A DNA stretch of 53,805 nt. Source: Clostridia bacterium. Its GTDB lineage: Bacteria; Bacillota; Clostridia; Oscillospirales; CAG-272. The notes below the pieces were generated by a model. The model was not told where the DNA came from and searched no databases. It worked only from the letters and a program-made list of their open reading frames with translations. A program made the translations under genes and the position numbers. Positions 1 through 53,805 of the stretch are shown in pieces. Location: contig JAGALS010000010.1 in the NCBI GenBank assembly GCA_017625065.1, positions 1 to 53,805 on the forward strand. Reading direction: 5' to 3'. Within the stretch, counting starts at the first letter, position 1. Every line of letters begins with the position of its first letter.

Positions 1-51
1 ACGTCTCTTGTCTCTGCGTGCGCTGGAAACTTTTTTCTTCGGAACTGCCAT
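1..51 (-). CDS. rpmF: 50S ribosomal protein L32, partial (N-terminal 17 residues)
   Basis: The minus strand from position 51 reads ATG followed by codons for MAVPKKKVSSARRDKRR, the hallmark N-terminus of ribosomal protein L32; the rest lies beyond the window edge. A GGGGAGG ribosome binding site sits at about 60-66. L32 belongs to the large ribosomal subunit. The gene directly upstream is yceD/DUF177, the classic rpmF partner, which supports the call. An exact consensus promoter at 97-125 lies in the gap and overlaps the end of yceD, so rpmF can be transcribed separately. Confidence 0.93.
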   Translation of the reverse strand, partial: MAVPKKKVSSARRDKRR

Positions 52-96
52 TTACCTACACCTCCCCTTGGGTTTGTGTTAAACACATCGTTATTT

Positions 97-125
97 ATTA
101 TACTATTATTTTTGCTCTTTGTCAA
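97..125 (-). promoter_or_regulatory. Sigma-A-type promoter for rpmF
   Basis: On the minus strand, TTGACA (120-125) and TATAAT (97-102) are separated by exactly 17 bases. The -35 box lies inside the 3' end of yceD. Confidence 0.85.
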
Positions 126-621
126 GCCAATTTTTTAAGACTGCCAAACGCGGGTCGATCTCCTTTTCGGGACATCCGCAATCTCCGTCCTTTTTCGGCT
201 TACCGCACTTCGGGCAAAGCCCGGGGCAATCCTCATCGCAAAGCAGCCGCATCGGGAAGCAAACAAGCAGCTCCTCACGCAATGCCTCGTCCACGTCAAG
301 CTTGCCGTCTCGGATCATTGCATAGGAATCTTCGTTTTCCTCCAACTGCTCTTCGGTGATCGTCCCTTCCGCAGCCACGGTGCGTTCGAATTCAAGCGTA
401 AACACACCCTCGACCGCATCCAGGCAACGGGCACACTGTCCGCGATAGGGCAACTTCGCCGTCAGATACAGACGCATATAGCCCGCATCATCGGTAATAT
501 ACCCTTCAACCTTGGCGTTTTCGGGAAAGACCACGTCGAGGATCGGTTCAGGCGTGAGCTCGTATGCGATCTCCATGCGGGTGATCTCACCGCGCAGCAT
601 CGGACCCATATTCAAGATCAC
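106..621 (-). CDS. yceD: YceD/DUF177 family protein
   Basis: 171-residue DUF177 (YceD) protein. Members sit beside rpmF in most bacteria and have been linked to 23S rRNA accumulation in plants and E. coli; the molecular role is unsettled. Seen here: a start resembling the family (VILNMGPMLRGE), the paired cysteines of QCARCLD near residue 65, and a C-terminal Cys cluster (CDEDCPGLCPKCGK, then CGCP) that may bind zinc. The GTG at 621 is preferred because GGGGGAGGTG lies 9 bases upstream; an upstream alternative start at 675 would add 18 residues unlike the family. It is expressed from an exact consensus promoter at 678-706 and is cotranscribed with or read into rpmF. Confidence 0.9.
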   Translation of the reverse strand: MILNMGPMLRGEITRMEIAYELTPEPILDVVFPENAKVEGYITDDAGYMRLYLTAKLPYRGQCARCLDAVEGVFTLEFERTVAAEGTITEEQLEENEDSYAMIRDGKLDVDEALREELLVCFPMRLLCDEDCPGLCPKCGKPKKDGDCGCPEKEIDPRLAVLKNWLDKEQK

Positions 622-677
622 GGCTTTGCACCTCCCCCAGCGATCGAAAATCGCGTTGCGAAAAAGCAACACCAAAT

Positions 678-706
678 ATTATAAACAATTCACCCGTTCT
701 TGTCAA
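678..706 (-). promoter_or_regulatory. Promoter for yceD, overlapped by an inverted repeat
   Basis: TTGACA (701-706) and TATAAT (678-683) on the minus strand with a 17-base spacer. The -35 box is inside the inverted repeat CTTGTCAA-N6-TTGACAAG (699-720), which could be an operator or a weak terminator; no U-tract follows it on the minus strand. Confidence 0.8.
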
Positions 707-738
707 GAGATTTTGACAAGATTTTTATAATATTTATA

Positions 739-3213
739 TTATTGCATTATGTACGTGCCCGCGCCAAGCTCAAAGATCGCCTTTCCTCCCACTATTTTAC
801 CGAAAAGCTGCTCCACCTCAAGCTTTTGATGATTGATCACCACATAATCGTGACCGTTCAGCAACGGGAATTCCACACGCGCACTCGTTCCCGTCGGAAT
901 GGTGAACGAATAGGTAAACAATCCTTCGCGGAAATCCCAAGCGCTCTCGATGTGCCCTGCGACGGAATCATAATGTGCCTTGACGTAGGTAATGGGCTTC
1001 TGCCCTGCGGGCAGCTCATCTTCCTTTCTGGTATCGGGACGGGGCGAGAGGACAAAATGCTTGAAGCCGGGTGCATCGGGGTCAACAGCGATGCCTGCCA
1101 TTGCGGCATACATCCATTCCACAACAGCACCGTATGCGTAGTGATTAAAGGAATTCATAGAAACCTTACCGAATCCCTTTTCCTTGGTGTAGGAATTCCA
1201 GCGCTCCCAAACGGTGGTCGCTCCCTGACGAACACTATACAGCCAAGAAGGATCGCGCGTTTGAAGCAGCAGCGAATACGCCAGACCGTCAAGCCCGACC
1301 TCGGAGAGCGTTTGATTCAGAATGCCCGTTCCAACGAAGCCCGTTGCCAGCGTATAATCGTTCTCTTTTATGCATTTTTCAAGCAAACGTATCACGTTTT
1401 CTCGTACATCGCCATCGACCAATCCAAAGCGAAGTGCCAACAGGCAAGCGGTCTGGCTGATCACATTTAACGTGCCATCCTCGACGTATGTGGCAATAAA
1501 TTCCACCTTGAGCTTTTCAAACAGTTCTGCATAATGGGCGGCGCGATCGGTCTTTTTGATAGCACTCGCCATTTTGCTCATCAGCTGCGCGTCATAGGCG
1601 TAATATGCAAGGCATATGTATTCCTTCGGTGTATTCTCGTATGCAAGCCAATCGCCATAACGCCTGACGGGACCGCCGATCTCCGCGAGATGCTGCATGT
1701 AAAACTCCATTGAGTCAAAATGCTCCGCAAGCGTTTCAAGATCATTATACTTCAAGTAGAGCGTGTAAGGCACGATAATACCCGCATCTGCCCATGCGCA
1801 AGCACTGTGCTGCCTCCCCGCCGAAATCCCATCCATGGCGGGCCAAATATCATAGTATCCGGGCGAGAGGCGCTGGCTGTCGCGCCCGTCACCGAGCCAC
1901 TTTTTCAAAAAGCCGCGCGCATTGGCATTATACGTGCCCGCGCCGCAAAAGATCTGCGTATCGCCCGTCCACCCAAGACGCTCGTCACGCTGTGGGCAGT
2001 CGGTGGGAACCGAAAAATAATTGCAGCGTTGCCCCCACAAAACGTTTTCAAACAGTCGATTGACCTCGGGATCGCTGGTTTCAACATGACCCGTCTCCTT
2101 CATGTCGGTGCTGAGGAAAACACCCTTGACCGCGAGGATCTCGATATCGGCGTCCGCCGAAATGCAAAAATATCGGAATCCAAAGAAGGAATGTGTGGGT
2201 TCATAAGTCTCGACATCTTTTCCTGCGGCAATATAAACGGCACGGGCAAGCGCAGATCGGTAATTTTCCATGTAGATGCTGCCTTTGGGACCGTCGTTTC
2301 CGCGGCTGCGATCGCCGCTATCGTTCAAAAGCTCCGCGACCTTGATCTCGATCCGCGCGCGACGGGGTGCCTTGACCGTGAGCTTCGGGCGTCCCACGAT
2401 CTCCTGACCGAAGTCCAAGATCAAGCTTTCACCCTTGCGTAAAAGGGTTGCCTCGCACCCGTCTCCCAAGCGGGTAAAATCGGGCACGATCTCGCCAAAG
2501 TCCGTACCGTTATCGCGGATATTGGAATATTGCACCGCGCTGATGGGGGTTCGGTTCAAGTGCGGACGTACGCGAACCGGCTCGCCGACGTGGGGCACGA
2601 TCGCGGGCACAGCTCCTTCATAAATCGCAGCCTTGCTCCAAAAATAACCCTCAGGAAAGGTGTGCGCGTCGGGCATTGTAGCGTCGCGGTATTCGCCGTC
2701 CCAGATGTCAGCAAACAGGATCTGTCCACCGACAACGGTCTCCCAGCTTTCATCGGTGACAATAGAGTCGATGCAAGCTCCCTTTTCATCAAAAAATGCA
2801 ATTTCCGCGGCAAAGGCTGATACATTAAAGCCGTAAGTACCGTAAGAAATACGACCGCCCCACCATCCACTCGAAACGGCTGCCGTCAAAACACTTTCCT
2901 TCACGCAAATGTCGGTAACGTCATACTCAAATTCAAACACGCGGCAGTGATAATCCGTCCAACCGGGACGCATTTCCTCGTCACCGACGGGCTTGCCGTT
3001 GACATACAGATCAAACACACCAAGGGCGGTCGCAGTTACGGTGACCTTCGCACAATGTTCGGGTAGATCGAAATCACGACGGAACAGAGAAAGCCCTTCT
3101 CCGGGTTGGATCGTGTGCTCGTAGTGATCAAGAATGTAGCCTGGCGCCCAAGGATGATCTTTGGCTTCATTTTTAGCCGAGGGGTTATAAATAAATTTGA
3201 CTTTTTCGTTCAT
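739..3213 (-). CDS. Alpha-L-rhamnosidase, glycoside hydrolase family 78
   Basis: 824-residue GH78 enzyme predicted to release terminal L-rhamnose from plant glycosides or polysaccharides by inversion. The order is N-terminal beta domains (VNGKPVGDEEMRPGWTDY near 70-90 is typical of Bac_rhamnosid_N), an (alpha/alpha)6 barrel holding the signature DCPQRDERLGWTGDTQ near residues 405-420 and the later acidic motif TTVWERWNSY, then a C-terminal beta domain. No signal peptide is visible, so it is likely cytoplasmic and would act on imported oligosaccharides or glycosides. ATG at 3213 has GGAGGG upstream; a TAAAAT -10 lies further up without a good -35, which hints at an activator. There is no transporter beside it. 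Confidence 0.92.
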   Translation of the reverse strand: MNEKVKFIYNPSAKNEAKDHPWAPGYILDHYEHTIQPGEGLSLFRRDFDLPEHCAKVTVTATALGVFDLYVNGKPVGDEEMRPGWTDYHCRVFEFEYDVTDICVKESVLTAAVSSGWWGGRISYGTYGFNVSAFAAEIAFFDEKGACIDSIVTDESWETVVGGQILFADIWDGEYRDATMPDAHTFPEGYFWSKAAIYEGAVPAIVPHVGEPVRVRPHLNRTPISAVQYSNIRDNGTDFGEIVPDFTRLGDGCEATLLRKGESLILDFGQEIVGRPKLTVKAPRRARIEIKVAELLNDSGDRSRGNDGPKGSIYMENYRSALARAVYIAAGKDVETYEPTHSFFGFRYFCISADADIEILAVKGVFLSTDMKETGHVETSDPEVNRLFENVLWGQRCNYFSVPTDCPQRDERLGWTGDTQIFCGAGTYNANARGFLKKWLGDGRDSQRLSPGYYDIWPAMDGISAGRQHSACAWADAGIIVPYTLYLKYNDLETLAEHFDSMEFYMQHLAEIGGPVRRYGDWLAYENTPKEYICLAYYAYDAQLMSKMASAIKKTDRAAHYAELFEKLKVEFIATYVEDGTLNVISQTACLLALRFGLVDGDVRENVIRLLEKCIKENDYTLATGFVGTGILNQTLSEVGLDGLAYSLLLQTRDPSWLYSVRQGATTVWERWNSYTKEKGFGKVSMNSFNHYAYGAVVEWMYAAMAGIAVDPDAPGFKHFVLSPRPDTRKEDELPAGQKPITYVKAHYDSVAGHIESAWDFREGLFTYSFTIPTGTSARVEFPLLNGHDYVVINHQKLEVEQLFGKIVGGKAIFELGAGTYIMQ

Positions 3214-3315
3214 AAGAGCACCCTCCTATTCATATATTTTTATTTTAACATAATTTAATTTCTTAGACTACGCTTGATTTTAAGAAAAAAAGCACTTATT
3301 TTTGCATCATTTTAC

Positions 3316-3344
3316 TTGCTCATTACAAAAAAATATGGTAAAAT
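3316..3344 (+). promoter_or_regulatory. Promoter for nnrD
   Basis: TTGCTC (3316-3321) and TAAAAT (3339-3344) with a 17-base spacer, 32 bases before the chosen start of the next gene. Confidence 0.55.
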
Positions 3345-3375
3345 AAAACGTAAGTCTTTGAAAGGAACGCAAACT

Positions 3376-4866
3376 ATGGAACAACTGCTCACCGCGACAC
3401 AGATGCGTGCCGCCGACGAGGCAACAATTCAATCGGGAATTTCGTCAAGAGAACTGATGGAGCGCGCCGCACGGGCTGCTCTGTCCGTGTTGGAAGAAAG
3501 CTTCGACACATTGCTTGTGCTTTTTCTGTGCGGCAGCGGTAACAACGGTGGCGACGGGCTTGCAATGGCACGCTTTTTTGCCGAAAAAGGCGGGAAGGCT
3601 CGCGTTATTTATCTCGGAAAGCTGACCGCGGCAGGATCGCCAGACACTGACTGTATGAGTGAGGAATGCAGAAGGCAATTTTCGCTGCTTCCCTCTTTTG
3701 TTGAAGTTTGTACCGATCTGAAAACAGACGGTGCCACCGCCGCCGTCGATGCTATTTTCGGCATAGGTCTTGCTCGCCCCATTGAAGGACGAGCCGCCGA
3801 AGCGATCAACGCTTTGCGCGCTACCGCAGTTCCCGTTCTCGCTTTGGATATTCCGTCGGGCATTCACGCAGATACGGGCACGGTACTTGGCACAGCTCTC
3901 CCAGCAAAACAAACAGTTGCCATCTCCGCTAAAAAATGGGGCCATATGCTTTACCCCGGCGCTTCATTTTGCGGTGAGATCACGGTTGCTGAGATTGGTA
4001 TTTGTGCCGAAAATTGCAGCGGTTATATAGTGCAAAAATCCGATATTCTCACCCTGCCGCCACGCCCTGCGCGCGCACACAAGGGTACCTTTGGTCGCGT
4101 GCTTGTTATTGGTGGGTCCGTTGGTATGAGCGGCGCAGGCTTTCTTGCCGCAAAAGCCGCGATGCGCGCAGGTGCGGGCTTAGTTGAAATTTTTGCACCA
4201 ACAGAAAACAGGATCATTTATCAAACGCAGCTGCCCGAAGCGCTGCTGACGCTTTATGATCCCGATCAATTCGATGAAAGCCTTTTGCTCTCTGCCCTTT
4301 CACGCACCGATGCCGTAGCGATCGGTATGGGACTATCGCAAAGCGAAACCGCCCGCCGCATGGTTACCTGCGCACTTGCAAATGCAAGAGTTCCCCTGAT
4401 CGTTGATGCGGACGGATTGAATTTAATGGCAGGCGACCCTTATCTGCTTGCGCTTTGCTATGGAAGAACAGACCCAACTATACTCACACCGCATCTTGGT
4501 GAGATGAGCCGCCTTTCCGGGCACGCAATCGCAGAATTAACGGCAAATTTGCCCTATTATGCTCTTTCATTTGCCAAGAGCAGCGGTACAGTGCTTGTAA
4601 TGAAGGATGCGCGCACCGTCATTTCAAACGGCGAAAAGCTGTTTTTGAATCCTTACGGCAACAGCGGTATGGCGACCGGTGGTAGTGGCGACGTATTGGC
4701 TGGCGTGATTGCCTCCTTTACGGCACAAGGTGCCGCCCCTATTGATGCCGCAAGGCTTGGTGTTTTAGCACACGCATTGGCAGGAGATGCAGCCGCAGAC
4801 ACTTACGGCAACCGCGGAATGATCGCCGGCGATATCATCGAAATGCTTTGCAAGGTTTTGACTTGA
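3376..4866 (+). CDS. nnrD: Bifunctional NAD(P)H-hydrate epimerase / ADP-dependent NAD(P)H-hydrate dehydratase
   Basis: 496-residue fusion that repairs hydrated NADH and NADPH. The N-terminal YjeF_N epimerase (about 1-205) carries CGSGNNGGDGL and ALDIPSGIHADTG; it interconverts the R and S hydrates. The C-terminal ribokinase-like dehydratase (about 225-495) has KGTFGRVLVIGGS, VDADGLNL, TPHLGEM and the terminal GGSGDVLAG motif, and dehydrates the S form with ADP. The ATG at 3376 has AAAGGAA 9 bases upstream and starts with the family-like MEQLLTATQMRAADE; an upstream in-frame start would add 34 non-conserved residues overlapping the promoter. It is monocistronic here. Confidence 0.95.
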   Translation: MEQLLTATQMRAADEATIQSGISSRELMERAARAALSVLEESFDTLLVLFLCGSGNNGGDGLAMARFFAEKGGKARVIYLGKLTAAGSPDTDCMSEECRRQFSLLPSFVEVCTDLKTDGATAAVDAIFGIGLARPIEGRAAEAINALRATAVPVLALDIPSGIHADTGTVLGTALPAKQTVAISAKKWGHMLYPGASFCGEITVAEIGICAENCSGYIVQKSDILTLPPRPARAHKGTFGRVLVIGGSVGMSGAGFLAAKAAMRAGAGLVEIFAPTENRIIYQTQLPEALLTLYDPDQFDESLLLSALSRTDAVAIGMGLSQSETARRMVTCALANARVPLIVDADGLNLMAGDPYLLALCYGRTDPTILTPHLGEMSRLSGHAIAELTANLPYYALSFAKSSGTVLVMKDARTVISNGEKLFLNPYGNSGMATGGSGDVLAGVIASFTAQGAAPIDAARLGVLAHALAGDAAADTYGNRGMIAGDIIEMLCKVLT

Positions 4867-5044
4867 ATCCGCCTCAAAAACAACCAGTTCCAAATTATTT
4901 TGCAAATATTCCAATTTTTATTTTGATTTTTACATTTTTAATATTTTAAAATGACATTTTTTTGATTTTTTAAAAAGATTGTGTCAAATTATAAAGATAA
5001 CAGCCCCTTGATGCCTCCTCAAGCATCAAAGAGTTGTTTTCTTT
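4867..5044. other. AT-rich intergenic region between convergent genes
   Basis: Mostly T-runs. One weak hairpin, TTGATGC/GCATCAA (5008-5014 with 5023-5029), is followed on the plus strand by T-rich sequence and may end nnrD transcription. No gene is seen. Confidence 0.4.
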
Positions 5045-5524
5045 TTACGCCTTCAAACAGTCCTTCAGCTTCTGATAAAGTGCGCGGTAAGCAACCTCAT
5101 CTTTTGCCTCAAACAGTATCGCGTTTTCTTTGTCCACGTAATAAAACCGTGTTTCTTCAAAATACAATATGACCGTTTTATTCGTGTCACTTCGCACCTT
5201 CAAATTCATCGTCATTGTTCCGCCGGGCATTTTTTGAACACCTTCGCTGCGATAGCCGTCTTCAGAGAGCTGATTCAGTTCTCTCTTGATCTCAAGCAAG
5301 CTGTCTTCTGAAAGAAGGATTTCCTTTCCTTTGTTTCCTAAAACCTCTCCCGTTTCAAAAAGAGGATCTCTCACTGACATCTGCACAGAAGACACAGCCG
5401 CCGCAAGCATCTTATCCATTTTGTTTTTGTGAGAGACGATGGGCATCAAGGTACAAAGCAATACGATCAGTACCGCAAGCGCGATGATCCCACCACCGAT
5501 CAAATAGATCTTTTTATTTTTCAT
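5045..5524 (-). CDS. Membrane-anchored protein of unknown function
   Basis: 159 residues if started at the ATG of MKNKKIYLIGG. One N-terminal hydrophobic segment (about 6-28) would anchor an external domain of roughly 125 residues with alternating beta and helix and no cysteine motif. The C-terminal part (TVILYFEETRFYYVD) reads like a small beta sheet. I do not recognise a family. It lies 61 bases downstream of the GerA-family gene on the same strand, so it may be cotranscribed and could be a spore-membrane partner, but nothing in the sequence proves this. The upstream extension to 5584 lacks hydrophobic logic and a good ribosome site. Confidence 0.7.
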   Translation of the reverse strand: MKNKKIYLIGGGIIALAVLIVLLCTLMPIVSHKNKMDKMLAAAVSSVQMSVRDPLFETGEVLGNKGKEILLSEDSLLEIKRELNQLSEDGYRSEGVQKMPGGTMTMNLKVRSDTNKTVILYFEETRFYYVDKENAILFEAKDEVAYRALYQKLKDCLKA

Positions 5525-5585
5525 ATGGCCACGCTTTCTTTCAAAATCTAACATAATCATAGCAAAAGCACGGCAAAATGTCAAG

Positions 5586-6980
5586 TCAATGGCGTTTTTT
5601 ACGGCGCACCAAAAGAGAAAGCAGGGTCTTGCCCGAAAACGGGATCAAGGGGTACAGATAGCTATGGCCGCCGTTGACAGTCCGATTGGTTGCGATCAAG
5701 GCAAAGATTAAGATCACACCCACCAAAAAGCCCCAAAAATTAAAGAAGGCAGTCAGCGTGAGCAGCAAAATGCGCATAAATTTCAACGCATATCCAAGCT
5801 CAAAGCTGGTCTGCGTAAAGTTTGCAATGGCAACAAATGCCATATATAAGATGACTTCCGGGATAAGCCACCCGACATCCACCGCAAATTCACCAAGGAT
5901 CAAGCCTCCCACCACGGAAAGCGAGTTTGCCAGCATATCAGGGGTGTTCATAGATGCCATTCGAAGGCCGTCTATCACAAATTCGGCAAGCAAAAGCTGC
6001 AAATAGATCGGCAACGTGCCACGCTCGGCAGGTAATGCAAAGGCAAGCCATTGCGGAACCATATCGGGATTTAAAACACCAAGAAACCAAAGCGGCGTTA
6101 AAAACAGTGTCAGCCAAAACACGGCGTGACGCACAAGTCGTAAATACGTGCCCGTCAGCGGTGGCAAATAGAAGTCATTCGTTTCCTGTAAGAAGGTAAA
6201 GATCGAGGTCGGCAGGATCATTGCAGAGGGTGAGTTATCCAACAGCACGATCACACTGCCTTCAAGCAAATGCGCGGCGGCAGTATCGGGACGCTCGGTA
6301 TAGCGGATCTTTGGAAAAGGATTATACCAACGCGACCCGATCAGCGCCTCAGCGAGCGATTCGTGTCCCATCGTCACCGCGTCAGTTTTCAGCAAGCTTA
6401 GCTTATCCGTAATATATTTTACAAGCTTTGGATCGGCGCGGTCAGACATATATGCCACGACCACGTCGCTTTTTGAGCTTTTTCCAACGGTTTGATATTC
6501 CATCGTCAGTGTCGCATCACGAATGCGGCGGCGGATCAGCGCAGTGTTAAAGATCAGCGTTTCGACAAAGCCGTCACGCGCACCGCGCATCACGCGGTCG
6601 TTTTCGGGCTCGGCGGTCTCGCGCGCGGGATAAGTCCGTGCATCAATGATCATCCCACTTGTTCCAAAGGTCGTACCCAGCATCAAAGTGGCGCCCGATA
6701 GCACCATTTGCAGCATCGTTTCTTCGTTATCCGTGATGTCGCATTCGACATATGGCATATTTTCTTCAAGAAAGGCGATGGCATCCTTTGGCATCTTTTT
6801 GAGCGAGAGCAGATAGATGAACAGCTTTTGCATCGCGCCGTCCTTGATCAACCCGTCAATATAAAAGAGTGTCACCTCGCCATCGCCGACCTTGAGCACC
6901 TTTTTGAGCACATCGAAATTCTTGTTCACACGAAGCTTTTCTGTAAAGCGATTTACATTTTCCGTATAGATTTCCGTCAT
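5586..6980 (-). CDS. GerA / SpoVAF family spore germination protein
   Basis: 464 residues, close to the size of GerAA and SpoVAF. The N-terminal soluble region (about 1-270) contains RRRIRDATLTMEYQTVGKSSKSDVVVAYM and LLDNSPSAMILPT, both typical of the family's N-terminal domains; the C-terminal third holds about five membrane segments, with PEVILYMAFVAIANFTQTSFELGYALK between them. Such proteins sit in the inner spore membrane and form nutrient-gated germinant receptors (A subunit) or accompany the SpoVA dipicolinate channel. No GerB or GerC partner is adjacent, and the PEVILY region recalls SpoVAF, so an SpoVAF-like role is at least as likely. The start has a GCAGGAGGCG ribosome site. Confidence 0.85.
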   Translation of the reverse strand: MTEIYTENVNRFTEKLRVNKNFDVLKKVLKVGDGEVTLFYIDGLIKDGAMQKLFIYLLSLKKMPKDAIAFLEENMPYVECDITDNEETMLQMVLSGATLMLGTTFGTSGMIIDARTYPARETAEPENDRVMRGARDGFVETLIFNTALIRRRIRDATLTMEYQTVGKSSKSDVVVAYMSDRADPKLVKYITDKLSLLKTDAVTMGHESLAEALIGSRWYNPFPKIRYTERPDTAAAHLLEGSVIVLLDNSPSAMILPTSIFTFLQETNDFYLPPLTGTYLRLVRHAVFWLTLFLTPLWFLGVLNPDMVPQWLAFALPAERGTLPIYLQLLLAEFVIDGLRMASMNTPDMLANSLSVVGGLILGEFAVDVGWLIPEVILYMAFVAIANFTQTSFELGYALKFMRILLLTLTAFFNFWGFLVGVILIFALIATNRTVNGGHSYLYPLIPFSGKTLLSLLVRRKKRH

Positions 6981-7075
6981 TGGAAGTATCGCGCCTCCTG
7001 CATATTAATTGCTTAAATTTTTCCCAAAAACAGCAAAAAATATGTAGACGTATCACGATTTTCTTGACAAAGCAA

Positions 7076-7113
7076 AAAACAAGGGCAGAAGGAGACTTCC
7101 TTGTGCCCTTGCT
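7076..7113 (-). terminator. Rho-independent terminator of the alpha/beta hydrolase gene
   Basis: CAAGGGCA (7080-7087) pairs with TGCCCTTG (7104-7111), with a second inner AAGGA/TCCTT stem; on the minus strand it is followed by TTTTTTG. T-rich on both sides, so it may act in both directions. Confidence 0.8.
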
Positions 7114-7115
7114 TT

Positions 7116-7745
7116 TTATTTGGAATGACTAAACAGCCAATCAAGTAATTCTTGGTTATATGCGTGGATCCAGACGTTATGTCCAACGCCATCCATTCTT
7201 GTATATTTCACATTGCCGCCGACGGATCTGAGCTTTGCCACCATTTCGTCAGACTGTGTAGGAGAGACCGCATTATCACACGCGCCGTGAAATGCCCATA
7301 TCGGTGTGTTTTTCAAAACGGGTGCGTTCCAAGCCATACCGCCACCGCAAACAGGTGCGATCGCGGCAAAGAGATCGGGGCGCGCCATTGCTGTAAACCA
7401 CGTACCGTAACCGCCCATACTGAGTCCTGTCAAATAAACTCTGTTGGGATCAATGTCATACTCTTCGATCAGCTGACCGATAAAAGTGATGATCGACTCC
7501 ACTCTCGCCGCCCAAAAGCTTCCTTTTTGACATTGCGGCATTATAAAAATACAAGGGATCTCCTTATCGGCGATGAACTTCGAAAAGCCGTGAACATCGA
7601 CAAGGGAAAGTGCCTCTTGCCCGTTTCCGCGCTCTCCCGCGCCGTGAAGCTGAATGATGAGTGGCAAGCCGCCCTTTTTGTCTGTTGGTGCATACTCAAC
7701 AAAAGGAAAAAGCCATTTTTCCTCTCTGTGTTCTGTTCTTATCAT
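7116..7745 (-). CDS. Alpha/beta hydrolase (carboxylesterase / predicted peptidase)
   Basis: 209-residue alpha/beta hydrolase of the COG4099 / dienelactone-hydrolase-like type. It shows an oxyanion-region LPLIIQLHGAGERG, the nucleophile elbow GLSMGGYGTW, a probable acid Asp in IWAFHGACDNAV and the catalytic His in DGVGHNVW. No signal peptide, so cytoplasmic. Related enzymes hydrolyse acyl or feruloyl esters; the substrate is not deducible. The start is the ATG at 7745 with GGAGG 5 bases upstream; the longer TTG start at 7757 would place the ribosome site inside the gene. Confidence 0.85.
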   Translation of the reverse strand: MIRTEHREEKWLFPFVEYAPTDKKGGLPLIIQLHGAGERGNGQEALSLVDVHGFSKFIADKEIPCIFIMPQCQKGSFWAARVESIITFIGQLIEEYDIDPNRVYLTGLSMGGYGTWFTAMARPDLFAAIAPVCGGGMAWNAPVLKNTPIWAFHGACDNAVSPTQSDEMVAKLRSVGGNVKYTRMDGVGHNVWIHAYNQELLDWLFSHSK

Positions 7746-7808
7746 ATCGTCCTCCAAAGCTATATGGTTTTTATTTTAACACAAATATTGATATACGTAC
7801 CACGTTTT

Positions 7809-9050
7809 TCATTCAATGATGAGATATTCGGGAATACCGTTTCTGTATTTCGGCATCGCCTCACCTACAATAAGAGGCAGCAGATAGCGCGCACATTCAT
7901 CGGTCACATTGTTGCCGCGATCGTTGATAAATTCGGCAGGAACCGCCTTGATCTGATTGGCGATCTTAGAAACATCACTGTGCTCCACGTGATAAACATA
8001 GGGCTCAGTGCTATCGCGCACAATGGTCATCATTTGGCGTGTTACACCCTCGGATGCCGCCTTCACTGCGGCTCTGCCTACGCAGACGGACTCGGCAAGG
8101 TCGGTGGCAGAGGCAATGTGGGACGCGCAACGCTGCGGAAGGTTTAATTCAATCGAGCGCACCTTGCATCCGATCTCCGCCTTGACGGCATATTCCAAAG
8201 CCTTGCCCGTACCCGACAGCTGCTTGTGTCCAAACGCATCGGTCGAGGCAACGCCAAAGCCTTCGCAAACATAAGTACCATCGGCAAAGCGGATGCCCTC
8301 GGAAACAGCAATCACGACGTTGGGATGCTTCTTCAGCGCAACACGAACATCCTCGAAAAACTCCTCCTTGTTAAAATGGCGCTCAGGCAAATAGATCAAA
8401 TCGGGAGCGATACCGTTGATGACACGGCTGATGCCCGCCGCAGCGGTCAGCCACCCTGCATCACGTCCCATAATCTCCACAATAGTAACAGCGGGAATGG
8501 TATAAACGGCACAGTCGCGGATGATCTCCTGCAAAGTAACCGCTATGTATTTTGCCGCAGAACCAAATCCGGGCGTGTGATCGGTCACGACCAAGTCATT
8601 GTCGATGGTCTTGGGCACGCCCATAATGCACATATCGTAATCTTGCTCTTTGGTATAGGCAGAAAGCTTTGCCACGGTATCCATCGAATCATTTCCGCCG
8701 ATGTAGAAGAAGTAGCGGATATCGTATTTTTTAAAAATGGCAAGCAGCTTTTCGTAAAACGCATCGTCCTCGTGAAGCTTCGGAAGCTTTTTGCGACAAG
8801 AGCCAAGTGCGGCGGCAGGAGTATGCTCCAACGCCTCAATCTTTTCTTCACTGTCAAAGAAAGCGGTCAGGTCCACCAAGCGCTCTTGAAGTAGCCCTTC
8901 CACGCCATTTTTCATACCGTATAGGGTCTTAATGGCTCCATCGCCCACATTTTCCTTGACACCGCGAATGACCCCCGCAAGTGTTGCGTTGATAGCGGCA
9001 GTGGGTCCACCCGATTGACCGACAACAGCATTTCCAATCAATTTTTTCAT
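7809..9050 (-). CDS. pfp: Pyrophosphate-dependent 6-phosphofructokinase
   Basis: 413 residues, the size of short-type PPi-PFKs. It phosphorylates fructose 6-phosphate to fructose 1,6-bisphosphate, reversibly with pyrophosphate. GQSGGPTAAIN (11-21) begins the phosphate-donor site, GGNDS (118-122) replaces the ATP-type GGDGS, and PKTIDND (146-152) has Lys147 where ATP enzymes have Gly; these two changes mark pyrophosphate use. EIMGRDAGW follows near 205. GGGAGG precedes the ATG and a near-consensus promoter lies at 9081-9109. No glycolytic neighbours. An ATP-using variant of the same subfamily cannot be ruled out from sequence alone. Confidence 0.9.
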   Translation of the reverse strand: MKKLIGNAVVGQSGGPTAAINATLAGVIRGVKENVGDGAIKTLYGMKNGVEGLLQERLVDLTAFFDSEEKIEALEHTPAAALGSCRKKLPKLHEDDAFYEKLLAIFKKYDIRYFFYIGGNDSMDTVAKLSAYTKEQDYDMCIMGVPKTIDNDLVVTDHTPGFGSAAKYIAVTLQEIIRDCAVYTIPAVTIVEIMGRDAGWLTAAAGISRVINGIAPDLIYLPERHFNKEEFFEDVRVALKKHPNVVIAVSEGIRFADGTYVCEGFGVASTDAFGHKQLSGTGKALEYAVKAEIGCKVRSIELNLPQRCASHIASATDLAESVCVGRAAVKAASEGVTRQMMTIVRDSTEPYVYHVEHSDVSKIANQIKAVPAEFINDRGNNVTDECARYLLPLIVGEAMPKYRNGIPEYLIIE

Positions 9051-9080
9051 TGAAAGCCTCCCAAAAGTTGGATTTATTTT

Positions 9081-9109
9081 AGTATATCAAAATTCTCTGT
9101 CTGTGTCAA
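9081..9109 (-). promoter_or_regulatory. Promoter for the phosphofructokinase gene
   Basis: TTGACA (9104-9109), 17 bases, TATACT (9081-9086) on the minus strand. Confidence 0.8.
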
Positions 9110-9200
9110 GAAAAATGCCCTTGTTTTCGATATTTTATCTCGTCTTTCTCGGTGATTCGGGACAAGCGGCGCAACATATAGTAGTGTCGGAGGTGATTTT

Positions 9201-9878
9201 ATGTTTTCATTGCTACTCTCGCTTCTTTTGAATGCTGTTCATTTTTTGCTTGGCATCGGAACGCCCCAAAGCTTTCCCCCGCCCCTTTCCGCTGCGGAGG
9301 AGGAAGCTGCATTTCTTGCCAAACGTGAGGGAGACGATACTGCAAGGGAAAAATTGATCCTGCATAATCTGCGACTCGTCTCTCACGTTGTCAGAAAGTA
9401 TTACAGCACCGCTAAAAACCAAGAGGATCTGGTGTCGATCGGCAGTATCGGTCTTGTCAAGGCAGTTGACTCCTTTAACCCCGAAAACGGCACCCGTTTT
9501 GCCACTTATGCCGCAAAATGCATTCAAAACGAGATCCTGATGCACTTCCGTTCGCAGAAAAAACTATCGGCTGAGGTTTCGATCAACGAAACCATCGACG
9601 TGGACCGCGATGGCAATCCCTTGACATACATCGACGTGATCGCGACCGAGGATAATATTGAGGAAGAAGTCGATCTGAAGGTCAAAAGCGCGATGGTGCG
9701 ACGGCTGGTCAACAGTGTTTTAGAGGAACGTGAGCGCCAGATTATCATTTTGCGATACGGGCTTGGCGGCGGCAAACCGTATACGCAACGCGAGGTCGCG
9801 CAAATGCTTGGCATTTCTCGTTCCTACGTCAGCCGCATCGAAAAGGGTGCGCTTGAGACCTTGAGAGAGCATTGCTAA
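9201..9878 (+). CDS. sigK: RNA polymerase sporulation sigma factor SigK (with pro-sequence)
   Basis: 225-residue late mother-cell sigma factor. The first 20 residues (MFSLLLSLLLNAVHFLLGIG) form the hydrophobic pro-sequence normally removed by SpoIVFB. Region 2 follows (NLRLVSHVVRKYY, EDLVSIGSIGLVKAVDSF, FATYAAKCIQNEILMHFR) and then region 4 (REVAQMLGISRSYVSRIEKGAL). The gene is continuous, so there is no skin element. GGAGGTGA lies before the ATG. A CATATAGT sequence at 9175-9182 resembles a SigE or SigK -10, but I find no convincing -35. It converges on the GH20 pair and shares a terminator with it. Confidence 0.95.
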   Translation: MFSLLLSLLLNAVHFLLGIGTPQSFPPPLSAAEEEAAFLAKREGDDTAREKLILHNLRLVSHVVRKYYSTAKNQEDLVSIGSIGLVKAVDSFNPENGTRFATYAAKCIQNEILMHFRSQKKLSAEVSINETIDVDRDGNPLTYIDVIATEDNIEEEVDLKVKSAMVRRLVNSVLEERERQIIILRYGLGGGKPYTQREVAQMLGISRSYVSRIEKGALETLREHC

Positions 9879-9925
9879 AGCAGAAAAACTCCCGTGCTTG
9901 ACACGGGAGTTTTTCTGCTTTTTAA
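9879..9925 (+). terminator. Bidirectional terminator between sigK and the GH20 genes
   Basis: An 18-base-pair perfect stem (9879-9896 with 9902-9919) around the loop CTTGA, followed by TTTT on the plus strand. It serves sigK and the convergent GH20 gene. Confidence 0.9.
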
Positions 9926-11772
9926 AGAATGTTAGCGGTCACACATTTACGCCAACCGATGATACGTATATAGGGATTTTCGCCAATTCTCGAAATAGGC
10001 AGTACAGGCTCCTCCAACTCGGGAATAGAGCTTACCTCACCCGCAAGGTACTCCTTGATGCGATCGGCGGCAGACAGCAGTCTTGCACGCAGACCACCGA
10101 TGCGAAGCTCCTGCACAGAAAAGCCGTGGGGCTTATTTTCCGCCATCCATTGTGCGCGGAACTTGACAAGGAAATCATCCAGATTGGCAACGATCACACC
10201 AACCTCGTTTTGAAGGTCAGACAGCTTTTCGCGATCCCCCGCAAGATAGGCGTTTCTCAAGCGCACGCAGAAATCGCTCTTGCGCTTCAGCACACGGCAC
10301 AGCGCCGCAAGGCTTGTATAGATATAACCAAGGGCGGGATGGTCGGCGTGCGCCAGCAATCTCTTTTCTGCATCGGCATACTGATCGCTGACGGTCGCAG
10401 GGTCCATATGCGCGTCAAGCAAGCCCTCAAGCGGATCGTTGAAGAGCAAATACTTACACGGATTATTGCGCCCTTGTGCAAATTCATTGGGGGCATCCAT
10501 CACAAGCAGATCCTCAAATCCAAGCCCAAAGCAAGCATTTGCGCGCTTTTCCAGCCAATCGGTCTCGGGCTTGCCGTGATAGCCATATTCGGCGTAAAAA
10601 AGCAGGATGGGCAAGGATGCAAAGTTACTGCATTCTCTGCCGTTATCGCCCCAAGAGGTGAGGATCCAATCCTTCATCCCATACTTTTGGCAAGCCTCAA
10701 GCTGGATCTCCGACGACTTCCAAGCGAAGCGGCTCAGCGGTGCAAAACCGTACCAGGTACAAGCGCCGCCCGCAAACATCACGTGATTGTTCGGAAACTT
10801 CAAGTGGCTCTCGACCATGTGCGCAAAGCGGTCGCGCTGCCCCTCTGTGGTGTAATAATCCCAATAGATCAGCGTGAGCCCTTCCGGCACCTTTTCCATG
10901 ACCTCCATCGGCACGTCGCCTTCGCTGACGTAGTAACGGCCGAACGCCATACTGTAAAACATATCGCTCCAGATCATGGGGCTAAGACCGTGCTTTTTGC
11001 AAAGCTCGGTCACAACGTTCAGATGCTCCAGCATGATATCCGAGCGCTTGACGATGCCGTGCAAAGCCTCATATTTGCCGCGGCCAAGGCTGTGTGCTTC
11101 GTCCATGCCCAAATTGATGCGGCGCGTACGGAAGCAGGATGCGCAGGTCTTTAGCGCGGCTTCGATAAATTCATAGGTCTTTTCTTCACCGACAAGCAGG
11201 ATATCGCCCGTGTCGGAAATACCGCTGAATTCAATGCCCCACTGCAATGCGCGCTCCAAGTGAGCAAGCGCCTGGATGCAAGGGATCAGCTCGATGCCAA
11301 GTCTGTCAGCGTAGTCGTCGAGCTCGCGTAGCTCGGTAGCGGTGTAGCGTCCGCGCATACGTCCAAAATAAGGATATTCCTTGATCTCGTAGGTGTCTTC
11401 GGTATACAGCATCATGGAATCAAAGCCCATAAGCGCCAGATAGCGAAGCTGCTTTTTGACACCCTCTACGCTCATGACCGCGTTTCGGGAGCAATCTGCC
11501 ATCAGACACAGCATGGTCTGATAATTGGTTTCGCTGACGGCATCGCCGCCGTCAAGAATACCGTTCAAATAGGAAAGCGCGCGGAAATACTCACAACGGC
11601 GCTTGTACGTGATCACGACCGTGCCGTTTTCCATGCCGATCGACAATTTCTCTCCACGCTCAACCGAAACGGGAGTTCCTTTTTTGTGCTCGGAAAGTCC
11701 CAATTGCGCGAGCACTTCCCTCGTGCCCGCGACAAGCTCCAAGGGGAGCTTGGTAAAGCAAATTCTTTTCAT
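9922..11772 (-). CDS. gcnA: GH20 beta-N-acetylhexosaminidase, GcnA-like (copy 2 of tandem pair)
   Basis: 616 residues, the size of streptococcal GcnA (GH20C). Predicted to remove terminal beta-linked GlcNAc or GalNAc by substrate-assisted catalysis. Three parts: an N-terminal GH20b-like domain (about 1-85), a TIM barrel starting near MADCSRNAVM and bearing the catalytic Asp-Glu pair in NLGMDEAH, with MLYTEDTY and IYWDYY as further pocket motifs, then an alpha-helical C-terminal domain. No signal peptide, so it acts on imported oligosaccharides. The ATG at 11772 has GAAAGG 12 bases upstream, the same layout as its paralogue 35 bases upstream in the operon; the TTG at 11784 would overlap that site. 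Confidence 0.9.
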   Translation of the reverse strand: MKRICFTKLPLELVAGTREVLAQLGLSEHKKGTPVSVERGEKLSIGMENGTVVITYKRRCEYFRALSYLNGILDGGDAVSETNYQTMLCLMADCSRNAVMSVEGVKKQLRYLALMGFDSMMLYTEDTYEIKEYPYFGRMRGRYTATELRELDDYADRLGIELIPCIQALAHLERALQWGIEFSGISDTGDILLVGEEKTYEFIEAALKTCASCFRTRRINLGMDEAHSLGRGKYEALHGIVKRSDIMLEHLNVVTELCKKHGLSPMIWSDMFYSMAFGRYYVSEGDVPMEVMEKVPEGLTLIYWDYYTTEGQRDRFAHMVESHLKFPNNHVMFAGGACTWYGFAPLSRFAWKSSEIQLEACQKYGMKDWILTSWGDNGRECSNFASLPILLFYAEYGYHGKPETDWLEKRANACFGLGFEDLLVMDAPNEFAQGRNNPCKYLLFNDPLEGLLDAHMDPATVSDQYADAEKRLLAHADHPALGYIYTSLAALCRVLKRKSDFCVRLRNAYLAGDREKLSDLQNEVGVIVANLDDFLVKFRAQWMAENKPHGFSVQELRIGGLRARLLSAADRIKEYLAGEVSSIPELEEPVLPISRIGENPYIRIIGWRKCVTANIL

Positions 11773-11807
11773 GTGTGGATCCAACCTTTCGGAAATTCAA
11801 GCCTTTT

Positions 11808-13661
11808 TCAAAGAATACAAGCGGTCAATTTTTTTCTCCAACCGTTGTAGCTGATATAGGGATTTTCGCCGATCTTCGCGACGGGCAGCACGGGCTCCTC
11901 CAATTCGGGGATCGAGCTCACCGCACCTGCAAGATATTCCTTGATGCGATCAGCGGTGGAGAGAAGTCTGGCGCGCAAAGCGCCGATACGGATCTCCTGC
12001 ACGGAAAATCCGTAGGGCTTATTTTCGGTCATCCACTGTGTGCGGAAGATTGCAAGGAAATCGTCCAGATCCGCAACGATCACGGAAACCTCGTCCGCAA
12101 GGGCTGTGAGAGCGTTGCGGTCTCCTGCAAGATACGCATTGCGCAAGCGCACGCAAAAATCGCTCTTGCGGATCAAAACATGGCAAAGGGACGCAAGCGT
12201 TTTGTAAATGTAACCAAACGTCGGATGATCAGCCAAGGCGAGCAACCTTTTCTCTGCCTTAACGTACTCTTCGGAAACAGTTGCGGGATCCATATGCGCA
12301 TCAAGCAGACCCTCAAGCGGATCGTTGAACAGCAAATACTTGCAAGGGTTGTTGCGTCCGCGCGCAAAGTCGTTGGGGGCGTCCATTGTGAGCAGATCCT
12401 CAAATCCGATGCCAAAGCAGGCATTTGCGCGCTTTTCCAACCAATCGGTGTCGGGATTGCCGTGATAGCCGTATTCGGCGTAATAAAGCAGAATAGGCAA
12501 GGACGCAAAGTTGGTGCACTCTCTGCCGTCATCTCCCCAAGAGGTGATGATCCAATCCCTCATGCCGTACTGTTGGCAAATGCCGAGCTGGATCTCAGAC
12601 GATTGCCACGAAAAACGGCTAAACGGCGCAAAGCCCGACCATCCCCAGGCGCCGCCTGCGAACATGACCTCATTATTCGGGAATTTCAAATGGCTTTCGA
12701 CCATGTGTCTAAAACGGTCGCGTCTGTCCTCAGTCGTATAATAATCCCAATAGATCAGCGTAAGCCCTTCGGGCACCTTTTCCATGACCTCCATCGGCAC
12801 GTCGCCTTCGCTGACGTAATAACGGCCATTGAACGCCATACGGTAGAACATATCGCTCCAGATCATAGGTTTAAAGTCATATTTTTTGCAAAGCTCCGTG
12901 ACAACGTTCAGATGCTCCAGCATAATATCTGAACGCTTCACAACACCGTGCAATGCTTCGTATTTGCCGCGTCCCAGATTATGCGCTTCATCCATACCAA
13001 GATTGATGCGATCGGAACGGAAGCAGGATGCACACGATTTCAGCGCGGCCTCAATAAATTCATAGGTCTTTTCTTCACCAACAAGCAAAATGCCCTCTGT
13101 ATCAGTGATGCCGCCAAACTCAATGCCCCACTGCAAAGCGCGCTCCAAATGTGCAAGCGCCTGAATACAGGGGATCAGCTCAATGCCAAGATTGTAGGCA
13201 TAATCGTCAAGCTCGCGCAGCTCCTCATGGGTGTAACGTCCACGCATACGGCCAAAATACGGATATTCTTCGATCTCGTAGGTATCCTCGGTGTACAGCA
13301 TCATCGAATCAAAGCCCATCAAAGCCAGATAGCGCAGCTCTCTTTTAACGCCTTCAACACTCATTACCGCGTTGCGGGAGCAGTCTGCCATCAGACACAG
13401 CATAGTCTGATAGTTCGTTTCGCTCACAGCCTCGCCGCCGTCAAGAATGCCGTTCAGATAGGAAAGTGCGCGGAAATATTCGCAACGGCGCTTATATGTA
13501 ATGCAAACCGTGCCGTTTTCCATGCCGATGGAGAGCTTTTCGCCCTGCTCGACCGCAATGGGCGTTCCCTTTTTGTGCTCGGAAAGTCCAAGCTGGGCAA
13601 GCACTTCCTTGGTGCCGGCAACAAGCTCCAAGGGGAGCTTTGTAAAGCAAATTTTCTTCAT
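11808..13661 (-). CDS. gcnA: GH20 beta-N-acetylhexosaminidase, GcnA-like (copy 1 of tandem pair)
   Basis: 617 residues, collinear with the next gene and about 90% identical to it over the first 240 residues by eye; both keep GMDEAH. It is the promoter-proximal copy, with TTGACT-N17-TATAAT at 13700-13728 and AGGATC near the ATG. The differences cluster in loops around the sugar pocket: the AFAGGACTWYGFAPLSRFAW type region of copy 2 is AFAGGAWGWSGFAPFSRFSW-like here. This suggests diversified linkage or aglycone preference. Same cytoplasmic exo-hexosaminidase role inferred. Confidence 0.9.
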   Translation of the reverse strand: MKKICFTKLPLELVAGTKEVLAQLGLSEHKKGTPIAVEQGEKLSIGMENGTVCITYKRRCEYFRALSYLNGILDGGEAVSETNYQTMLCLMADCSRNAVMSVEGVKRELRYLALMGFDSMMLYTEDTYEIEEYPYFGRMRGRYTHEELRELDDYAYNLGIELIPCIQALAHLERALQWGIEFGGITDTEGILLVGEEKTYEFIEAALKSCASCFRSDRINLGMDEAHNLGRGKYEALHGVVKRSDIMLEHLNVVTELCKKYDFKPMIWSDMFYRMAFNGRYYVSEGDVPMEVMEKVPEGLTLIYWDYYTTEDRRDRFRHMVESHLKFPNNEVMFAGGAWGWSGFAPFSRFSWQSSEIQLGICQQYGMRDWIITSWGDDGRECTNFASLPILLYYAEYGYHGNPDTDWLEKRANACFGIGFEDLLTMDAPNDFARGRNNPCKYLLFNDPLEGLLDAHMDPATVSEEYVKAEKRLLALADHPTFGYIYKTLASLCHVLIRKSDFCVRLRNAYLAGDRNALTALADEVSVIVADLDDFLAIFRTQWMTENKPYGFSVQEIRIGALRARLLSTADRIKEYLAGAVSSIPELEEPVLPVAKIGENPYISYNGWRKKLTACIL

Positions 13662-13699
13662 GTTTTGATCCTGCCTTTCGCAAAATTAAAGTCAAATTC

Positions 13700-13728
13700 A
13701 TTATATCTTTTATAAAATTAAAAGTCAA
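13700..13728 (-). promoter_or_regulatory. Promoter for the GH20 pair
   Basis: TTGACT (13723-13728), 17 bases, TATAAT (13700-13705) on the minus strand. Confidence 0.75.
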
Positions 13729-13749
13729 TAGATTTATATAAAAAACAAG

Positions 13750-13780
13750 CAAAAAAGCCCCCACACTGGGGACTTTTTTG
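13750..13780 (-). terminator. Terminator after the DUF1385 gene
   Basis: CAAAAAAG (13750-13757) pairs with CTTTTTTG (13773-13780) around CCCC-ACACT-GGGG; the lower stem provides U-runs in both directions. Confidence 0.8.
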
Positions 13781-13781
13781 T

Positions 13782-14888
13782 TTATTTTTCGGTTTCTGCT
13801 TCCTGCTCGGTCAATTGCGCTTTATCCTCTTCCGGCATAACGGCAACGAATGCCTTGATGGCACATTCGATCATATCGTCGGTGGGCTCGCGCACCGTAA
13901 TGCGCTGCAGCCACATACCGGGTGCCGAAATGATACGCGTAAAGAGATTGTCGTGCCGCCCTGCGAGCTTGAGCAGCTCATAGCCCACGCCCATCGTCAG
14001 CGGGATCAAAAGCAGCTTGATAAACGCACGGATAAAGGTATACGCGGTATCATTGATGCCTTTGATATCGGCGGGGATAAACAAACCGATCACGATGCTG
14101 ACGATCAGCATCAAAATCAGGAAAGAAGTACCGCAACGGGGGTGAAAACGGCGCTGCTTGCGTACATTTTCAACCGTCAATTCCATTCCGTTTTCATAGC
14201 AAAAAATCGTCTTGTGCTCGGCGCCGTGATACATAAACGTGCGGCGGATATCCTTCATCAACGAAACAAGCGCCATATAAGCAACCAGAATGGCGATCTT
14301 TAAAAGCCCCTCGAATACCGAACGCAAATAGCGGTTATGCGAAAGGCTTCGCGGCAAAACGTGATCCTCCAGCAAGGTGTAAAGAAAGCTTGGCAGCCAC
14401 ATAAAAAGTCCGATAGCAAGCCCGACACCAAGAACAGTTGCAATGACCATCACGGCAGCCATAGCGCCCTTTCCAAGCATACTTTGCGGCTCCTTTTGCT
14501 CAGGCTCGGTCGTTTTTTCAGCCTTCACCGCATCGTTTGTGTCCGCCTTTGCACTCTCGGCAGCTTCAACAGTTACAGTCTCTTCAGCTTCAGCGGCTTG
14601 AACTTCAAAGGTTTCATCTTTCTTTTCGGTTTCGTCAGACGGCTCTTCCATTGCGATCTCCGCTGACTTCATCAAGTATTTATAGCCCATAACCATAGAA
14701 TCGATGAAGCCGAACATGCCGCGAATGATGGGCCAACGGCAAAAGGCGGGGCGTTTTTTCTTTTGTGTCGGCTCCTCTTCAAAAAAGATCTCACCGTTCG
14801 GGCGGCGCACTGCCATAGCGCTTTTTCCCGACCCGCGCATCATAATCCCCTCCATCAGCGCCTGACCGCCAATAGAGGTCTTACGCAT
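13782..14888 (-). CDS. DUF1385 (YqhQ-like) membrane protein
   Basis: 368-residue DUF1385 protein; the family function is unknown. It opens with the signature KTSIGGQALMEGIMMRG and contains MYHGAEHKTIFCYENG and RFHPRCGTSFLI, the conserved core, with about four membrane segments from residue 155 on. Between the conserved N-terminus and the first membrane segment (about 80-135) is a low-complexity stretch rich in Glu, Ala, Thr and Lys that the usual family lacks or has shorter. AAGG lies 8 bases before the ATG at 14888. A much stronger site upstream serves a three-codon ORF (see findings). Prs lies upstream on the same strand. Confidence 0.9.
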   Translation of the reverse strand: MRKTSIGGQALMEGIMMRGSGKSAMAVRRPNGEIFFEEEPTQKKKRPAFCRWPIIRGMFGFIDSMVMGYKYLMKSAEIAMEEPSDETEKKDETFEVQAAEAEETVTVEAAESAKADTNDAVKAEKTTEPEQKEPQSMLGKGAMAAVMVIATVLGVGLAIGLFMWLPSFLYTLLEDHVLPRSLSHNRYLRSVFEGLLKIAILVAYMALVSLMKDIRRTFMYHGAEHKTIFCYENGMELTVENVRKQRRFHPRCGTSFLILMLIVSIVIGLFIPADIKGINDTAYTFIRAFIKLLLIPLTMGVGYELLKLAGRHDNLFTRIISAPGMWLQRITVREPTDDMIECAIKAFVAVMPEEDKAQLTEQEAETEK

Positions 14889-14906
14889 CGGGCAGACCTT
14901 ATCTTT

Positions 14907-14918
14907 TTATTTGCTCAT
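14907..14918 (-). CDS. Three-codon leader ORF (Met-Ser-Lys-stop) before the DUF1385 gene
   Basis: AAGGAG at about 14925-14930 precedes ATG AGC AAA TAA. The ATG is in frame with the DUF1385 start 30 bases downstream, so this is either a minimal leader ORF or an N-terminal nonsense change in an originally longer reading frame. Confidence 0.35.
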   Translation of the reverse strand: MSK

Positions 14919-14951
14919 TGATTTCTCCTTCAAACAGTATGCATACAGTTA

Positions 14952-14985
14952 GGACCGTTCCCCCCCTCGTTTGGGCGAACGGTCC
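14952..14985. repeat. GC-rich hairpin between prs and the DUF1385 gene
   Basis: GGACCGTTC (14952-14960) pairs with GAACGGTCC (14977-14985), with CCC/GGG inside. There is no U-tract on either strand, so it may be an RNA-stability or processing element rather than an intrinsic terminator. Confidence 0.5.
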
Positions 14986-15001
14986 ACTGCTGTCATATCA
15001 A

Positions 15002-16156
15002 TCACTTTTTATCGCCGGGGAAAGCGATCTTGATCTGACCGCCCTGCGTCTTCTTGTGCTTATCAAGCAGATTGTGGATCCTCTTAACGGGATCCAGCAG
15101 AGTGCTGATGGTCTCATCGTGATTGAGTGTATCGATGATGTACGCCACGTACTTGCACATATTGACCTCGACATACCACTCCTTGGAGAGCAGCTCAGGG
15201 GTACGATGCACAAAGTTCGTGGTAAAGATGCCGCTGAAGACACCCTCTTTGTATGCCTTATCAAACTTTTCAAGGCCGTCGGTAAACAGGCCGAAGGTTG
15301 CGAACGCAAAGATGCGCTTTGCGCCCTTTTCCTTGAGCTGAAGCGCAACATCAAGCAGCGATTCGCCCGAGGAGATCATATCGTCGACGATGATCACGTC
15401 CTTGCCCGCAAGATCGCGGCCCAGATATTCGTGTGCCTCGATGGGGTTTCTGCCATTGACGACCTTGGCATAATTGCGGCGCTTATAGAACATACCGATG
15501 TCGATCCCCATCACCGAGGAAAAGTACATACACCGTCCCATCGCACCTTCATCGGGAGAGATGATCATCAGATCATCCTTGTCTACCGAAACGTCGGGGA
15601 AACGGCGCAGCAATGCCTTGATCATCTGGTAGGTAGGACGCACGTCGTCAAAGCCGCAAAGCGGAACAGCGTTTTGCACACGAGGGTCGTGCGCGTCAAA
15701 GGTGATGATGTTCTTGACACCCATGGACTCCAGCTCCTGTAGCATGAGCGCGCAGTCAAGCGACTCACGGCTGGAGCGCTTGTGCTGGCGTCCCTCGTAA
15801 AGCATGGGCATGATGACGGACACACGGCGTGCCTTGCCTGCGATCGCGGCGATCACACGCTTGAGATCGGCAAAGTGATCGTCGGGGCTCATCGGAACGG
15901 TCTGACCGTACATCTTGTACGTAACACTGTAATTGAAGGGATCGCAATAGATATAAACATCGTGTCCGCGCAGGGACTGATGCAACGATGCCTTTGCCTC
16001 ACCTGTGCCGAAACGGGGGCAGGTCACGTCGACCAAAAAGGTCTCCTCACCGCCGTGGCGTCTCCATTCCTTAAGATAACTGTCAACCTGAAGCGTAAAT
16101 TGCTCCGATCCCGACATGCCAATGACACTGAGATCACCGTAAAGTGTGTCCTTCAT
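15002..16156 (-). CDS. prs: Ribose-phosphate pyrophosphokinase (PRPP synthetase)
   Basis: 384 residues, longer than the usual ~315 and of a divergent clade seen in Clostridia. It makes PRPP from ribose 5-phosphate and ATP for nucleotide, His and Trp synthesis. The PRPP-binding loop DVIIVDDMISSGESL near 255-270 is clear, as is FDAHDPRVQNAVP, the divalent-metal/ATP loop, and PMLYEGRQHKRSSRES. A C-terminal extension beyond residue 340 (DPVKRIHNLLDKHKK) is not part of the classic fold. AAAGGAGT precedes the ATG; a TATAAT lies about 60 bases further up, within 16215-16235. There is no purine operon next to it. Confidence 0.9.
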   Translation of the reverse strand: MKDTLYGDLSVIGMSGSEQFTLQVDSYLKEWRRHGGEETFLVDVTCPRFGTGEAKASLHQSLRGHDVYIYCDPFNYSVTYKMYGQTVPMSPDDHFADLKRVIAAIAGKARRVSVIMPMLYEGRQHKRSSRESLDCALMLQELESMGVKNIITFDAHDPRVQNAVPLCGFDDVRPTYQMIKALLRRFPDVSVDKDDLMIISPDEGAMGRCMYFSSVMGIDIGMFYKRRNYAKVVNGRNPIEAHEYLGRDLAGKDVIIVDDMISSGESLLDVALQLKEKGAKRIFAFATFGLFTDGLEKFDKAYKEGVFSGIFTTNFVHRTPELLSKEWYVEVNMCKYVAYIIDTLNHDETISTLLDPVKRIHNLLDKHKKTQGGQIKIAFPGDKK

Positions 16157-16357
16157 GCTATACTCCTTTGTGCGTTATAAGATTGAACGGGATGCAACTC
16201 CCTTTTATACATAGAATATTATAACATAATAAATTGGTTTTGAAAAGTACTTTTTAAGGAATTTTTCTTCTTTTGTCGAATTTCTGTCTTTTTCACAATT
16301 TTTGAACGAACCATTTTTGTATTTTGCGAAATCTGACAGATGCAGTCGATCTGTTTA

Positions 16358-18745
16358 TTATTTTAGCTCCACCACGGTCACTCCGCCATCCCCCTCGCCG
16401 TACTGACCGATACGGAAGGACGCGATACGGCGGTCATTTTTCAGATATTTCCACAAAGCGACGCGCAAGGCACCCGTTCCCTTTCCGTGGATGAGGCGCA
16501 CGGTATGAAAGCCGGCGAGATTTGCAGTGTCAAGATATTTGTCCACCATAAACCATGCCTCATCGCCCGTTTTGCCGCGCAGGTCGATCTCGTCGCGGAA
16601 ATCGCGTGAAATATTGGCACGGAAATCACGTACCGAGGTCTTTTTCTCACCGCTTTTCACTGTGGCTTCGCCTTCGATCAAACGCAGATTGGAAACCTTT
16701 GATTTGGTGCGTATGATGCCCGCCTGCACCATCACGTTACCGCCGTGATCGGGGTCGGAGAGAAGCACACCCTTTTTGTCGATATCGACAAGATAGACCT
16801 CGTCGCCCTTACGCAAGGGGCGCGGGAGCTGATAGGAATCGTTGCTGCGCTCTTCTACGGGATTAAAGCGGCTTTCGTTTTCCTTCAAGTGCGCACGCAC
16901 GGCACGGCGCGTGGCATCCAGATGCTCGCCCAAGCGCTCGGACTCGCGCTCACGGCGTACCTGCTCCAATTGTCCGAATACAAACTCGCTTGAAGCGCGT
17001 GCGCTTTCCACCAAGGCGGTCGCCTTGCTTTGTGCGTCGTTCAGCAGCTTATCGGCTTGCGCTTTCGTACGGTCGGTGATCTTTTTAGCATCCGACAGCT
17101 GTATTTCAAGCTCCGCGCGCAATCTTGCCGCTTCGGCACGGTCACGCTCCATTTCGATACGAGCCTCTTCCAGCTTTTCGATCACCGCCTCAAATCGGCG
17201 GTTTTCCCCGCTGATCAGCGACTTGGCATCCGCCACAACTCTTGGCGGCAGCCCAAGCTTTTCGGAAATGGCAAACGCGTTAGATTTACCCGGCGTACCG
17301 ATGACTAGCTTATAAGTGGGGCGCAGTGTCGCCACATCAAACTCACAGGATGCGTTCTGCACGCCGTCGGTTTCAAGGGCATACGCCTTCAGCTCCGCAT
17401 AGTGCGTGGTAAGCGCCGAGAGCGCGCCCGATCGGCGCACCTCACTGACGATAGCGACCGCAAGCGCCGCACCCTCCACGGGGTCGGTGCCGGCCCCCAG
17501 CTCGTCAAACAACACAAGCGCATTCGGCGAGAGGTCATTGACCATAGAAACGATATGCACCATATGCGAGGAGAAGGTAGAAAGCGATTGCTCAATGCTC
17601 TGTTCGTCGCCAAGATCCACTAAAATGCGGTCAAACAAGCACAGCTCGCTTCCCTCGTCGGCGGGAATGAACAACCCCGCCTGCGCCATCAGAGAAAACA
17701 GTCCCAATGTTTTCAAGGTTACGGTCTTGCCGCCCGTATTTGGTCCCGTGATAATGAGTGTATCCCACTCACCGCCAAGCGACACATTGATCGGTACCAC
17801 GCGGTCGCGGTCAATGAGGGGATGCCTTGCGTTGATCAGCCTGACACGGCGTTCAGCAGAGATCGCGGGCGCTGTTGCGGACATTTTTTCTGCCAGCTTG
17901 CCGCACGAAAAAACAAAAGCGAGCTCATTTATATTCTGATAATTGAGCGAAAGAGCGCTTACTTGCGATGCGACCAGGGCGGACAGGTCTGCCAGCACGC
18001 GGTCGATCTCGTACTGCTCCTTGCCCTCCAGCATACGCAGCTCGTTATTGGCATCCACCACCGCCATCGGCTCCACAAAAATAGTCGCGCCCGATGAAGA
18101 CGTGTCGTGAATGAGACCCTTGATCTCGTTCTTGCTTTCCACGCGAACGGGAACCACGTAACGCCCGTTTCGCATGGTCACGATATTTTCCTGCAACGCC
18201 TTGGAATAGGTGGTGCTTGTGATATAATGCTGCAACGTGTCTTTTATTTTGTTGTTGGTCTGACGGATCTTGCGACGAATATCGGCAAGCGCCGGGCTTG
18301 CCTCATCGGCGATCACATCCTCCGCGATAATGGCGCGGTAGATGCGATCCTCCAATCTGCGATCGGGCAAAAGGCGTTCAAAGATCTCATCGAGCACGGT
18401 CTCAAAATGGCGATTGACACGAATATAGTCAAGCAAGCCGCGCGCAGTGCGAAGGATATTGCCCACGTCAAGCAGCTCTCGTGTGGAAAGCGTTGCGCCC
18501 TTCCCTGCGCGATCCAGCGCCTCGGAAATATCCGTCACCGAGCCAAAGGACGGCATACCCTTATCGGAAAGCAAGCGACAGGCATCCCCCGTGCGCGTGA
18601 GACGCCGCTTCACGGTGTCCTCATCATCGTCGGGAAGCAACGACAAAGCAAGCTCCTTTGAGCCCGCAGTCGGCGCGCAGGCAGCAAGCAGCTTTAATAT
18701 TTCGTCAAACTCTAATTTCTTTTGTGTCTTGCTATCGATCTTCAT
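16358..18745 (-). CDS. mutS2: Endonuclease MutS2
   Basis: 795-residue MutS2. The family suppresses homologous recombination and, in B. subtilis, helps rescue collided ribosomes. A core and clamp region (1-300) leads to the ATPase with Walker A GPNTGGKTVTLKT and Walker B ALVLFDELGAGTDP, then a coiled coil (about 515-640) and a C-terminal Smr nuclease domain with EIDLRGKTGDEA and HGKGTGALR. The ATG at 18745 has GCGAGGT just upstream; the alternative TTG at 18757 lies before that site. It is the last gene of the yqfC-to-mutS2 run, 49 bases after recO. Confidence 0.95.
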   Translation of the reverse strand: MKIDSKTQKKLEFDEILKLLAACAPTAGSKELALSLLPDDDEDTVKRRLTRTGDACRLLSDKGMPSFGSVTDISEALDRAGKGATLSTRELLDVGNILRTARGLLDYIRVNRHFETVLDEIFERLLPDRRLEDRIYRAIIAEDVIADEASPALADIRRKIRQTNNKIKDTLQHYITSTTYSKALQENIVTMRNGRYVVPVRVESKNEIKGLIHDTSSSGATIFVEPMAVVDANNELRMLEGKEQYEIDRVLADLSALVASQVSALSLNYQNINELAFVFSCGKLAEKMSATAPAISAERRVRLINARHPLIDRDRVVPINVSLGGEWDTLIITGPNTGGKTVTLKTLGLFSLMAQAGLFIPADEGSELCLFDRILVDLGDEQSIEQSLSTFSSHMVHIVSMVNDLSPNALVLFDELGAGTDPVEGAALAVAIVSEVRRSGALSALTTHYAELKAYALETDGVQNASCEFDVATLRPTYKLVIGTPGKSNAFAISEKLGLPPRVVADAKSLISGENRRFEAVIEKLEEARIEMERDRAEAARLRAELEIQLSDAKKITDRTKAQADKLLNDAQSKATALVESARASSEFVFGQLEQVRRERESERLGEHLDATRRAVRAHLKENESRFNPVEERSNDSYQLPRPLRKGDEVYLVDIDKKGVLLSDPDHGGNVMVQAGIIRTKSKVSNLRLIEGEATVKSGEKKTSVRDFRANISRDFRDEIDLRGKTGDEAWFMVDKYLDTANLAGFHTVRLIHGKGTGALRVALWKYLKNDRRIASFRIGQYGEGDGGVTVVELK

Positions 18746-18794
18746 GGTACCTCGCAAACAAATTTACGCGTTTTGTACGGTTTTTTTAATACCG

Positions 18795-19610
18795 TTACTT
18801 CTTTTTCGTTATTGCTTCCAGCTTTTTCAGATTTTCCAAGCCCTGAAATCCACGTTCCAGATGATGCAGCAAATAGCACTCTGCGGCACGGGAAAATTCC
18901 TCCTTTTCTCTCTCATCGGTGATGCGAAAAGAAAACAATCGTTTGGCGTCTGCCTCCACAACATAGCGCAAGGCGGTGGCGCTGCCGGGGGACAAAGGAC
19001 ATAAAACATTCCGCCCGCCAAGCTCGTCCACCTCGGGAATCGGGCGCAGTGCCTCCTTTTTTTGAAGGCAGCCTTGACATACAAAAGCGCCGTTCATCAC
19101 GTCAAGATATCCGTTCCCCGTGACAGGGGTATGGCAATGACGGCAAGTGTGCAATTCGGGCGTAAATCCTCCAATGCAGGCAGCCCGCATCTCAAATGCG
19201 CCCTTGATCAAAGCATTTTCGCCCTTCCCCATATGTAACATATGCAAGGCATTTAATACTAGAGGCAGGATATCCCCTGCGGGCTGTCTCTCATCGGAAA
19301 GCTCCGTCGCGACCTCGCAAAAATAGGCGGCAAGAAAGGGCTTTTCCAGATCGTATCGAAGCCCTGCAAACGCCTCGATCGTGCTGGCGCTTTTGATCCA
19401 TTTCACGCCGCCCTTCTCGTAATATTCCACGCTGCTCCACGCGAAGGGCTCGGTCGCCACCGCTTCACGGCGGCGCATAGAATGCGCGCCCTTCAAGATG
19501 GCATAAAAACGCCCGTAATCGGCTGTAAGAACCGTCAAAAGCTGATCGTTATCGCCCCGATCAACGGCGCGCAGGATCAGCGAATCGGCACTGAAATGCT
19601 GCACGGTCAA
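18795..19610 (-). CDS. recO: DNA repair protein RecO
   Basis: 271-residue RecO, which with RecR loads RecA on SSB-coated DNA. The N-terminal OB fold (LILRAVDRGDNDQLLTVLTADYG) leads to a helical domain; a Cys4 zinc site is formed by CRHC and CQGC near residues 150 and 180. The reading frame starts with TTG at 19610, overlapping the era stop (TTGA), with GAGGAAAA just upstream. A GTG two codons later has better spacing and is equally possible. In operon with era. Confidence 0.93.
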   Translation of the reverse strand: MTVQHFSADSLILRAVDRGDNDQLLTVLTADYGRFYAILKGAHSMRRREAVATEPFAWSSVEYYEKGGVKWIKSASTIEAFAGLRYDLEKPFLAAYFCEVATELSDERQPAGDILPLVLNALHMLHMGKGENALIKGAFEMRAACIGGFTPELHTCRHCHTPVTGNGYLDVMNGAFVCQGCLQKKEALRPIPEVDELGGRNVLCPLSPGSATALRYVVEADAKRLFSFRITDEREKEEFSRAAECYLLHHLERGFQGLENLKKLEAITKKK

Positions 19611-20494
19611 TTTTCCTCGCGATAACCGAAGTTACCGACCGCCGCACGGCTATCGCGCCAATTTTCCTTGACCTTGACCCACAAATTGAGATAAACCTTT
19701 GTTCCAAACAGCTTTTCCAGATCCTCGCGCGCATAGGTTCCCACACGCTTGAGCTCAGCGCCGTTCTTGCCGACGATGATGCCCTTGTGGGATGCCTTTT
19801 CACAAAAGATCTCGGCGCGGATACGAATGAGCGTATCCTCATCCTTGAATTCCTCAATCACCACGGCGATACCGTGGGGGATCTCCTTATCCAAGGTACG
19901 CAGCAGCTTTTCGCGGATGATCTCCGCCGCCATCTGGCGCTCAGGCTGGTCGGTGATCATATCCTCCGGGAAGAAAAAGGGCGATTCGGGAAGCAGCTTT
20001 TCGCACTCGGAAAGCAGCGCATCCAAAAGCTGACCGTTTTTGGCGCAGATCGGCACAACGGCCGCAAAATCGTGCAATGCTGCATAGGTTTTGATGCATT
20101 CCGCGATCTCGGACGCGTTATACAGATCGGTCTTATTGAGCGACAGCACCGCGGGAACGCCCGATTGCTTCAAATAGGTGATGACGTTTTCCTCGACCTT
20201 GGTAACGGGCTTGCCGGGATCGACCATCAGGATCACCGCATCGGCTTCGATCATAGAGGACTTTGCCGTTTCCATCATAAAATCGCCAAGGGAATTCTGC
20301 GGGCGGTGCATACCGGGGGTGTCCACAAAAATGAACTGTGCCTCGTCTTTTGTCAAAATGCCGACGATACGGTTACGCGTGGTCTGCGGTTTTGCCGAAA
20401 CGATAGCGATCTTCTCGCCAAGCAATGCGTTCAAAAGTGTCGATTTGCCCACGTTCGGACGTCCGACGATAGCAATATATCCTGCCTTTGTCAT
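19607..20494 (-). CDS. era: GTPase Era
   Basis: 295-residue Era, which binds the 3' end of 16S rRNA and monitors 30S maturation. G1 GRPNVGKST, G3 DTPGMH, G4 NKTD and the switch region are intact; the C-terminal KH domain contains GIIVGKNGAELKRVG. GGAGGAG precedes the ATG, which overlaps the ybeY stop by ATGA. The order phoH-ybeY-era-recO is widely conserved in Firmicutes. Confidence 0.97.
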   Translation of the reverse strand: MTKAGYIAIVGRPNVGKSTLLNALLGEKIAIVSAKPQTTRNRIVGILTKDEAQFIFVDTPGMHRPQNSLGDFMMETAKSSMIEADAVILMVDPGKPVTKVEENVITYLKQSGVPAVLSLNKTDLYNASEIAECIKTYAALHDFAAVVPICAKNGQLLDALLSECEKLLPESPFFFPEDMITDQPERQMAAEIIREKLLRTLDKEIPHGIAVVIEEFKDEDTLIRIRAEIFCEKASHKGIIVGKNGAELKRVGTYAREDLEKLFGTKVYLNLWVKVKENWRDSRAAVGNFGYREEN

Positions 20495-20961
20495 TTTTGC
20501 TCCTCCGTAATGCCAAGCCCCATCGCATCGACAATGGCGGTCTGTCTTTTTCTCATATCCTTGTCCTCTTCCTCACTGTTCACGTGGTCGTAGCCAAGCA
20601 GATGAAGTGTGGAATGAACGGTCAGAAAAGCGCACTCGCGCTCAAAGCTGTGCCCGAACTCCTCTGCCTGGGCGCGGCATTTCTCAAGGGATATCACAAT
20701 ATCGCCGAGCATACGCGTGCCGTCGGCTCCTTTCTCAAACAACGGAAAGGAAAGCACGTCGGTCGGCGCGTCCTTTTCGCGATACTCGCGGTTGATGGCA
20801 CGGATGCCCTCGTTATCGGTAAAGGTCACGGAGACCTCGCTGTGCCCTTCCTTGCCTTCATAATCAAGCGTTGCCAAAATCGCGGAGCGGATCAGCATTT
20901 TCATGCTATAGGTCACGGGCTCGCTGCTTTGCATATTCTCAAAGTAAATACGTAATGTCAT
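20491..20961 (-). CDS. ybeY: Endoribonuclease YbeY (rRNA maturation factor)
   Basis: 156-residue metal-dependent RNase needed for 16S 3'-end maturation and ribosome quality control. The zinc motif H-x3-H-x5-H is present as HSTLHLLGYDH, preceded by INREYREKDAPTDVLSFP. Its start overlaps the phoH stop and its own stop overlaps the era start, so the three are translationally coupled. Confidence 0.96.
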   Translation of the reverse strand: MTLRIYFENMQSSEPVTYSMKMLIRSAILATLDYEGKEGHSEVSVTFTDNEGIRAINREYREKDAPTDVLSFPLFEKGADGTRMLGDIVISLEKCRAQAEEFGHSFERECAFLTVHSTLHLLGYDHVNSEEEDKDMRKRQTAIVDAMGLGITEEQK

Positions 20962-21959
20962 TTGCTTGTCCTTTCGCCTTTCTTTTGTCTTTGCTGCTCG
21001 CGCTCAAAGCGCTCGTACGCTAAAATGATCTTTTGCACCAGCTTGTGGCGCACCACGTCGCGATCGCTGAACTGATGGATCACGATATCGTCAATGCCCG
21101 CGATGATCCTGACCGCCATCGCAAGTCCGCTTTTTTGCCCAGACGGCAGATCAGTCTGGGTGAGGTCGCCCGTAACCACCGCCTTGGAGTGAAAACCAAG
21201 ACGTGTCAAAAACATTTTCATTTGCTCGGGGGTGGCGTTTTGTGCCTCGTCCAAAATGATGAAGGAGTCGTCGAGCGTACGTCCGCGCATATAGGCAAGC
21301 GGCGCAACCTCGATCACACCCTTTTCCACCATTTTGGCATAATTTTCAGCCCCCATCATTTCATACAAAGCATCGTAAAGTGGGCGCAAATAGGGGTCGA
21401 TCTTGCTTTGCAGGTCGCCCGGCAAAAAGCCAAGCTTTTCGCCTGCCTCGATCGCAGGGCGGGTCAGAATGATGCGATTGACATCCCCCGCCCGCAGTGC
21501 CTTGACCGCCATAGCGACCGCAAGAAAGGTCTTGCCCGTTCCCGCAGGTCCAACGCCAAGCACGATCGTATTTTTTTGAATGGCTTCCACGTATTTTCTT
21601 TGCCCCACGGTCTTTGCCTTCACGGGCTTGCCGCGGCTGGTGAGACAGATGGTGCTGTCGTCAAGCGCTTCCAGCGCCTCTGATTCACCATCCTTCACCA
21701 TACCGATGATGTATGACACGCGTTGCTCGGGGATCGCCTCGGCACGTTCCGCCTCCTCGCGCAAGCGGTGCAGTGCGGTCGATGCCAAACGGACACCGTC
21801 TTCCGTACCCGTGATGACGATCGCATCTCCGTCCCCTTGCGAGCGGTTTTGAATATCCACGCCAAACGCCGCCTCCAGATCGCGCACGTGGGCATCTCCC
21901 ACACCGAAAATACGCGCTGTGATCTCGCTTTGATCGATCTTAATAACTTCTCTTGCCAT
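20958..21959 (-). CDS. phoH: PhoH family ATPase
   Basis: 333-residue PhoH-like (PhoL/YbeZ) ATPase. Walker A GPAGTGKTFLAVA near residue 140 and Walker B FIILDEAQNATPEQMKMF near 235 are intact. An N-terminal KH-like segment precedes the ATPase. The family acts with YbeY in RNA metabolism, matching the neighbour. AAAGGAT precedes the ATG; 10 bases separate it from the yqfD stop. Confidence 0.95.
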   Translation of the reverse strand: MAREVIKIDQSEITARIFGVGDAHVRDLEAAFGVDIQNRSQGDGDAIVITGTEDGVRLASTALHRLREEAERAEAIPEQRVSYIIGMVKDGESEALEALDDSTICLTSRGKPVKAKTVGQRKYVEAIQKNTIVLGVGPAGTGKTFLAVAMAVKALRAGDVNRIILTRPAIEAGEKLGFLPGDLQSKIDPYLRPLYDALYEMMGAENYAKMVEKGVIEVAPLAYMRGRTLDDSFIILDEAQNATPEQMKMFLTRLGFHSKAVVTGDLTQTDLPSGQKSGLAMAVRIIAGIDDIVIHQFSDRDVVRHKLVQKIILAYERFEREQQRQKKGERTSK

Positions 21960-21969
21960 ACATATCCTT

Positions 21970-23145
21970 TCAATGATTTACTGTGACCTTGATCTCTGCC
22001 GTTTCGGCAATATCCTCCTCACACACCACGGTGCAGATCAACGTAATGCCGTCGGCATCCGCGACGAGCTCCACCGTACGCTCCAGCATACTGCGCCCCA
22101 CACTGTCCTGTGAGAGCTGTCGCTCCAGCTCGGCATATGCGAGCTCGCATGCCTGTACCCCGTCGCGCACAGCGGGCCGTAGCTCATATTCCGCGACGTC
22201 ACTGACGATAAATCCGATGGGCAGCTGCCGACCATCAGATAAGGTCCACCAATTCACATTAGTTATTATATCATAACTGTTACCTATATTTCTAGTGTTT
22301 TTAAAAAGTTTTCCTCGCTTTGTGAAAAAAAGTAGCGAAATTTCTTTCCCCGTCCTGCCCGTATAGACCTTTTCTTCGTATGCAAAGGGCACATTAACGG
22401 TATAGGTGTGAACAGTGCGCGCCAAGACCTGCCCTGCAGCACGGGTGATACGGTAGCCGTGCTTTTCACTGTCGATCACACCGCCCGCCAGGATCTGACC
22501 CGCCCTGACGACATCACCCTCGCTCACCAGACACTCCCCCTCAAAAATGAGGGGCAAGGTGATGACACCGTCGCATTTTGCCACAAGATTTGCGGGGGGT
22601 GGGACTGCGGCTTGCGGAGCTTCGGCTGTTTCACGAACCTGCACATATGCAACCGTTCCGCGCAGATTGACGGTTGCAAAGGCGATGCGGCCGTCTCCAC
22701 GGCGGAGCTCGATCGCCACCGCTTCGCGGTCGAGCCTTGGCAAAAAGCTGCCGCACGAAAGGCCTGCGGCAGCAAGCTCCGAAATGATCTCCTCGGTCTC
22801 GACCGTTTCGTTTCCCTGCACCTCAACATCCCATACAAAAAGGCGAGACACGAACAAAAGCGACAGGGCTAAAGCAAGGCCGCAAATAAGCCCGGGGCGA
22901 TGAGAAAGCCTTGCAAAAAAAACGGGAAGCCCACCTCTGTTGACCTCTGTTAGCTTTGGATTCTTTTTTGAAAGGCGCAAAGCGGAAAAAAGTGTGCAGG
23001 TAAAGCCGATTTTGCCGTTTTTCTCATACCGTCTGACCCTTTTTGGCGAAATTCCTTCGGCGCGGAGACCCTCAAAAAGAGCAGTTGCATCCTCGGCGTC
23101 GACCTCAAAATCCACAAAGCCGAGCAAAAAAAGATCAATTCTCAT
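21970..23145 (-). CDS. yqfD: Sporulation protein YqfD
   Basis: 391 residues. YqfD is a sporulation membrane protein of the SigE regulon whose biochemical role is unknown. A cytoplasmic N-terminus is followed by one membrane segment (LICGLALALSLLFVSRLFVW, about 85-105) and a large exported domain starting with a POTRA-like stretch (VQGNETVETEEIISELAAAGL). The ATG at 23145 has GGCGAGGT just upstream; the TTG at 23166 would give a longer overlap with yqfC and lacks a site. It overlaps yqfC by 11 bases. Confidence 0.93.
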   Translation of the reverse strand: MRIDLFLLGFVDFEVDAEDATALFEGLRAEGISPKRVRRYEKNGKIGFTCTLFSALRLSKKNPKLTEVNRGGLPVFFARLSHRPGLICGLALALSLLFVSRLFVWDVEVQGNETVETEEIISELAAAGLSCGSFLPRLDREAVAIELRRGDGRIAFATVNLRGTVAYVQVRETAEAPQAAVPPPANLVAKCDGVITLPLIFEGECLVSEGDVVRAGQILAGGVIDSEKHGYRITRAAGQVLARTVHTYTVNVPFAYEEKVYTGRTGKEISLLFFTKRGKLFKNTRNIGNSYDIITNVNWWTLSDGRQLPIGFIVSDVAEYELRPAVRDGVQACELAYAELERQLSQDSVGRSMLERTVELVADADGITLICTVVCEEDIAETAEIKVTVNH

Positions 23146-23431
23146 ACGTACCTCGCCCCTTGTCAAAGCCGATCTTGCAGATCAGTCCCTGCACCGTCAC
23201 GCTTCCTGCTTCAAACACCGTACACAAAAGTCCTATTCCCTCCACCGTCAACGTGACCTTGCCCAAAGAGAGAGAAATGCGATCGGCGCCGTACGAAAGA
23301 ATTTTTCGGCAGCCGCGCACCGTCAATTCATTCTGCCCCGACATCGAAAGTCCGAATCCGCCCGGCAATGCCTCACGCGGAATGTCCAATCGCTCGCCAA
23401 AGCGGGTAAAGAACTCCTTTTTTCGCCGCAT
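23135..23431 (-). CDS. yqfC: Sporulation protein YqfC (YabP/YqfC family)
   Basis: 98 residues of the YabP/YqfC family, recognisable from RLDIPREALPG and the repeated beta strands ELTVRGCRKILSY and VTVQGLICKIGF. It precedes yqfD as in most spore formers. AAAGGCGG lies 8 bases before the ATG. It is the first gene of the seven-gene run to mutS2; only 63 bases separate it from divergent ylbJ, so both are probably controlled by a mother-cell sigma factor, though I could not assign clean SigE boxes. Confidence 0.92.
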   Translation of the reverse strand: MRRKKEFFTRFGERLDIPREALPGGFGLSMSGQNELTVRGCRKILSYGADRISLSLGKVTLTVEGIGLLCTVFEAGSVTVQGLICKIGFDKGRGTYEN

Positions 23432-23494
23432 AGAAAAAACCGCCTTTTCATAGAATGTACTGCTACCCTATGCAAACAAAAGGAGGTTTAGACC

Positions 23495-24610
23495 GTGAAA
23501 CGCCGCTTATCGGGACTTGGCTCCACTGTCTTTTTATTATTCGGATTTTTTCTTCTGCTTCTGCTCCTAACCAATTCCCAAATCGCGATGGACGGTATTC
23601 GACAGGGGCTATCGCTTTGTACCGAGACGCTTTTCCCGTCGCTATTCCCTTTTCTTGTGCTATCGGAATTGCTTGTCGCAAGGCGAGCGGGCGAAGTGCT
23701 TGGAAAGGTGTTTTTTCACCCCGTTTCGGCACTTTTTGGAGTATCCGGCAGTGGCGCGACAGCACTTTTGCTCGGTATGCTGTGCGGATATCCGGTCGGC
23801 ACAAGCACTGCCGTAGCGTTATACCGACAAGGGGAGCTTTCAAAAGAAGAGGTGAAACGTCTCATCCTTTTTGCCAACAATCCAAGCTCGGGCTTTCTGA
23901 TCGGGGCGGTCGGAAAGGCTTTGTTTGGAAACAGCGGTGCCGGGCTTGCACTTTGGCTCATTGCGTGGATATCCGCCGGATTGATCGGTATTTTCCTTCG
24001 CATCGTTCTCGGAAAAGTGCCCGAAATAGCCAAAACACCCACAAACGGTATCCAAAAACCGCCATCCGTTTCAGACTTCACGGGTAGTGTGACACGCGGC
24101 CTTTATGCACTTCTGCAGGTCTTTGCCTTCGTTCTCTTTTTCACTTGTGTGGCGAGCTGCTTGACGCCTATCCTTTCCATATTACAGCTGCCCGTCGGCG
24201 TGAATGTCGCGCTACACGGACTCCTTGAGATCACCTCGGGCATCAGCTGCGCCGTCACGATGCTCTCCCCCGCAGATGCATTTCGTTTTTCTGCATTCTT
24301 TGTCGGCTTTGCAGGGCTGTCGGTCTGCTTGCAGCTTTTTTCCATAGCGGAAGATCTGCATCTTCGATTATCTCCCTATCTCCTCGCCAAAGTGGCACAG
24401 GGTGGGCTTTGCTTGTTGCTTGCCGATCTCTATTTGCGGATCTTCCAACCCCATTTTGAGTTGACGGAGTGCATAACGACCTTTTCCCAAAACGTCATTC
24501 AACAGCGCCAAAGCATCCTTGTCTTGCTTTTTCTTCCGCTTGCCGTTCTTCTGATTTCCGCTTTTCAAAAGCTCGCTTCCCTGAAAAAAGAGAAACGGCT
24601 GTTGCGCTAA
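23495..24610 (+). CDS. ylbJ: Sporulation integral membrane protein YlbJ
   Basis: 371-residue YlbJ with about eight membrane segments and two nucleoside-recognition (Gate-like) halves; SLCTETLFPSLFPFLVLSELL and GMLCGYPVGTSTAVALY are characteristic. In B. subtilis it is SigE-dependent and needed for stable spores. It starts with GTG preceded by AGGAGG 8 bases upstream. A terminator hairpin overlaps its stop codon. Confidence 0.93.
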   Translation: MKRRLSGLGSTVFLLFGFFLLLLLLTNSQIAMDGIRQGLSLCTETLFPSLFPFLVLSELLVARRAGEVLGKVFFHPVSALFGVSGSGATALLLGMLCGYPVGTSTAVALYRQGELSKEEVKRLILFANNPSSGFLIGAVGKALFGNSGAGLALWLIAWISAGLIGIFLRIVLGKVPEIAKTPTNGIQKPPSVSDFTGSVTRGLYALLQVFAFVLFFTCVASCLTPILSILQLPVGVNVALHGLLEITSGISCAVTMLSPADAFRFSAFFVGFAGLSVCLQLFSIAEDLHLRLSPYLLAKVAQGGLCLLLADLYLRIFQPHFELTECITTFSQNVIQQRQSILVLLFLPLAVLLISAFQKLASLKKEKRLLR

Positions 24611-24624
24611 TGCAACAGCCGTTT
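24593..24624 (+). terminator. Hairpin overlapping the ylbJ stop codon
   Basis: A 13-base-pair perfect stem (24593-24605 with 24612-24624) and loop GCTAAT. The downstream U-tract is weak (TTTGTTGT), so termination efficiency is uncertain. Confidence 0.65.
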
Positions 24625-24701
24625 GTTGTATCATAAAAACTATGTTTTTTCCAACGGGCTCCGTACTATTTTCACCGATTTTCTTTCACGTGTTTTCCCG
24701 T

Positions 24702-26378
24702 TTATTTCACGATTCTCACTGCGTCGAAATCAAAATCCTTCTCAACTACCATATAGAGAGTATGCCAACCGCCGTGAAGGTTCATAGACGTATAGGAAAG
24801 GTTTCTTTTTCCATCGTTTTCAGAAGAGCAGTCTATCTGTCCTACGTTTATTCCGTCAATAAATACGGTTGCTTTACCCCTTGCGTATATTTCGACGACC
24901 GAGCCCTCGAACGCCAAAAATGCAGTATCACCATCAGCACGAGCACGGTGAATATCACTTTCGAAGCACCCCTTGAAGAGCTTTTGACGATCTACAACAT
25001 TAGACAAATGATAGTATTTCCAACTTTTAGAGGAATACCGTATGCGTTTGTCGGTATCGTTTATCCATTCAAACGCAGGCGCATTTTCATTGTTGATCCT
25101 ATCAAATCGAATAACACTGTCTATCTCGTCAAAGCTGCCTGAAAGAGTAAGTGTCTTGCCGTCAAAGCTTTCCACCTTTAATCCCTTCGTCAAGGAAACG
25201 GGATTTTCAAGTGTCGCGCCGTCAAGACTATTTTCAAGCGTTACGGTATCAGTACCCTTCATAATGTGAAGATATTCGTATTTGTCGTCATCAGAAGTCA
25301 TAAAAAACTTGTAATCCAGCGATTCAAGCGTCTCGCCCGAAATGGTTGGGTAGCTTTTGCTTACCTTTGCGTCAAAAACGCTTTTTTTATACTGATTGAC
25401 CTTGTTGCCAACGCTTTTGAGGTATTCAATTACGCCATGCTCCCAGACGTTGCCTTCACAATAAGGTGCCATTGCATAGACTGTACCGCCACCAATCGTG
25501 CACGAGGCATTGAAGAGAACAAATTTTATCACATTTTCAATGGGTGAGAAAGAATCGTCATTCGTACTGTCAAGGGGCTTTGCCGGCAACCAGTTTCCGT
25601 CAAACGGACAGATCGCAAGTGATTTTTCAGCGGCAGGGAGCTTTTCGATGCAGCTTTTCAGAACATCTGTTTCAAATCCGAAATATCCCTCGGGCATAGC
25701 AAAATCGTCCGAGAATAAGTATCCGAAATAATTCTGTATCATAACAATTTCGGGATTTCTCGATTTCATTATGTCGCGGATCTTTAGGTAATTCACTATT
25801 TGGAAATTGTTTTCCATAGAGGGATCTGAGCCGTCATGGGGACCTGCACCATCGGTATAGAAGCCGTAGATCTTGTGCGCGTATCTATCGGCAAGCTCGG
25901 TGTAAAGCTCGGTAATGTATGCGTTCCACCTTTCGTTATTGAAGGTTAACGGATTGGCTTGGGAATCAGCTCCACCGACCGTTCTTTGCCCTTCTCCCCA
26001 ACCGGTTGCGACTCTCTCGGCAGGATCAAAATCGTGTCCGTCGCGAGGGTGAGTGTAGATAATCACCTTAACGCCCTTGGCATTCAGAGCATCAATTATC
26101 TCGCCAATCAGATCGCGACGCGGAGTTTCACAGCCACGCCATTTTGCTGTAACCTCGCTTGGATAAAGGGGTATCGTTTTCCAATGCCATGCAGTGAAAA
26201 TAAGAAACTGAGCACCCGTGGCAGCAACGTCCTCAGCATATCCCTCTACGTCAAATGAATCCACGGTTTCGTTTATATCCCCGGGCTTTCTACCGTCCGA
26301 GAACATTGAAATACCGTGAACGTAATGCATAAAAAGTCCGTATTTGTATTTGAAAAAATCAAGTTTGTGTGCGCTCAT
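24702..26378 (-). CDS. GH29-like alpha-L-fucosidase-related protein with C-terminal beta domain
   Basis: 558 residues. The N-terminal two thirds looks like a GH29-type barrel: KYKYGLFMHYVHG near the start, TAWHWKTIPLYPSE, and GFYTDGAG, whose Asp176 fits the GH29 nucleophile position. The last ~130 residues form a beta-sandwich ending in HGGWHTLYMVVEKDF, like a small carbohydrate-binding domain. Motifs deviate from classic fucosidases, so the sugar may not be fucose. No signal peptide. AGGAGGG lies 11 bases before the ATG; promoter at 26460-26488. Base composition is visibly more AT-rich than the genes on either side, which is compatible with acquisition from elsewhere. Confidence 0.7.
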   Translation of the reverse strand: MSAHKLDFFKYKYGLFMHYVHGISMFSDGRKPGDINETVDSFDVEGYAEDVAATGAQFLIFTAWHWKTIPLYPSEVTAKWRGCETPRRDLIGEIIDALNAKGVKVIIYTHPRDGHDFDPAERVATGWGEGQRTVGGADSQANPLTFNNERWNAYITELYTELADRYAHKIYGFYTDGAGPHDGSDPSMENNFQIVNYLKIRDIMKSRNPEIVMIQNYFGYLFSDDFAMPEGYFGFETDVLKSCIEKLPAAEKSLAICPFDGNWLPAKPLDSTNDDSFSPIENVIKFVLFNASCTIGGGTVYAMAPYCEGNVWEHGVIEYLKSVGNKVNQYKKSVFDAKVSKSYPTISGETLESLDYKFFMTSDDDKYEYLHIMKGTDTVTLENSLDGATLENPVSLTKGLKVESFDGKTLTLSGSFDEIDSVIRFDRINNENAPAFEWINDTDKRIRYSSKSWKYYHLSNVVDRQKLFKGCFESDIHRARADGDTAFLAFEGSVVEIYARGKATVFIDGINVGQIDCSSENDGKRNLSYTSMNLHGGWHTLYMVVEKDFDFDAVRIVK

Positions 26379-26421
26379 TGTGAATTGTTCCCTCCTAACA
26401 TACCGCTTTTAATGATCAGCC

Positions 26422-26453
26422 AACCGCGCAAAAACGCCTGATTTTATGCGGTT
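26422..26453. promoter_or_regulatory. Inverted repeat in the leader of the GH29-like gene
   Basis: AACCGC ... GCGGTT arms (26422-26453) with inner AAAA/TTTT pairing, just downstream of the promoter; a possible operator or leader hairpin. Confidence 0.35.
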
Positions 26454-26459
26454 TGTTTC

Positions 26460-26488
26460 ATTATAAATCAAAAAGTTGGTTTGGTCAA
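26460..26488 (-). promoter_or_regulatory. Promoter for the GH29-like gene
   Basis: TTGACC (26483-26488), 17 bases, TATAAT (26460-26465) on the minus strand. Confidence 0.75.
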
Positions 26489-26577
26489 TACCAAAATGAT
26501 CTCTCACTTCCATTTTTATCGGCAAGATACGAATTTTTTGCTGTGACAAATTATATTTATTCCCTTCAACGCTGCAA

Positions 26578-26606
26578 AAAGAGCGCCGCAGCTGCGGCGC
26601 TCTTTT
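26578..26606 (-). terminator. Terminator after the lipoprotein gene
   Basis: The perfect palindrome GAGCGCCGCAG/CTGCGGCGCTC (26581-26602) is flanked by A-runs and T-runs, five bases past the stop at 26611; it can work in both directions. Confidence 0.88.
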
Positions 26607-26610
26607 TATT

Positions 26611-28146
26611 TTATGCTCGGGGCTCCGGGGGAATTTCCTCCGGCATACCGATAACGTTTAAAAAGAAAGTGAGCATGCCGCGAGCGGTGATCTTATGCTC
26701 TCCCCACGCCGAGCGAAGGGTGTTCATCTCCTGTGTGATACGGGCGGCGATCGGCTCAAAGCGCGCCTCGGAAACAGTCGCCAAATTCACGTACTCGGGC
26801 AAAGGCGCTGCCTTGTCGTCGGTCTTGATCGCAAGAGAGAGCGAAAAGCGGTGCTCCTCCCCATTGATCTTGACGGTATCCACAGAAACCTCAAAGCCGT
26901 CTATTTTTTTATCAAAGCTACCTTCAAACACGCGGTTATCTTCCCCTTTGTTAAGAGAAAGAACGAATTTGTCTTCACTCTTGTCGGCAGAAAGCGTTCC
27001 CGACATACGCAAAACGTTCTCACCGATCGAAGAGAGCTTTTCATAGAGGATCTCCGCATCATAATAACGGAACCCATCCTTCAAAACGCGGTAGGAAAGA
27101 ACACGTGTTACACCGCCATACTGCAAACGAAGCACGTTTACGTCCTTTTGCGAAAGGTCAACCGAAAGCTCAAAAACCTTTGCGTTGTCGCAGCTGTAGG
27201 ACAGTGTTGCTTTTTCGATGATTCCGCTGGCACGACCGATCTCACCGTTCATCTGTACGGCAAAGGGCGGCATCGCATCGATCTTGGCGCACAGCTCCTC
27301 AATGCTGATATCAGATGCGATAAAGCTTTCCACTTTATCGCTCCACTCGGTCACAACGGTTCCCGTTTTGACCGAGATCACGGCATCCCGAACCGCGGCA
27401 AGCTCGCGCAGCTCACGGCAAAAGGTCTTATTCTTGACCGCCTTGGTTCGTGTGTCGCGCAAGGCACGGGAAAGTGCCGTGTTATCCACCTTAACGGCAA
27501 TATGGATCTTGCCATCCTCCGAATAACGGCTATGGGGCGCATACTCGGTCAGGATCGCTAGAAAATCGTCGGTCAACTCATCAGAAAGAGCCAACACATC
27601 GCCGATCGAACCGTAAACCGTGAAAAAGCTGTCTCGCAGCTCAACGACGTCCCCCGCAGTGCTCTCATCGACTTCAGGTCGGGAAAAAGCTGTGTTGCTG
27701 TTGTTGCGGAAGATCGAATTCTGAAGGTCACCCGAAAGTGTTCCAAAATTGATACCAAGATCGGTGGAGCCAAGAAACGCAACAGAGGAAACAGCCATCT
27801 CCTCGGCAGTAAGATACAAGCACCCGTCGTAGGATTTCCCCCCAACGGTCAAAGCGCCCGAGGCGGTGACTCTTTTTTCTTCTTGATCAAACCAAAGCTT
27901 GGCGTTGCCCTTCTCCAGTGGCGTTTGCACAAGATCGGTGCCACCAAAATCAAGTTCAACAGAGCCACCCTCCAGCACCTCAAGAAAAATGTCGATCATC
28001 TCGCCGCCAAAGCGACGATCGATTGTTTTTTCTAACGCATTTTTAAAATAATTCAGCGGCTTACTGACCGCCGCACAGCCTGCAAGAGTGCTTCCAAGCA
28101 AAAGAAGCGCCAAGAACAAGGAGATCATACGGATCCGGCGTTTCAT
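26611..28146 (-). CDS. Lipoprotein of unknown function
   Basis: 511 residues. The N-terminus is basic (MKRRIR), then hydrophobic, then the lipobox LAGC with Cys24, so it is a membrane-anchored exported lipoprotein. The remainder is a long alternation of beta strands and helices with no cysteines after the anchor; VTASGALTVGGKSYDGCLYLTA-like strands suggest an LppX/LolA-like or DUF6583-like fold, but I do not recognise a named family. GGGAGGGG precedes the ATG, and the gene has its own exact consensus promoter at 28179-28207. The next gene upstream, a zinc-ribbon membrane protein, is separately promoted but on the same strand. Confidence 0.75.
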   Translation of the reverse strand: MKRRIRMISLFLALLLLGSTLAGCAAVSKPLNYFKNALEKTIDRRFGGEMIDIFLEVLEGGSVELDFGGTDLVQTPLEKGNAKLWFDQEEKRVTASGALTVGGKSYDGCLYLTAEEMAVSSVAFLGSTDLGINFGTLSGDLQNSIFRNNSNTAFSRPEVDESTAGDVVELRDSFFTVYGSIGDVLALSDELTDDFLAILTEYAPHSRYSEDGKIHIAVKVDNTALSRALRDTRTKAVKNKTFCRELRELAAVRDAVISVKTGTVVTEWSDKVESFIASDISIEELCAKIDAMPPFAVQMNGEIGRASGIIEKATLSYSCDNAKVFELSVDLSQKDVNVLRLQYGGVTRVLSYRVLKDGFRYYDAEILYEKLSSIGENVLRMSGTLSADKSEDKFVLSLNKGEDNRVFEGSFDKKIDGFEVSVDTVKINGEEHRFSLSLAIKTDDKAAPLPEYVNLATVSEARFEPIAARITQEMNTLRSAWGEHKITARGMLTFFLNVIGMPEEIPPEPRA

Positions 28147-28178
28147 ATTGCCCCTCCCTTCGAGATCATATTGTAAAT

Positions 28179-28207
28179 ATTATATGCCAAAACGGCACAT
28201 TTGTCAA
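28179..28207 (-). promoter_or_regulatory. Promoter for the lipoprotein gene
   Basis: TTGACA (28202-28207), 17 bases, TATAAT (28179-28184), exact consensus on the minus strand. Confidence 0.85.
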
Positions 28208-28221
28208 CAAAAGTATAAAAA

Positions 28222-28256
28222 AGAAAAATCGGCGTGAAAATCACGCCGATTTTTCT
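28222..28256 (-). terminator. Terminator overlapping the stop of the zinc-ribbon membrane protein gene
   Basis: 16-base-pair perfect stem (28222-28237 with 28241-28256), loop AAA; the TGA stop at 28241-28243 lies in one arm. A T-run lies in the lower stem. Confidence 0.85.
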
Positions 28257-29680
28257 TTGTCTGCCTGCACGATCAGTGCGGCAGTGGTCTGATCAGCCAT
28301 ATGCCACAAAAGCAAGCCGCCGAGACAAAGTATAGCATAAAGTGTGTTGGTTGCACAAAGTGTCCGAACGTATGCCATCGTCAAATAAACGATCGACAGC
28401 GTATCGTTGACATTTGAGAAATTCAAATGCATCGCAATGGGCGTAAAAAACATAAAGGCAATGCAAAGAAGCACCTGTAACACAATAAAGATAACACAAG
28501 GGGCAAAGGCCGCATCCAAAATTGCTTTGGCATATTTTTTGAGAGCTCTTTGCTTGCTCTTCTTTTTCAGCAGCACTTCTTTTTTGACAAACAATACACG
28601 AAGCAATCCAAGCACCGCACAAAGTGCTCCGATCAGCACCAAAAGCATCCAGATATCGCAAGCTAAATTTATCAGCGCACCCGCGCCTTCCACGACAGAT
28701 AGTCCGCCGTCCTTTGCAAAAAGGCTCTTTACAACGGAAACCGCTGCATTCCAATCTCCGCCAATACCTCGAATTACGTCATCCACCCCCCGCTGCGCCG
28801 TTGTGGTAATGGGCAACGCGAAAAAGCATACGGTAAGCGCCAAAAACACGACCATTGAGAGGATTGCCACGATCTTTGAGCACTTAAAGGAGCTTTTGGT
28901 CAAAAATCGATACGGGAAGCAAACGAATTCACGCTCTTTTTGTGCATAGGCGGCAGTGCGCCGAAGTGAGGCAAGCGAAGGCAGCAAGGCACATATCAGA
29001 ATGCCCATCACGCAGATCGCCTCAAGTGACAGAACAATATGCTGCATTTGCAGATCTGCCGCCGCAAAGCCACCGTCAAAAGAATATCGCAGGCGCAGGA
29101 TCAGCATACCAAGCAAGGGGGCAAAGGTGGCACCCGTACCCGCGATCAAGGTCAGGTTTACAAAAGAGCGCATACGCAAGATGCGTCCGCCCGTCAAAAG
29201 AAGCAGCACGCCCGCAGCTGCAGACAGCAATACAAAAAGAACGAGTAAGATCACGGGCAAGAAAAAGGCAGAGTCAAGCTCGGCGGATCGCCAAAGCATC
29301 GGCGATACGGTCTTGAAAACGGTGATGGATTCCCCCATCGTCAGCTCCATAATTTCACCAACCGTATTGGTTTCATAGGAAAGCCCTGTCAGTCGCTCCA
29401 TAAATCGGTGCAGATGCATACTCCCCGAAGCGGAATAATAAAACAGCGCATCATAAAGAAGGATAAACGTGTCAAAGAACAAGTATGCAAGCGGCAAAAG
29501 CAAGGCAATACTCTGCCAAAGCACCATTTTAACAGAAAGAACAGGACGACGCGCCTTTTTTACGGGTTCAGAAGAAACCGCGGTGGGTGACGGTGTCGCC
29601 ACTGTATCGGGAGTCATTTTTTCGCCGCAATGAGAGCAGACCTGCCCCTTGCATTCGGTGCCGCAGCTTTTACAGATCAC
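28241..29680 (-). CDS. Zinc-ribbon multi-pass membrane protein of unknown function
   Basis: 479 residues. It begins with a zinc ribbon, CKSCGTECKGQVCSHCGEK (four Cys as CxxC pairs), then a Pro/Ser/Thr linker, then about eight to ten hydrophobic segments. The reading frame opens upstream, but the GTG at 29680 is preferred: AAAGGAGGGGG lies about 10 bases before it and the ribbon then sits at the very N-terminus, as usual for this protein style. No transporter or enzyme motif is visible. It has an exact consensus promoter at 29725-29753. Confidence 0.72.
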   Translation of the reverse strand: MICKSCGTECKGQVCSHCGEKMTPDTVATPSPTAVSSEPVKKARRPVLSVKMVLWQSIALLLPLAYLFFDTFILLYDALFYYSASGSMHLHRFMERLTGLSYETNTVGEIMELTMGESITVFKTVSPMLWRSAELDSAFFLPVILLVLFVLLSAAAGVLLLLTGGRILRMRSFVNLTLIAGTGATFAPLLGMLILRLRYSFDGGFAAADLQMQHIVLSLEAICVMGILICALLPSLASLRRTAAYAQKEREFVCFPYRFLTKSSFKCSKIVAILSMVVFLALTVCFFALPITTTAQRGVDDVIRGIGGDWNAAVSVVKSLFAKDGGLSVVEGAGALINLACDIWMLLVLIGALCAVLGLLRVLFVKKEVLLKKKSKQRALKKYAKAILDAAFAPCVIFIVLQVLLCIAFMFFTPIAMHLNFSNVNDTLSIVYLTMAYVRTLCATNTLYAILCLGGLLLWHMADQTTAALIVQADKEKSA

Positions 29681-29724
29681 GCACGATCCCCCTCCTTTCT
29701 GTCGCTTTTGAGCTATACACAATC

Positions 29725-29753
29725 ATTATATAGATAAAAACTGTTTTTGTCAA
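29725..29753 (-). promoter_or_regulatory. Promoter for the zinc-ribbon membrane protein gene
   Basis: TTGACA (29748-29753), 17 bases, TATAAT (29725-29730), exact consensus on the minus strand. Confidence 0.85.
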
Positions 29754-29772
29754 GAGAAAAGCGCCTCTAAAT

Positions 29773-29792
29773 GAAGCTGTTAATCGGATTCG
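29773..29792 (-). repeat. Partial duplicate of the tRNA-Thr 3' end
   Basis: This 20-base stretch matches 18 of 20 bases of the tRNA-Thr 3' end at 29942-29961, in the same orientation and 169 bases away. It covers the acceptor and part of the T-arm only. It could be an old attachment site or tRNA remnant. Confidence 0.6.
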
Positions 29793-29803
29793 TCGACCTT
29801 CTT

Positions 29804-29874
29804 CGTCGCCTACGGCGACGGGACAAGTTGAAAAAGCATATTGCAAATTTTGCAGAGATTTTATTCAACTTGTC
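29804..29874. repeat. Nested inverted repeats beside tRNA-Thr
   Basis: CGTCGCC-TAC-GGCGACG (29804-29820) is immediately followed by GACAAGTTGAA (29822-29832), which is inversely repeated as TTCAACTTGTC (29864-29874). No ORF of note. It may be a small mobile palindromic element or an RNA. Confidence 0.55.
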
Positions 29875-29900
29875 ATCGCTCCTATCGAAAAACAAATGCA

Positions 29901-29940
29901 TAAACAAAAGCGGAGCCCGATTGGACTCCGCTTTTGTTTA
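29901..29940 (-). terminator. Terminator of tRNA-Thr
   Basis: 15-base-pair perfect stem (29901-29915 with 29926-29940) with a 10-base loop, directly after the tRNA 3' end. T-runs lie within the stem. Confidence 0.85.
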
Positions 29941-30016
29941 TGGAGCTGCTAATCGGATTCGGACCGATGACCTCGTCATTACCAATGACGTGCTCTACCG
30001 ACTGAGCTATAGCAGC
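29941..30016 (-). tRNA. tRNA-Thr (anticodon GGT)
   Basis: 76-base cloverleaf: acceptor GCTGCTA/TAGCAGC, D-arm GCTC/GAGC, anticodon stem CGTCA/TGACG with loop TTGGTAA (GGT reads ACC and ACT), T-arm ATCGG/CCGAT, and encoded CCA. A perfect consensus promoter lies upstream. Confidence 0.97.
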
Positions 30017-30038
30017 ATTGCAATTTCGCAACGTCGCT

Positions 30039-30067
30039 ATTATAACAAAAAGAGCCCTCGTTGTCAA
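30039..30067 (-). promoter_or_regulatory. Promoter for tRNA-Thr
   Basis: TTGACA (30062-30067), 17 bases, TATAAT (30039-30044), exact consensus on the minus strand. Confidence 0.9.
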
Positions 30068-30159
30068 GTGCTTTTTCGAAAATATTTTACTTTTTTTGTT
30101 TTTTGCGAATTTTTTGTGTTTTTTTATGAAAATGACGAAAAATACACGCCGCCGCTTGG

Positions 30160-30188
30160 TTGACAATCCGACAAATATATGTTATACT
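30160..30188 (+). promoter_or_regulatory. Promoter for valS
   Basis: TTGACA (30160-30165), 17 bases, TATACT (30183-30188). Only about 45 bases separate it from the start codon, so there is no room for a T-box leader. Confidence 0.85.
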
Positions 30189-30239
30189 AAAATTTAATGA
30201 TTAAATTCATCATTTTGATGGAATGCGGAGGTCTGAACT

Positions 30240-32957
30240 ATGATCGAACAACGTGAGCTGCCCAAAACCTACGCCCCCGGCGAGTTTGAGGAGCGCATTT
30301 ATAAAAATTGGTGCGAAAAAGGCTATTTTACGCCCAAGATCGACAAGAAGAAAAAGCCCTTTACCATTGTAATGCCCCCACCCAATATCACGGGTCAGCT
30401 GCATATGGGACACGCCTTGGACAACACGCTGCAGGATATCCTCATCCGCTATAAGCGTATGAGCGGCTTCTGCGCGCTTTGGCTCCCCGGCACCGACCAC
30501 GCCTCAATCGCAACCGAGGCAAAGGTGGTTGAGGCAATGCGTAAAGAGGGGCTGACCAAGGACGACGTAGGCCGCGAGGGATTCCTGAAGCGCACGTGGG
30601 AATGGAAGGAGCAATACGGCGGACGTATCGTTTCTCAGCTCAAGCGCATGGGCTCCTCCTGTGATTGGTCGCGCGAGCGCTTTACCATGGACGAGGGCTG
30701 CTCCGAGGCCGTAAAGGATGTTTTTGTCCGCCTTTATGACAAGGGCCTGATTTATCGCGGCAACCGTATGGTCAACTGGTGCCCTACCTGTATGACCTCC
30801 ATTTCGGATGCCGAGGTCGAATACGAGGATAAGCCCGGCAATTTCTATCATCTGCTCTATCCCGTCAAGGAAACGGGCGAAATGCTGGAGCTTGCCACCA
30901 CCCGTCCTGAAACGATGCTGGGCGATACCGCCGTTGCCATCAATGCCGAGGACGAGCGCTACAAGCACCTGCACGGCTGCCACGTGATCCTGCCCCTTAT
31001 CAATAAAGAAATTCCGATCGTATGCGACGAGCACGCCGATATGACCAAGGGTACGGGCGTGGTGAAGATCACCCCCGCGCACGACCCCAACGACTATGAT
31101 GTCGGTCAGCGCCACAACCTCCCGATGGTGCGCATCTTCACCTATAACGGCAAGATGACCGGTGCCGAGGATAAGGCTGCTGCCGACAAGCTCTTTGAGC
31201 GCGGCACCGCCGCCGTTGGCGAGCCCGAGGTGCTGGATTGCGGCAAGTACGCCGGCATGACCACGACCGAGGCGCGCAAGGCGATCCTTGCAGACCTGGA
31301 AGCGGTTGGCGCGCTCAAGGAGATCGAGCCCCTTGCACACAACGTGGGCACCTGCTACCGCTGCCATCAGGTGATCGAGCCGATGGTCTCCAAGCAGTGG
31401 TTCGTCAAAATGGAGCCCCTTGCAAAGCCCGCTATCGCCGCTGTGCGCGAGGGTCGTACGAAATTCGTTCCCGAGCGCTTTGAGAAAAATTATTTTCACT
31501 GGATGGAAAATATCCGTGACTGGTGCATCTCCCGTCAGCTGTGGTGGGGTCACCGCATTCCCGCCTTCTACTGTGATGACTGCGACGAGGTGGTCGTCAC
31601 CAAGGAAGCAAGCGCGCTTTGCCCCAAGTGCGGCAAAGAGATGCGCCAGGATCCCGATACGCTTGACACCTGGTTCTCCTCGGCACTCTGGCCCTTCTCG
31701 ACACTTGGTTGGCCCCAAAAGACCGAGGATCTGGACTTCTTCTATCCCACCAACACCCTTGTCACAGGTTACGATATCATCACCTTCTGGGTCTCGCGTA
31801 TGATCTTCTCCGCGCTGGAATACACCGGCACCGAGCCCTTTGACACGGTGCTGATCCACGGCCTTGTGCGCGATGCGAAGGGTCGCAAGATGTCCAAGTC
31901 TCTTGGAAACGGCATCGATCCCCTGCAGATCATCGACCAATACGGTGCGGACGCGCTGCGCTTTGCGCTTGCCACGGGCAACTCCCCCGGAAACGATATG
32001 CGATTTTCGGATGAGAAGATCGAGGCGGCACGCAACTTCGCCAACAAGCTGTGGAACGCATCCCGCTTCGTGCGTATGAATCTGACCATTGACAAGTTCG
32101 CTCTGCCTGCTCTTGATCAACTGGCACCCGAGGATAAGTGGATCCTGACCGCCTTCAATAACACCGTCGCAGGTGTGCGCAACGCGCTTGACAACTACGA
32201 GCTCGGTATTGCCCTTTCCACCCTTTACGACTTCGTTTGGGACGTGTTCTGTGATTGGTACATCGAGCTTTCCAAGGCACGCCTTTCCGAAAAGGATACC
32301 GACGGAAATCTGGTGGCACAGAACGTGATCGCCTACGTGTTGGACGGCATTCTGAAGCTCCTGCATCCCTTTATGCCTTTCATCACCGAGGAGATCTATC
32401 AGTCTCTGCCTCACGATTGTGAAAGCATTATGATCACCGAGTACCCTGCGGTACAGTCTGCTCTAGACTTCAGCAATGAAGCCGTTAGTATGGAGCGCGT
32501 CATTGCCGCCATTCGCGCCATCCGCGCAAGACGTAACGAAATGAACGTTCCCCCTTCCCGCAAGGCGAAGATCTACATTGAAACGCGCTATGCCGACAGC
32601 TTCGGCAACGGCACAGAGGCGTTCTTCAAGCGTCTTGCATCGGCTTCCGAGATCGCTGTTGCCGAACACTTTGACAGCAGCGCCCTTTCGGTGGATGACG
32701 CCGTGCAGATCGTGACCGATTCAGCAACGATCTACCTGCCCCTTTCCGATCTGATCGATCTGGAAAAGGAAAAAGCACGCCTTTCTGCCGAGCTTGCCCG
32801 TCTTGACGGCGAGATCGAGCGCGCGAACAAGAAGCTTTCCAACGAAAGCTTTACCGCGAAAGCCCCTGCCGCTGTGGTCGAGGGTGAGCGCGCAAAACTT
32901 GCAAAATACATTGAAAACCGTGCCGGCGTTGCGGCAGCACTTGCCAAGCTCGGCTGA
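30240..32957 (+). CDS. valS: Valyl-tRNA synthetase
   Basis: 905-residue class I synthetase charging tRNA-Val. PPPNITGQLHMGH includes the HIGH-type HMGH at 55-58; the editing (CP1) domain contains TTRPETMLGDTAV; KMSKS is at 550-554; WCISRQLWWGHRIP and a zinc-type CPKCGK site are present; the last ~65 residues are the ValS-specific coiled coil. GCGGAGG precedes the ATG. Codon use is strongly biased and GC-rich, as expected for a highly expressed gene. Confidence 0.98.
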   Translation: MIEQRELPKTYAPGEFEERIYKNWCEKGYFTPKIDKKKKPFTIVMPPPNITGQLHMGHALDNTLQDILIRYKRMSGFCALWLPGTDHASIATEAKVVEAMRKEGLTKDDVGREGFLKRTWEWKEQYGGRIVSQLKRMGSSCDWSRERFTMDEGCSEAVKDVFVRLYDKGLIYRGNRMVNWCPTCMTSISDAEVEYEDKPGNFYHLLYPVKETGEMLELATTRPETMLGDTAVAINAEDERYKHLHGCHVILPLINKEIPIVCDEHADMTKGTGVVKITPAHDPNDYDVGQRHNLPMVRIFTYNGKMTGAEDKAAADKLFERGTAAVGEPEVLDCGKYAGMTTTEARKAILADLEAVGALKEIEPLAHNVGTCYRCHQVIEPMVSKQWFVKMEPLAKPAIAAVREGRTKFVPERFEKNYFHWMENIRDWCISRQLWWGHRIPAFYCDDCDEVVVTKEASALCPKCGKEMRQDPDTLDTWFSSALWPFSTLGWPQKTEDLDFFYPTNTLVTGYDIITFWVSRMIFSALEYTGTEPFDTVLIHGLVRDAKGRKMSKSLGNGIDPLQIIDQYGADALRFALATGNSPGNDMRFSDEKIEAARNFANKLWNASRFVRMNLTIDKFALPALDQLAPEDKWILTAFNNTVAGVRNALDNYELGIALSTLYDFVWDVFCDWYIELSKARLSEKDTDGNLVAQNVIAYVLDGILKLLHPFMPFITEEIYQSLPHDCESIMITEYPAVQSALDFSNEAVSMERVIAAIRAIRARRNEMNVPPSRKAKIYIETRYADSFGNGTEAFFKRLASASEIAVAEHFDSSALSVDDAVQIVTDSATIYLPLSDLIDLEKEKARLSAELARLDGEIERANKKLSNESFTAKAPAAVVEGERAKLAKYIENRAGVAAALAKLG

Positions 32958-32966
32958 TAAGAAACG

Positions 32967-33012
32967 AAGACCTGCGCTTTTCCGCTTGGAAATGCGCAGG
33001 TCTTTTTATTTT
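32967..33012 (+). terminator. Terminator between valS and the Rieske oxidoreductase gene
   Basis: AAGACCTGCGC (32967-32977) pairs with GCGCAGGTCTT (32994-33004), with an inner TTTCC/GGAAA stem, followed by TTTTTATTTTTT. It can serve both convergent genes. Confidence 0.88.
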
Positions 33013-34322
33013 TTAACTTTGGAAGAGTTCAGATCCTTTTCGGCAGGATCGTCAATGAGCTTCCCCGTTTCGGAAAAACGCGACCCGTGGCAGGGGCAAT
33101 CCCAGCTTCGCTCCTGCTCGTTCCACCTTAGCGCACACCCAAGATGCGGACAACGGGGTGCTGTCGGTCTGATATAATGCATCAACACAGAACCTGCGTT
33201 GCGGGCAAGCGCACCCTTTGCCATTGGACGTGACGGGTCAAAAATTTCGGCATACGGGTTTGATCTTTCTAAAATCTGATCACGCAGCAGCATTGCCGCC
33301 ACCATTGCCGAGGTCATGCCCCATTTTCCAAACCCCGTCGCCACATAAAGGTGATCGCTGTGCTTTGTATAACGTCCGATATAAGGAATACGGTCCAAGC
33401 TCATACAGTCCTGCGCGGCAAAGCGATATGCCACGCGGCCGCCGGGATAGTATTCCCCTGCCAAGTCGGCAAGCTCCTTGTATCCGCCGCCCTTCACCCC
33501 CGTGCGATGTCCTGCACCGCCAAGTAGCAAGCAATCCGCAAAAGCGCGAATCGAAACGCCTTCTCCCTCGCCATCCGCATACATCGCATCCGGCATTTTG
33601 ACACCCGTCAAGCCCAAAACGTAAGATCTACTTTGATATAGCTTCAACGGAAAGCCGCCCCGAAAGCGCAAGAAGGGATAATGAGTGGCAACCACGGTGC
33701 TTTTTGCCGCAATGCGTTTTCCGTCACAAGTTATAGCTCCATCCTCAAAAAGTGCCATAACGGGTGTGTTTTCGTGAATGCGAAGCCCTTTTGAAAGTGC
33801 CGCAAGAAAGCGTAAGGGGTGAAACTGCGCTTGGTCGGGATAACAGATCGCACCCGCCGTTTCAAACGGTAAATGCAGGTCTTGCTCAAAGCGCGTACGA
33901 GCACCGATCGCGGTGAGTGCCGCCAGCTCCTTGCCAAGCGCTCTGTGCCCCTGCTTTGCATAGGCATAAAAATCCTTATTTTCGAAATTACAATCAGTTT
34001 TCGTTACCATATCGCGGTATTTTTCAAGGGCTGCAAGGTTCGCTTCATAAAAGCCGCGCGCCACATCTTTGCCATAGCGTTTCAGGATATCGGCATAAAT
34101 AAAACTGTGCCCGACCGTGATCTTCGCCGTTGTATTCCCCGTCTGACCGCTGCAAAGTCGCTCTGCTTCCAGCAGCAACACGTCAACGCCAGCTTCTTTC
34201 AGCAAAGCCGCGGTCAATATCCCCGCAATACCGCCGCCGATCACCAGAACATCGGCTTTTGTATCTTCTTGTAAGGCTTCAAATCGCGGCATATCGCAGC
34301 TCGCCGCAAAAATTGATCTCAT
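33006..34322 (-). CDS. FAD-dependent oxidoreductase with C-terminal Rieske 2Fe-2S domain (YhfW-like)
   Basis: 438 residues. An N-terminal DAO-type FAD domain shows the Rossmann motif DVLVIGGGIAGILTAALLKEAG near residues 24-45 and TGFGKWGMTSA near the end of the flavin domain. The C-terminal ~70 residues hold a Rieske cluster site, Cys391-Pro-His393 and Cys409-x2-His412. B. subtilis YhfW has this same fusion; its substrate is unknown. Cytoplasmic. The ATG at 34322 is chosen because the upstream GTG at 34355 adds 11 unremarkable residues; the ribosome site (GGTGGTGATAG) is weak for either. Confidence 0.85.
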   Translation of the reverse strand: MRSIFAASCDMPRFEALQEDTKADVLVIGGGIAGILTAALLKEAGVDVLLLEAERLCSGQTGNTTAKITVGHSFIYADILKRYGKDVARGFYEANLAALEKYRDMVTKTDCNFENKDFYAYAKQGHRALGKELAALTAIGARTRFEQDLHLPFETAGAICYPDQAQFHPLRFLAALSKGLRIHENTPVMALFEDGAITCDGKRIAAKSTVVATHYPFLRFRGGFPLKLYQSRSYVLGLTGVKMPDAMYADGEGEGVSIRAFADCLLLGGAGHRTGVKGGGYKELADLAGEYYPGGRVAYRFAAQDCMSLDRIPYIGRYTKHSDHLYVATGFGKWGMTSAMVAAMLLRDQILERSNPYAEIFDPSRPMAKGALARNAGSVLMHYIRPTAPRCPHLGCALRWNEQERSWDCPCHGSRFSETGKLIDDPAEKDLNSSKVKK

Positions 34323-34449
34323 ATCTATCACCACCGTGTTTAGTTTGCTCCGCACGCTGAAATTTATGCTTGATCCATCGTGGCAATCACGGCAAAAACG
34401 AGCAAGGAAAATTTTATTTTAAAAATTATCAAAAATCGCAAAAACCCTC

Positions 34450-34478
34450 TTGATTTTTGCATTTTGATGTGTTATAAT
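34450..34478 (+). promoter_or_regulatory. Promoter for tRNA-Leu
   Basis: TTGATT (34450-34455), 17 bases, TATAAT (34473-34478), ending 13 bases before the tRNA. Confidence 0.8.
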
Positions 34479-34491
34479 AGTCCCGTTGCAC

Positions 34492-34578
34492 GCCGGTGTG
34501 ATGGAATTGGCAGACGTGCTGGACTCAAAATCCAGTGGTAGCGATACCGTATCGGTTCGACCCCGATCACCGGCACCA
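34492..34578 (+). tRNA. tRNA-Leu (anticodon CAA)
   Basis: 87-base class II tRNA: acceptor GCCGGTG/CACCGGC, anticodon stem CTGGA/TCCAG with loop CTCAAAA (CAA reads TTG), a long variable arm, T-arm ATCGG/CCGAT and encoded CCA. Confidence 0.97.
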
Positions 34579-34580
34579 CA

Positions 34581-34612
34581 AAAAAAGACACCCTTCGGGG
34601 TGTCTTTTTTCT
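34581..34612 (+). terminator. Terminator of tRNA-Leu
   Basis: 13-base-pair stem (34581-34593 with 34598-34610) capped by a C(TTCG)G tetraloop, with six T at the end of the stem. Confidence 0.92.
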
Positions 34613-34694
34613 CTTCTAATGCTTTATGTTATTGGCAAAATGCACAATCAAGCATTAAAGAATTGTGTTAAAAAAGAGAAAAATAACAATTTGC

Positions 34695-34733
34695 TTGAAG
34701 TAAATAAAAAATTTAGTATAATTAATGTATAAT
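34695..34733 (+). promoter_or_regulatory. Promoter region for the phosphodiesterase/LamG lipoprotein
   Basis: TTGAAG (34695-34700), 16 bases, TATAAT (34717-34722); a second TATAAT lies at 34728-34733 without a matching -35. Confidence 0.55.
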
Positions 34734-34758
34734 ACAAATTTTGCTAGGAGGACCCAAA

Positions 34759-37700
34759 ATGAAGAAACTCAAATTTGCTTTGCTGATCGGTATGATCCTG
34801 CTTGCACTCTTCGCGCTTATGGCTTGTAACGAGGAATGCACACACGCAAGCTGTACCGTAACAAGCGCAGGAAACGGTCAGCACACCGTCGCGTGCGATA
34901 CCTGCGACTATGAAACAACAGAAAGCTGCACCGGCGGCAAGGCGACCTGCCAGTCGGGTGCTATTTGCGAGAAGTGTGACACCGCATACGGCGAAGCCGA
35001 TGCAAATGCTCACACCTTTGTGAACGGTGCTTGCACCGTTGAAGGGTGCGACGTGACCTGCACCCATACTTGGGTCAACGGTGCCTGCACCGTTGAGGGC
35101 TGCGACGCGACCTGCGACCACGCGGGCAAACTCAGCACGACCAGCATCGGCAATGGACAGCACAAGATCGAATGTAGCGTGTGCGACTATGCCCTCACCG
35201 AGGGCTGCACCGGCGGTGCGGCAACCTGCAAAAAAGGCCCGATCTGCACAGAATGTCATACCGAATACGGTGCAGCCGATCCCGATGCGCATGATTGGAA
35301 CGCCACAACGGGCGAATGCGATACCGAGGGTTGTATCGTCATCTGCCAGCACATCGGTCAAACCACTGTGACAAACGTCAGCAAGGGACAGCATAAGATC
35401 ACCTGCTCTGTCTGCGGACACGAAAAAATACAAGGCTGCACGGGTGGTACGGCGAACTGCCAAAGCGGCCCGATCTGTGAAAACTGCCACACCGAATACA
35501 GCACGCCCGACGCGAATGCACACATCTGGGATGCCACAACGGGCATATGTGGCGTAACCGGTTGTAACACGCCTTGCAACCACAATTACACCGTCAGCGA
35601 CAACAACGTTGACGATAACCTGCACACAAAAACTTGCAACATCTGTCAGCACACGACCACCGAAAGCTGCTCGGGGGGCTCTGCCACCTGTGAAGCGCGC
35701 GCGATCTGCGAAAAATGCGGTGCCGCGCACGGTGAGCTTTTGCCGACAGACACGAAATATAAATACGTTGTGGTCATCGGCGTGGACGGCGGCGGAACCT
35801 TCTTTAACCAAACATCAACACCCAATATCGACAAGATCTTCGCAAACGGCGCTGTTTCTTACGACACGCTCACCTCCAACCCATCGATCAGTGCGCAAAG
35901 CTGGGGTTCGCTGTTCCACGGCGTGACACCCGAATTCCACGGTCTGAACAACACCAATACCGGCAACACTCCGTATCCTGTCGACTCTCCCTACCCCAGC
36001 TTCTTCCGCGTGATTAGAGAAAACGATCAAAATGCGGTGCTGGCTTCCTTCAGCCATTGGAAGAATATTAATGTCGGCATCATTGAGGACGGTCTTGGCG
36101 TATACAAGTACGGTGGCGTAGCCGATGAAGAGCTGACCAATCAGATCCTTCTCTACCTTGACACCACAAGCCCCACGACTATGTTCGTACAGTTTGACGA
36201 GGTAGACGGCGCGGGACACGGAAACGGATACGGCTCTGCCAAGCATCTTGAAACGATCACCAGAATTGACGGCTATATCGGTCAAATTTACGATGCATAT
36301 GTCAACAAAGGCATCATTGATGAAACCTTGTTCATCGTGACTGCCGACCACGGCGGGACTCCCGGAGGAAGCCACGGCGGTTGGACCGATGCTGAAAAGC
36401 ACATTATGTTCGCGGCAGCGGGCAGAACAGTCAAGAAGGGCGGCACCATCCAGGATGCCCAGATCCGCGATACCGCCGCTATCGTACTACACGCCCTTGG
36501 ATACGAAGATCAGCAGCCCAAGACCTGGACGGCATACGTTCCCGGCGACCTGTTCGTCGGTGTTAATGCCACCGATCGTCCTATTCATTTCACACCTGTT
36601 GACCCCGACTCCGATCGCTATCACGAAACCGTGCCCACCCCCTCGACAGATAGCGGCAAGCACGTGACCGATTTTGTGGATAACAATCTTTCGGTTTACC
36701 TGCCCTTTGACGGAAACGCCAACGATCAGTGCGGTAATACGACAACAACCACGACCGGCAAACTATATTTCATCGAAAACGGTTATTACGGCAACGCTGT
36801 TCGGCTGGATGAGGGTTACGTCACCTTGCAAGATTATGTTTTGAAGAAACAGAGCTTCACGGTCTCTATGTGGATCCATTCACAGGTCCAGGGCGGCGAC
36901 CCCGTTCTCTTCTCCAATGCGGATTGGAAAGACGGCTATCAACCCGGATTGACTGTGGCAATGAACGTGGGCAAAAATATCATTCGAACGAATATCGGTA
37001 CTACCGATAACAGACATCGTATTGATGCAACTTTGCCTTCGGATTATCGAACAGGTTGGATGCATTTGACCGTTTCGTTCGACCGCGAAAACAATCAGAT
37101 CATTTACTACATTGACTTTGGAGCACCTCTTGTCAAATCGTACAATATAGCCGAAATGAGCTTTGAGGGCATCTTGAACGGTCTTAACATCGGTCAGGAT
37201 GGCAACGGTACTTACGCCTCCAGTTTGACTGCCGCGATGGATGAGTTTATGATTTTTGAAGGCGCATTCACGACTGAAGATAACATCAATCTTGCCAAAT
37301 ATTACAAAAACAAGCTGAATGGTTCAGACTTCCCCGTCGGAACACAGCCGACCGCAACGCCCGAAGCAGGCAGCGACGGTTATATCACGAACGTTGTTGA
37401 CAAAGAATTGTCGGCGTATCTGACCTTTGACGAAACCGTTGCTGATGCAACAAGCCAGCAGACCACGACCGCAAACGGCACGATCACCTATGAGGATGCT
37501 GTGTTCGGCAAGGGTGCCGTGCTGGATGAAGGATACGTCACGATCAATAATTACACCATGGGTAAGGACAGCTTTACCTTGTCCTTCTTCATCAAGCTGA
37601 ACGACTTTGCGGGCGACCCCGCTATTGTGGGCAATGAGAATTGGGCTAGCGGTAAAACTCCCGGCTTTTTGTTATACTTCGAGGGGAATTTCATTGGATT

Positions 37701-38037
37701 TAACGCGGCTGACGGCAGCAACCGTATGGAAAAGCGAACCACACTGCCTTATGATTATCAATCCGCTTGGACGCACGTTTTGCTTTCTGTTGACCGTCAA
37801 ACAAACGTTGTAAAGATCTCGTATAACTTTGAGGAATTTGTCGTTTACGATATTCCCGCAGAACTTCAAGACGATGCTTTTGACAACCCCTCATATTCTC
37901 TCAACATTGGTTGTGATGGATCGACCACTTACAATCCCAAGCTGAAAGCAACCATGGATGAATTTATGATATTTGACGGTGTCTTTACCGATGGAGATCT
38001 TGCGGCTCTTGCAAACTATTACGGCGTCACCGCGTAA
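34759..38037 (+). CDS. Surface lipoprotein: Cys-rich repeats, phosphodiesterase (alkaline-phosphatase superfamily) domain, two LamG domains
   Basis: 1092 residues. Lipobox LMAC with Cys23. Residues ~25-330 hold about four Cys-rich repeats built on GQH...C-x2-C...C-x-GG-x-A-x-C...IC-x2-C, which likely bind metal. Residues ~333-600 are a type I phosphodiesterase/nucleotide-pyrophosphatase domain: Asp343 in GVDGGG, the nucleophile region SAQSWGS, FDEVDGAGHG, and Asp530-His531 in TADHGG match the two-metal site. Two LamG/concanavalin-like domains follow (~641-855 and ~881-1092). It is an exported hydrolase of phosphodiester, phospholipid or sulfate type that would attach to glycans. The ATG at 34759 has AGGAGG 7 bases upstream, better than the TTG at 34741. 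Confidence 0.85.
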   Translation: MKKLKFALLIGMILLALFALMACNEECTHASCTVTSAGNGQHTVACDTCDYETTESCTGGKATCQSGAICEKCDTAYGEADANAHTFVNGACTVEGCDVTCTHTWVNGACTVEGCDATCDHAGKLSTTSIGNGQHKIECSVCDYALTEGCTGGAATCKKGPICTECHTEYGAADPDAHDWNATTGECDTEGCIVICQHIGQTTVTNVSKGQHKITCSVCGHEKIQGCTGGTANCQSGPICENCHTEYSTPDANAHIWDATTGICGVTGCNTPCNHNYTVSDNNVDDNLHTKTCNICQHTTTESCSGGSATCEARAICEKCGAAHGELLPTDTKYKYVVVIGVDGGGTFFNQTSTPNIDKIFANGAVSYDTLTSNPSISAQSWGSLFHGVTPEFHGLNNTNTGNTPYPVDSPYPSFFRVIRENDQNAVLASFSHWKNINVGIIEDGLGVYKYGGVADEELTNQILLYLDTTSPTTMFVQFDEVDGAGHGNGYGSAKHLETITRIDGYIGQIYDAYVNKGIIDETLFIVTADHGGTPGGSHGGWTDAEKHIMFAAAGRTVKKGGTIQDAQIRDTAAIVLHALGYEDQQPKTWTAYVPGDLFVGVNATDRPIHFTPVDPDSDRYHETVPTPSTDSGKHVTDFVDNNLSVYLPFDGNANDQCGNTTTTTTGKLYFIENGYYGNAVRLDEGYVTLQDYVLKKQSFTVSMWIHSQVQGGDPVLFSNADWKDGYQPGLTVAMNVGKNIIRTNIGTTDNRHRIDATLPSDYRTGWMHLTVSFDRENNQIIYYIDFGAPLVKSYNIAEMSFEGILNGLNIGQDGNGTYASSLTAAMDEFMIFEGAFTTEDNINLAKYYKNKLNGSDFPVGTQPTATPEAGSDGYITNVVDKELSAYLTFDETVADATSQQTTTANGTITYEDAVFGKGAVLDEGYVTINNYTMGKDSFTLSFFIKLNDFAGDPAIVGNENWASGKTPGFLLYFEGNFIGFNAADGSNRMEKRTTLPYDYQSAWTHVLLSVDRQTNVVKISYNFEEFVVYDIPAELQDDAFDNPSYSLNIGCDGSTTYNPKLKATMDEFMIFDGVFTDGDLAALANYYGVTA

Positions 38038-38049
38038 TCATTCAAAAAC

Positions 38050-38104
38050 GCGAGCGTGATCGCTCGCACCCCTGCCCTCCCGAAGCGCGCTTCGGGAGGG
38101 CTTT
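38050..38104 (+). terminator. Two-hairpin terminator after the lipoprotein gene
   Basis: GCGAGCG-TGAT-CGCTCGC (38050-38067) is followed by the 28-base perfect palindrome at 38074-38101 and TTTTCC. Confidence 0.8.
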
Positions 38105-38172
38105 TCCTTTATTTCATAACAGTTTCACCCCCTTTCGCATAAACTACCCTTGAACGAAAGGAGGTACAGACC

Positions 38173-38601
38173 GTGGATGGAAACACAATAAATCCAAATC
38201 AATCGGGAACCGGCTTTTTGGTAGTGCAAGTGACAACCGCAAATACCGCGATCCCCTTAGCGAACGCCGCCGTGACCCTGCGAGAAAGCGAGGGCGGACG
38301 CGTTCTTTACGAGCTGCGCTCGGGTAACGACGGGCGCACTGAGCGTGTCGGGCTGCCCGCGCCGCCGCGTGCCGAGTCGATGCGCCCATCGGCACAGCGC
38401 CCATACGCTATGTATAACATTGAAGTAAAGCTAGACAACTACGAGAACGCCTTTTATCAGAACGTGCCCGTTTTTGACGGCATTACCGCGATCCAACAAG
38501 CAAATCTTGTGCCCGTGCCCGAAAATGGATATCCAAGCCCCTTCACCCTGAACGACGGACAAAGGTTTGAGGGCGAAGAACCGCAGCTTTGGAGGGGGTG
38601 A
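38173..38601 (+). CDS. SleC-type N-terminal pre-domain encoded as a separate gene
   Basis: 142 residues of carboxypeptidase-regulatory-like beta fold: GFLVVQVTTANTAIPLANAAVTL, GRTERVGLPAPP, RPYAMYNIEVKLDNYENAF, and VFDGITAIQQANLVPVPE. This matches the N-terminal pre-region of clostridial SleC, which is normally fused to the cortex-lytic enzyme and helps its folding or keeps it inactive until cleaved by Csp proteases. GTG start with AAGGAGG 8 bases upstream. Its TGA stop overlaps the GGAGGGGG site of the next gene, which starts four bases later, so translation is coupled. It has no signal peptide, consistent with packaging in the spore. Confidence 0.8.
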   Translation: MDGNTINPNQSGTGFLVVQVTTANTAIPLANAAVTLRESEGGRVLYELRSGNDGRTERVGLPAPPRAESMRPSAQRPYAMYNIEVKLDNYENAFYQNVPVFDGITAIQQANLVPVPENGYPSPFTLNDGQRFEGEEPQLWRG

Positions 38602-38605
38602 GCAG

Positions 38606-40006
38606 ATGCCAAACGGAACACCGACCATACCCGAAAATATCACCGTACATCTGGGGCGACCCGAGCAGAACGCGCGCAACGTTACCCTACCTTTTTTGGA
38701 TTACGTCGCAAACGTCGCATCCAGCGAGATCTACCCCACTTGGCCCGAAAACGCCATTCGCGCCAATATGTATGCGCAGATCTCCTTTGCCCTCAACCGC
38801 ATCTATACCGAATACTACCGCGCACGTGGATATGATTTCGATATTACCAGCTCCACGTCGATCGATCAATCCTTCGTGGAAGGACGGGATATTTTTGATA
38901 ATATCCGCGAGCTTGCGGGCGAGCTGTTTGACAACTATATCAGACGGCAAGGCAGCGTTGAGCCGTTGTTTGCCGTTTACTGCGATGGGCGACGCGTCAC
39001 GTGCGACGGGCTTTCACAATGGGGCACGGTCGAGCTTGCCGAGCAAGGGATGACGCCCTATGAGATCCTGACCTACTATTATGGCGATAACATTGACATC
39101 GTGCAGGACGCGCCCATCGCCAACACCGAGGAAAGCGCGCCCGTGGTGCCCTTGACGATTGGCTCGGTCAACGATCAGGTACGCGTCGCGCAGATACGCC
39201 TCAACCGTATCTCCAAAAACTATCCCTCGATCCCGAAGATCGCGCAGACGGACGGCATCTTTTTGCAGGATACCGAGGCAGCCGTCAGGCGCTTTCAGGA
39301 GATCTTTGGACTCACCGCGGACGGCATCATCGGCAAGTCGACCTGGTATTATATCCGCCGCATCTACAACGGCGTGAAGCGCCTCAACGAGATCGATTCC
39401 GAGGGCGTGACCATTGAGGAGGTCACACAGCAATATCCCGGTGTGTTGCGCGAGGGCGACAGCGGTACGGGCGTTGCCAATCTGCAATACTATCTGAACT
39501 ATCTTTCGGGCTTTTACGATAGCATTCCGCCCGTGAATATCGACGGCAGCTTCGGCCCTTCCACGCGTGCCGCGGTCATCGACCTGCAAAACACCTTCGG
39601 GCTTGTTGCGGACGGCATTGTGGGGCCACTCACGTGGAAGGCGCTTTACGATGCCTATCTCGGCATTGTTTCCACCGTTCCCATCGAGTACTCGGAGGGC
39701 AACGTGATCCCCTTCCAGGGCGTGATTTTGCGGCTTGGGAGCGATTCGGACACGGTGCGAGTACTGCAGGAGTACCTGAATTACGTGGCGCGCTCCTTCC
39801 CCTCTATTCCGACAGTCAGCGTGACGGGCTATTTCGGGCCGCGCACAAGAGAGTCTGTCATCGCTTTTCAAGAGGTGGCGGGCTTACCCGTCAACGGGCA
39901 GGTCTCGGCGATCACGTGGAATGCCCTCACCAGCCTTTACAGCGACCTGTATAACGGACAAATTTTGGGCGAGGGACAATATCCCGGCTTTGAAACGGGG
40001 GTGTAA
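38606..40006 (+). CDS. sleC: SleC-like spore cortex-lytic enzyme (SpoIID/LytB-type lytic transglycosylase with three PG-binding domains)
   Basis: 466 residues. The N-terminal ~165 residues are the SpoIID/LytB-like lytic transglycosylase of SleC: LPFLDYVANVASSEIYPTWP carries the presumed catalytic Glu41, then FALNRIYTEYYRARGYDFDIT and CDGLSQWGTVELAEQG. Three PG_binding_1 repeats follow at about 186-252, 282-348 and 375-443, each with DG.FG..T...V..FQ...GL..DG..G..TW. SleC degrades muramic-delta-lactam cortex on germination. Usual SleC has its pre-domain fused and fewer binding repeats. The ATG at 38606 has GGAGGGGGTGAG upstream. No csp protease gene is in the window. Confidence 0.85.
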   Translation: MPNGTPTIPENITVHLGRPEQNARNVTLPFLDYVANVASSEIYPTWPENAIRANMYAQISFALNRIYTEYYRARGYDFDITSSTSIDQSFVEGRDIFDNIRELAGELFDNYIRRQGSVEPLFAVYCDGRRVTCDGLSQWGTVELAEQGMTPYEILTYYYGDNIDIVQDAPIANTEESAPVVPLTIGSVNDQVRVAQIRLNRISKNYPSIPKIAQTDGIFLQDTEAAVRRFQEIFGLTADGIIGKSTWYYIRRIYNGVKRLNEIDSEGVTIEEVTQQYPGVLREGDSGTGVANLQYYLNYLSGFYDSIPPVNIDGSFGPSTRAAVIDLQNTFGLVADGIVGPLTWKALYDAYLGIVSTVPIEYSEGNVIPFQGVILRLGSDSDTVRVLQEYLNYVARSFPSIPTVSVTGYFGPRTRESVIAFQEVAGLPVNGQVSAITWNALTSLYSDLYNGQILGEGQYPGFETGV

Positions 40007-40008
40007 CG

Positions 40009-40542
40009 ATGGCAAATCAAAACGAGCAAGAGGCGATCCGCAATCTGCAACGCTATTTGCGGCATCTTTCCTATTTCAACGACGAGATCGTTGAGGTTCC
40101 CATAGACGGTATTTTCGGCAGCAACACCGAGGAGGCGCTCCGCGCCTTTCAGGAGATGGAGGGCTTGCCGACAACGGGCAGAGCCGATCAGGCAACGTGG
40201 GAGAGATTGTTTGAGGTCTACACCGATTCGATCACGTCAAAGCAGCCGCCGCGGCAGATCGGGCACTTTCCCCAGATCCCCGAGGATTATACCGTTGAGG
40301 TGGGCGAGGTGCAGTTTTTGGTGAATATCATTCAAAACGCCTTGCAAGAACTTTCCGCCGTCTACGACGGCATCGGCGAAGTGCCGCAAACGGGTGAATA
40401 CGACGCCGCCACCGCGGATGCGGTGCGAGCGTTTCAAGAGGCAAACGGACTTCCGCCCACGGGCGCTGTCGACCGCACCACCTGGAACGCCATCGCCGAC
40501 GCGTATAACAGAAACTTTAATAATCCATATTTAAGGCGTTAA
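40009..40542 (+). CDS. Protein of two peptidoglycan-binding repeats
   Basis: 177 residues made almost only of two PG_binding_1 domains (about 8-70 and 95-165), sharing PIDGIFGSNTEEALRAFQ and GEYDAATADAVRAFQ. There is no catalytic domain and no signal peptide. It starts two bases after the sleC stop with GGGGGTG upstream, so it belongs to the same operon and probably acts in or on the cortex, as an accessory binding protein. Confidence 0.85.
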   Translation: MANQNEQEAIRNLQRYLRHLSYFNDEIVEVPIDGIFGSNTEEALRAFQEMEGLPTTGRADQATWERLFEVYTDSITSKQPPRQIGHFPQIPEDYTVEVGEVQFLVNIIQNALQELSAVYDGIGEVPQTGEYDAATADAVRAFQEANGLPPTGAVDRTTWNAIADAYNRNFNNPYLRR

Positions 40543-40580
40543 ATCTATTTTCAAGCACCATCCAATACAAATAAGAGAAA

Positions 40581-40612
40581 ACGCCCCCGACCGTTGTCGG
40601 GGGCGTAAGCTT
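40581..40612 (+). terminator. Terminator of the cortex-lytic operon
   Basis: ACGCCCCCGAC (40581-40591), loop CGTT, GTCGGGGGCGT (40596-40606), then AAGCTTTT; on the minus strand the hairpin is followed by TTTTCTC, so it also stops the convergent LRR gene. Confidence 0.8.
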
Positions 40613-40626
40613 TTATAAGAGTGATT

Positions 40627-42567
40627 TTACCAAATCACAATATTGTTTTGTTCACCGTAGTGCCAATAGTTCCCTGTCTGTGCGGGCGGGTTTGCGGAGT
40701 AGTAATAGCGGGTAGCCTTTTCTAAACCGCTATTACGCCAGGAAGAATCGATAGACATCAGACTCCAATCATGGGCACTACCACCGTAATAAACAGTGGT
40801 TAATCCATCGCAACCATAAAACGCCGAGTAGATTTTCGTTACAACCTTAGGGATTGTGATCGACGTCAATCCACTGCAATACCAGAACGCATAATCCCCG
40901 ATTGTTGTCACGCTACCATCTGTGGGGATCACACTGTTTTTACAGCCAAGCACAAGTATTTTGCTCGCGGTTCTTATCAAACAATTTCCTGCGCTGTGAT
41001 AAACAGTATTACCGCCTTCAACGGTAATGCTTTCCAAACCGCTACAACCTAAGAACGCTACTTTGCTAATGTTCGTTACGCTCGACGGGATCTTGATCGA
41101 CGTCAGCCCGCTGCAACCGCTGAACGCATTACTACCAATGCCCATCACGCCACCGTCTGTTGGAATCACACTGCTTTTACAGCCAAGCACAAGTGTTTTG
41201 CTTGCGGTTTCTATCAAACAATTTCCTGCGCTGTGATAAACAGTATTACCGCTTTCAACGGTGATACTTCCCACTCCGCTACAATAGGAGAACGCATCAT
41301 CACCTATGCTCGTCACACTTGATGGGATCTTAATCGACGTCAATCCGCCACAATTATAGAACGCAACCTCACCAATACTCGTCACGTTCGACGGAATTTC
41401 CAGTGAAGTGATTTTATTTCTATTTAGATACAAATCCTCGGCATAATATAATGGGTTTGCCCAATAAGAAGCAGACACAGAAGAAAGAAAGTTGATTTTG
41501 CACCAAGCTACAAGATCAGTAATATAAACTGCCGTCAATCCACTGCATTCATAAAACGCCATAGCGCCGATGCTCGTCACGCTTGCCGGAATCATAACGG
41601 ATGCGAGGCTACTACATTCATAAAACGCCTCATCGCCGATGCTCGTCACGCTTTCCGGAATCACAACGGATGCGAGGCTACTACATTCATAAAACACCCT
41701 TTCGCCTATGCGCGTCATACCATTAGGAATCGTGATAGATGTCAAACTCTTACATTTGTAGAACGCATAATCTCCGATATAAGTCAACTTTTTAGGCATA
41801 ACGATTGTTTCTAAGGAATTGCAGTTGTAAAAGGCATTACTACCTAAATTCTCAATTCCCTCACACAGAATCAAGGTGCGGATCATGGTCATATCCTTAA
41901 AAGCATCTTTTCCTATCGCTTTCACGGGAAAAGAATTTAGATAACAGGGTACGATTACAACCGTAGCAGTTTCGTCACTAAAACCTGTAATCGTAGCCTC
42001 TCCGCAATTGACTGTGTAAGTGAACTGATTGGAATCAATCTCCACCCTTTTTGCGTAAATTGAACCGCCTTGCGGAAAACTTGTATCCGCTGTTAAAGGT
42101 GTTTGAAAATCATCATCCACAAACCAACCGTAAAAATAATTCTTCGAATTTATATATTGTGGCTTTTCCGGAGCAGTAATTTTATACCCCTCCTCTTTAT
42201 TGATGGTCAGCGTTTCAGAGAGCAAACCATCTATATAAACACTAACAGTAGCAATATTTGCTGTTTCAGAGTTTTCATCGTTAGAGTTTATGCCATCAAT
42301 TCCATCGCTATAGTTCTCCTCGCACTTGTCGCAAAGTGAGTTGTCGTCTGCGTCGCGGTGCTGGCAGACGGGCGAAGCAGACACGTCAACACCATCGGTG
42401 TAGCTTTCGCTACATTTATCGCACTTGCCATCATCGTCCGCGTCGCGGTGCTGACATACGGTAAGGGCTTCGCTACTCGGTGTGTCGCTCTCGTCGCAAG
42501 CAACAAGCGCAAGCAGACACAAAAGGCAAAGGAATACCGAAAGCAACACAAAAACTCTTTTTTTCAT
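40627..42567 (-). CDS. BspA-type leucine-rich-repeat lipoprotein
   Basis: 646 residues. Lipobox LVAC with Cys24. Two short repeats, CQHRDADD-x2-(K/L)CDKC, near 39-60 and 68-90 look like metal-binding Cys/Asp loops. A small beta domain (about 115-185) is followed by a run of about 15 LRR_5 repeats, FYECSSLASVVIPESVTSIGDEA style, up to ~620. BspA-type proteins are surface adhesins that bind host matrix or other bacteria. AGGAGG precedes the ATG. The gene has a long structured leader with a terminator (see 42582-42760). DNA repeats inside the gene show recent internal duplication. Confidence 0.88.
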   Translation of the reverse strand: MKKRVFVLLSVFLCLLCLLALVACDESDTPSSEALTVCQHRDADDDGKCDKCSESYTDGVDVSASPVCQHRDADDNSLCDKCEENYSDGIDGINSNDENSETANIATVSVYIDGLLSETLTINKEEGYKITAPEKPQYINSKNYFYGWFVDDDFQTPLTADTSFPQGGSIYAKRVEIDSNQFTYTVNCGEATITGFSDETATVVIVPCYLNSFPVKAIGKDAFKDMTMIRTLILCEGIENLGSNAFYNCNSLETIVMPKKLTYIGDYAFYKCKSLTSITIPNGMTRIGERVFYECSSLASVVIPESVTSIGDEAFYECSSLASVMIPASVTSIGAMAFYECSGLTAVYITDLVAWCKINFLSSVSASYWANPLYYAEDLYLNRNKITSLEIPSNVTSIGEVAFYNCGGLTSIKIPSSVTSIGDDAFSYCSGVGSITVESGNTVYHSAGNCLIETASKTLVLGCKSSVIPTDGGVMGIGSNAFSGCSGLTSIKIPSSVTNISKVAFLGCSGLESITVEGGNTVYHSAGNCLIRTASKILVLGCKNSVIPTDGSVTTIGDYAFWYCSGLTSITIPKVVTKIYSAFYGCDGLTTVYYGGSAHDWSLMSIDSSWRNSGLEKATRYYYSANPPAQTGNYWHYGEQNNIVIW

Positions 42568-42592
42568 TTTCTTTTCCTCCTAAAATAAAAAA

Positions 42593-42618
42593 GTGCGTGA
42601 CCAATAAAAGCCACGCAC
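42593..42618 (-). terminator. Leader terminator before the LRR lipoprotein gene
   Basis: On the minus strand GTGCGTG (42618-42612) pairs with CACGCAC (42599-42593), then TTTTTTATTTTA runs straight into the AGGAGG ribosome site. A terminator in this place implies attenuation. Confidence 0.7.
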
Positions 42619-42642
42619 CGAAAAATGCACAGCTCCGATTGC

Positions 42643-42755
42643 TGCCACACAACTTTTCGACACTTACAATAAAGCATGCGAAAATAGAGCATGCATTTTT
42701 ACCATAGTAAAAACACATACTTTATTGCAAAATGTCGATATTTAGTTGTGTGGCA
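42643..42755 (-). ncRNA. Structured leader RNA (candidate riboswitch or attenuator) upstream of the LRR lipoprotein
   Basis: Read on the minus strand: P1 TGCCACACAAC/GTTGTGTGGCA (outer arms 42745-42755 and 42643-42653), P2 TCGACA/TGTCGA, P3 CAATAAAG/CTTTATTG; inside P3 are hairpins TTTTTAC-TATG-GTAAAAA and GCATGC-N9-GCATGC, so the fold is a three-way junction. The promoter at 42761-42789 would start the RNA right at P1. I recognise no known riboswitch class; a MITE is the alternative, but no target-site duplication is visible. Confidence 0.6.
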
Positions 42756-42760
42756 AAGTT

Positions 42761-42789
42761 ATTGTATCACAAAATTTGCCATTTGTAAA
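42761..42789 (-). promoter_or_regulatory. Promoter for the LRR lipoprotein leader
   Basis: TTTACA (42784-42789), 17 bases, TACAAT (42761-42766) on the minus strand; the predicted first base (about 42754) coincides with the P1 helix of the leader RNA. Confidence 0.7.
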
Positions 42790-42898
42790 CAGAAAAAACA
42801 AATTTGATAAAAACAAATACTTAATAAAAGCAAGATTTTTAAAGATAATACCCTGCTAAATTACAATAATCGGTCGTAATCGGTTGTGATAATTCATT
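42790..42898. other. AT-rich spacer between divergent LRR and ctsR promoters
   Basis: Very AT-rich. Contains the imperfect direct repeats CGGTCGTAAT and CGGTTGTGAT at 42871-42890. No gene is seen. Confidence 0.4.
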
Positions 42899-42972
42899 TT
42901 TGACTTTGTTTGACTTTGACTTTGTTTGACTTTCGCGTTATAATGAAATCACAAAGGTCAAAGAAGGTCAAA
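42899..42972 (+). promoter_or_regulatory. Three CtsR operator boxes
   Basis: Two head-to-tail inverse-orientation boxes, TTTGACT-TTG-TTTGACT at 42899-42915 and 42915-42931, and one direct box, GGTCAAA-GAA-GGTCAAA at 42956-42972. All match the known CtsR heptad repeat. The second box contains the -35 of the promoter and the third covers the region just before the ribosome site. Confidence 0.95.
42916..42944 (+). promoter_or_regulatory. Sigma-A promoter of the ctsR operon
   Basis: TTGACT (42916-42921), 17 bases, TATAAT (42939-42944), embedded in and flanked by CtsR boxes. Confidence 0.9.
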
Positions 42973-42983
42973 AGGAGGGCTAA

Positions 42984-43436
42984 ATGATGCTTACCGACCA
43001 AATTGCAAAAATGATCGAAGCTATGCTGGAGGAAGGTGGCGGCGCGCTGGAGCTGCAGCGCAACGAGATGGCAACGCGCCTTGGATGCGTGCCCAGCCAA
43101 ATCAGCTACGTCATCACTTCCCGCTTTACCCCCGAACGGGGCTATATCATCGAATCACGCCGCGGCGGCGGCGGATGCATCCGCATCGTGCGAAAGCAGA
43201 TGCACCGCGACGAATATCTGATGCACTTTTTCTATGCCGTGGGCGAGCAGATCGAGGAAAATGAAGCAAAAGCATACCTGCGCAATCTGCTTGACCAAGA
43301 GATCATCACAAAACGGGAAGCAACCATCATCAGCAACGCGATCTCCACCGCGGCGCTGCAAAACGTGACACCCGAGGGCAGAAATACTGTGCGCGCACAG
43401 ATATTCCGACACATTCTTCTGTCCTTGATGCAATAA
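42984..43436 (+). CDS. ctsR: Transcriptional repressor CtsR
   Basis: 150-residue CtsR, the class III heat-shock repressor. The N-terminal winged helix-turn-helix (about 1-75) contains EMATRLGCVPSQISYVITSRF and the glycine-rich wing RRGGGGCIRI; the C-terminal dimer domain (about 80-150) contains the helices bound by McsB. AAAGGAGGGC precedes the ATG at 42984; a second ATG follows directly. It would repress its own operon at the boxes upstream and be inactivated on heat or when arginine-phosphorylated proteins are degraded through ClpC. Confidence 0.96.
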   Translation: MMLTDQIAKMIEAMLEEGGGALELQRNEMATRLGCVPSQISYVITSRFTPERGYIIESRRGGGGCIRIVRKQMHRDEYLMHFFYAVGEQIEENEAKAYLRNLLDQEIITKREATIISNAISTAALQNVTPEGRNTVRAQIFRHILLSLMQ

Positions 43437-43458
43437 AATAAAGAAGGGGTGATCCTTT

Positions 43459-43980
43459 ATGAAATGTGAAAATTGCAAAAACAACGATGCAACCTTTTTT
43501 TACGAAGAAACAATAAACGGACAAAGCCGTTCGGTGCGGCTCTGCGCTGAATGCGCAACAAAAATGAAGGCGGGCGAGAAGCTTTTTGCCGAGCAGGGCG
43601 ATGCCTTCTCCTTCCCTTCCTTCACACAGCTCCACAACAACTTTTTGGACGGTCTGTTCGGCATTACCGCGCCGAACACGAAGGGAACGGCAAAAAGCTG
43701 CCCCGGGTGCGGTGCAACTTGGAACGATCTCTTGAAATCAAGCAAGGCGTTTTGCCCCGAATGCTACACCACCTTTTTGGAAGAACTACGCCCCACCCTG
43801 CGCTCCCTGCACGGCAACGTGACACACACGGGGCGCGCGCCGGCAGGTCGTCGGGCGCAAAAGGAAAAGCGCGACCGCCTCGCCTCGCTCAAGGCGCAGC
43901 TTGGTGAAGCGATCAAAGCAGAAAATTTTGAAGAAGCCGCGAAGCTGCGCGATGAGATCCGCGGACTGGAAAAGGAGTGA
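43459..43980 (+). CDS. mcsA: Activator of protein arginine kinase, McsA
   Basis: 173 residues. Four CxxC pairs are seen (CENC, CAEC, CPGC, CPEC), forming the two zinc-binding units of McsA, and a C-terminal UVR motif (LKAQLGEAIKAENFEEAAKLRDEIRGLE). McsA activates McsB and senses oxidative and metal stress. AGGGGTGA precedes the ATG; 22 bases after ctsR, and its stop lies 4 bases before mcsB. Confidence 0.95.
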   Translation: MKCENCKNNDATFFYEETINGQSRSVRLCAECATKMKAGEKLFAEQGDAFSFPSFTQLHNNFLDGLFGITAPNTKGTAKSCPGCGATWNDLLKSSKAFCPECYTTFLEELRPTLRSLHGNVTHTGRAPAGRRAQKEKRDRLASLKAQLGEAIKAENFEEAAKLRDEIRGLEKE

Positions 43981-43984
43981 GAAT

Positions 43985-44998
43985 ATGGCTTGGTATCAGG
44001 TAAAAGGAAACGATTCGGATACGGTATTCTCTTCCCGTATCCGCTTTGCCCGCAATCTGACGGGCTATCGCTTTGAGGCAGGGCTTTCGACAAAGGACGC
44101 CGAGGAGATCATCTCCCGTATTGAAGGTGCGCTTGGCGACGAGTATATCAAGACCGATATGTGCGGACTTTCCGCATTGCAGGCGCAGTCGCTTGTTGAG
44201 CAGCATCTGATCAGCCGCGATTTCGCAAGCAAAAAGACGCCCCACGCACTCTTTCGCAACGACAACAAAAGCCTTTCAGTCATGGCTCTGGAGGAGGACC
44301 ACATCCGCCTGCAATGTATTCTGCCGGGGCTTTCGTTGCGCGACGCCTACCGCTTCGCCTGCGAGTGCGACGACAAACTGGACAGCGCGCTGGAGCTGGC
44401 GTATGACGAATCTCTTGGATATCTGACGCATTGCCCCACCAATCTCGGCACGGGCATGCGCGCGTCGGTCATGCTGTTTTTGCCTGCTTTAAAGGCGGCA
44501 AATATGATCGCCTCGCTTGCCCATCAGCTCTCCAAGATCGGGCTCACGATGCGCGGCCTTTACGGCGAAGGCTCCGAGCCGCACGGATGCCTGTATCAGG
44601 TCTCCAATCAAGTGACGCTTGGCGCTTCGGAGGAGGATATCCTGCATAAATTAGAGGAAGCCGTACAAAGTATTATTGAAAAGGAGCGCAAGCTCCGTCA
44701 ACAGCTCAGCGGTGAGGCGGCAGAACGCCGCGCAGACCGCATCCACCGCGCCGAGGGCACGCTGCGCTACGCAAGTATGCTCTCCTCCGAGGAATTTTTC
44801 TCGATCTACGCCGATCTCAAGCTCGGTATTGCGCTGGGACTCATCGATTCGATCTCGGACGAGACCTTGAATACCCTGCTGATCAACGTGCTGCCCGCAA
44901 CGCTGACGCAAAATGCACCTTCCGCCCCCAAAAGCGGCGCAGAGCGTGACAGACAGCGAGCTGCGTTCATCAAACAAGCACTGGAGGTAAGTAAATGA
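43985..44998 (+). CDS. mcsB: Protein arginine kinase McsB
   Basis: 337 residues, guanido-kinase fold. It phosphorylates arginine on unfolded proteins, marking them for ClpC-ClpP. SSRIRFARNLTGYRF (near 16-30) binds ATP, and HCPTNLGTGMRAS contains the catalytic Cys150. The start at 43985 follows the strong site AAGGAGTGAG just after the mcsA stop; the frame extends upstream within mcsA but without a ribosome site. The stop overlaps the clpC start (ATGA). Confidence 0.96.
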   Translation: MAWYQVKGNDSDTVFSSRIRFARNLTGYRFEAGLSTKDAEEIISRIEGALGDEYIKTDMCGLSALQAQSLVEQHLISRDFASKKTPHALFRNDNKSLSVMALEEDHIRLQCILPGLSLRDAYRFACECDDKLDSALELAYDESLGYLTHCPTNLGTGMRASVMLFLPALKAANMIASLAHQLSKIGLTMRGLYGEGSEPHGCLYQVSNQVTLGASEEDILHKLEEAVQSIIEKERKLRQQLSGEAAERRADRIHRAEGTLRYASMLSSEEFFSIYADLKLGIALGLIDSISDETLNTLLINVLPATLTQNAPSAPKSGAERDRQRAAFIKQALEVSK

Positions 44999-47484
44999 AC
45001 AGCCGTTTTACACAAAAAGCACAAAATACACTCAACAATTCCCTGCGCTTTGCCGCTGAAATGGGACACACCTACATCGGCTCGGAGCATCTTTTGCTTG
45101 CGCTCGTTGCCGAAGCCGACAGTGTTGCATCGAAGCTCCTCACCGCACGCGGTATGAGCGTGGAAAAGCTGAAAAACGCCATTGAGGCGGCATCGGGACT
45201 CGGCTCGGGCAGCTCGGTTTCCCCTGCCGATATGACGCCGCGCACCAAGCGCATCATTGAGGGCTCTGCTATGGAAGCCCATCGCGGCGGACAAGGCTAT
45301 ATCGGTACCGAGCATCTGCTGCTTTCCCTACTGAACGAGCGCGACTCGGTCGGCGTGCAGATCTTGGAGCACCTGGGCGTTTCCACGCCCGATCTGCGCC
45401 AGGAGCTGCTCAATCTGCTTGGCGGCGCCACCGGTAGCGCCTCTGACGGGAAGCACGCCACAGCAGGGCGCGCAAATGAACAAAAAAGCACCCTTTCGGG
45501 CGCACCTACACTTGCAAGCTACGGTCGTGACCTCACGGCTATGGCGCGTGAGGGCAAGATCGATCCCATCATTGGTCGTGACAAAGAAACCGAGCGCGTG
45601 ATCCAGATCCTATCGCGCCGCCAAAAGAATAACCCGTGTCTCATCGGCGAGCCGGGTGTTGGCAAGACCGCCGTAGTCGAAGGCTTAGCGCAAAAGATCG
45701 TTGAGGGCGCAGTACCCGAAACCTTGAAGGATAAGATCATCGTCACCTTGGACGTGGCGAGTATGGTCGCGGGCGCAAAATACCGCGGCGAGTTCGAGGA
45801 GCGCCTGAAAAGCGTGATGGAGGAGGTCGTTAAGAACCCCTCGATCATCCTGTTTATCGACGAGATCCACACCATCGTGGGCGCTGGTGCCGCCGAGGGT
45901 GCGGTGGATGCCGCCAATATCATCAAGCCCGCCTTGGCGCGCGGCGAGATGCAGGTGATCGGCGCCACCACCATTCAGGAATATCGTAAGCACATCGAAA
46001 AGGACGCGGCATTGGAGCGCCGTTTTCAGTCGGTCACGGTTGGCGAGCCCTCTGCCGAGGAATCGATCCTGATCTTGAAGGGCTTGCGTGACAAATACGA
46101 GGCCCATCACAAATTAAAAATTTCCGATGAAGCCATCGACGCCGCCGTCAACCTTTCCAAGCGCTATATCGCCGACCGCTTTTTGCCCGACAAGGCGATC
46201 GACCTCTTGGACGAGGCGGCATCCCGTCTGCGCATTTCGGCGCATACTTCCCCGCCAGATCTCAAAGAAACCGAAGATCAGCTGACCGCGCTCTCCCACG
46301 AAAAGGAAGAAGCGATCTCGGCACAGGATTTTGAACGTGCCGCCGCCTTGCGCGATCAAGAAAAGGCCTTGCGCGAGTCCTATGAGAAGGCGAAAAAAGA
46401 TTGGGAAAGCTCTGTTGGCGATAAGCAGCTGACGGTTGGTGAGACTGATATTGCCGACGTCGTCACGCAATGGACAGGCATCCCCGTCAGCCGCCTTCTG
46501 GAAGAAGAAAGCGAACGCCTGCTGCATCTGGACGAGCTGCTGCATCAGCGCGTGATCGGTCAGGACGCGGCCGTTGAGGCGGTGGCGCGCGCCATCCGCC
46601 GCGGCAGAATGGGATTAAAAGACCCCAAACGTCCCATTGGCTCGTTTATCTTTCTTGGACCCACGGGTGTGGGCAAAACCGAGCTTTGCAAGGCGCTTGC
46701 CGAGCTGCTATTTGGTGACGCCAATGCGATGATCCGTATGGATATGTCGGAATATATGGAAAAGCACAGCGTTTCCAAGCTGATCGGCTCTCCCCCCGGC
46801 TACGTTGGCTTTGAGGAGGGCGGACAGCTGACCGAAAAGATCCGCCGTAAACCCTATTCTGTGGTCTTATTTGACGAGATCGAGAAAGCCCATCCCGATG
46901 TATTCAACATTTTGTTGCAGGTGCTGGAGGACGGCATTTTGACCGACTCGCAAGGAAGAAAGGTCGACTTCAAGAACACCATCCTCATTATGACCTCAAA
47001 CGTGGGCGCTTCTGCACTGACAGCGCCTTCCCGCGGCGCTTTGGGCTTTGCACAAAGCGACAGCACGGCAAATGACGGCGAAAAAGCGAATGCAAAGGCA
47101 ATGGAGGCGCTGAAAGCGACCTTCCGCCCCGAATTTTTGAACCGTGTGGACGATATCATCATCTTCAACCGTCTGACCGAGGAAAACATCCGCGCGATCG
47201 CTTCCCTGCTGCTTGCGGAAGTTCAAAAGCGAGTAGAAAACATCGGTATTTCGATCTCCTTTGACGACGAAGTCGCCGCGCTGATGGCAAAGGAGGGCTT
47301 TGATGCCGTTTACGGCGCGCGCCCCTTGCGCCGCGCCATCGTGCGCTTGATTGAGGACGCATTTTCGGGTGCAATGCTGGAAGGTAAATTCAAGGCGGGC
47401 GACAGTGTTGTCGCCAAGGTCGAGGACGGTAAGGTGATCTTTGAAAAACAGGTCACCGAAACGCCCGACGACCCGATAGCTTAA
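44995..47484 (+). CDS. clpC: ATP-dependent Clp protease ATP-binding subunit ClpC
   Basis: 829-residue unfoldase of ClpCP. N domain (1-145) with two Clp_N repeats, first AAA+ with GEPGVGKT at 218-225, a middle domain with a UVR motif ([20 protein letters not shown]), and the second AAA+ with GPTGVGKT at 555-562. The middle domain mediates adaptor and McsB docking. It uses GGAGGTAAGTAA before an ATG that overlaps the mcsB stop, so it is coupled to it. Last gene of the operon, followed by a strong terminator. Confidence 0.97.
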
Positions 47485-47491
47485 ACAAAAA

Positions 47492-47533
47492 ACGCCGTGG
47501 GCACTGCTTGGCAGAGCCCACGGCGTGTGTTTT
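47492..47533 (+). terminator. Terminator of the ctsR operon
   Basis: ACGCCGTGGGC (47492-47502) pairs with GCCCACGGCGT (47516-47526), with CTGC-TTG-GCAG inside and then GTGTTTTTTAG. Confidence 0.9.
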
Positions 47534-48925
47534 TTAGATAAATTTGCCAACGATGGAGTAGACCATCAAAGCCAGAATGATCACGGGAAGCACAAAGGTC
47601 ATGTAGTTGCGGATCCACTTGGGGAACTTCATTCCGTTACCCGTATTGACCTCACCCTCAAAGCTCTTCCAACCCCAACCGTAACGGGTGGTGCAGAAGA
47701 TCACATACATCACGCTGCCAAGCGGCAACAGCACGTTGGAAACGATGAAGTCCTCGATATCAAGGAAGCCACCGATACCGGGGATCGCCGCGCCGCTCCA
47801 GATGTTCAAGCTGAAAATGGCAGGCAGCGAAAGCACCATCATAAGACCGATGTTGATCAGGCAGATCTGCCAACGCTTCAGATTCGTCAGCTCCATCCAG
47901 AAGGAGATGATATTTTCAAACACGGCGATAACCGTGGAATACGCCGCGAAGATCATGAACAGGAAGAACAGCGACCCGATGATACGTCCCGTCACAGCGC
48001 CCATCGAATTGAAGATCGAGGAAAGCGTGGTAAACAGGAAGGACGCACCCACCGTAGAGGCATCTACATTCACGCCGCCAAGGAAGCTAAAGCAAGCGGG
48101 GAAAATAATGAAGCCGGAAGCCAAAGCAATGAAGGTATCCAGCGCGGTGATGGTGACCGCCTCGCCCATAAGAGAGCGATCCTTGGAAATATAGCTGCCG
48201 AAAATGGCGATCGAGCCAATGCCGATACTAAGGGTAAAGAAGGATTGCCCCATCGCCGCGGTGATAACGGTGAACAGATCTACGTCCTTGAGGTTATCAA
48301 AGTTGGGGATCAAATAAAATTTAAGTCCCTCTCCCGCACCCGACAGCGTGCAGCAATAGATCGCAAGACCGATGATCAGCGCGAACAGAGCCAGCATCAT
48401 ATACTTGGTGATACGCTCAACTCCCTTTTGAAGTCCCAGAGAGCAAACAAGGAAGCAGATCAGAATCGTGGCAAAGGTGGTGCCGATAATAAGACCGGTA
48501 TTGCCGATAGTCTGCCCGAAATGCGCACCAAGCTCTGCTGCGGGTACGTCCATAATACCTGTGTTAAAGAGGTATTTTCCGAAATACAGCAGCATCCACC
48601 CTGCAATCGTCGTGTAGCACATCATCAGCAAATAGTTGCCGCCGATGCCGAGATACTTCATAAAGTGCCATTTCTGACCGGGCTTTTCCAGCTTCTCAAA
48701 AGAAGACGCGATACTGCGCTGGCTGGCGCGTCCGACCGACAGCTCACAGCACATCACGGGGATACCGAGGATCAGCAAAAATGCAAGGTAGATCAGTACG
48801 AACAGTCCACCGCCGTATGCACCCGTAATGATCGGAAAGCGATAAACGTTTCCAAGACCGATGGCACAACCTGCCGAGATCAGCAGAAAGCCAAGACGTG
48901 AAGAAAATTTTTCTCTTTGTTCCAT
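47534..48925 (-). CDS. Sodium-dependent symporter of the SNF (NSS) family
   Basis: 463 residues with about 12 membrane segments. SAGCAIGLGNVYRFPIITGAYGGG is the unwound TM1 sodium and substrate site of the neurotransmitter:sodium symporter family; SQRSIASSFEKL follows TM2. Bacterial members usually import amino acids such as Trp, Tyr or Ala; the substrate is not readable here. Its exact-consensus promoter (48966-48994) overlaps the end of the next gene upstream (48991). Confidence 0.93.
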   Translation of the reverse strand: MEQREKFSSRLGFLLISAGCAIGLGNVYRFPIITGAYGGGLFVLIYLAFLLILGIPVMCCELSVGRASQRSIASSFEKLEKPGQKWHFMKYLGIGGNYLLMMCYTTIAGWMLLYFGKYLFNTGIMDVPAAELGAHFGQTIGNTGLIIGTTFATILICFLVCSLGLQKGVERITKYMMLALFALIIGLAIYCCTLSGAGEGLKFYLIPNFDNLKDVDLFTVITAAMGQSFFTLSIGIGSIAIFGSYISKDRSLMGEAVTITALDTFIALASGFIIFPACFSFLGGVNVDASTVGASFLFTTLSSIFNSMGAVTGRIIGSLFFLFMIFAAYSTVIAVFENIISFWMELTNLKRWQICLINIGLMMVLSLPAIFSLNIWSGAAIPGIGGFLDIEDFIVSNVLLPLGSVMYVIFCTTRYGWGWKSFEGEVNTGNGMKFPKWIRNYMTFVLPVIILALMVYSIVGKFI

Positions 48926-48965
48926 CTTAATTCATCCTTTTATGTATTTTTTGCATACTCTTTTT

Positions 48966-48994
48966 ATTATATCCTTTTTTAGGCACCTTGTCAA
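48966..48994 (-). promoter_or_regulatory. Promoter for the SNF transporter gene
   Basis: TTGACA (48989-48994), 17 bases, TATAAT (48966-48971), exact consensus, overlapping the DUF1508 gene end. Confidence 0.88.
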
Positions 48995-49413
48995 TCCTTT
49001 AAATGATCCCGAACAAGTCCCTTCACCGTTAAAGGTGTCAACTGTCTTGGGGTGTCCAGCGCGACCTCTGCATCCATTACCCCCGTGCGGAGCATCGCGA
49101 CCGCGCGCAGACACGCCTTGCGCGTTTCCATCGGGGCGCAGGCAAGCACGCTTTTGCCGTTTGCCGACTTCAAGGCGTAGCAATAGCCGCCCGATTCCCC
49201 TCTCGTGATCTCAAACTTGGGATTTGCGCCGTACTCCCCAACGGTCGTATCGACCACGGGCGCGATCGGCGCATAAAAGGTCAGACTGCAAATACCCTTT
49301 TTACAGGCATCAAGCGTTGCGTAATATTTTGAAAACGCAAGTGTGCGCCCGTTATCAGCCTTTAGCACAAAACGGATACCCAAAGCACCGCGGGATATGA
49401 TAAAACGACTCAT
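48991..49413 (-). CDS. DUF1508 (YegP-like) protein
   Basis: 140 residues of two tandem DUF1508 repeats (about 1-55 and 65-120): FVLKADNGRTLAFSKYYATLDACKKGI and YALKSANGKSVLACAPMETRKACLRAV. YegP-like proteins are small dimeric folds of unknown biochemical role. AAAAGGAGAG precedes the ATG, and a GC-rich hairpin lies directly before that site. Its promoter lies at the end of the DUF11 gene. Confidence 0.9.
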   Translation of the reverse strand: MSRFIISRGALGIRFVLKADNGRTLAFSKYYATLDACKKGICSLTFYAPIAPVVDTTVGEYGANPKFEITRGESGGYCYALKSANGKSVLACAPMETRKACLRAVAMLRTGVMDAEVALDTPRQLTPLTVKGLVRDHLKD

Positions 49414-49427
49414 AAAGCTCTCCTTTT

Positions 49428-49451
49428 AGGGCTGCCCCGCGGGGCAGCCCT
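49428..49451 (-). repeat. GC-rich palindrome in the DUF1508 leader
   Basis: The 24-base palindrome AGGGCTGCCCC-GC-GGGGCAGCCCT sits between the promoter and the ribosome site. There is no U-tract on the minus strand, so it is a leader hairpin rather than a terminator. Confidence 0.6.
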
Positions 49452-49463
49452 TTTCAACATCTT

Positions 49464-49493
49464 ATTTTATCACACGAACGCGCTTTTTGTCAA
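49464..49493 (-). promoter_or_regulatory. Promoter for the DUF1508 gene
   Basis: TTGACA (49488-49493), 18 bases, TAAAAT (49464-49469) on the minus strand; the -35 overlaps the DUF11 stop. Confidence 0.7.
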
Positions 49494-50302
49494 GCGGTGA
49501 TTACACCCGTCACGGTTACAATGACCGTTTCTCCGGCGGGGAGAGAAAAGGACTGCGCGGGATCAACGGTCAGCAAGCCGTTCACAAGGGTATAGTCGCT
49601 TCCCTCATTCAAGGAAAGCGTGCTTCCGTTTACCGTAAAGGTGACCGCGGTCAAGCTGAACTGCTCGGGAAGCTGATCGGTCAGCTGATCAAGCGCGATC
49701 GCATCCGCTGTATTGTTGGTGATGGTAAACTGATAGCTGATGGTGTCGCCTACGTTGGCACTTACGGGCGCACTCTTGACGATGGAAACGGGCGCCGCCG
49801 TAATGGTCGCCGTATCACTGTCGGAAATGACAGGCCCCGTCGCCACGCCCTCGCTTGCGCTGCCCGTAGCGGTGGAAACGATCGTAGAGCCTGCGTTTGC
49901 GTTGACTGTGGCTTCGTATACCAAAAATACGATGCCACCCGCGGGAAGCGGCTCACTGAAATTGAAGATCACGCTACCTTCGGTAACCGTAAAGGGATAT
50001 TCCCTCACATCGCCGCCCTCGTAAAGAAAGGCGACGGCACTCCCCCCGACATAATCGAGCGCGCCGCCGCCAAGATCAACGGTGATGGTGGGAAGGATCA
50101 GACTGCCGCTGCCCGTGTTTTCCAAAACGACGGCATAACGGATGGTGTCCCCCACGGCATAGGTTTCGGGAGATGCCCCGTGACTGACCGCAAGCCCGTA
50201 GGTGATATCAAATTCGGTGCTGGTGATATTAGACGAAATCGAGGTCTGCGTGCCACCCTGAGGCGTGAAGCGCAGTGTCCCCTGATTAAAAAGTGTTGCC
50301 AT
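49490..50302 (-). CDS. DUF11 repeat-domain protein without signal peptide
   Basis: 270 residues with two DUF11-type beta-sandwich repeats (about 30-150 and 160-268): YGLAVSHGASPETYAVGDTIRYAVVLENTGSG and VSIVKSAPVSANVGDTISYQFTITNNT. Both are rich in Ser, Thr and Val and have no Cys. Without a signal peptide it may be mother-cell made and assembled on the spore surface, as known for several clostridial DUF11 proteins, but there is no direct proof. AAAGGAAG precedes the ATG. A palindrome lies in its leader (50326-50343). Confidence 0.8.
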   Translation of the reverse strand: MATLFNQGTLRFTPQGGTQTSISSNITSTEFDITYGLAVSHGASPETYAVGDTIRYAVVLENTGSGSLILPTITVDLGGGALDYVGGSAVAFLYEGGDVREYPFTVTEGSVIFNFSEPLPAGGIVFLVYEATVNANAGSTIVSTATGSASEGVATGPVISDSDTATITAAPVSIVKSAPVSANVGDTISYQFTITNNTADAIALDQLTDQLPEQFSLTAVTFTVNGSTLSLNEGSDYTLVNGLLTVDPAQSFSLPAGETVIVTVTGVITA

Positions 50303-50325
50303 AGTTTTCTTCCTTTCAATTGGTT

Positions 50326-50343
50326 ATGCGGGGTTCCCCGCAT
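50326..50343 (-). repeat. Palindrome in the DUF11 gene leader
   Basis: ATGCGGGG/CCCCGCAT arms around TT, just upstream of the ribosome site; similar in placement to the one before the DUF1508 gene. Confidence 0.5.
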
Positions 50344-50394
50344 TGACAGAATATGAAATTTTTGGTCGAAAGGTGTTCTTTTTATGGCTTTTGC

Positions 50395-50423
50395 TTGACA
50401 TTCTTGCCGCTATAAGGCATAAT
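50395..50423 (+). promoter_or_regulatory. Promoter for the GH2 gene
   Basis: TTGACA (50395-50400), 17 bases, CATAAT (50418-50423). Confidence 0.75.
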
Positions 50424-50445
50424 AGATTTAAGTGAGGTGAGCTGC

Positions 50446-52158
50446 TTGAAGAAAAACAGATTTATAACGCTTGACACCCCCGAAGCGGGGATCATCGGTC
50501 ATAGCGACACGGTCTATCCCCGTCCGCAGCTGCGGCGCGACTCCTTCTTTTCCCTTGACGGCATCTGGGATCTTTCAGCTCGCCCGTGCGGAATGGAGCC
50601 CGAATTTGACAAGCGCATCCGTGTGCCTTTTGTACCCGAATCAGCACTGTCGGGCGTTCATCACGTTTATCCAAGCGGCACCGAGCTTTGCTATCACCGC
50701 AGCTTCGAGCTGCCAAGCGGCTTTTGCCGCGGGCGGGTGCTGTTGCACTTCGGCGCTTCGGATCAAGTGACGAAGGTCTGGCTGAACAGCCATTATCTCG
50801 GTGAGCACGTGGGGGGGTATCTTCCCTTCTCCTTTGACGTCACCGACTATTTGCAAAAAGGCAAAAACGCGCTTTTTGTCCGCGTGACCGACGAGCTTGA
50901 TCAGCACATTTTGCCGTGGGGCAAGCAAAAGCACAAGCGCGGCGGTATGTGGTACACGCCCGTATCGGGACTGTGGCAAACAGTTTGGATGGAAAGCGTG
51001 CCCGACGTTTACGTGCGCTCGCTTCACATCGAAGCAGACGCAAGGGGTGCTGTGATCCGCGCCGAGGGCGTCACCGACGGCATGGTGACCGTCCGTACTC
51101 CCGAAGGGCTTGCCTGCGCGCAAATGCGGAACGGCGTGGCGCATATTCCATTGGAAGATCCGCGTCTGTGGTCGCCCGAGGATCCGTATCTATATCATTT
51201 CAAGCTCATTTGCGGTGAGGATACCGTCAGCTCCTATTTTGCCTGCCGAACGGTCTCGATCGGCAACGTGGGGGGCGTGCCGCGCCTTTTGCTCAACGGC
51301 AAGCCTTATTTTTTCCACGGTCTGCTTGATCAAGGGTACTTCCCCGACGGGATCTTCACCCCCGCCCACCCTTCGCGCTATGAAAAAGACATTCTGTTTG
51401 CCAAATCACTTGGCTTTAACACGTTGCGTAAGCACATCAAGATCGAGCCAGAGCAATTCTATTATGATTGTGACCGCCTTGGTATGATCGTATTTCAGGA
51501 TATGGTCAACAACGGCGATTATTCCTTCTTACGGGACACGGCGCTGCCAACGCTTGGCTTTAAGCGGCGCAACGATAAGCGGCTGCATCAAAATGCCGCT
51601 TCGCGTGAGGCGTTTCTTCACGCTATGGACGAAACGGTCACGGCTCTTTATAATCACCCCTGCATTTGCTATTGGACGATCTTCAATGAGGGGTGGGGAC
51701 AATTTGACGGTGATGTCGCCTATCGGCGTCTGCGCGCCATAGACGATTCGCGCATCATCGATACCGCATCGGGTTGGTTTGAGACAAAGGAAAGCGAGGT
51801 GGAAAGCCCACACGTTTACTTCAAACCCGTCAGGTGCAGGCCAAAAGAAAAACCGCTGATCCTGTCGGAATTCGGGGGCTATTCTCTGGCGGTCGATGGG
51901 CACGTGTTCAATCCCGATAAGTCGTATGGCTACCGCAAGTTCAAAAGTGAAGCGGACTTCCAAAAGGCGTTGACGGCACTTTACGAAAACGAGATCCTGC
52001 CCGCCGCGGCGGCAGGACTTTCGGGCGCTATCTACACACAGATCACAGACGTTGAGGATGAGATCAACGGACTTGTAACCTACGACCGCAAGCACGTGAA
52101 GGTCGATGCTGCCGAAATGCAAAGGATCGCCACGGCGCTGATGGCAGCGCACAAATAA
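50446..52158 (+). CDS. GH2 family glycoside hydrolase (beta-galactosidase/glucuronidase-like)
   Basis: 570 residues: N-terminal sugar-binding jelly roll (about 30-170, FGASDQVTKVWLNSHYLGEHVGGYLPF), an Ig-like domain (~175-260) and a TIM barrel with acid/base Glu415 in FNEGWG and nucleophile Glu475 in LSEFGGYS. It lacks a signal peptide, so it acts inside. It is shorter than LacZ and closer to GH2 members of beta-galacturonidase or arabinopyranosidase type, so the sugar is open. The TTG at 50446 has GAGGTGA 5 bases upstream; the in-frame GTG at 50437 would overlap that site. Confidence 0.88.
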   Translation: MKKNRFITLDTPEAGIIGHSDTVYPRPQLRRDSFFSLDGIWDLSARPCGMEPEFDKRIRVPFVPESALSGVHHVYPSGTELCYHRSFELPSGFCRGRVLLHFGASDQVTKVWLNSHYLGEHVGGYLPFSFDVTDYLQKGKNALFVRVTDELDQHILPWGKQKHKRGGMWYTPVSGLWQTVWMESVPDVYVRSLHIEADARGAVIRAEGVTDGMVTVRTPEGLACAQMRNGVAHIPLEDPRLWSPEDPYLYHFKLICGEDTVSSYFACRTVSIGNVGGVPRLLLNGKPYFFHGLLDQGYFPDGIFTPAHPSRYEKDILFAKSLGFNTLRKHIKIEPEQFYYDCDRLGMIVFQDMVNNGDYSFLRDTALPTLGFKRRNDKRLHQNAASREAFLHAMDETVTALYNHPCICYWTIFNEGWGQFDGDVAYRRLRAIDDSRIIDTASGWFETKESEVESPHVYFKPVRCRPKEKPLILSEFGGYSLAVDGHVFNPDKSYGYRKFKSEADFQKALTALYENEILPAAAAGLSGAIYTQITDVEDEINGLVTYDRKHVKVDAAEMQRIATALMAAHK

Positions 52159-52191
52159 AAACCTGCATAGCGGGGGAGTTCATTGTATAAC

Positions 52192-52226
52192 AAAAGGCGG
52201 CTATCCCACGGGATAGCCGCCTTTTT
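52192..52226 (+). terminator. Terminator between the GH2 and pectate-lyase-fold genes
   Basis: GGCGGCTATCC (52196-52206) pairs with GGATAGCCGCC (52211-52221); flanking AAAA/TTTT makes it bidirectional. Confidence 0.88.
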
Positions 52227-52336
52227 GATCTTCTATTTGTAAATACTTTTTACCTTACTAGATATTTAAGCAAGCCCTACTGTGAGGATTTTTGTTCAAA
52301 TTGTCTCATCCGACTCTCGGTGTTCGGTTTTCGTGT

Positions 52337-53392
52337 TTAGGCCTTATGCACAGATCCAATATTCCCCTCGGTTACCACGTCAGGATTGTCACCGAGCAGA
52401 ACGATGCCTTCCTGAATAGAGCCACGATTCCAAACGTTATCGCGGACAATACAGTGATTACAATCCTTGATGACCACGCAGTAGTCGGGACTCCATGTCC
52501 CTCCCCCGCCATCGTCGCATCCGATGCGGAAGGTGTTGCCGGTAAGTACCACGTTGTCCGCCTTGGTCATACGGACGTGTGCACTGTCATAAACCTCGTC
52601 AAAGGGAGTGGGCTTGGGCTTGCCGGATCGGTAGATCAGGTTGCCCGTAATCGAAACCGCGGTTGCATAGCTATTATCCCCGCCGAGAACCAGGGCGGGG
52701 CCTCCCGAACGATCGAAATAGTTTCCTGTAAAGTTACAGCACTTGACATACGGCATGTAAAATCCTGCCAGACGATTCCATTCCACCCGGTTGCCGGTCG
52801 CCGTCACCGAGGTACAACAACGGCCGCCTTTGATCCCACCGTCACGGTTGCCGGAAAACCAATTGTCCAGGATAAAGCCGTCCCAACCATCGATGTATAG
52901 CCCCGCATTGGAGAAGCAGAGCATGGAATGGCGAACCGAGAAGCACCAGATGTGCTCCAAATGGACGGCGTCGCCCGAAAAGTTGCCGATACGGCAGTCG
53001 TCAATGGTGGGGGTATCCTCCTCGGAACCGCCGTTGTACCGATCCCAATACAGCTTGACGCCATGAATCCCCTCGCCCAGTGCTTGACCGTTCAGACTCA
53101 TACCGCGAATGGTACATCCGAACGCGCCCGTGATGTCCAGCATGCAGTCGGTATTTGCCGTATTCAGGGTAAAGACGGAAGCGCCGTAGGAACGGAAAGA
53201 CCAAGCGGAGTGGCCCTCCAAGGAAACGCCCTTCCCCATTTTCAGCCTGCCGGTCATATAATTTCCGGGAGGGACCTGCACCACCCCGCGGCAGGCCGCG
53301 GCTGCGTCCAGGGCTGCTTGGATGGCCGCGGTACTATCGGTAACGCCATCCCCTACCGCGCCGAAGGCGGTGATATCAAATACGTTGGTCAT
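52337..53392 (-). CDS. Right-handed beta-helix protein (pectate lyase 3 / GH28-like)
   Basis: 351 residues. FGAVGDGVTDSTAAIQAALDAAAACRGVVQVPPGNY is the standard start of Pfam Pectate_lyase_3 proteins, including GH28-like enzymes and phage tailspikes. The rest has about ten beta-helix turns (GDAVHLEHIWCFSVRHSMLC, NDNGFI-like spacing) and no signal peptide. Likely a polysaccharide depolymerase or structural protein; I see no clear catalytic triplet. The ATG at 53392 has GGAG 9 bases upstream; the ATG at 53398 lies only 3 bases from it and is less likely. Promoter at 53504-53532. Confidence 0.78.
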   Translation of the reverse strand: MTNVFDITAFGAVGDGVTDSTAAIQAALDAAAACRGVVQVPPGNYMTGRLKMGKGVSLEGHSAWSFRSYGASVFTLNTANTDCMLDITGAFGCTIRGMSLNGQALGEGIHGVKLYWDRYNGGSEEDTPTIDDCRIGNFSGDAVHLEHIWCFSVRHSMLCFSNAGLYIDGWDGFILDNWFSGNRDGGIKGGRCCTSVTATGNRVEWNRLAGFYMPYVKCCNFTGNYFDRSGGPALVLGGDNSYATAVSITGNLIYRSGKPKPTPFDEVYDSAHVRMTKADNVVLTGNTFRIGCDDGGGGTWSPDYCVVIKDCNHCIVRDNVWNRGSIQEGIVLLGDNPDVVTEGNIGSVHKA

Positions 53393-53503
53393 GATCATAT
53401 TCTCCTTTCACATCATGGATCAATGGGACCTGTGAGGCTCTCTATTCCCCACAAGATCTCTCACTTCCGAATGGGTAAAAGCATTCTCGATCGTTTCGAT
53501 TTT

Positions 53504-53532
53504 ATTATATCATAAGTGTACGAATAACTCAA
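53504..53532 (-). promoter_or_regulatory. Promoter for the beta-helix protein gene
   Basis: TTGAGT (53527-53532), 17 bases, TATAAT (53504-53509) on the minus strand; leaves a ~105-base leader. Confidence 0.65.
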
Positions 53533-53615
53533 GGCAAATCATAATATTTTTAGAAACACGATTAAATTCAAAATATATTTTCTATAAAGTCGTGATTTTC
53601 CCTTTACCAAGCGAT
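53533..53615. other. AT-rich spacer at the window end
   Basis: No ORF or clear motif seen; ends where a hairpin series begins. Confidence 0.4.
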
Positions 53616-53617
53616 CA

Positions 53618-53805
53618 AGTCATGACCACCAGCCGTGCTGGTGGCTTGCACAAGCCCCCTTGGGCATTTCACACGCTGAGCCTATAGGCTCGTCGAATGA
53701 TCCGCCACTTGCGGAAGTTGCCCCACTGCCACAGATGTGGCAACTATCCTTTAGCCTCCCTTGTGTAAATGGGAACTGTGCCGCATAGCGGCACATGGAG
53801 TTTGC
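53618..53805. repeat. Hairpin-rich element cut by the window end
   Basis: Five or more consecutive stem-loops: CCACCAGC-CGT-GCTGGTGG (53626-53644), GAGCC-TATA-GGCTC (53678-53691), TCCGC-CACTT-GCGGA (53701-53715), TGCCACA-GA-TGTGGCA (53727-53742) within GTTGCC...GGCAAC, and TGTGCCGC-ATA-GCGGCACA (53777-53795). GC-rich against its AT-rich left flank. It could be the end of an IS200/IS605-type element or its guide-type RNA, or a dispersed palindromic repeat; no transposase is in view. Confidence 0.5.

Follow-up and report, generated by a model that had tools for sequence, protein, structure and literature searches.

Terminator/antiterminator riboswitches, such as those of the purine and SAM-I types, lie in the 5′ leader of a gene, let the 3′ strand of helix P1 join an antiterminator, and occur in several copies per genome. 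The RNA of type III toxin-antitoxin systems (ToxI) is arranged as a promoter, a pseudoknotted RNA, a terminator and a downstream gene. Attenuators have also been collected by the analysis of premature terminators (Naville and Gautheret 2010, PMC2965389), and the main text of that study ties some of the resulting families to genes that are paralogous or mobile.

The RNA described here stands before a BspA-type leucine-rich repeat (LRR) gene in a 53,805-nucleotide stretch of a Clostridia bacterium genome (contig JAGALS010000010.1, hereafter the window). Like riboswitches of the purine and SAM-I types, it is a 5′ leader with several copies per genome and a terminator 5′ of the Shine-Dalgarno sequence, and the 3′ strand of its P1 may join an antiterminator. 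Unlike in these riboswitches, its anti-antiterminator would be a long-range helix from an apical loop and not P1 alone, its genes do not belong to a single metabolic pathway, no ligand is assigned to it, and no Rfam family matches it at the curated threshold. It resembles the attenuators of PMC2965389, as far as the main text of that paper describes them, in being a leader with a terminator and an alternative antiterminator. It also has the promoter, pseudoknotted RNA, terminator and 3′ gene of ToxI, from which it differs in that its downstream genes are diverse and often secreted. We consider it, with a probability of roughly 80%, a cis-acting transcription attenuator in which an apical strand would take the 5′ arm of the antiterminator and so free the terminator. 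The parts of the window copy, from the promoter to the gene, are the following.

42761..42789, minus strand: sigma-A type promoter TTTACA-17-TACAAT with a TG before the -10 element (direct reading and mechanical scan)
42744..42754, minus strand: P1, 5′ strand, GCCACACAACT; the transcript probably starts about here
42739..42743, minus strand: J1/2 motif AAATA, the constant motif of the rod that adjoins P1 (family count)
42714..42738, minus strand: P2 and P3, 5′ strands (minimum free energy, MFE, fold; P3 also by covariation)
42707..42713, minus strand: 5′ arm of the local apical hairpin, TTTTTAC (shuffle counts and swap test)
42687..42700, minus strand: apical switching strand AAAAATGCATGCTC, predicted to pair with the local 5′ arm or the box
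42657..42680, minus strand: P3 and P2, 3′ strands (MFE fold; covariation for P3)
42644..42654, minus strand: P1, 3′ strand, AGTTGTGTGGC, whose end bases may also join the antiterminator (covariation, swap test)
42632..42641, minus strand: linker CAATCGGAGC, also written CAAUCGGAG, the putative outer part of the antiterminator 5′ arm (swap test)
42621..42636, minus strand: box GGAGCTGTGCATTTTT, the inner segment of the putative antiterminator 5′ arm, with which the apical strand would also pair (covariation, swap tests, energies)
42587..42619, minus strand: intrinsic terminator and U run, with the left arm and loop as the predicted 3′ side of the antiterminator (scan, covariation, energies)
40627..42567, minus strand: open reading frame (ORF) of a BspA-type LRR lipoprotein, the presumed regulated gene (ORF list, Pfam)

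Direct reading places TTTACA at 42789-42784 and, after a 17-nt spacer, TACAAT at 42766-42761; the terminator arms GGTGCGTGGC...GGTCACGCAC at 42619-42593, followed by the T run; the Shine-Dalgarno sequence AGGAGG at 42581-42576; and the ATG at 42567. These elements, together with the 11-bp P1 and the hairpin TTTTTAC-TATG-GTAAAAA, had all been named in a preliminary description of this DNA and are present as it claimed, and a mechanical scan of the window also recovers the promoter and the terminator. The letters of a second hairpin it had proposed, GCATGC-N9-GCATGC, are likewise present, although its standing as a separate element is doubtful, its 3′ half lying inside the covarying P3. The predicted fold of the 175-nt leader has an energy of -69.5 kcal/mol; 200 dinucleotide shuffles gave -38.0 (sd 3.6), and none of them was as good (z -8.9). 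The gene encodes 646 amino acids with a lipoprotein-like start and an LRR_5 match in Pfam (E 6e-79). Its divergent neighbour is ctsR (42984-43436, plus strand), and the intergenic region common to both genes holds GTCAAA direct repeats upstream of ctsR (42900-42980), which we take to resemble CtsR operator sites. Elsewhere in the window, a 1098-aa ORF (34741-38037, plus strand) contains a type I phosphodiesterase domain and stretches of a concanavalin-A-like lectin domain; a receptor-binding lectin-like domain is matched weakly (26.9 bits against a cut-off of 23.8).

Searched against the 4227 families of Rfam 15 at the curated threshold, the window gave two tRNAs, neither over the element, and 20 loci gave only one 5S rRNA and one tRNA, again with none over the element. 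At relaxed thresholds, the leader had ten matches up to E 10, all sub-threshold, and 11 loci had one match up to E 0.5, outside the element. No T-box family appeared in the window, the leader (E up to 10), the 20 loci or the 11 loci (E up to 0.5), and ToxI gave a single match in the leader, on the other strand and at 15.4 bits against a cut-off of 50. The assignment to no known class thus stands for the stretches tested against Rfam 15. A literature text search did not return the box string. None of the terms looked for occurs in PMC8040213; the passages covered of PMC2965389 do not describe the element, and “leucine-rich”, “ruminococc” and “lipoprotein” are absent from its main text. The family is apparently undescribed in Rfam 15 and in the portions of the literature covered, which include PMC11109978, PMC8632094, PMC2864571 and PMC2965389; motif lists in supplements (e.g. 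that of 2017, with 224 motifs) lie outside this scope.

The window RNA is a member of a large family with many copies across Clostridia genomes. With the leader as query, similar DNA was found at several places in its own genome. Seven copies there, the window's included, have in common the promoter spacing, P1, the loop GGTAAAA and the box GGAG-N-GCR/GTTTT(T)CGGTGC, as well as the terminator wherever the contig is not cut. A gene follows five of the seven; L006 is cut by a contig end, and after L007 no gene is called in the 150 nt before the contig end. A covariance model built on the short class described below (R1) gave eight matches in this genome, and one copy found by the model alone (C1:27281-27419) lies directly 5′ of a second LRR lipoprotein-like gene.

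A pattern made from the box occurred in 22 of 98 genomes (relatives plus the own genome), one match among the 22, L038, not being an element, and the reversed pattern in none of the 98. Scanning genome contigs with it returned at least 118 stretches. Among the 80 matches listed, 69 carry the name of Clostridia or of one of its families, with ruminant guts as the source of many, and the other 11 are from other taxa; a test for P1, blind to taxon, rejected all 11. Parsing of 156 pattern matches gave 121 elements and 35 rejects, about 13 of which look real by eye but truncated or misparsed, the others being chance matches. L149 was dropped afterwards, which left 120 elements, 63 short and 57 long, divided at a length that we set at 140 nt from P1 start to P1 end. 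The short class spans 95-137 nt and the long class 142-178 nt, typically with an extra side hairpin.

Covariance-model matches, with the own genome counted, were found in 80 of the 247 genomes sampled from the order (E 1e-3) and 66 of the 293 from the class (E 1e-4), and in the own genome alone among 299 of the phylum at a stricter cut-off (E 1e-6), so that the three samples were read at unequal thresholds. Copy numbers per genome in these large samples are floors because 9 to 11 candidates were scored per genome. Fuller counts in seven genomes, picked for their many copies, were 28, 27, 20, 17, 14, 14 and 12.

Some copies are adjacent: in seven head-to-tail pairs and one array of four, the copies are separated by about 50 or 110 nt, too little to hold a gene. 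In the tandem pairs at L220, L224, L227, L229, L263, L269 and L273, the spacing is about 50 nt, which leaves room just for a second promoter. The array of four, at L183 (566-1533, then 1553-1927), precedes a PIN7-domain protein (Pfam E 2.6e-24), and every copy in it is equipped with a terminator and a promoter-like sequence.

In its typical form the element runs from a promoter through a folded rod to a terminator, mostly followed by a Shine-Dalgarno sequence and a start codon. Of 120 members, 114 have a promoter (8 or more of 12 matches) no farther than 25 nt from P1, as against 62 of 600 random places. We aligned 51 of 62 short and 44 of 54 long listed elements, chosen by us for length and non-identity; two clear cases of linker-terminator pairing, L162 and L035, were left out of alignment A2. 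The preliminary description had called for covariation in P1 to P3, and in the short class this is seen for P1 (97.8% of cells paired, 7 of 12 pairs changed on both sides) and P3 (82.1%, 7 of 8 pairs); P2 is placed by the MFE fold of the window leader. The terminator helix, which stands between promoter and start codon, is paired in 99.1% of cells with changes on both sides in 5 of 9 pairs.

Taken together, P1, the apical-box pairing and the terminator are paired in 98.4% of cells in the 51 short elements, with 109 double-change cells against 23 in shuffled alignments, and in 94.7% in the 44 long elements, with 100 against 28 (0/500 shuffles as good in both). P1, P3, the local hairpin and the terminator of the short class, of which P3 and the local hairpin were named by us first and then counted, reach 94.1%, with 166 double-change cells against 46.5 (0/500). 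Such shuffle-based scores are inflated by relatedness, for which thinning is a partial remedy. RNAalifold, applied to the short alignment, returned P1 and the terminator only. Outside the helices, NATA occupies the J1/2 place in 113 of 120 elements, and ATA occurs in 607 of 2400 random stretches inside elements. The rod and its AAUA motif are conserved, though the switching strands hold much of the conservation.

These compensatory changes bear on a mobile, MITE-like hairpin repeat that would carry a promoter and a terminator by chance. Its tandem duplication and its 12 to 28 copies per genome in the seven copy-rich picks would suit such a repeat. We nevertheless hold it to be very improbable, given the compensatory helix changes, the usual place before a start codon and the pattern matches on viral contigs: these six reduce to four distinct ones, all variants of a single other sequence that lacks P1.

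The consensus of the apical strand is AAAARYGCNNNCUC, that of the local arm UUUUUAY (short class, window copy included) and that of the box GGAGNNNGCRUUUUU, and the linker CAAUYGGAG is complementary to the loop and right arm of the terminator. We exchanged segments between elements and asked how often the permuted partners paired as well as the true ones. Among 99 distinct elements of 114, of which L060 and L117 had a wrong place taken as apical strand, no permutation of 2000 was as good for apical strand and box (z -8.5) or for linker and terminator (z -7.9), and both pairings gave z -7.1 and 0/2000 after thinning to 54 dissimilar elements. The local arm and the apical strand did likewise in 53 short elements (z -8.5, 0/2000). 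Five of six controls with reversed or unrelated segments fell between z -1.2 and 0.9; the sixth, the P1 5′ strand with the rest of the terminator, departed from the null with a weak signal (z -2.8, 12/2000). The tail of the P1 3′ strand showed a weak contribution to pairing with the terminator (z -3.2, 2/2000). The preliminary description had instead put the switch between the P1 5′ strand and the left arm of the terminator as mutually exclusive folds; this pairing was rejected, as 181 of 2000 swaps were as good (z -1.3).

In column counts for the local apical hairpin of the short class, 12 double-change cells were found against 2.3 in shuffles (0/500), and three of five measures stood at 0/500; the remaining two were null (double-change pairs 251/500, pair types 463/500). 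At one loop position and its box partner, the 51 short elements have U-A 19 times, C-G 17 times and U-G 15 times, and C-A never. Since both the local hairpin and the apical-box pairing are supported, the apical strand of the short class would have two mutually exclusive partners. Covariation in the antiterminator columns is weak, both in a first count (90.1% paired, a value reached by 6/500 shuffles; 35 to 210 of 500 on the other measures) and in a second (95.2%, 65/500; 18 to 108 on the other measures). Changes in the linker are often matched by changes in the terminator, as in L019, L113, L123, L125 and L162. When 99 linkers were ranked against each of 27 atypical terminators, the own linker came in the top 3 for 12 terminators and in the top 10 for 18, but below 20th place for 7. 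An antiterminator that would be mutually exclusive with the terminator is supported by the swap test, the column counts being weak. As far as sequence comparison goes, the rod (P1, P3), the local apical hairpin, the apical-box pairing and the antiterminator are thus all supported as predicted structures.

Predicted energies depend on how the 3′ part is constrained. With 9 nt blocked at the 3′ end, the 3′ parts of 114 elements gave a median of -20.35 kcal/mol for the antiterminator and -16.7 for the terminator; at least 10 cross pairs formed in 112 of 114, and none of 20 shuffles was as good in 80 of 114. A harsher block of 17 nt, which also covers part of the antiterminator, put the antiterminator 7.6 kcal/mol above the terminator; because the two blocks give opposite orders, the sign of the difference depends on the constraint. 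In the window leader, forcing an antiterminator that spans linker and box on one side and the left arm and loop of the terminator on the other costs 4.2 kcal/mol relative to the MFE fold. All these energies leave out the pseudoknot and kinetics.

On the 5′ side of the antiterminator the box would be the inner segment, so its capture by the apical strand would permit termination, and a free box would permit read-through. RNA polymerase would start at or beside P1, as the promoter suggests, and the rod of P1, P2 and P3 would fold. The apical strand would then meet the local arm, in the short class, or the later-made box. If it takes the box in a long-range, pseudoknot-like helix, the antiterminator would lack its 5′ arm, the terminator would form and the gene would be off. 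If the box stays free, linker and box would pair with the left arm and loop of the terminator, perhaps joined by the end of the P1 3′ strand, and the gene would be read through. Comparison of the sequences demonstrates the promoter, P1, P3, the local hairpin, the apical-box and linker-terminator pairings, the terminator and the linkage to genes; the order of events and the default state are inferred. A terminator with an antiterminator alone would also fit ribosome-mediated attenuation through a leader peptide, for which nothing specific was found; as rods differ in both length and sequence and the alignments, judged by eye, show no evident reading frame common to them, we regard it as extremely improbable.

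Of 108 elements, 77 have a gene start in the 100 nt that follow the terminator, at a median gap of 22 nt, and 31 have no gene by our rule; the corresponding counts are 14 of 95 for the divergent side and 72 of 535 for random places. This placement weighs against the reading of the element as a self-contained, trans-acting small RNA, with the downstream gene incidental or reached by leaky read-through. A promoter and a terminator do enclose the element, the seven tandem pairs and the array of four leave no gene space between copies, and L007 has no gene called up to its contig end. Besides the gene linkage, a linker that fits its own terminator would be left without a reason in a pure small RNA, and we find this reading unlikely. 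The copies are neither free repeats without gene linkage nor devoid of covariation, though some are tandem and some lack a gene. A new cis-regulatory RNA before a BspA-type gene, a candidate attenuator or riboswitch, is what the preliminary description had proposed; with no Rfam match over the element at the curated threshold in the window or the 20 loci, strong covariation and gene linkage, it was right in kind, and the linker-box/terminator and apical/box pairings are absent from it.

The downstream genes are enriched for secreted proteins. By simple rules of our own, signal-peptide-like N-termini occur in 41 of the 73 proteins encoded downstream, compared with 71 of 399 in the background (p 5e-11), and lipoboxes in 18 of 73 against 16 of 399. 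The commonest Pfam family is LRR_5, the BspA-type LRR, in 12 of 91 genes, followed by the Listeria-Bacteroides repeat in 6, while zinc ribbons, AMP-binding, SLH, CHAP, collagen and others were each counted 2 or 3 times. A second set, which draws on four copy-rich genomes plus a single additional locus, has LRR_5 in 19 of 53 and an AbrB/MazE fold in 7 of 53. These are raw tallies, over 91 of 93 and 53 of 54 gene calls after exclusion of doubtful ones. They agree with the anticipated place before LRR or other surface genes. Eight such genomes hold 12 to 108 LRR_5 domain matches, and since such genomes are rich in LRR_5 anyway, part of the link between element and LRR may reflect background.

The range of genes is wider than adhesins and includes AbrB-type regulators, small Cys-rich proteins, zinc ribbons and acyl-CoA ligases. 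One small Cys-rich protein (...VCLGNGEQGFECCCDECDYYLLCFPEFD... and variants) recurs after the long-class elements L004, L005, L020, L026, L032, L070, L086, L089, L148 and L167, and NCBIfam returned no match for the two members tried, L005 and L089. After L225, L230, L234, L243, L252 and L257, from two genomes of one genus, stand AbrB/MazE-fold proteins that carry CxxC pairs at the C-terminus and are a possible feedback regulator.

The signal, whether a ligand, a protein or an ion, would act on the rod, perhaps at the AAUA beside P1, and the regulated output would be mainly surface and secreted proteins. A protein in place of a small molecule, for example a regulator of the AbrB fold or of another kind or a NusG-type antiterminator, may operate the attenuator, though this is on the doubtful side. 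The AbrB/MazE fold in 7 of 53 downstream genes in the second set would agree with it, a long rod suits a protein, and outside the switching strands no compact, strongly conserved pocket is seen, AAUA apart; against it, none of the regulator families among the downstream genes tallied is conspicuous. A tentative reading, to which we give a little less than even odds, is a new and abundant orphan riboswitch class of animal-gut Clostridia. A small molecule or ion would bind at the P1/AAUA junction, the apical loop would supply the anti-antiterminator, and the surface and secreted proteins so switched, up to dozens of them and BspA-type LRR proteins in particular, would form one regulon.

If this is true, many uncultured Clostridia would set parts of their surface by one class of RNA switch. 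With as many as 28 copies in one genome, going by the seven for which full counts were made, the use would be regulon-sized, and the element would offer a direct handle on the timing of LRR surface protein display.
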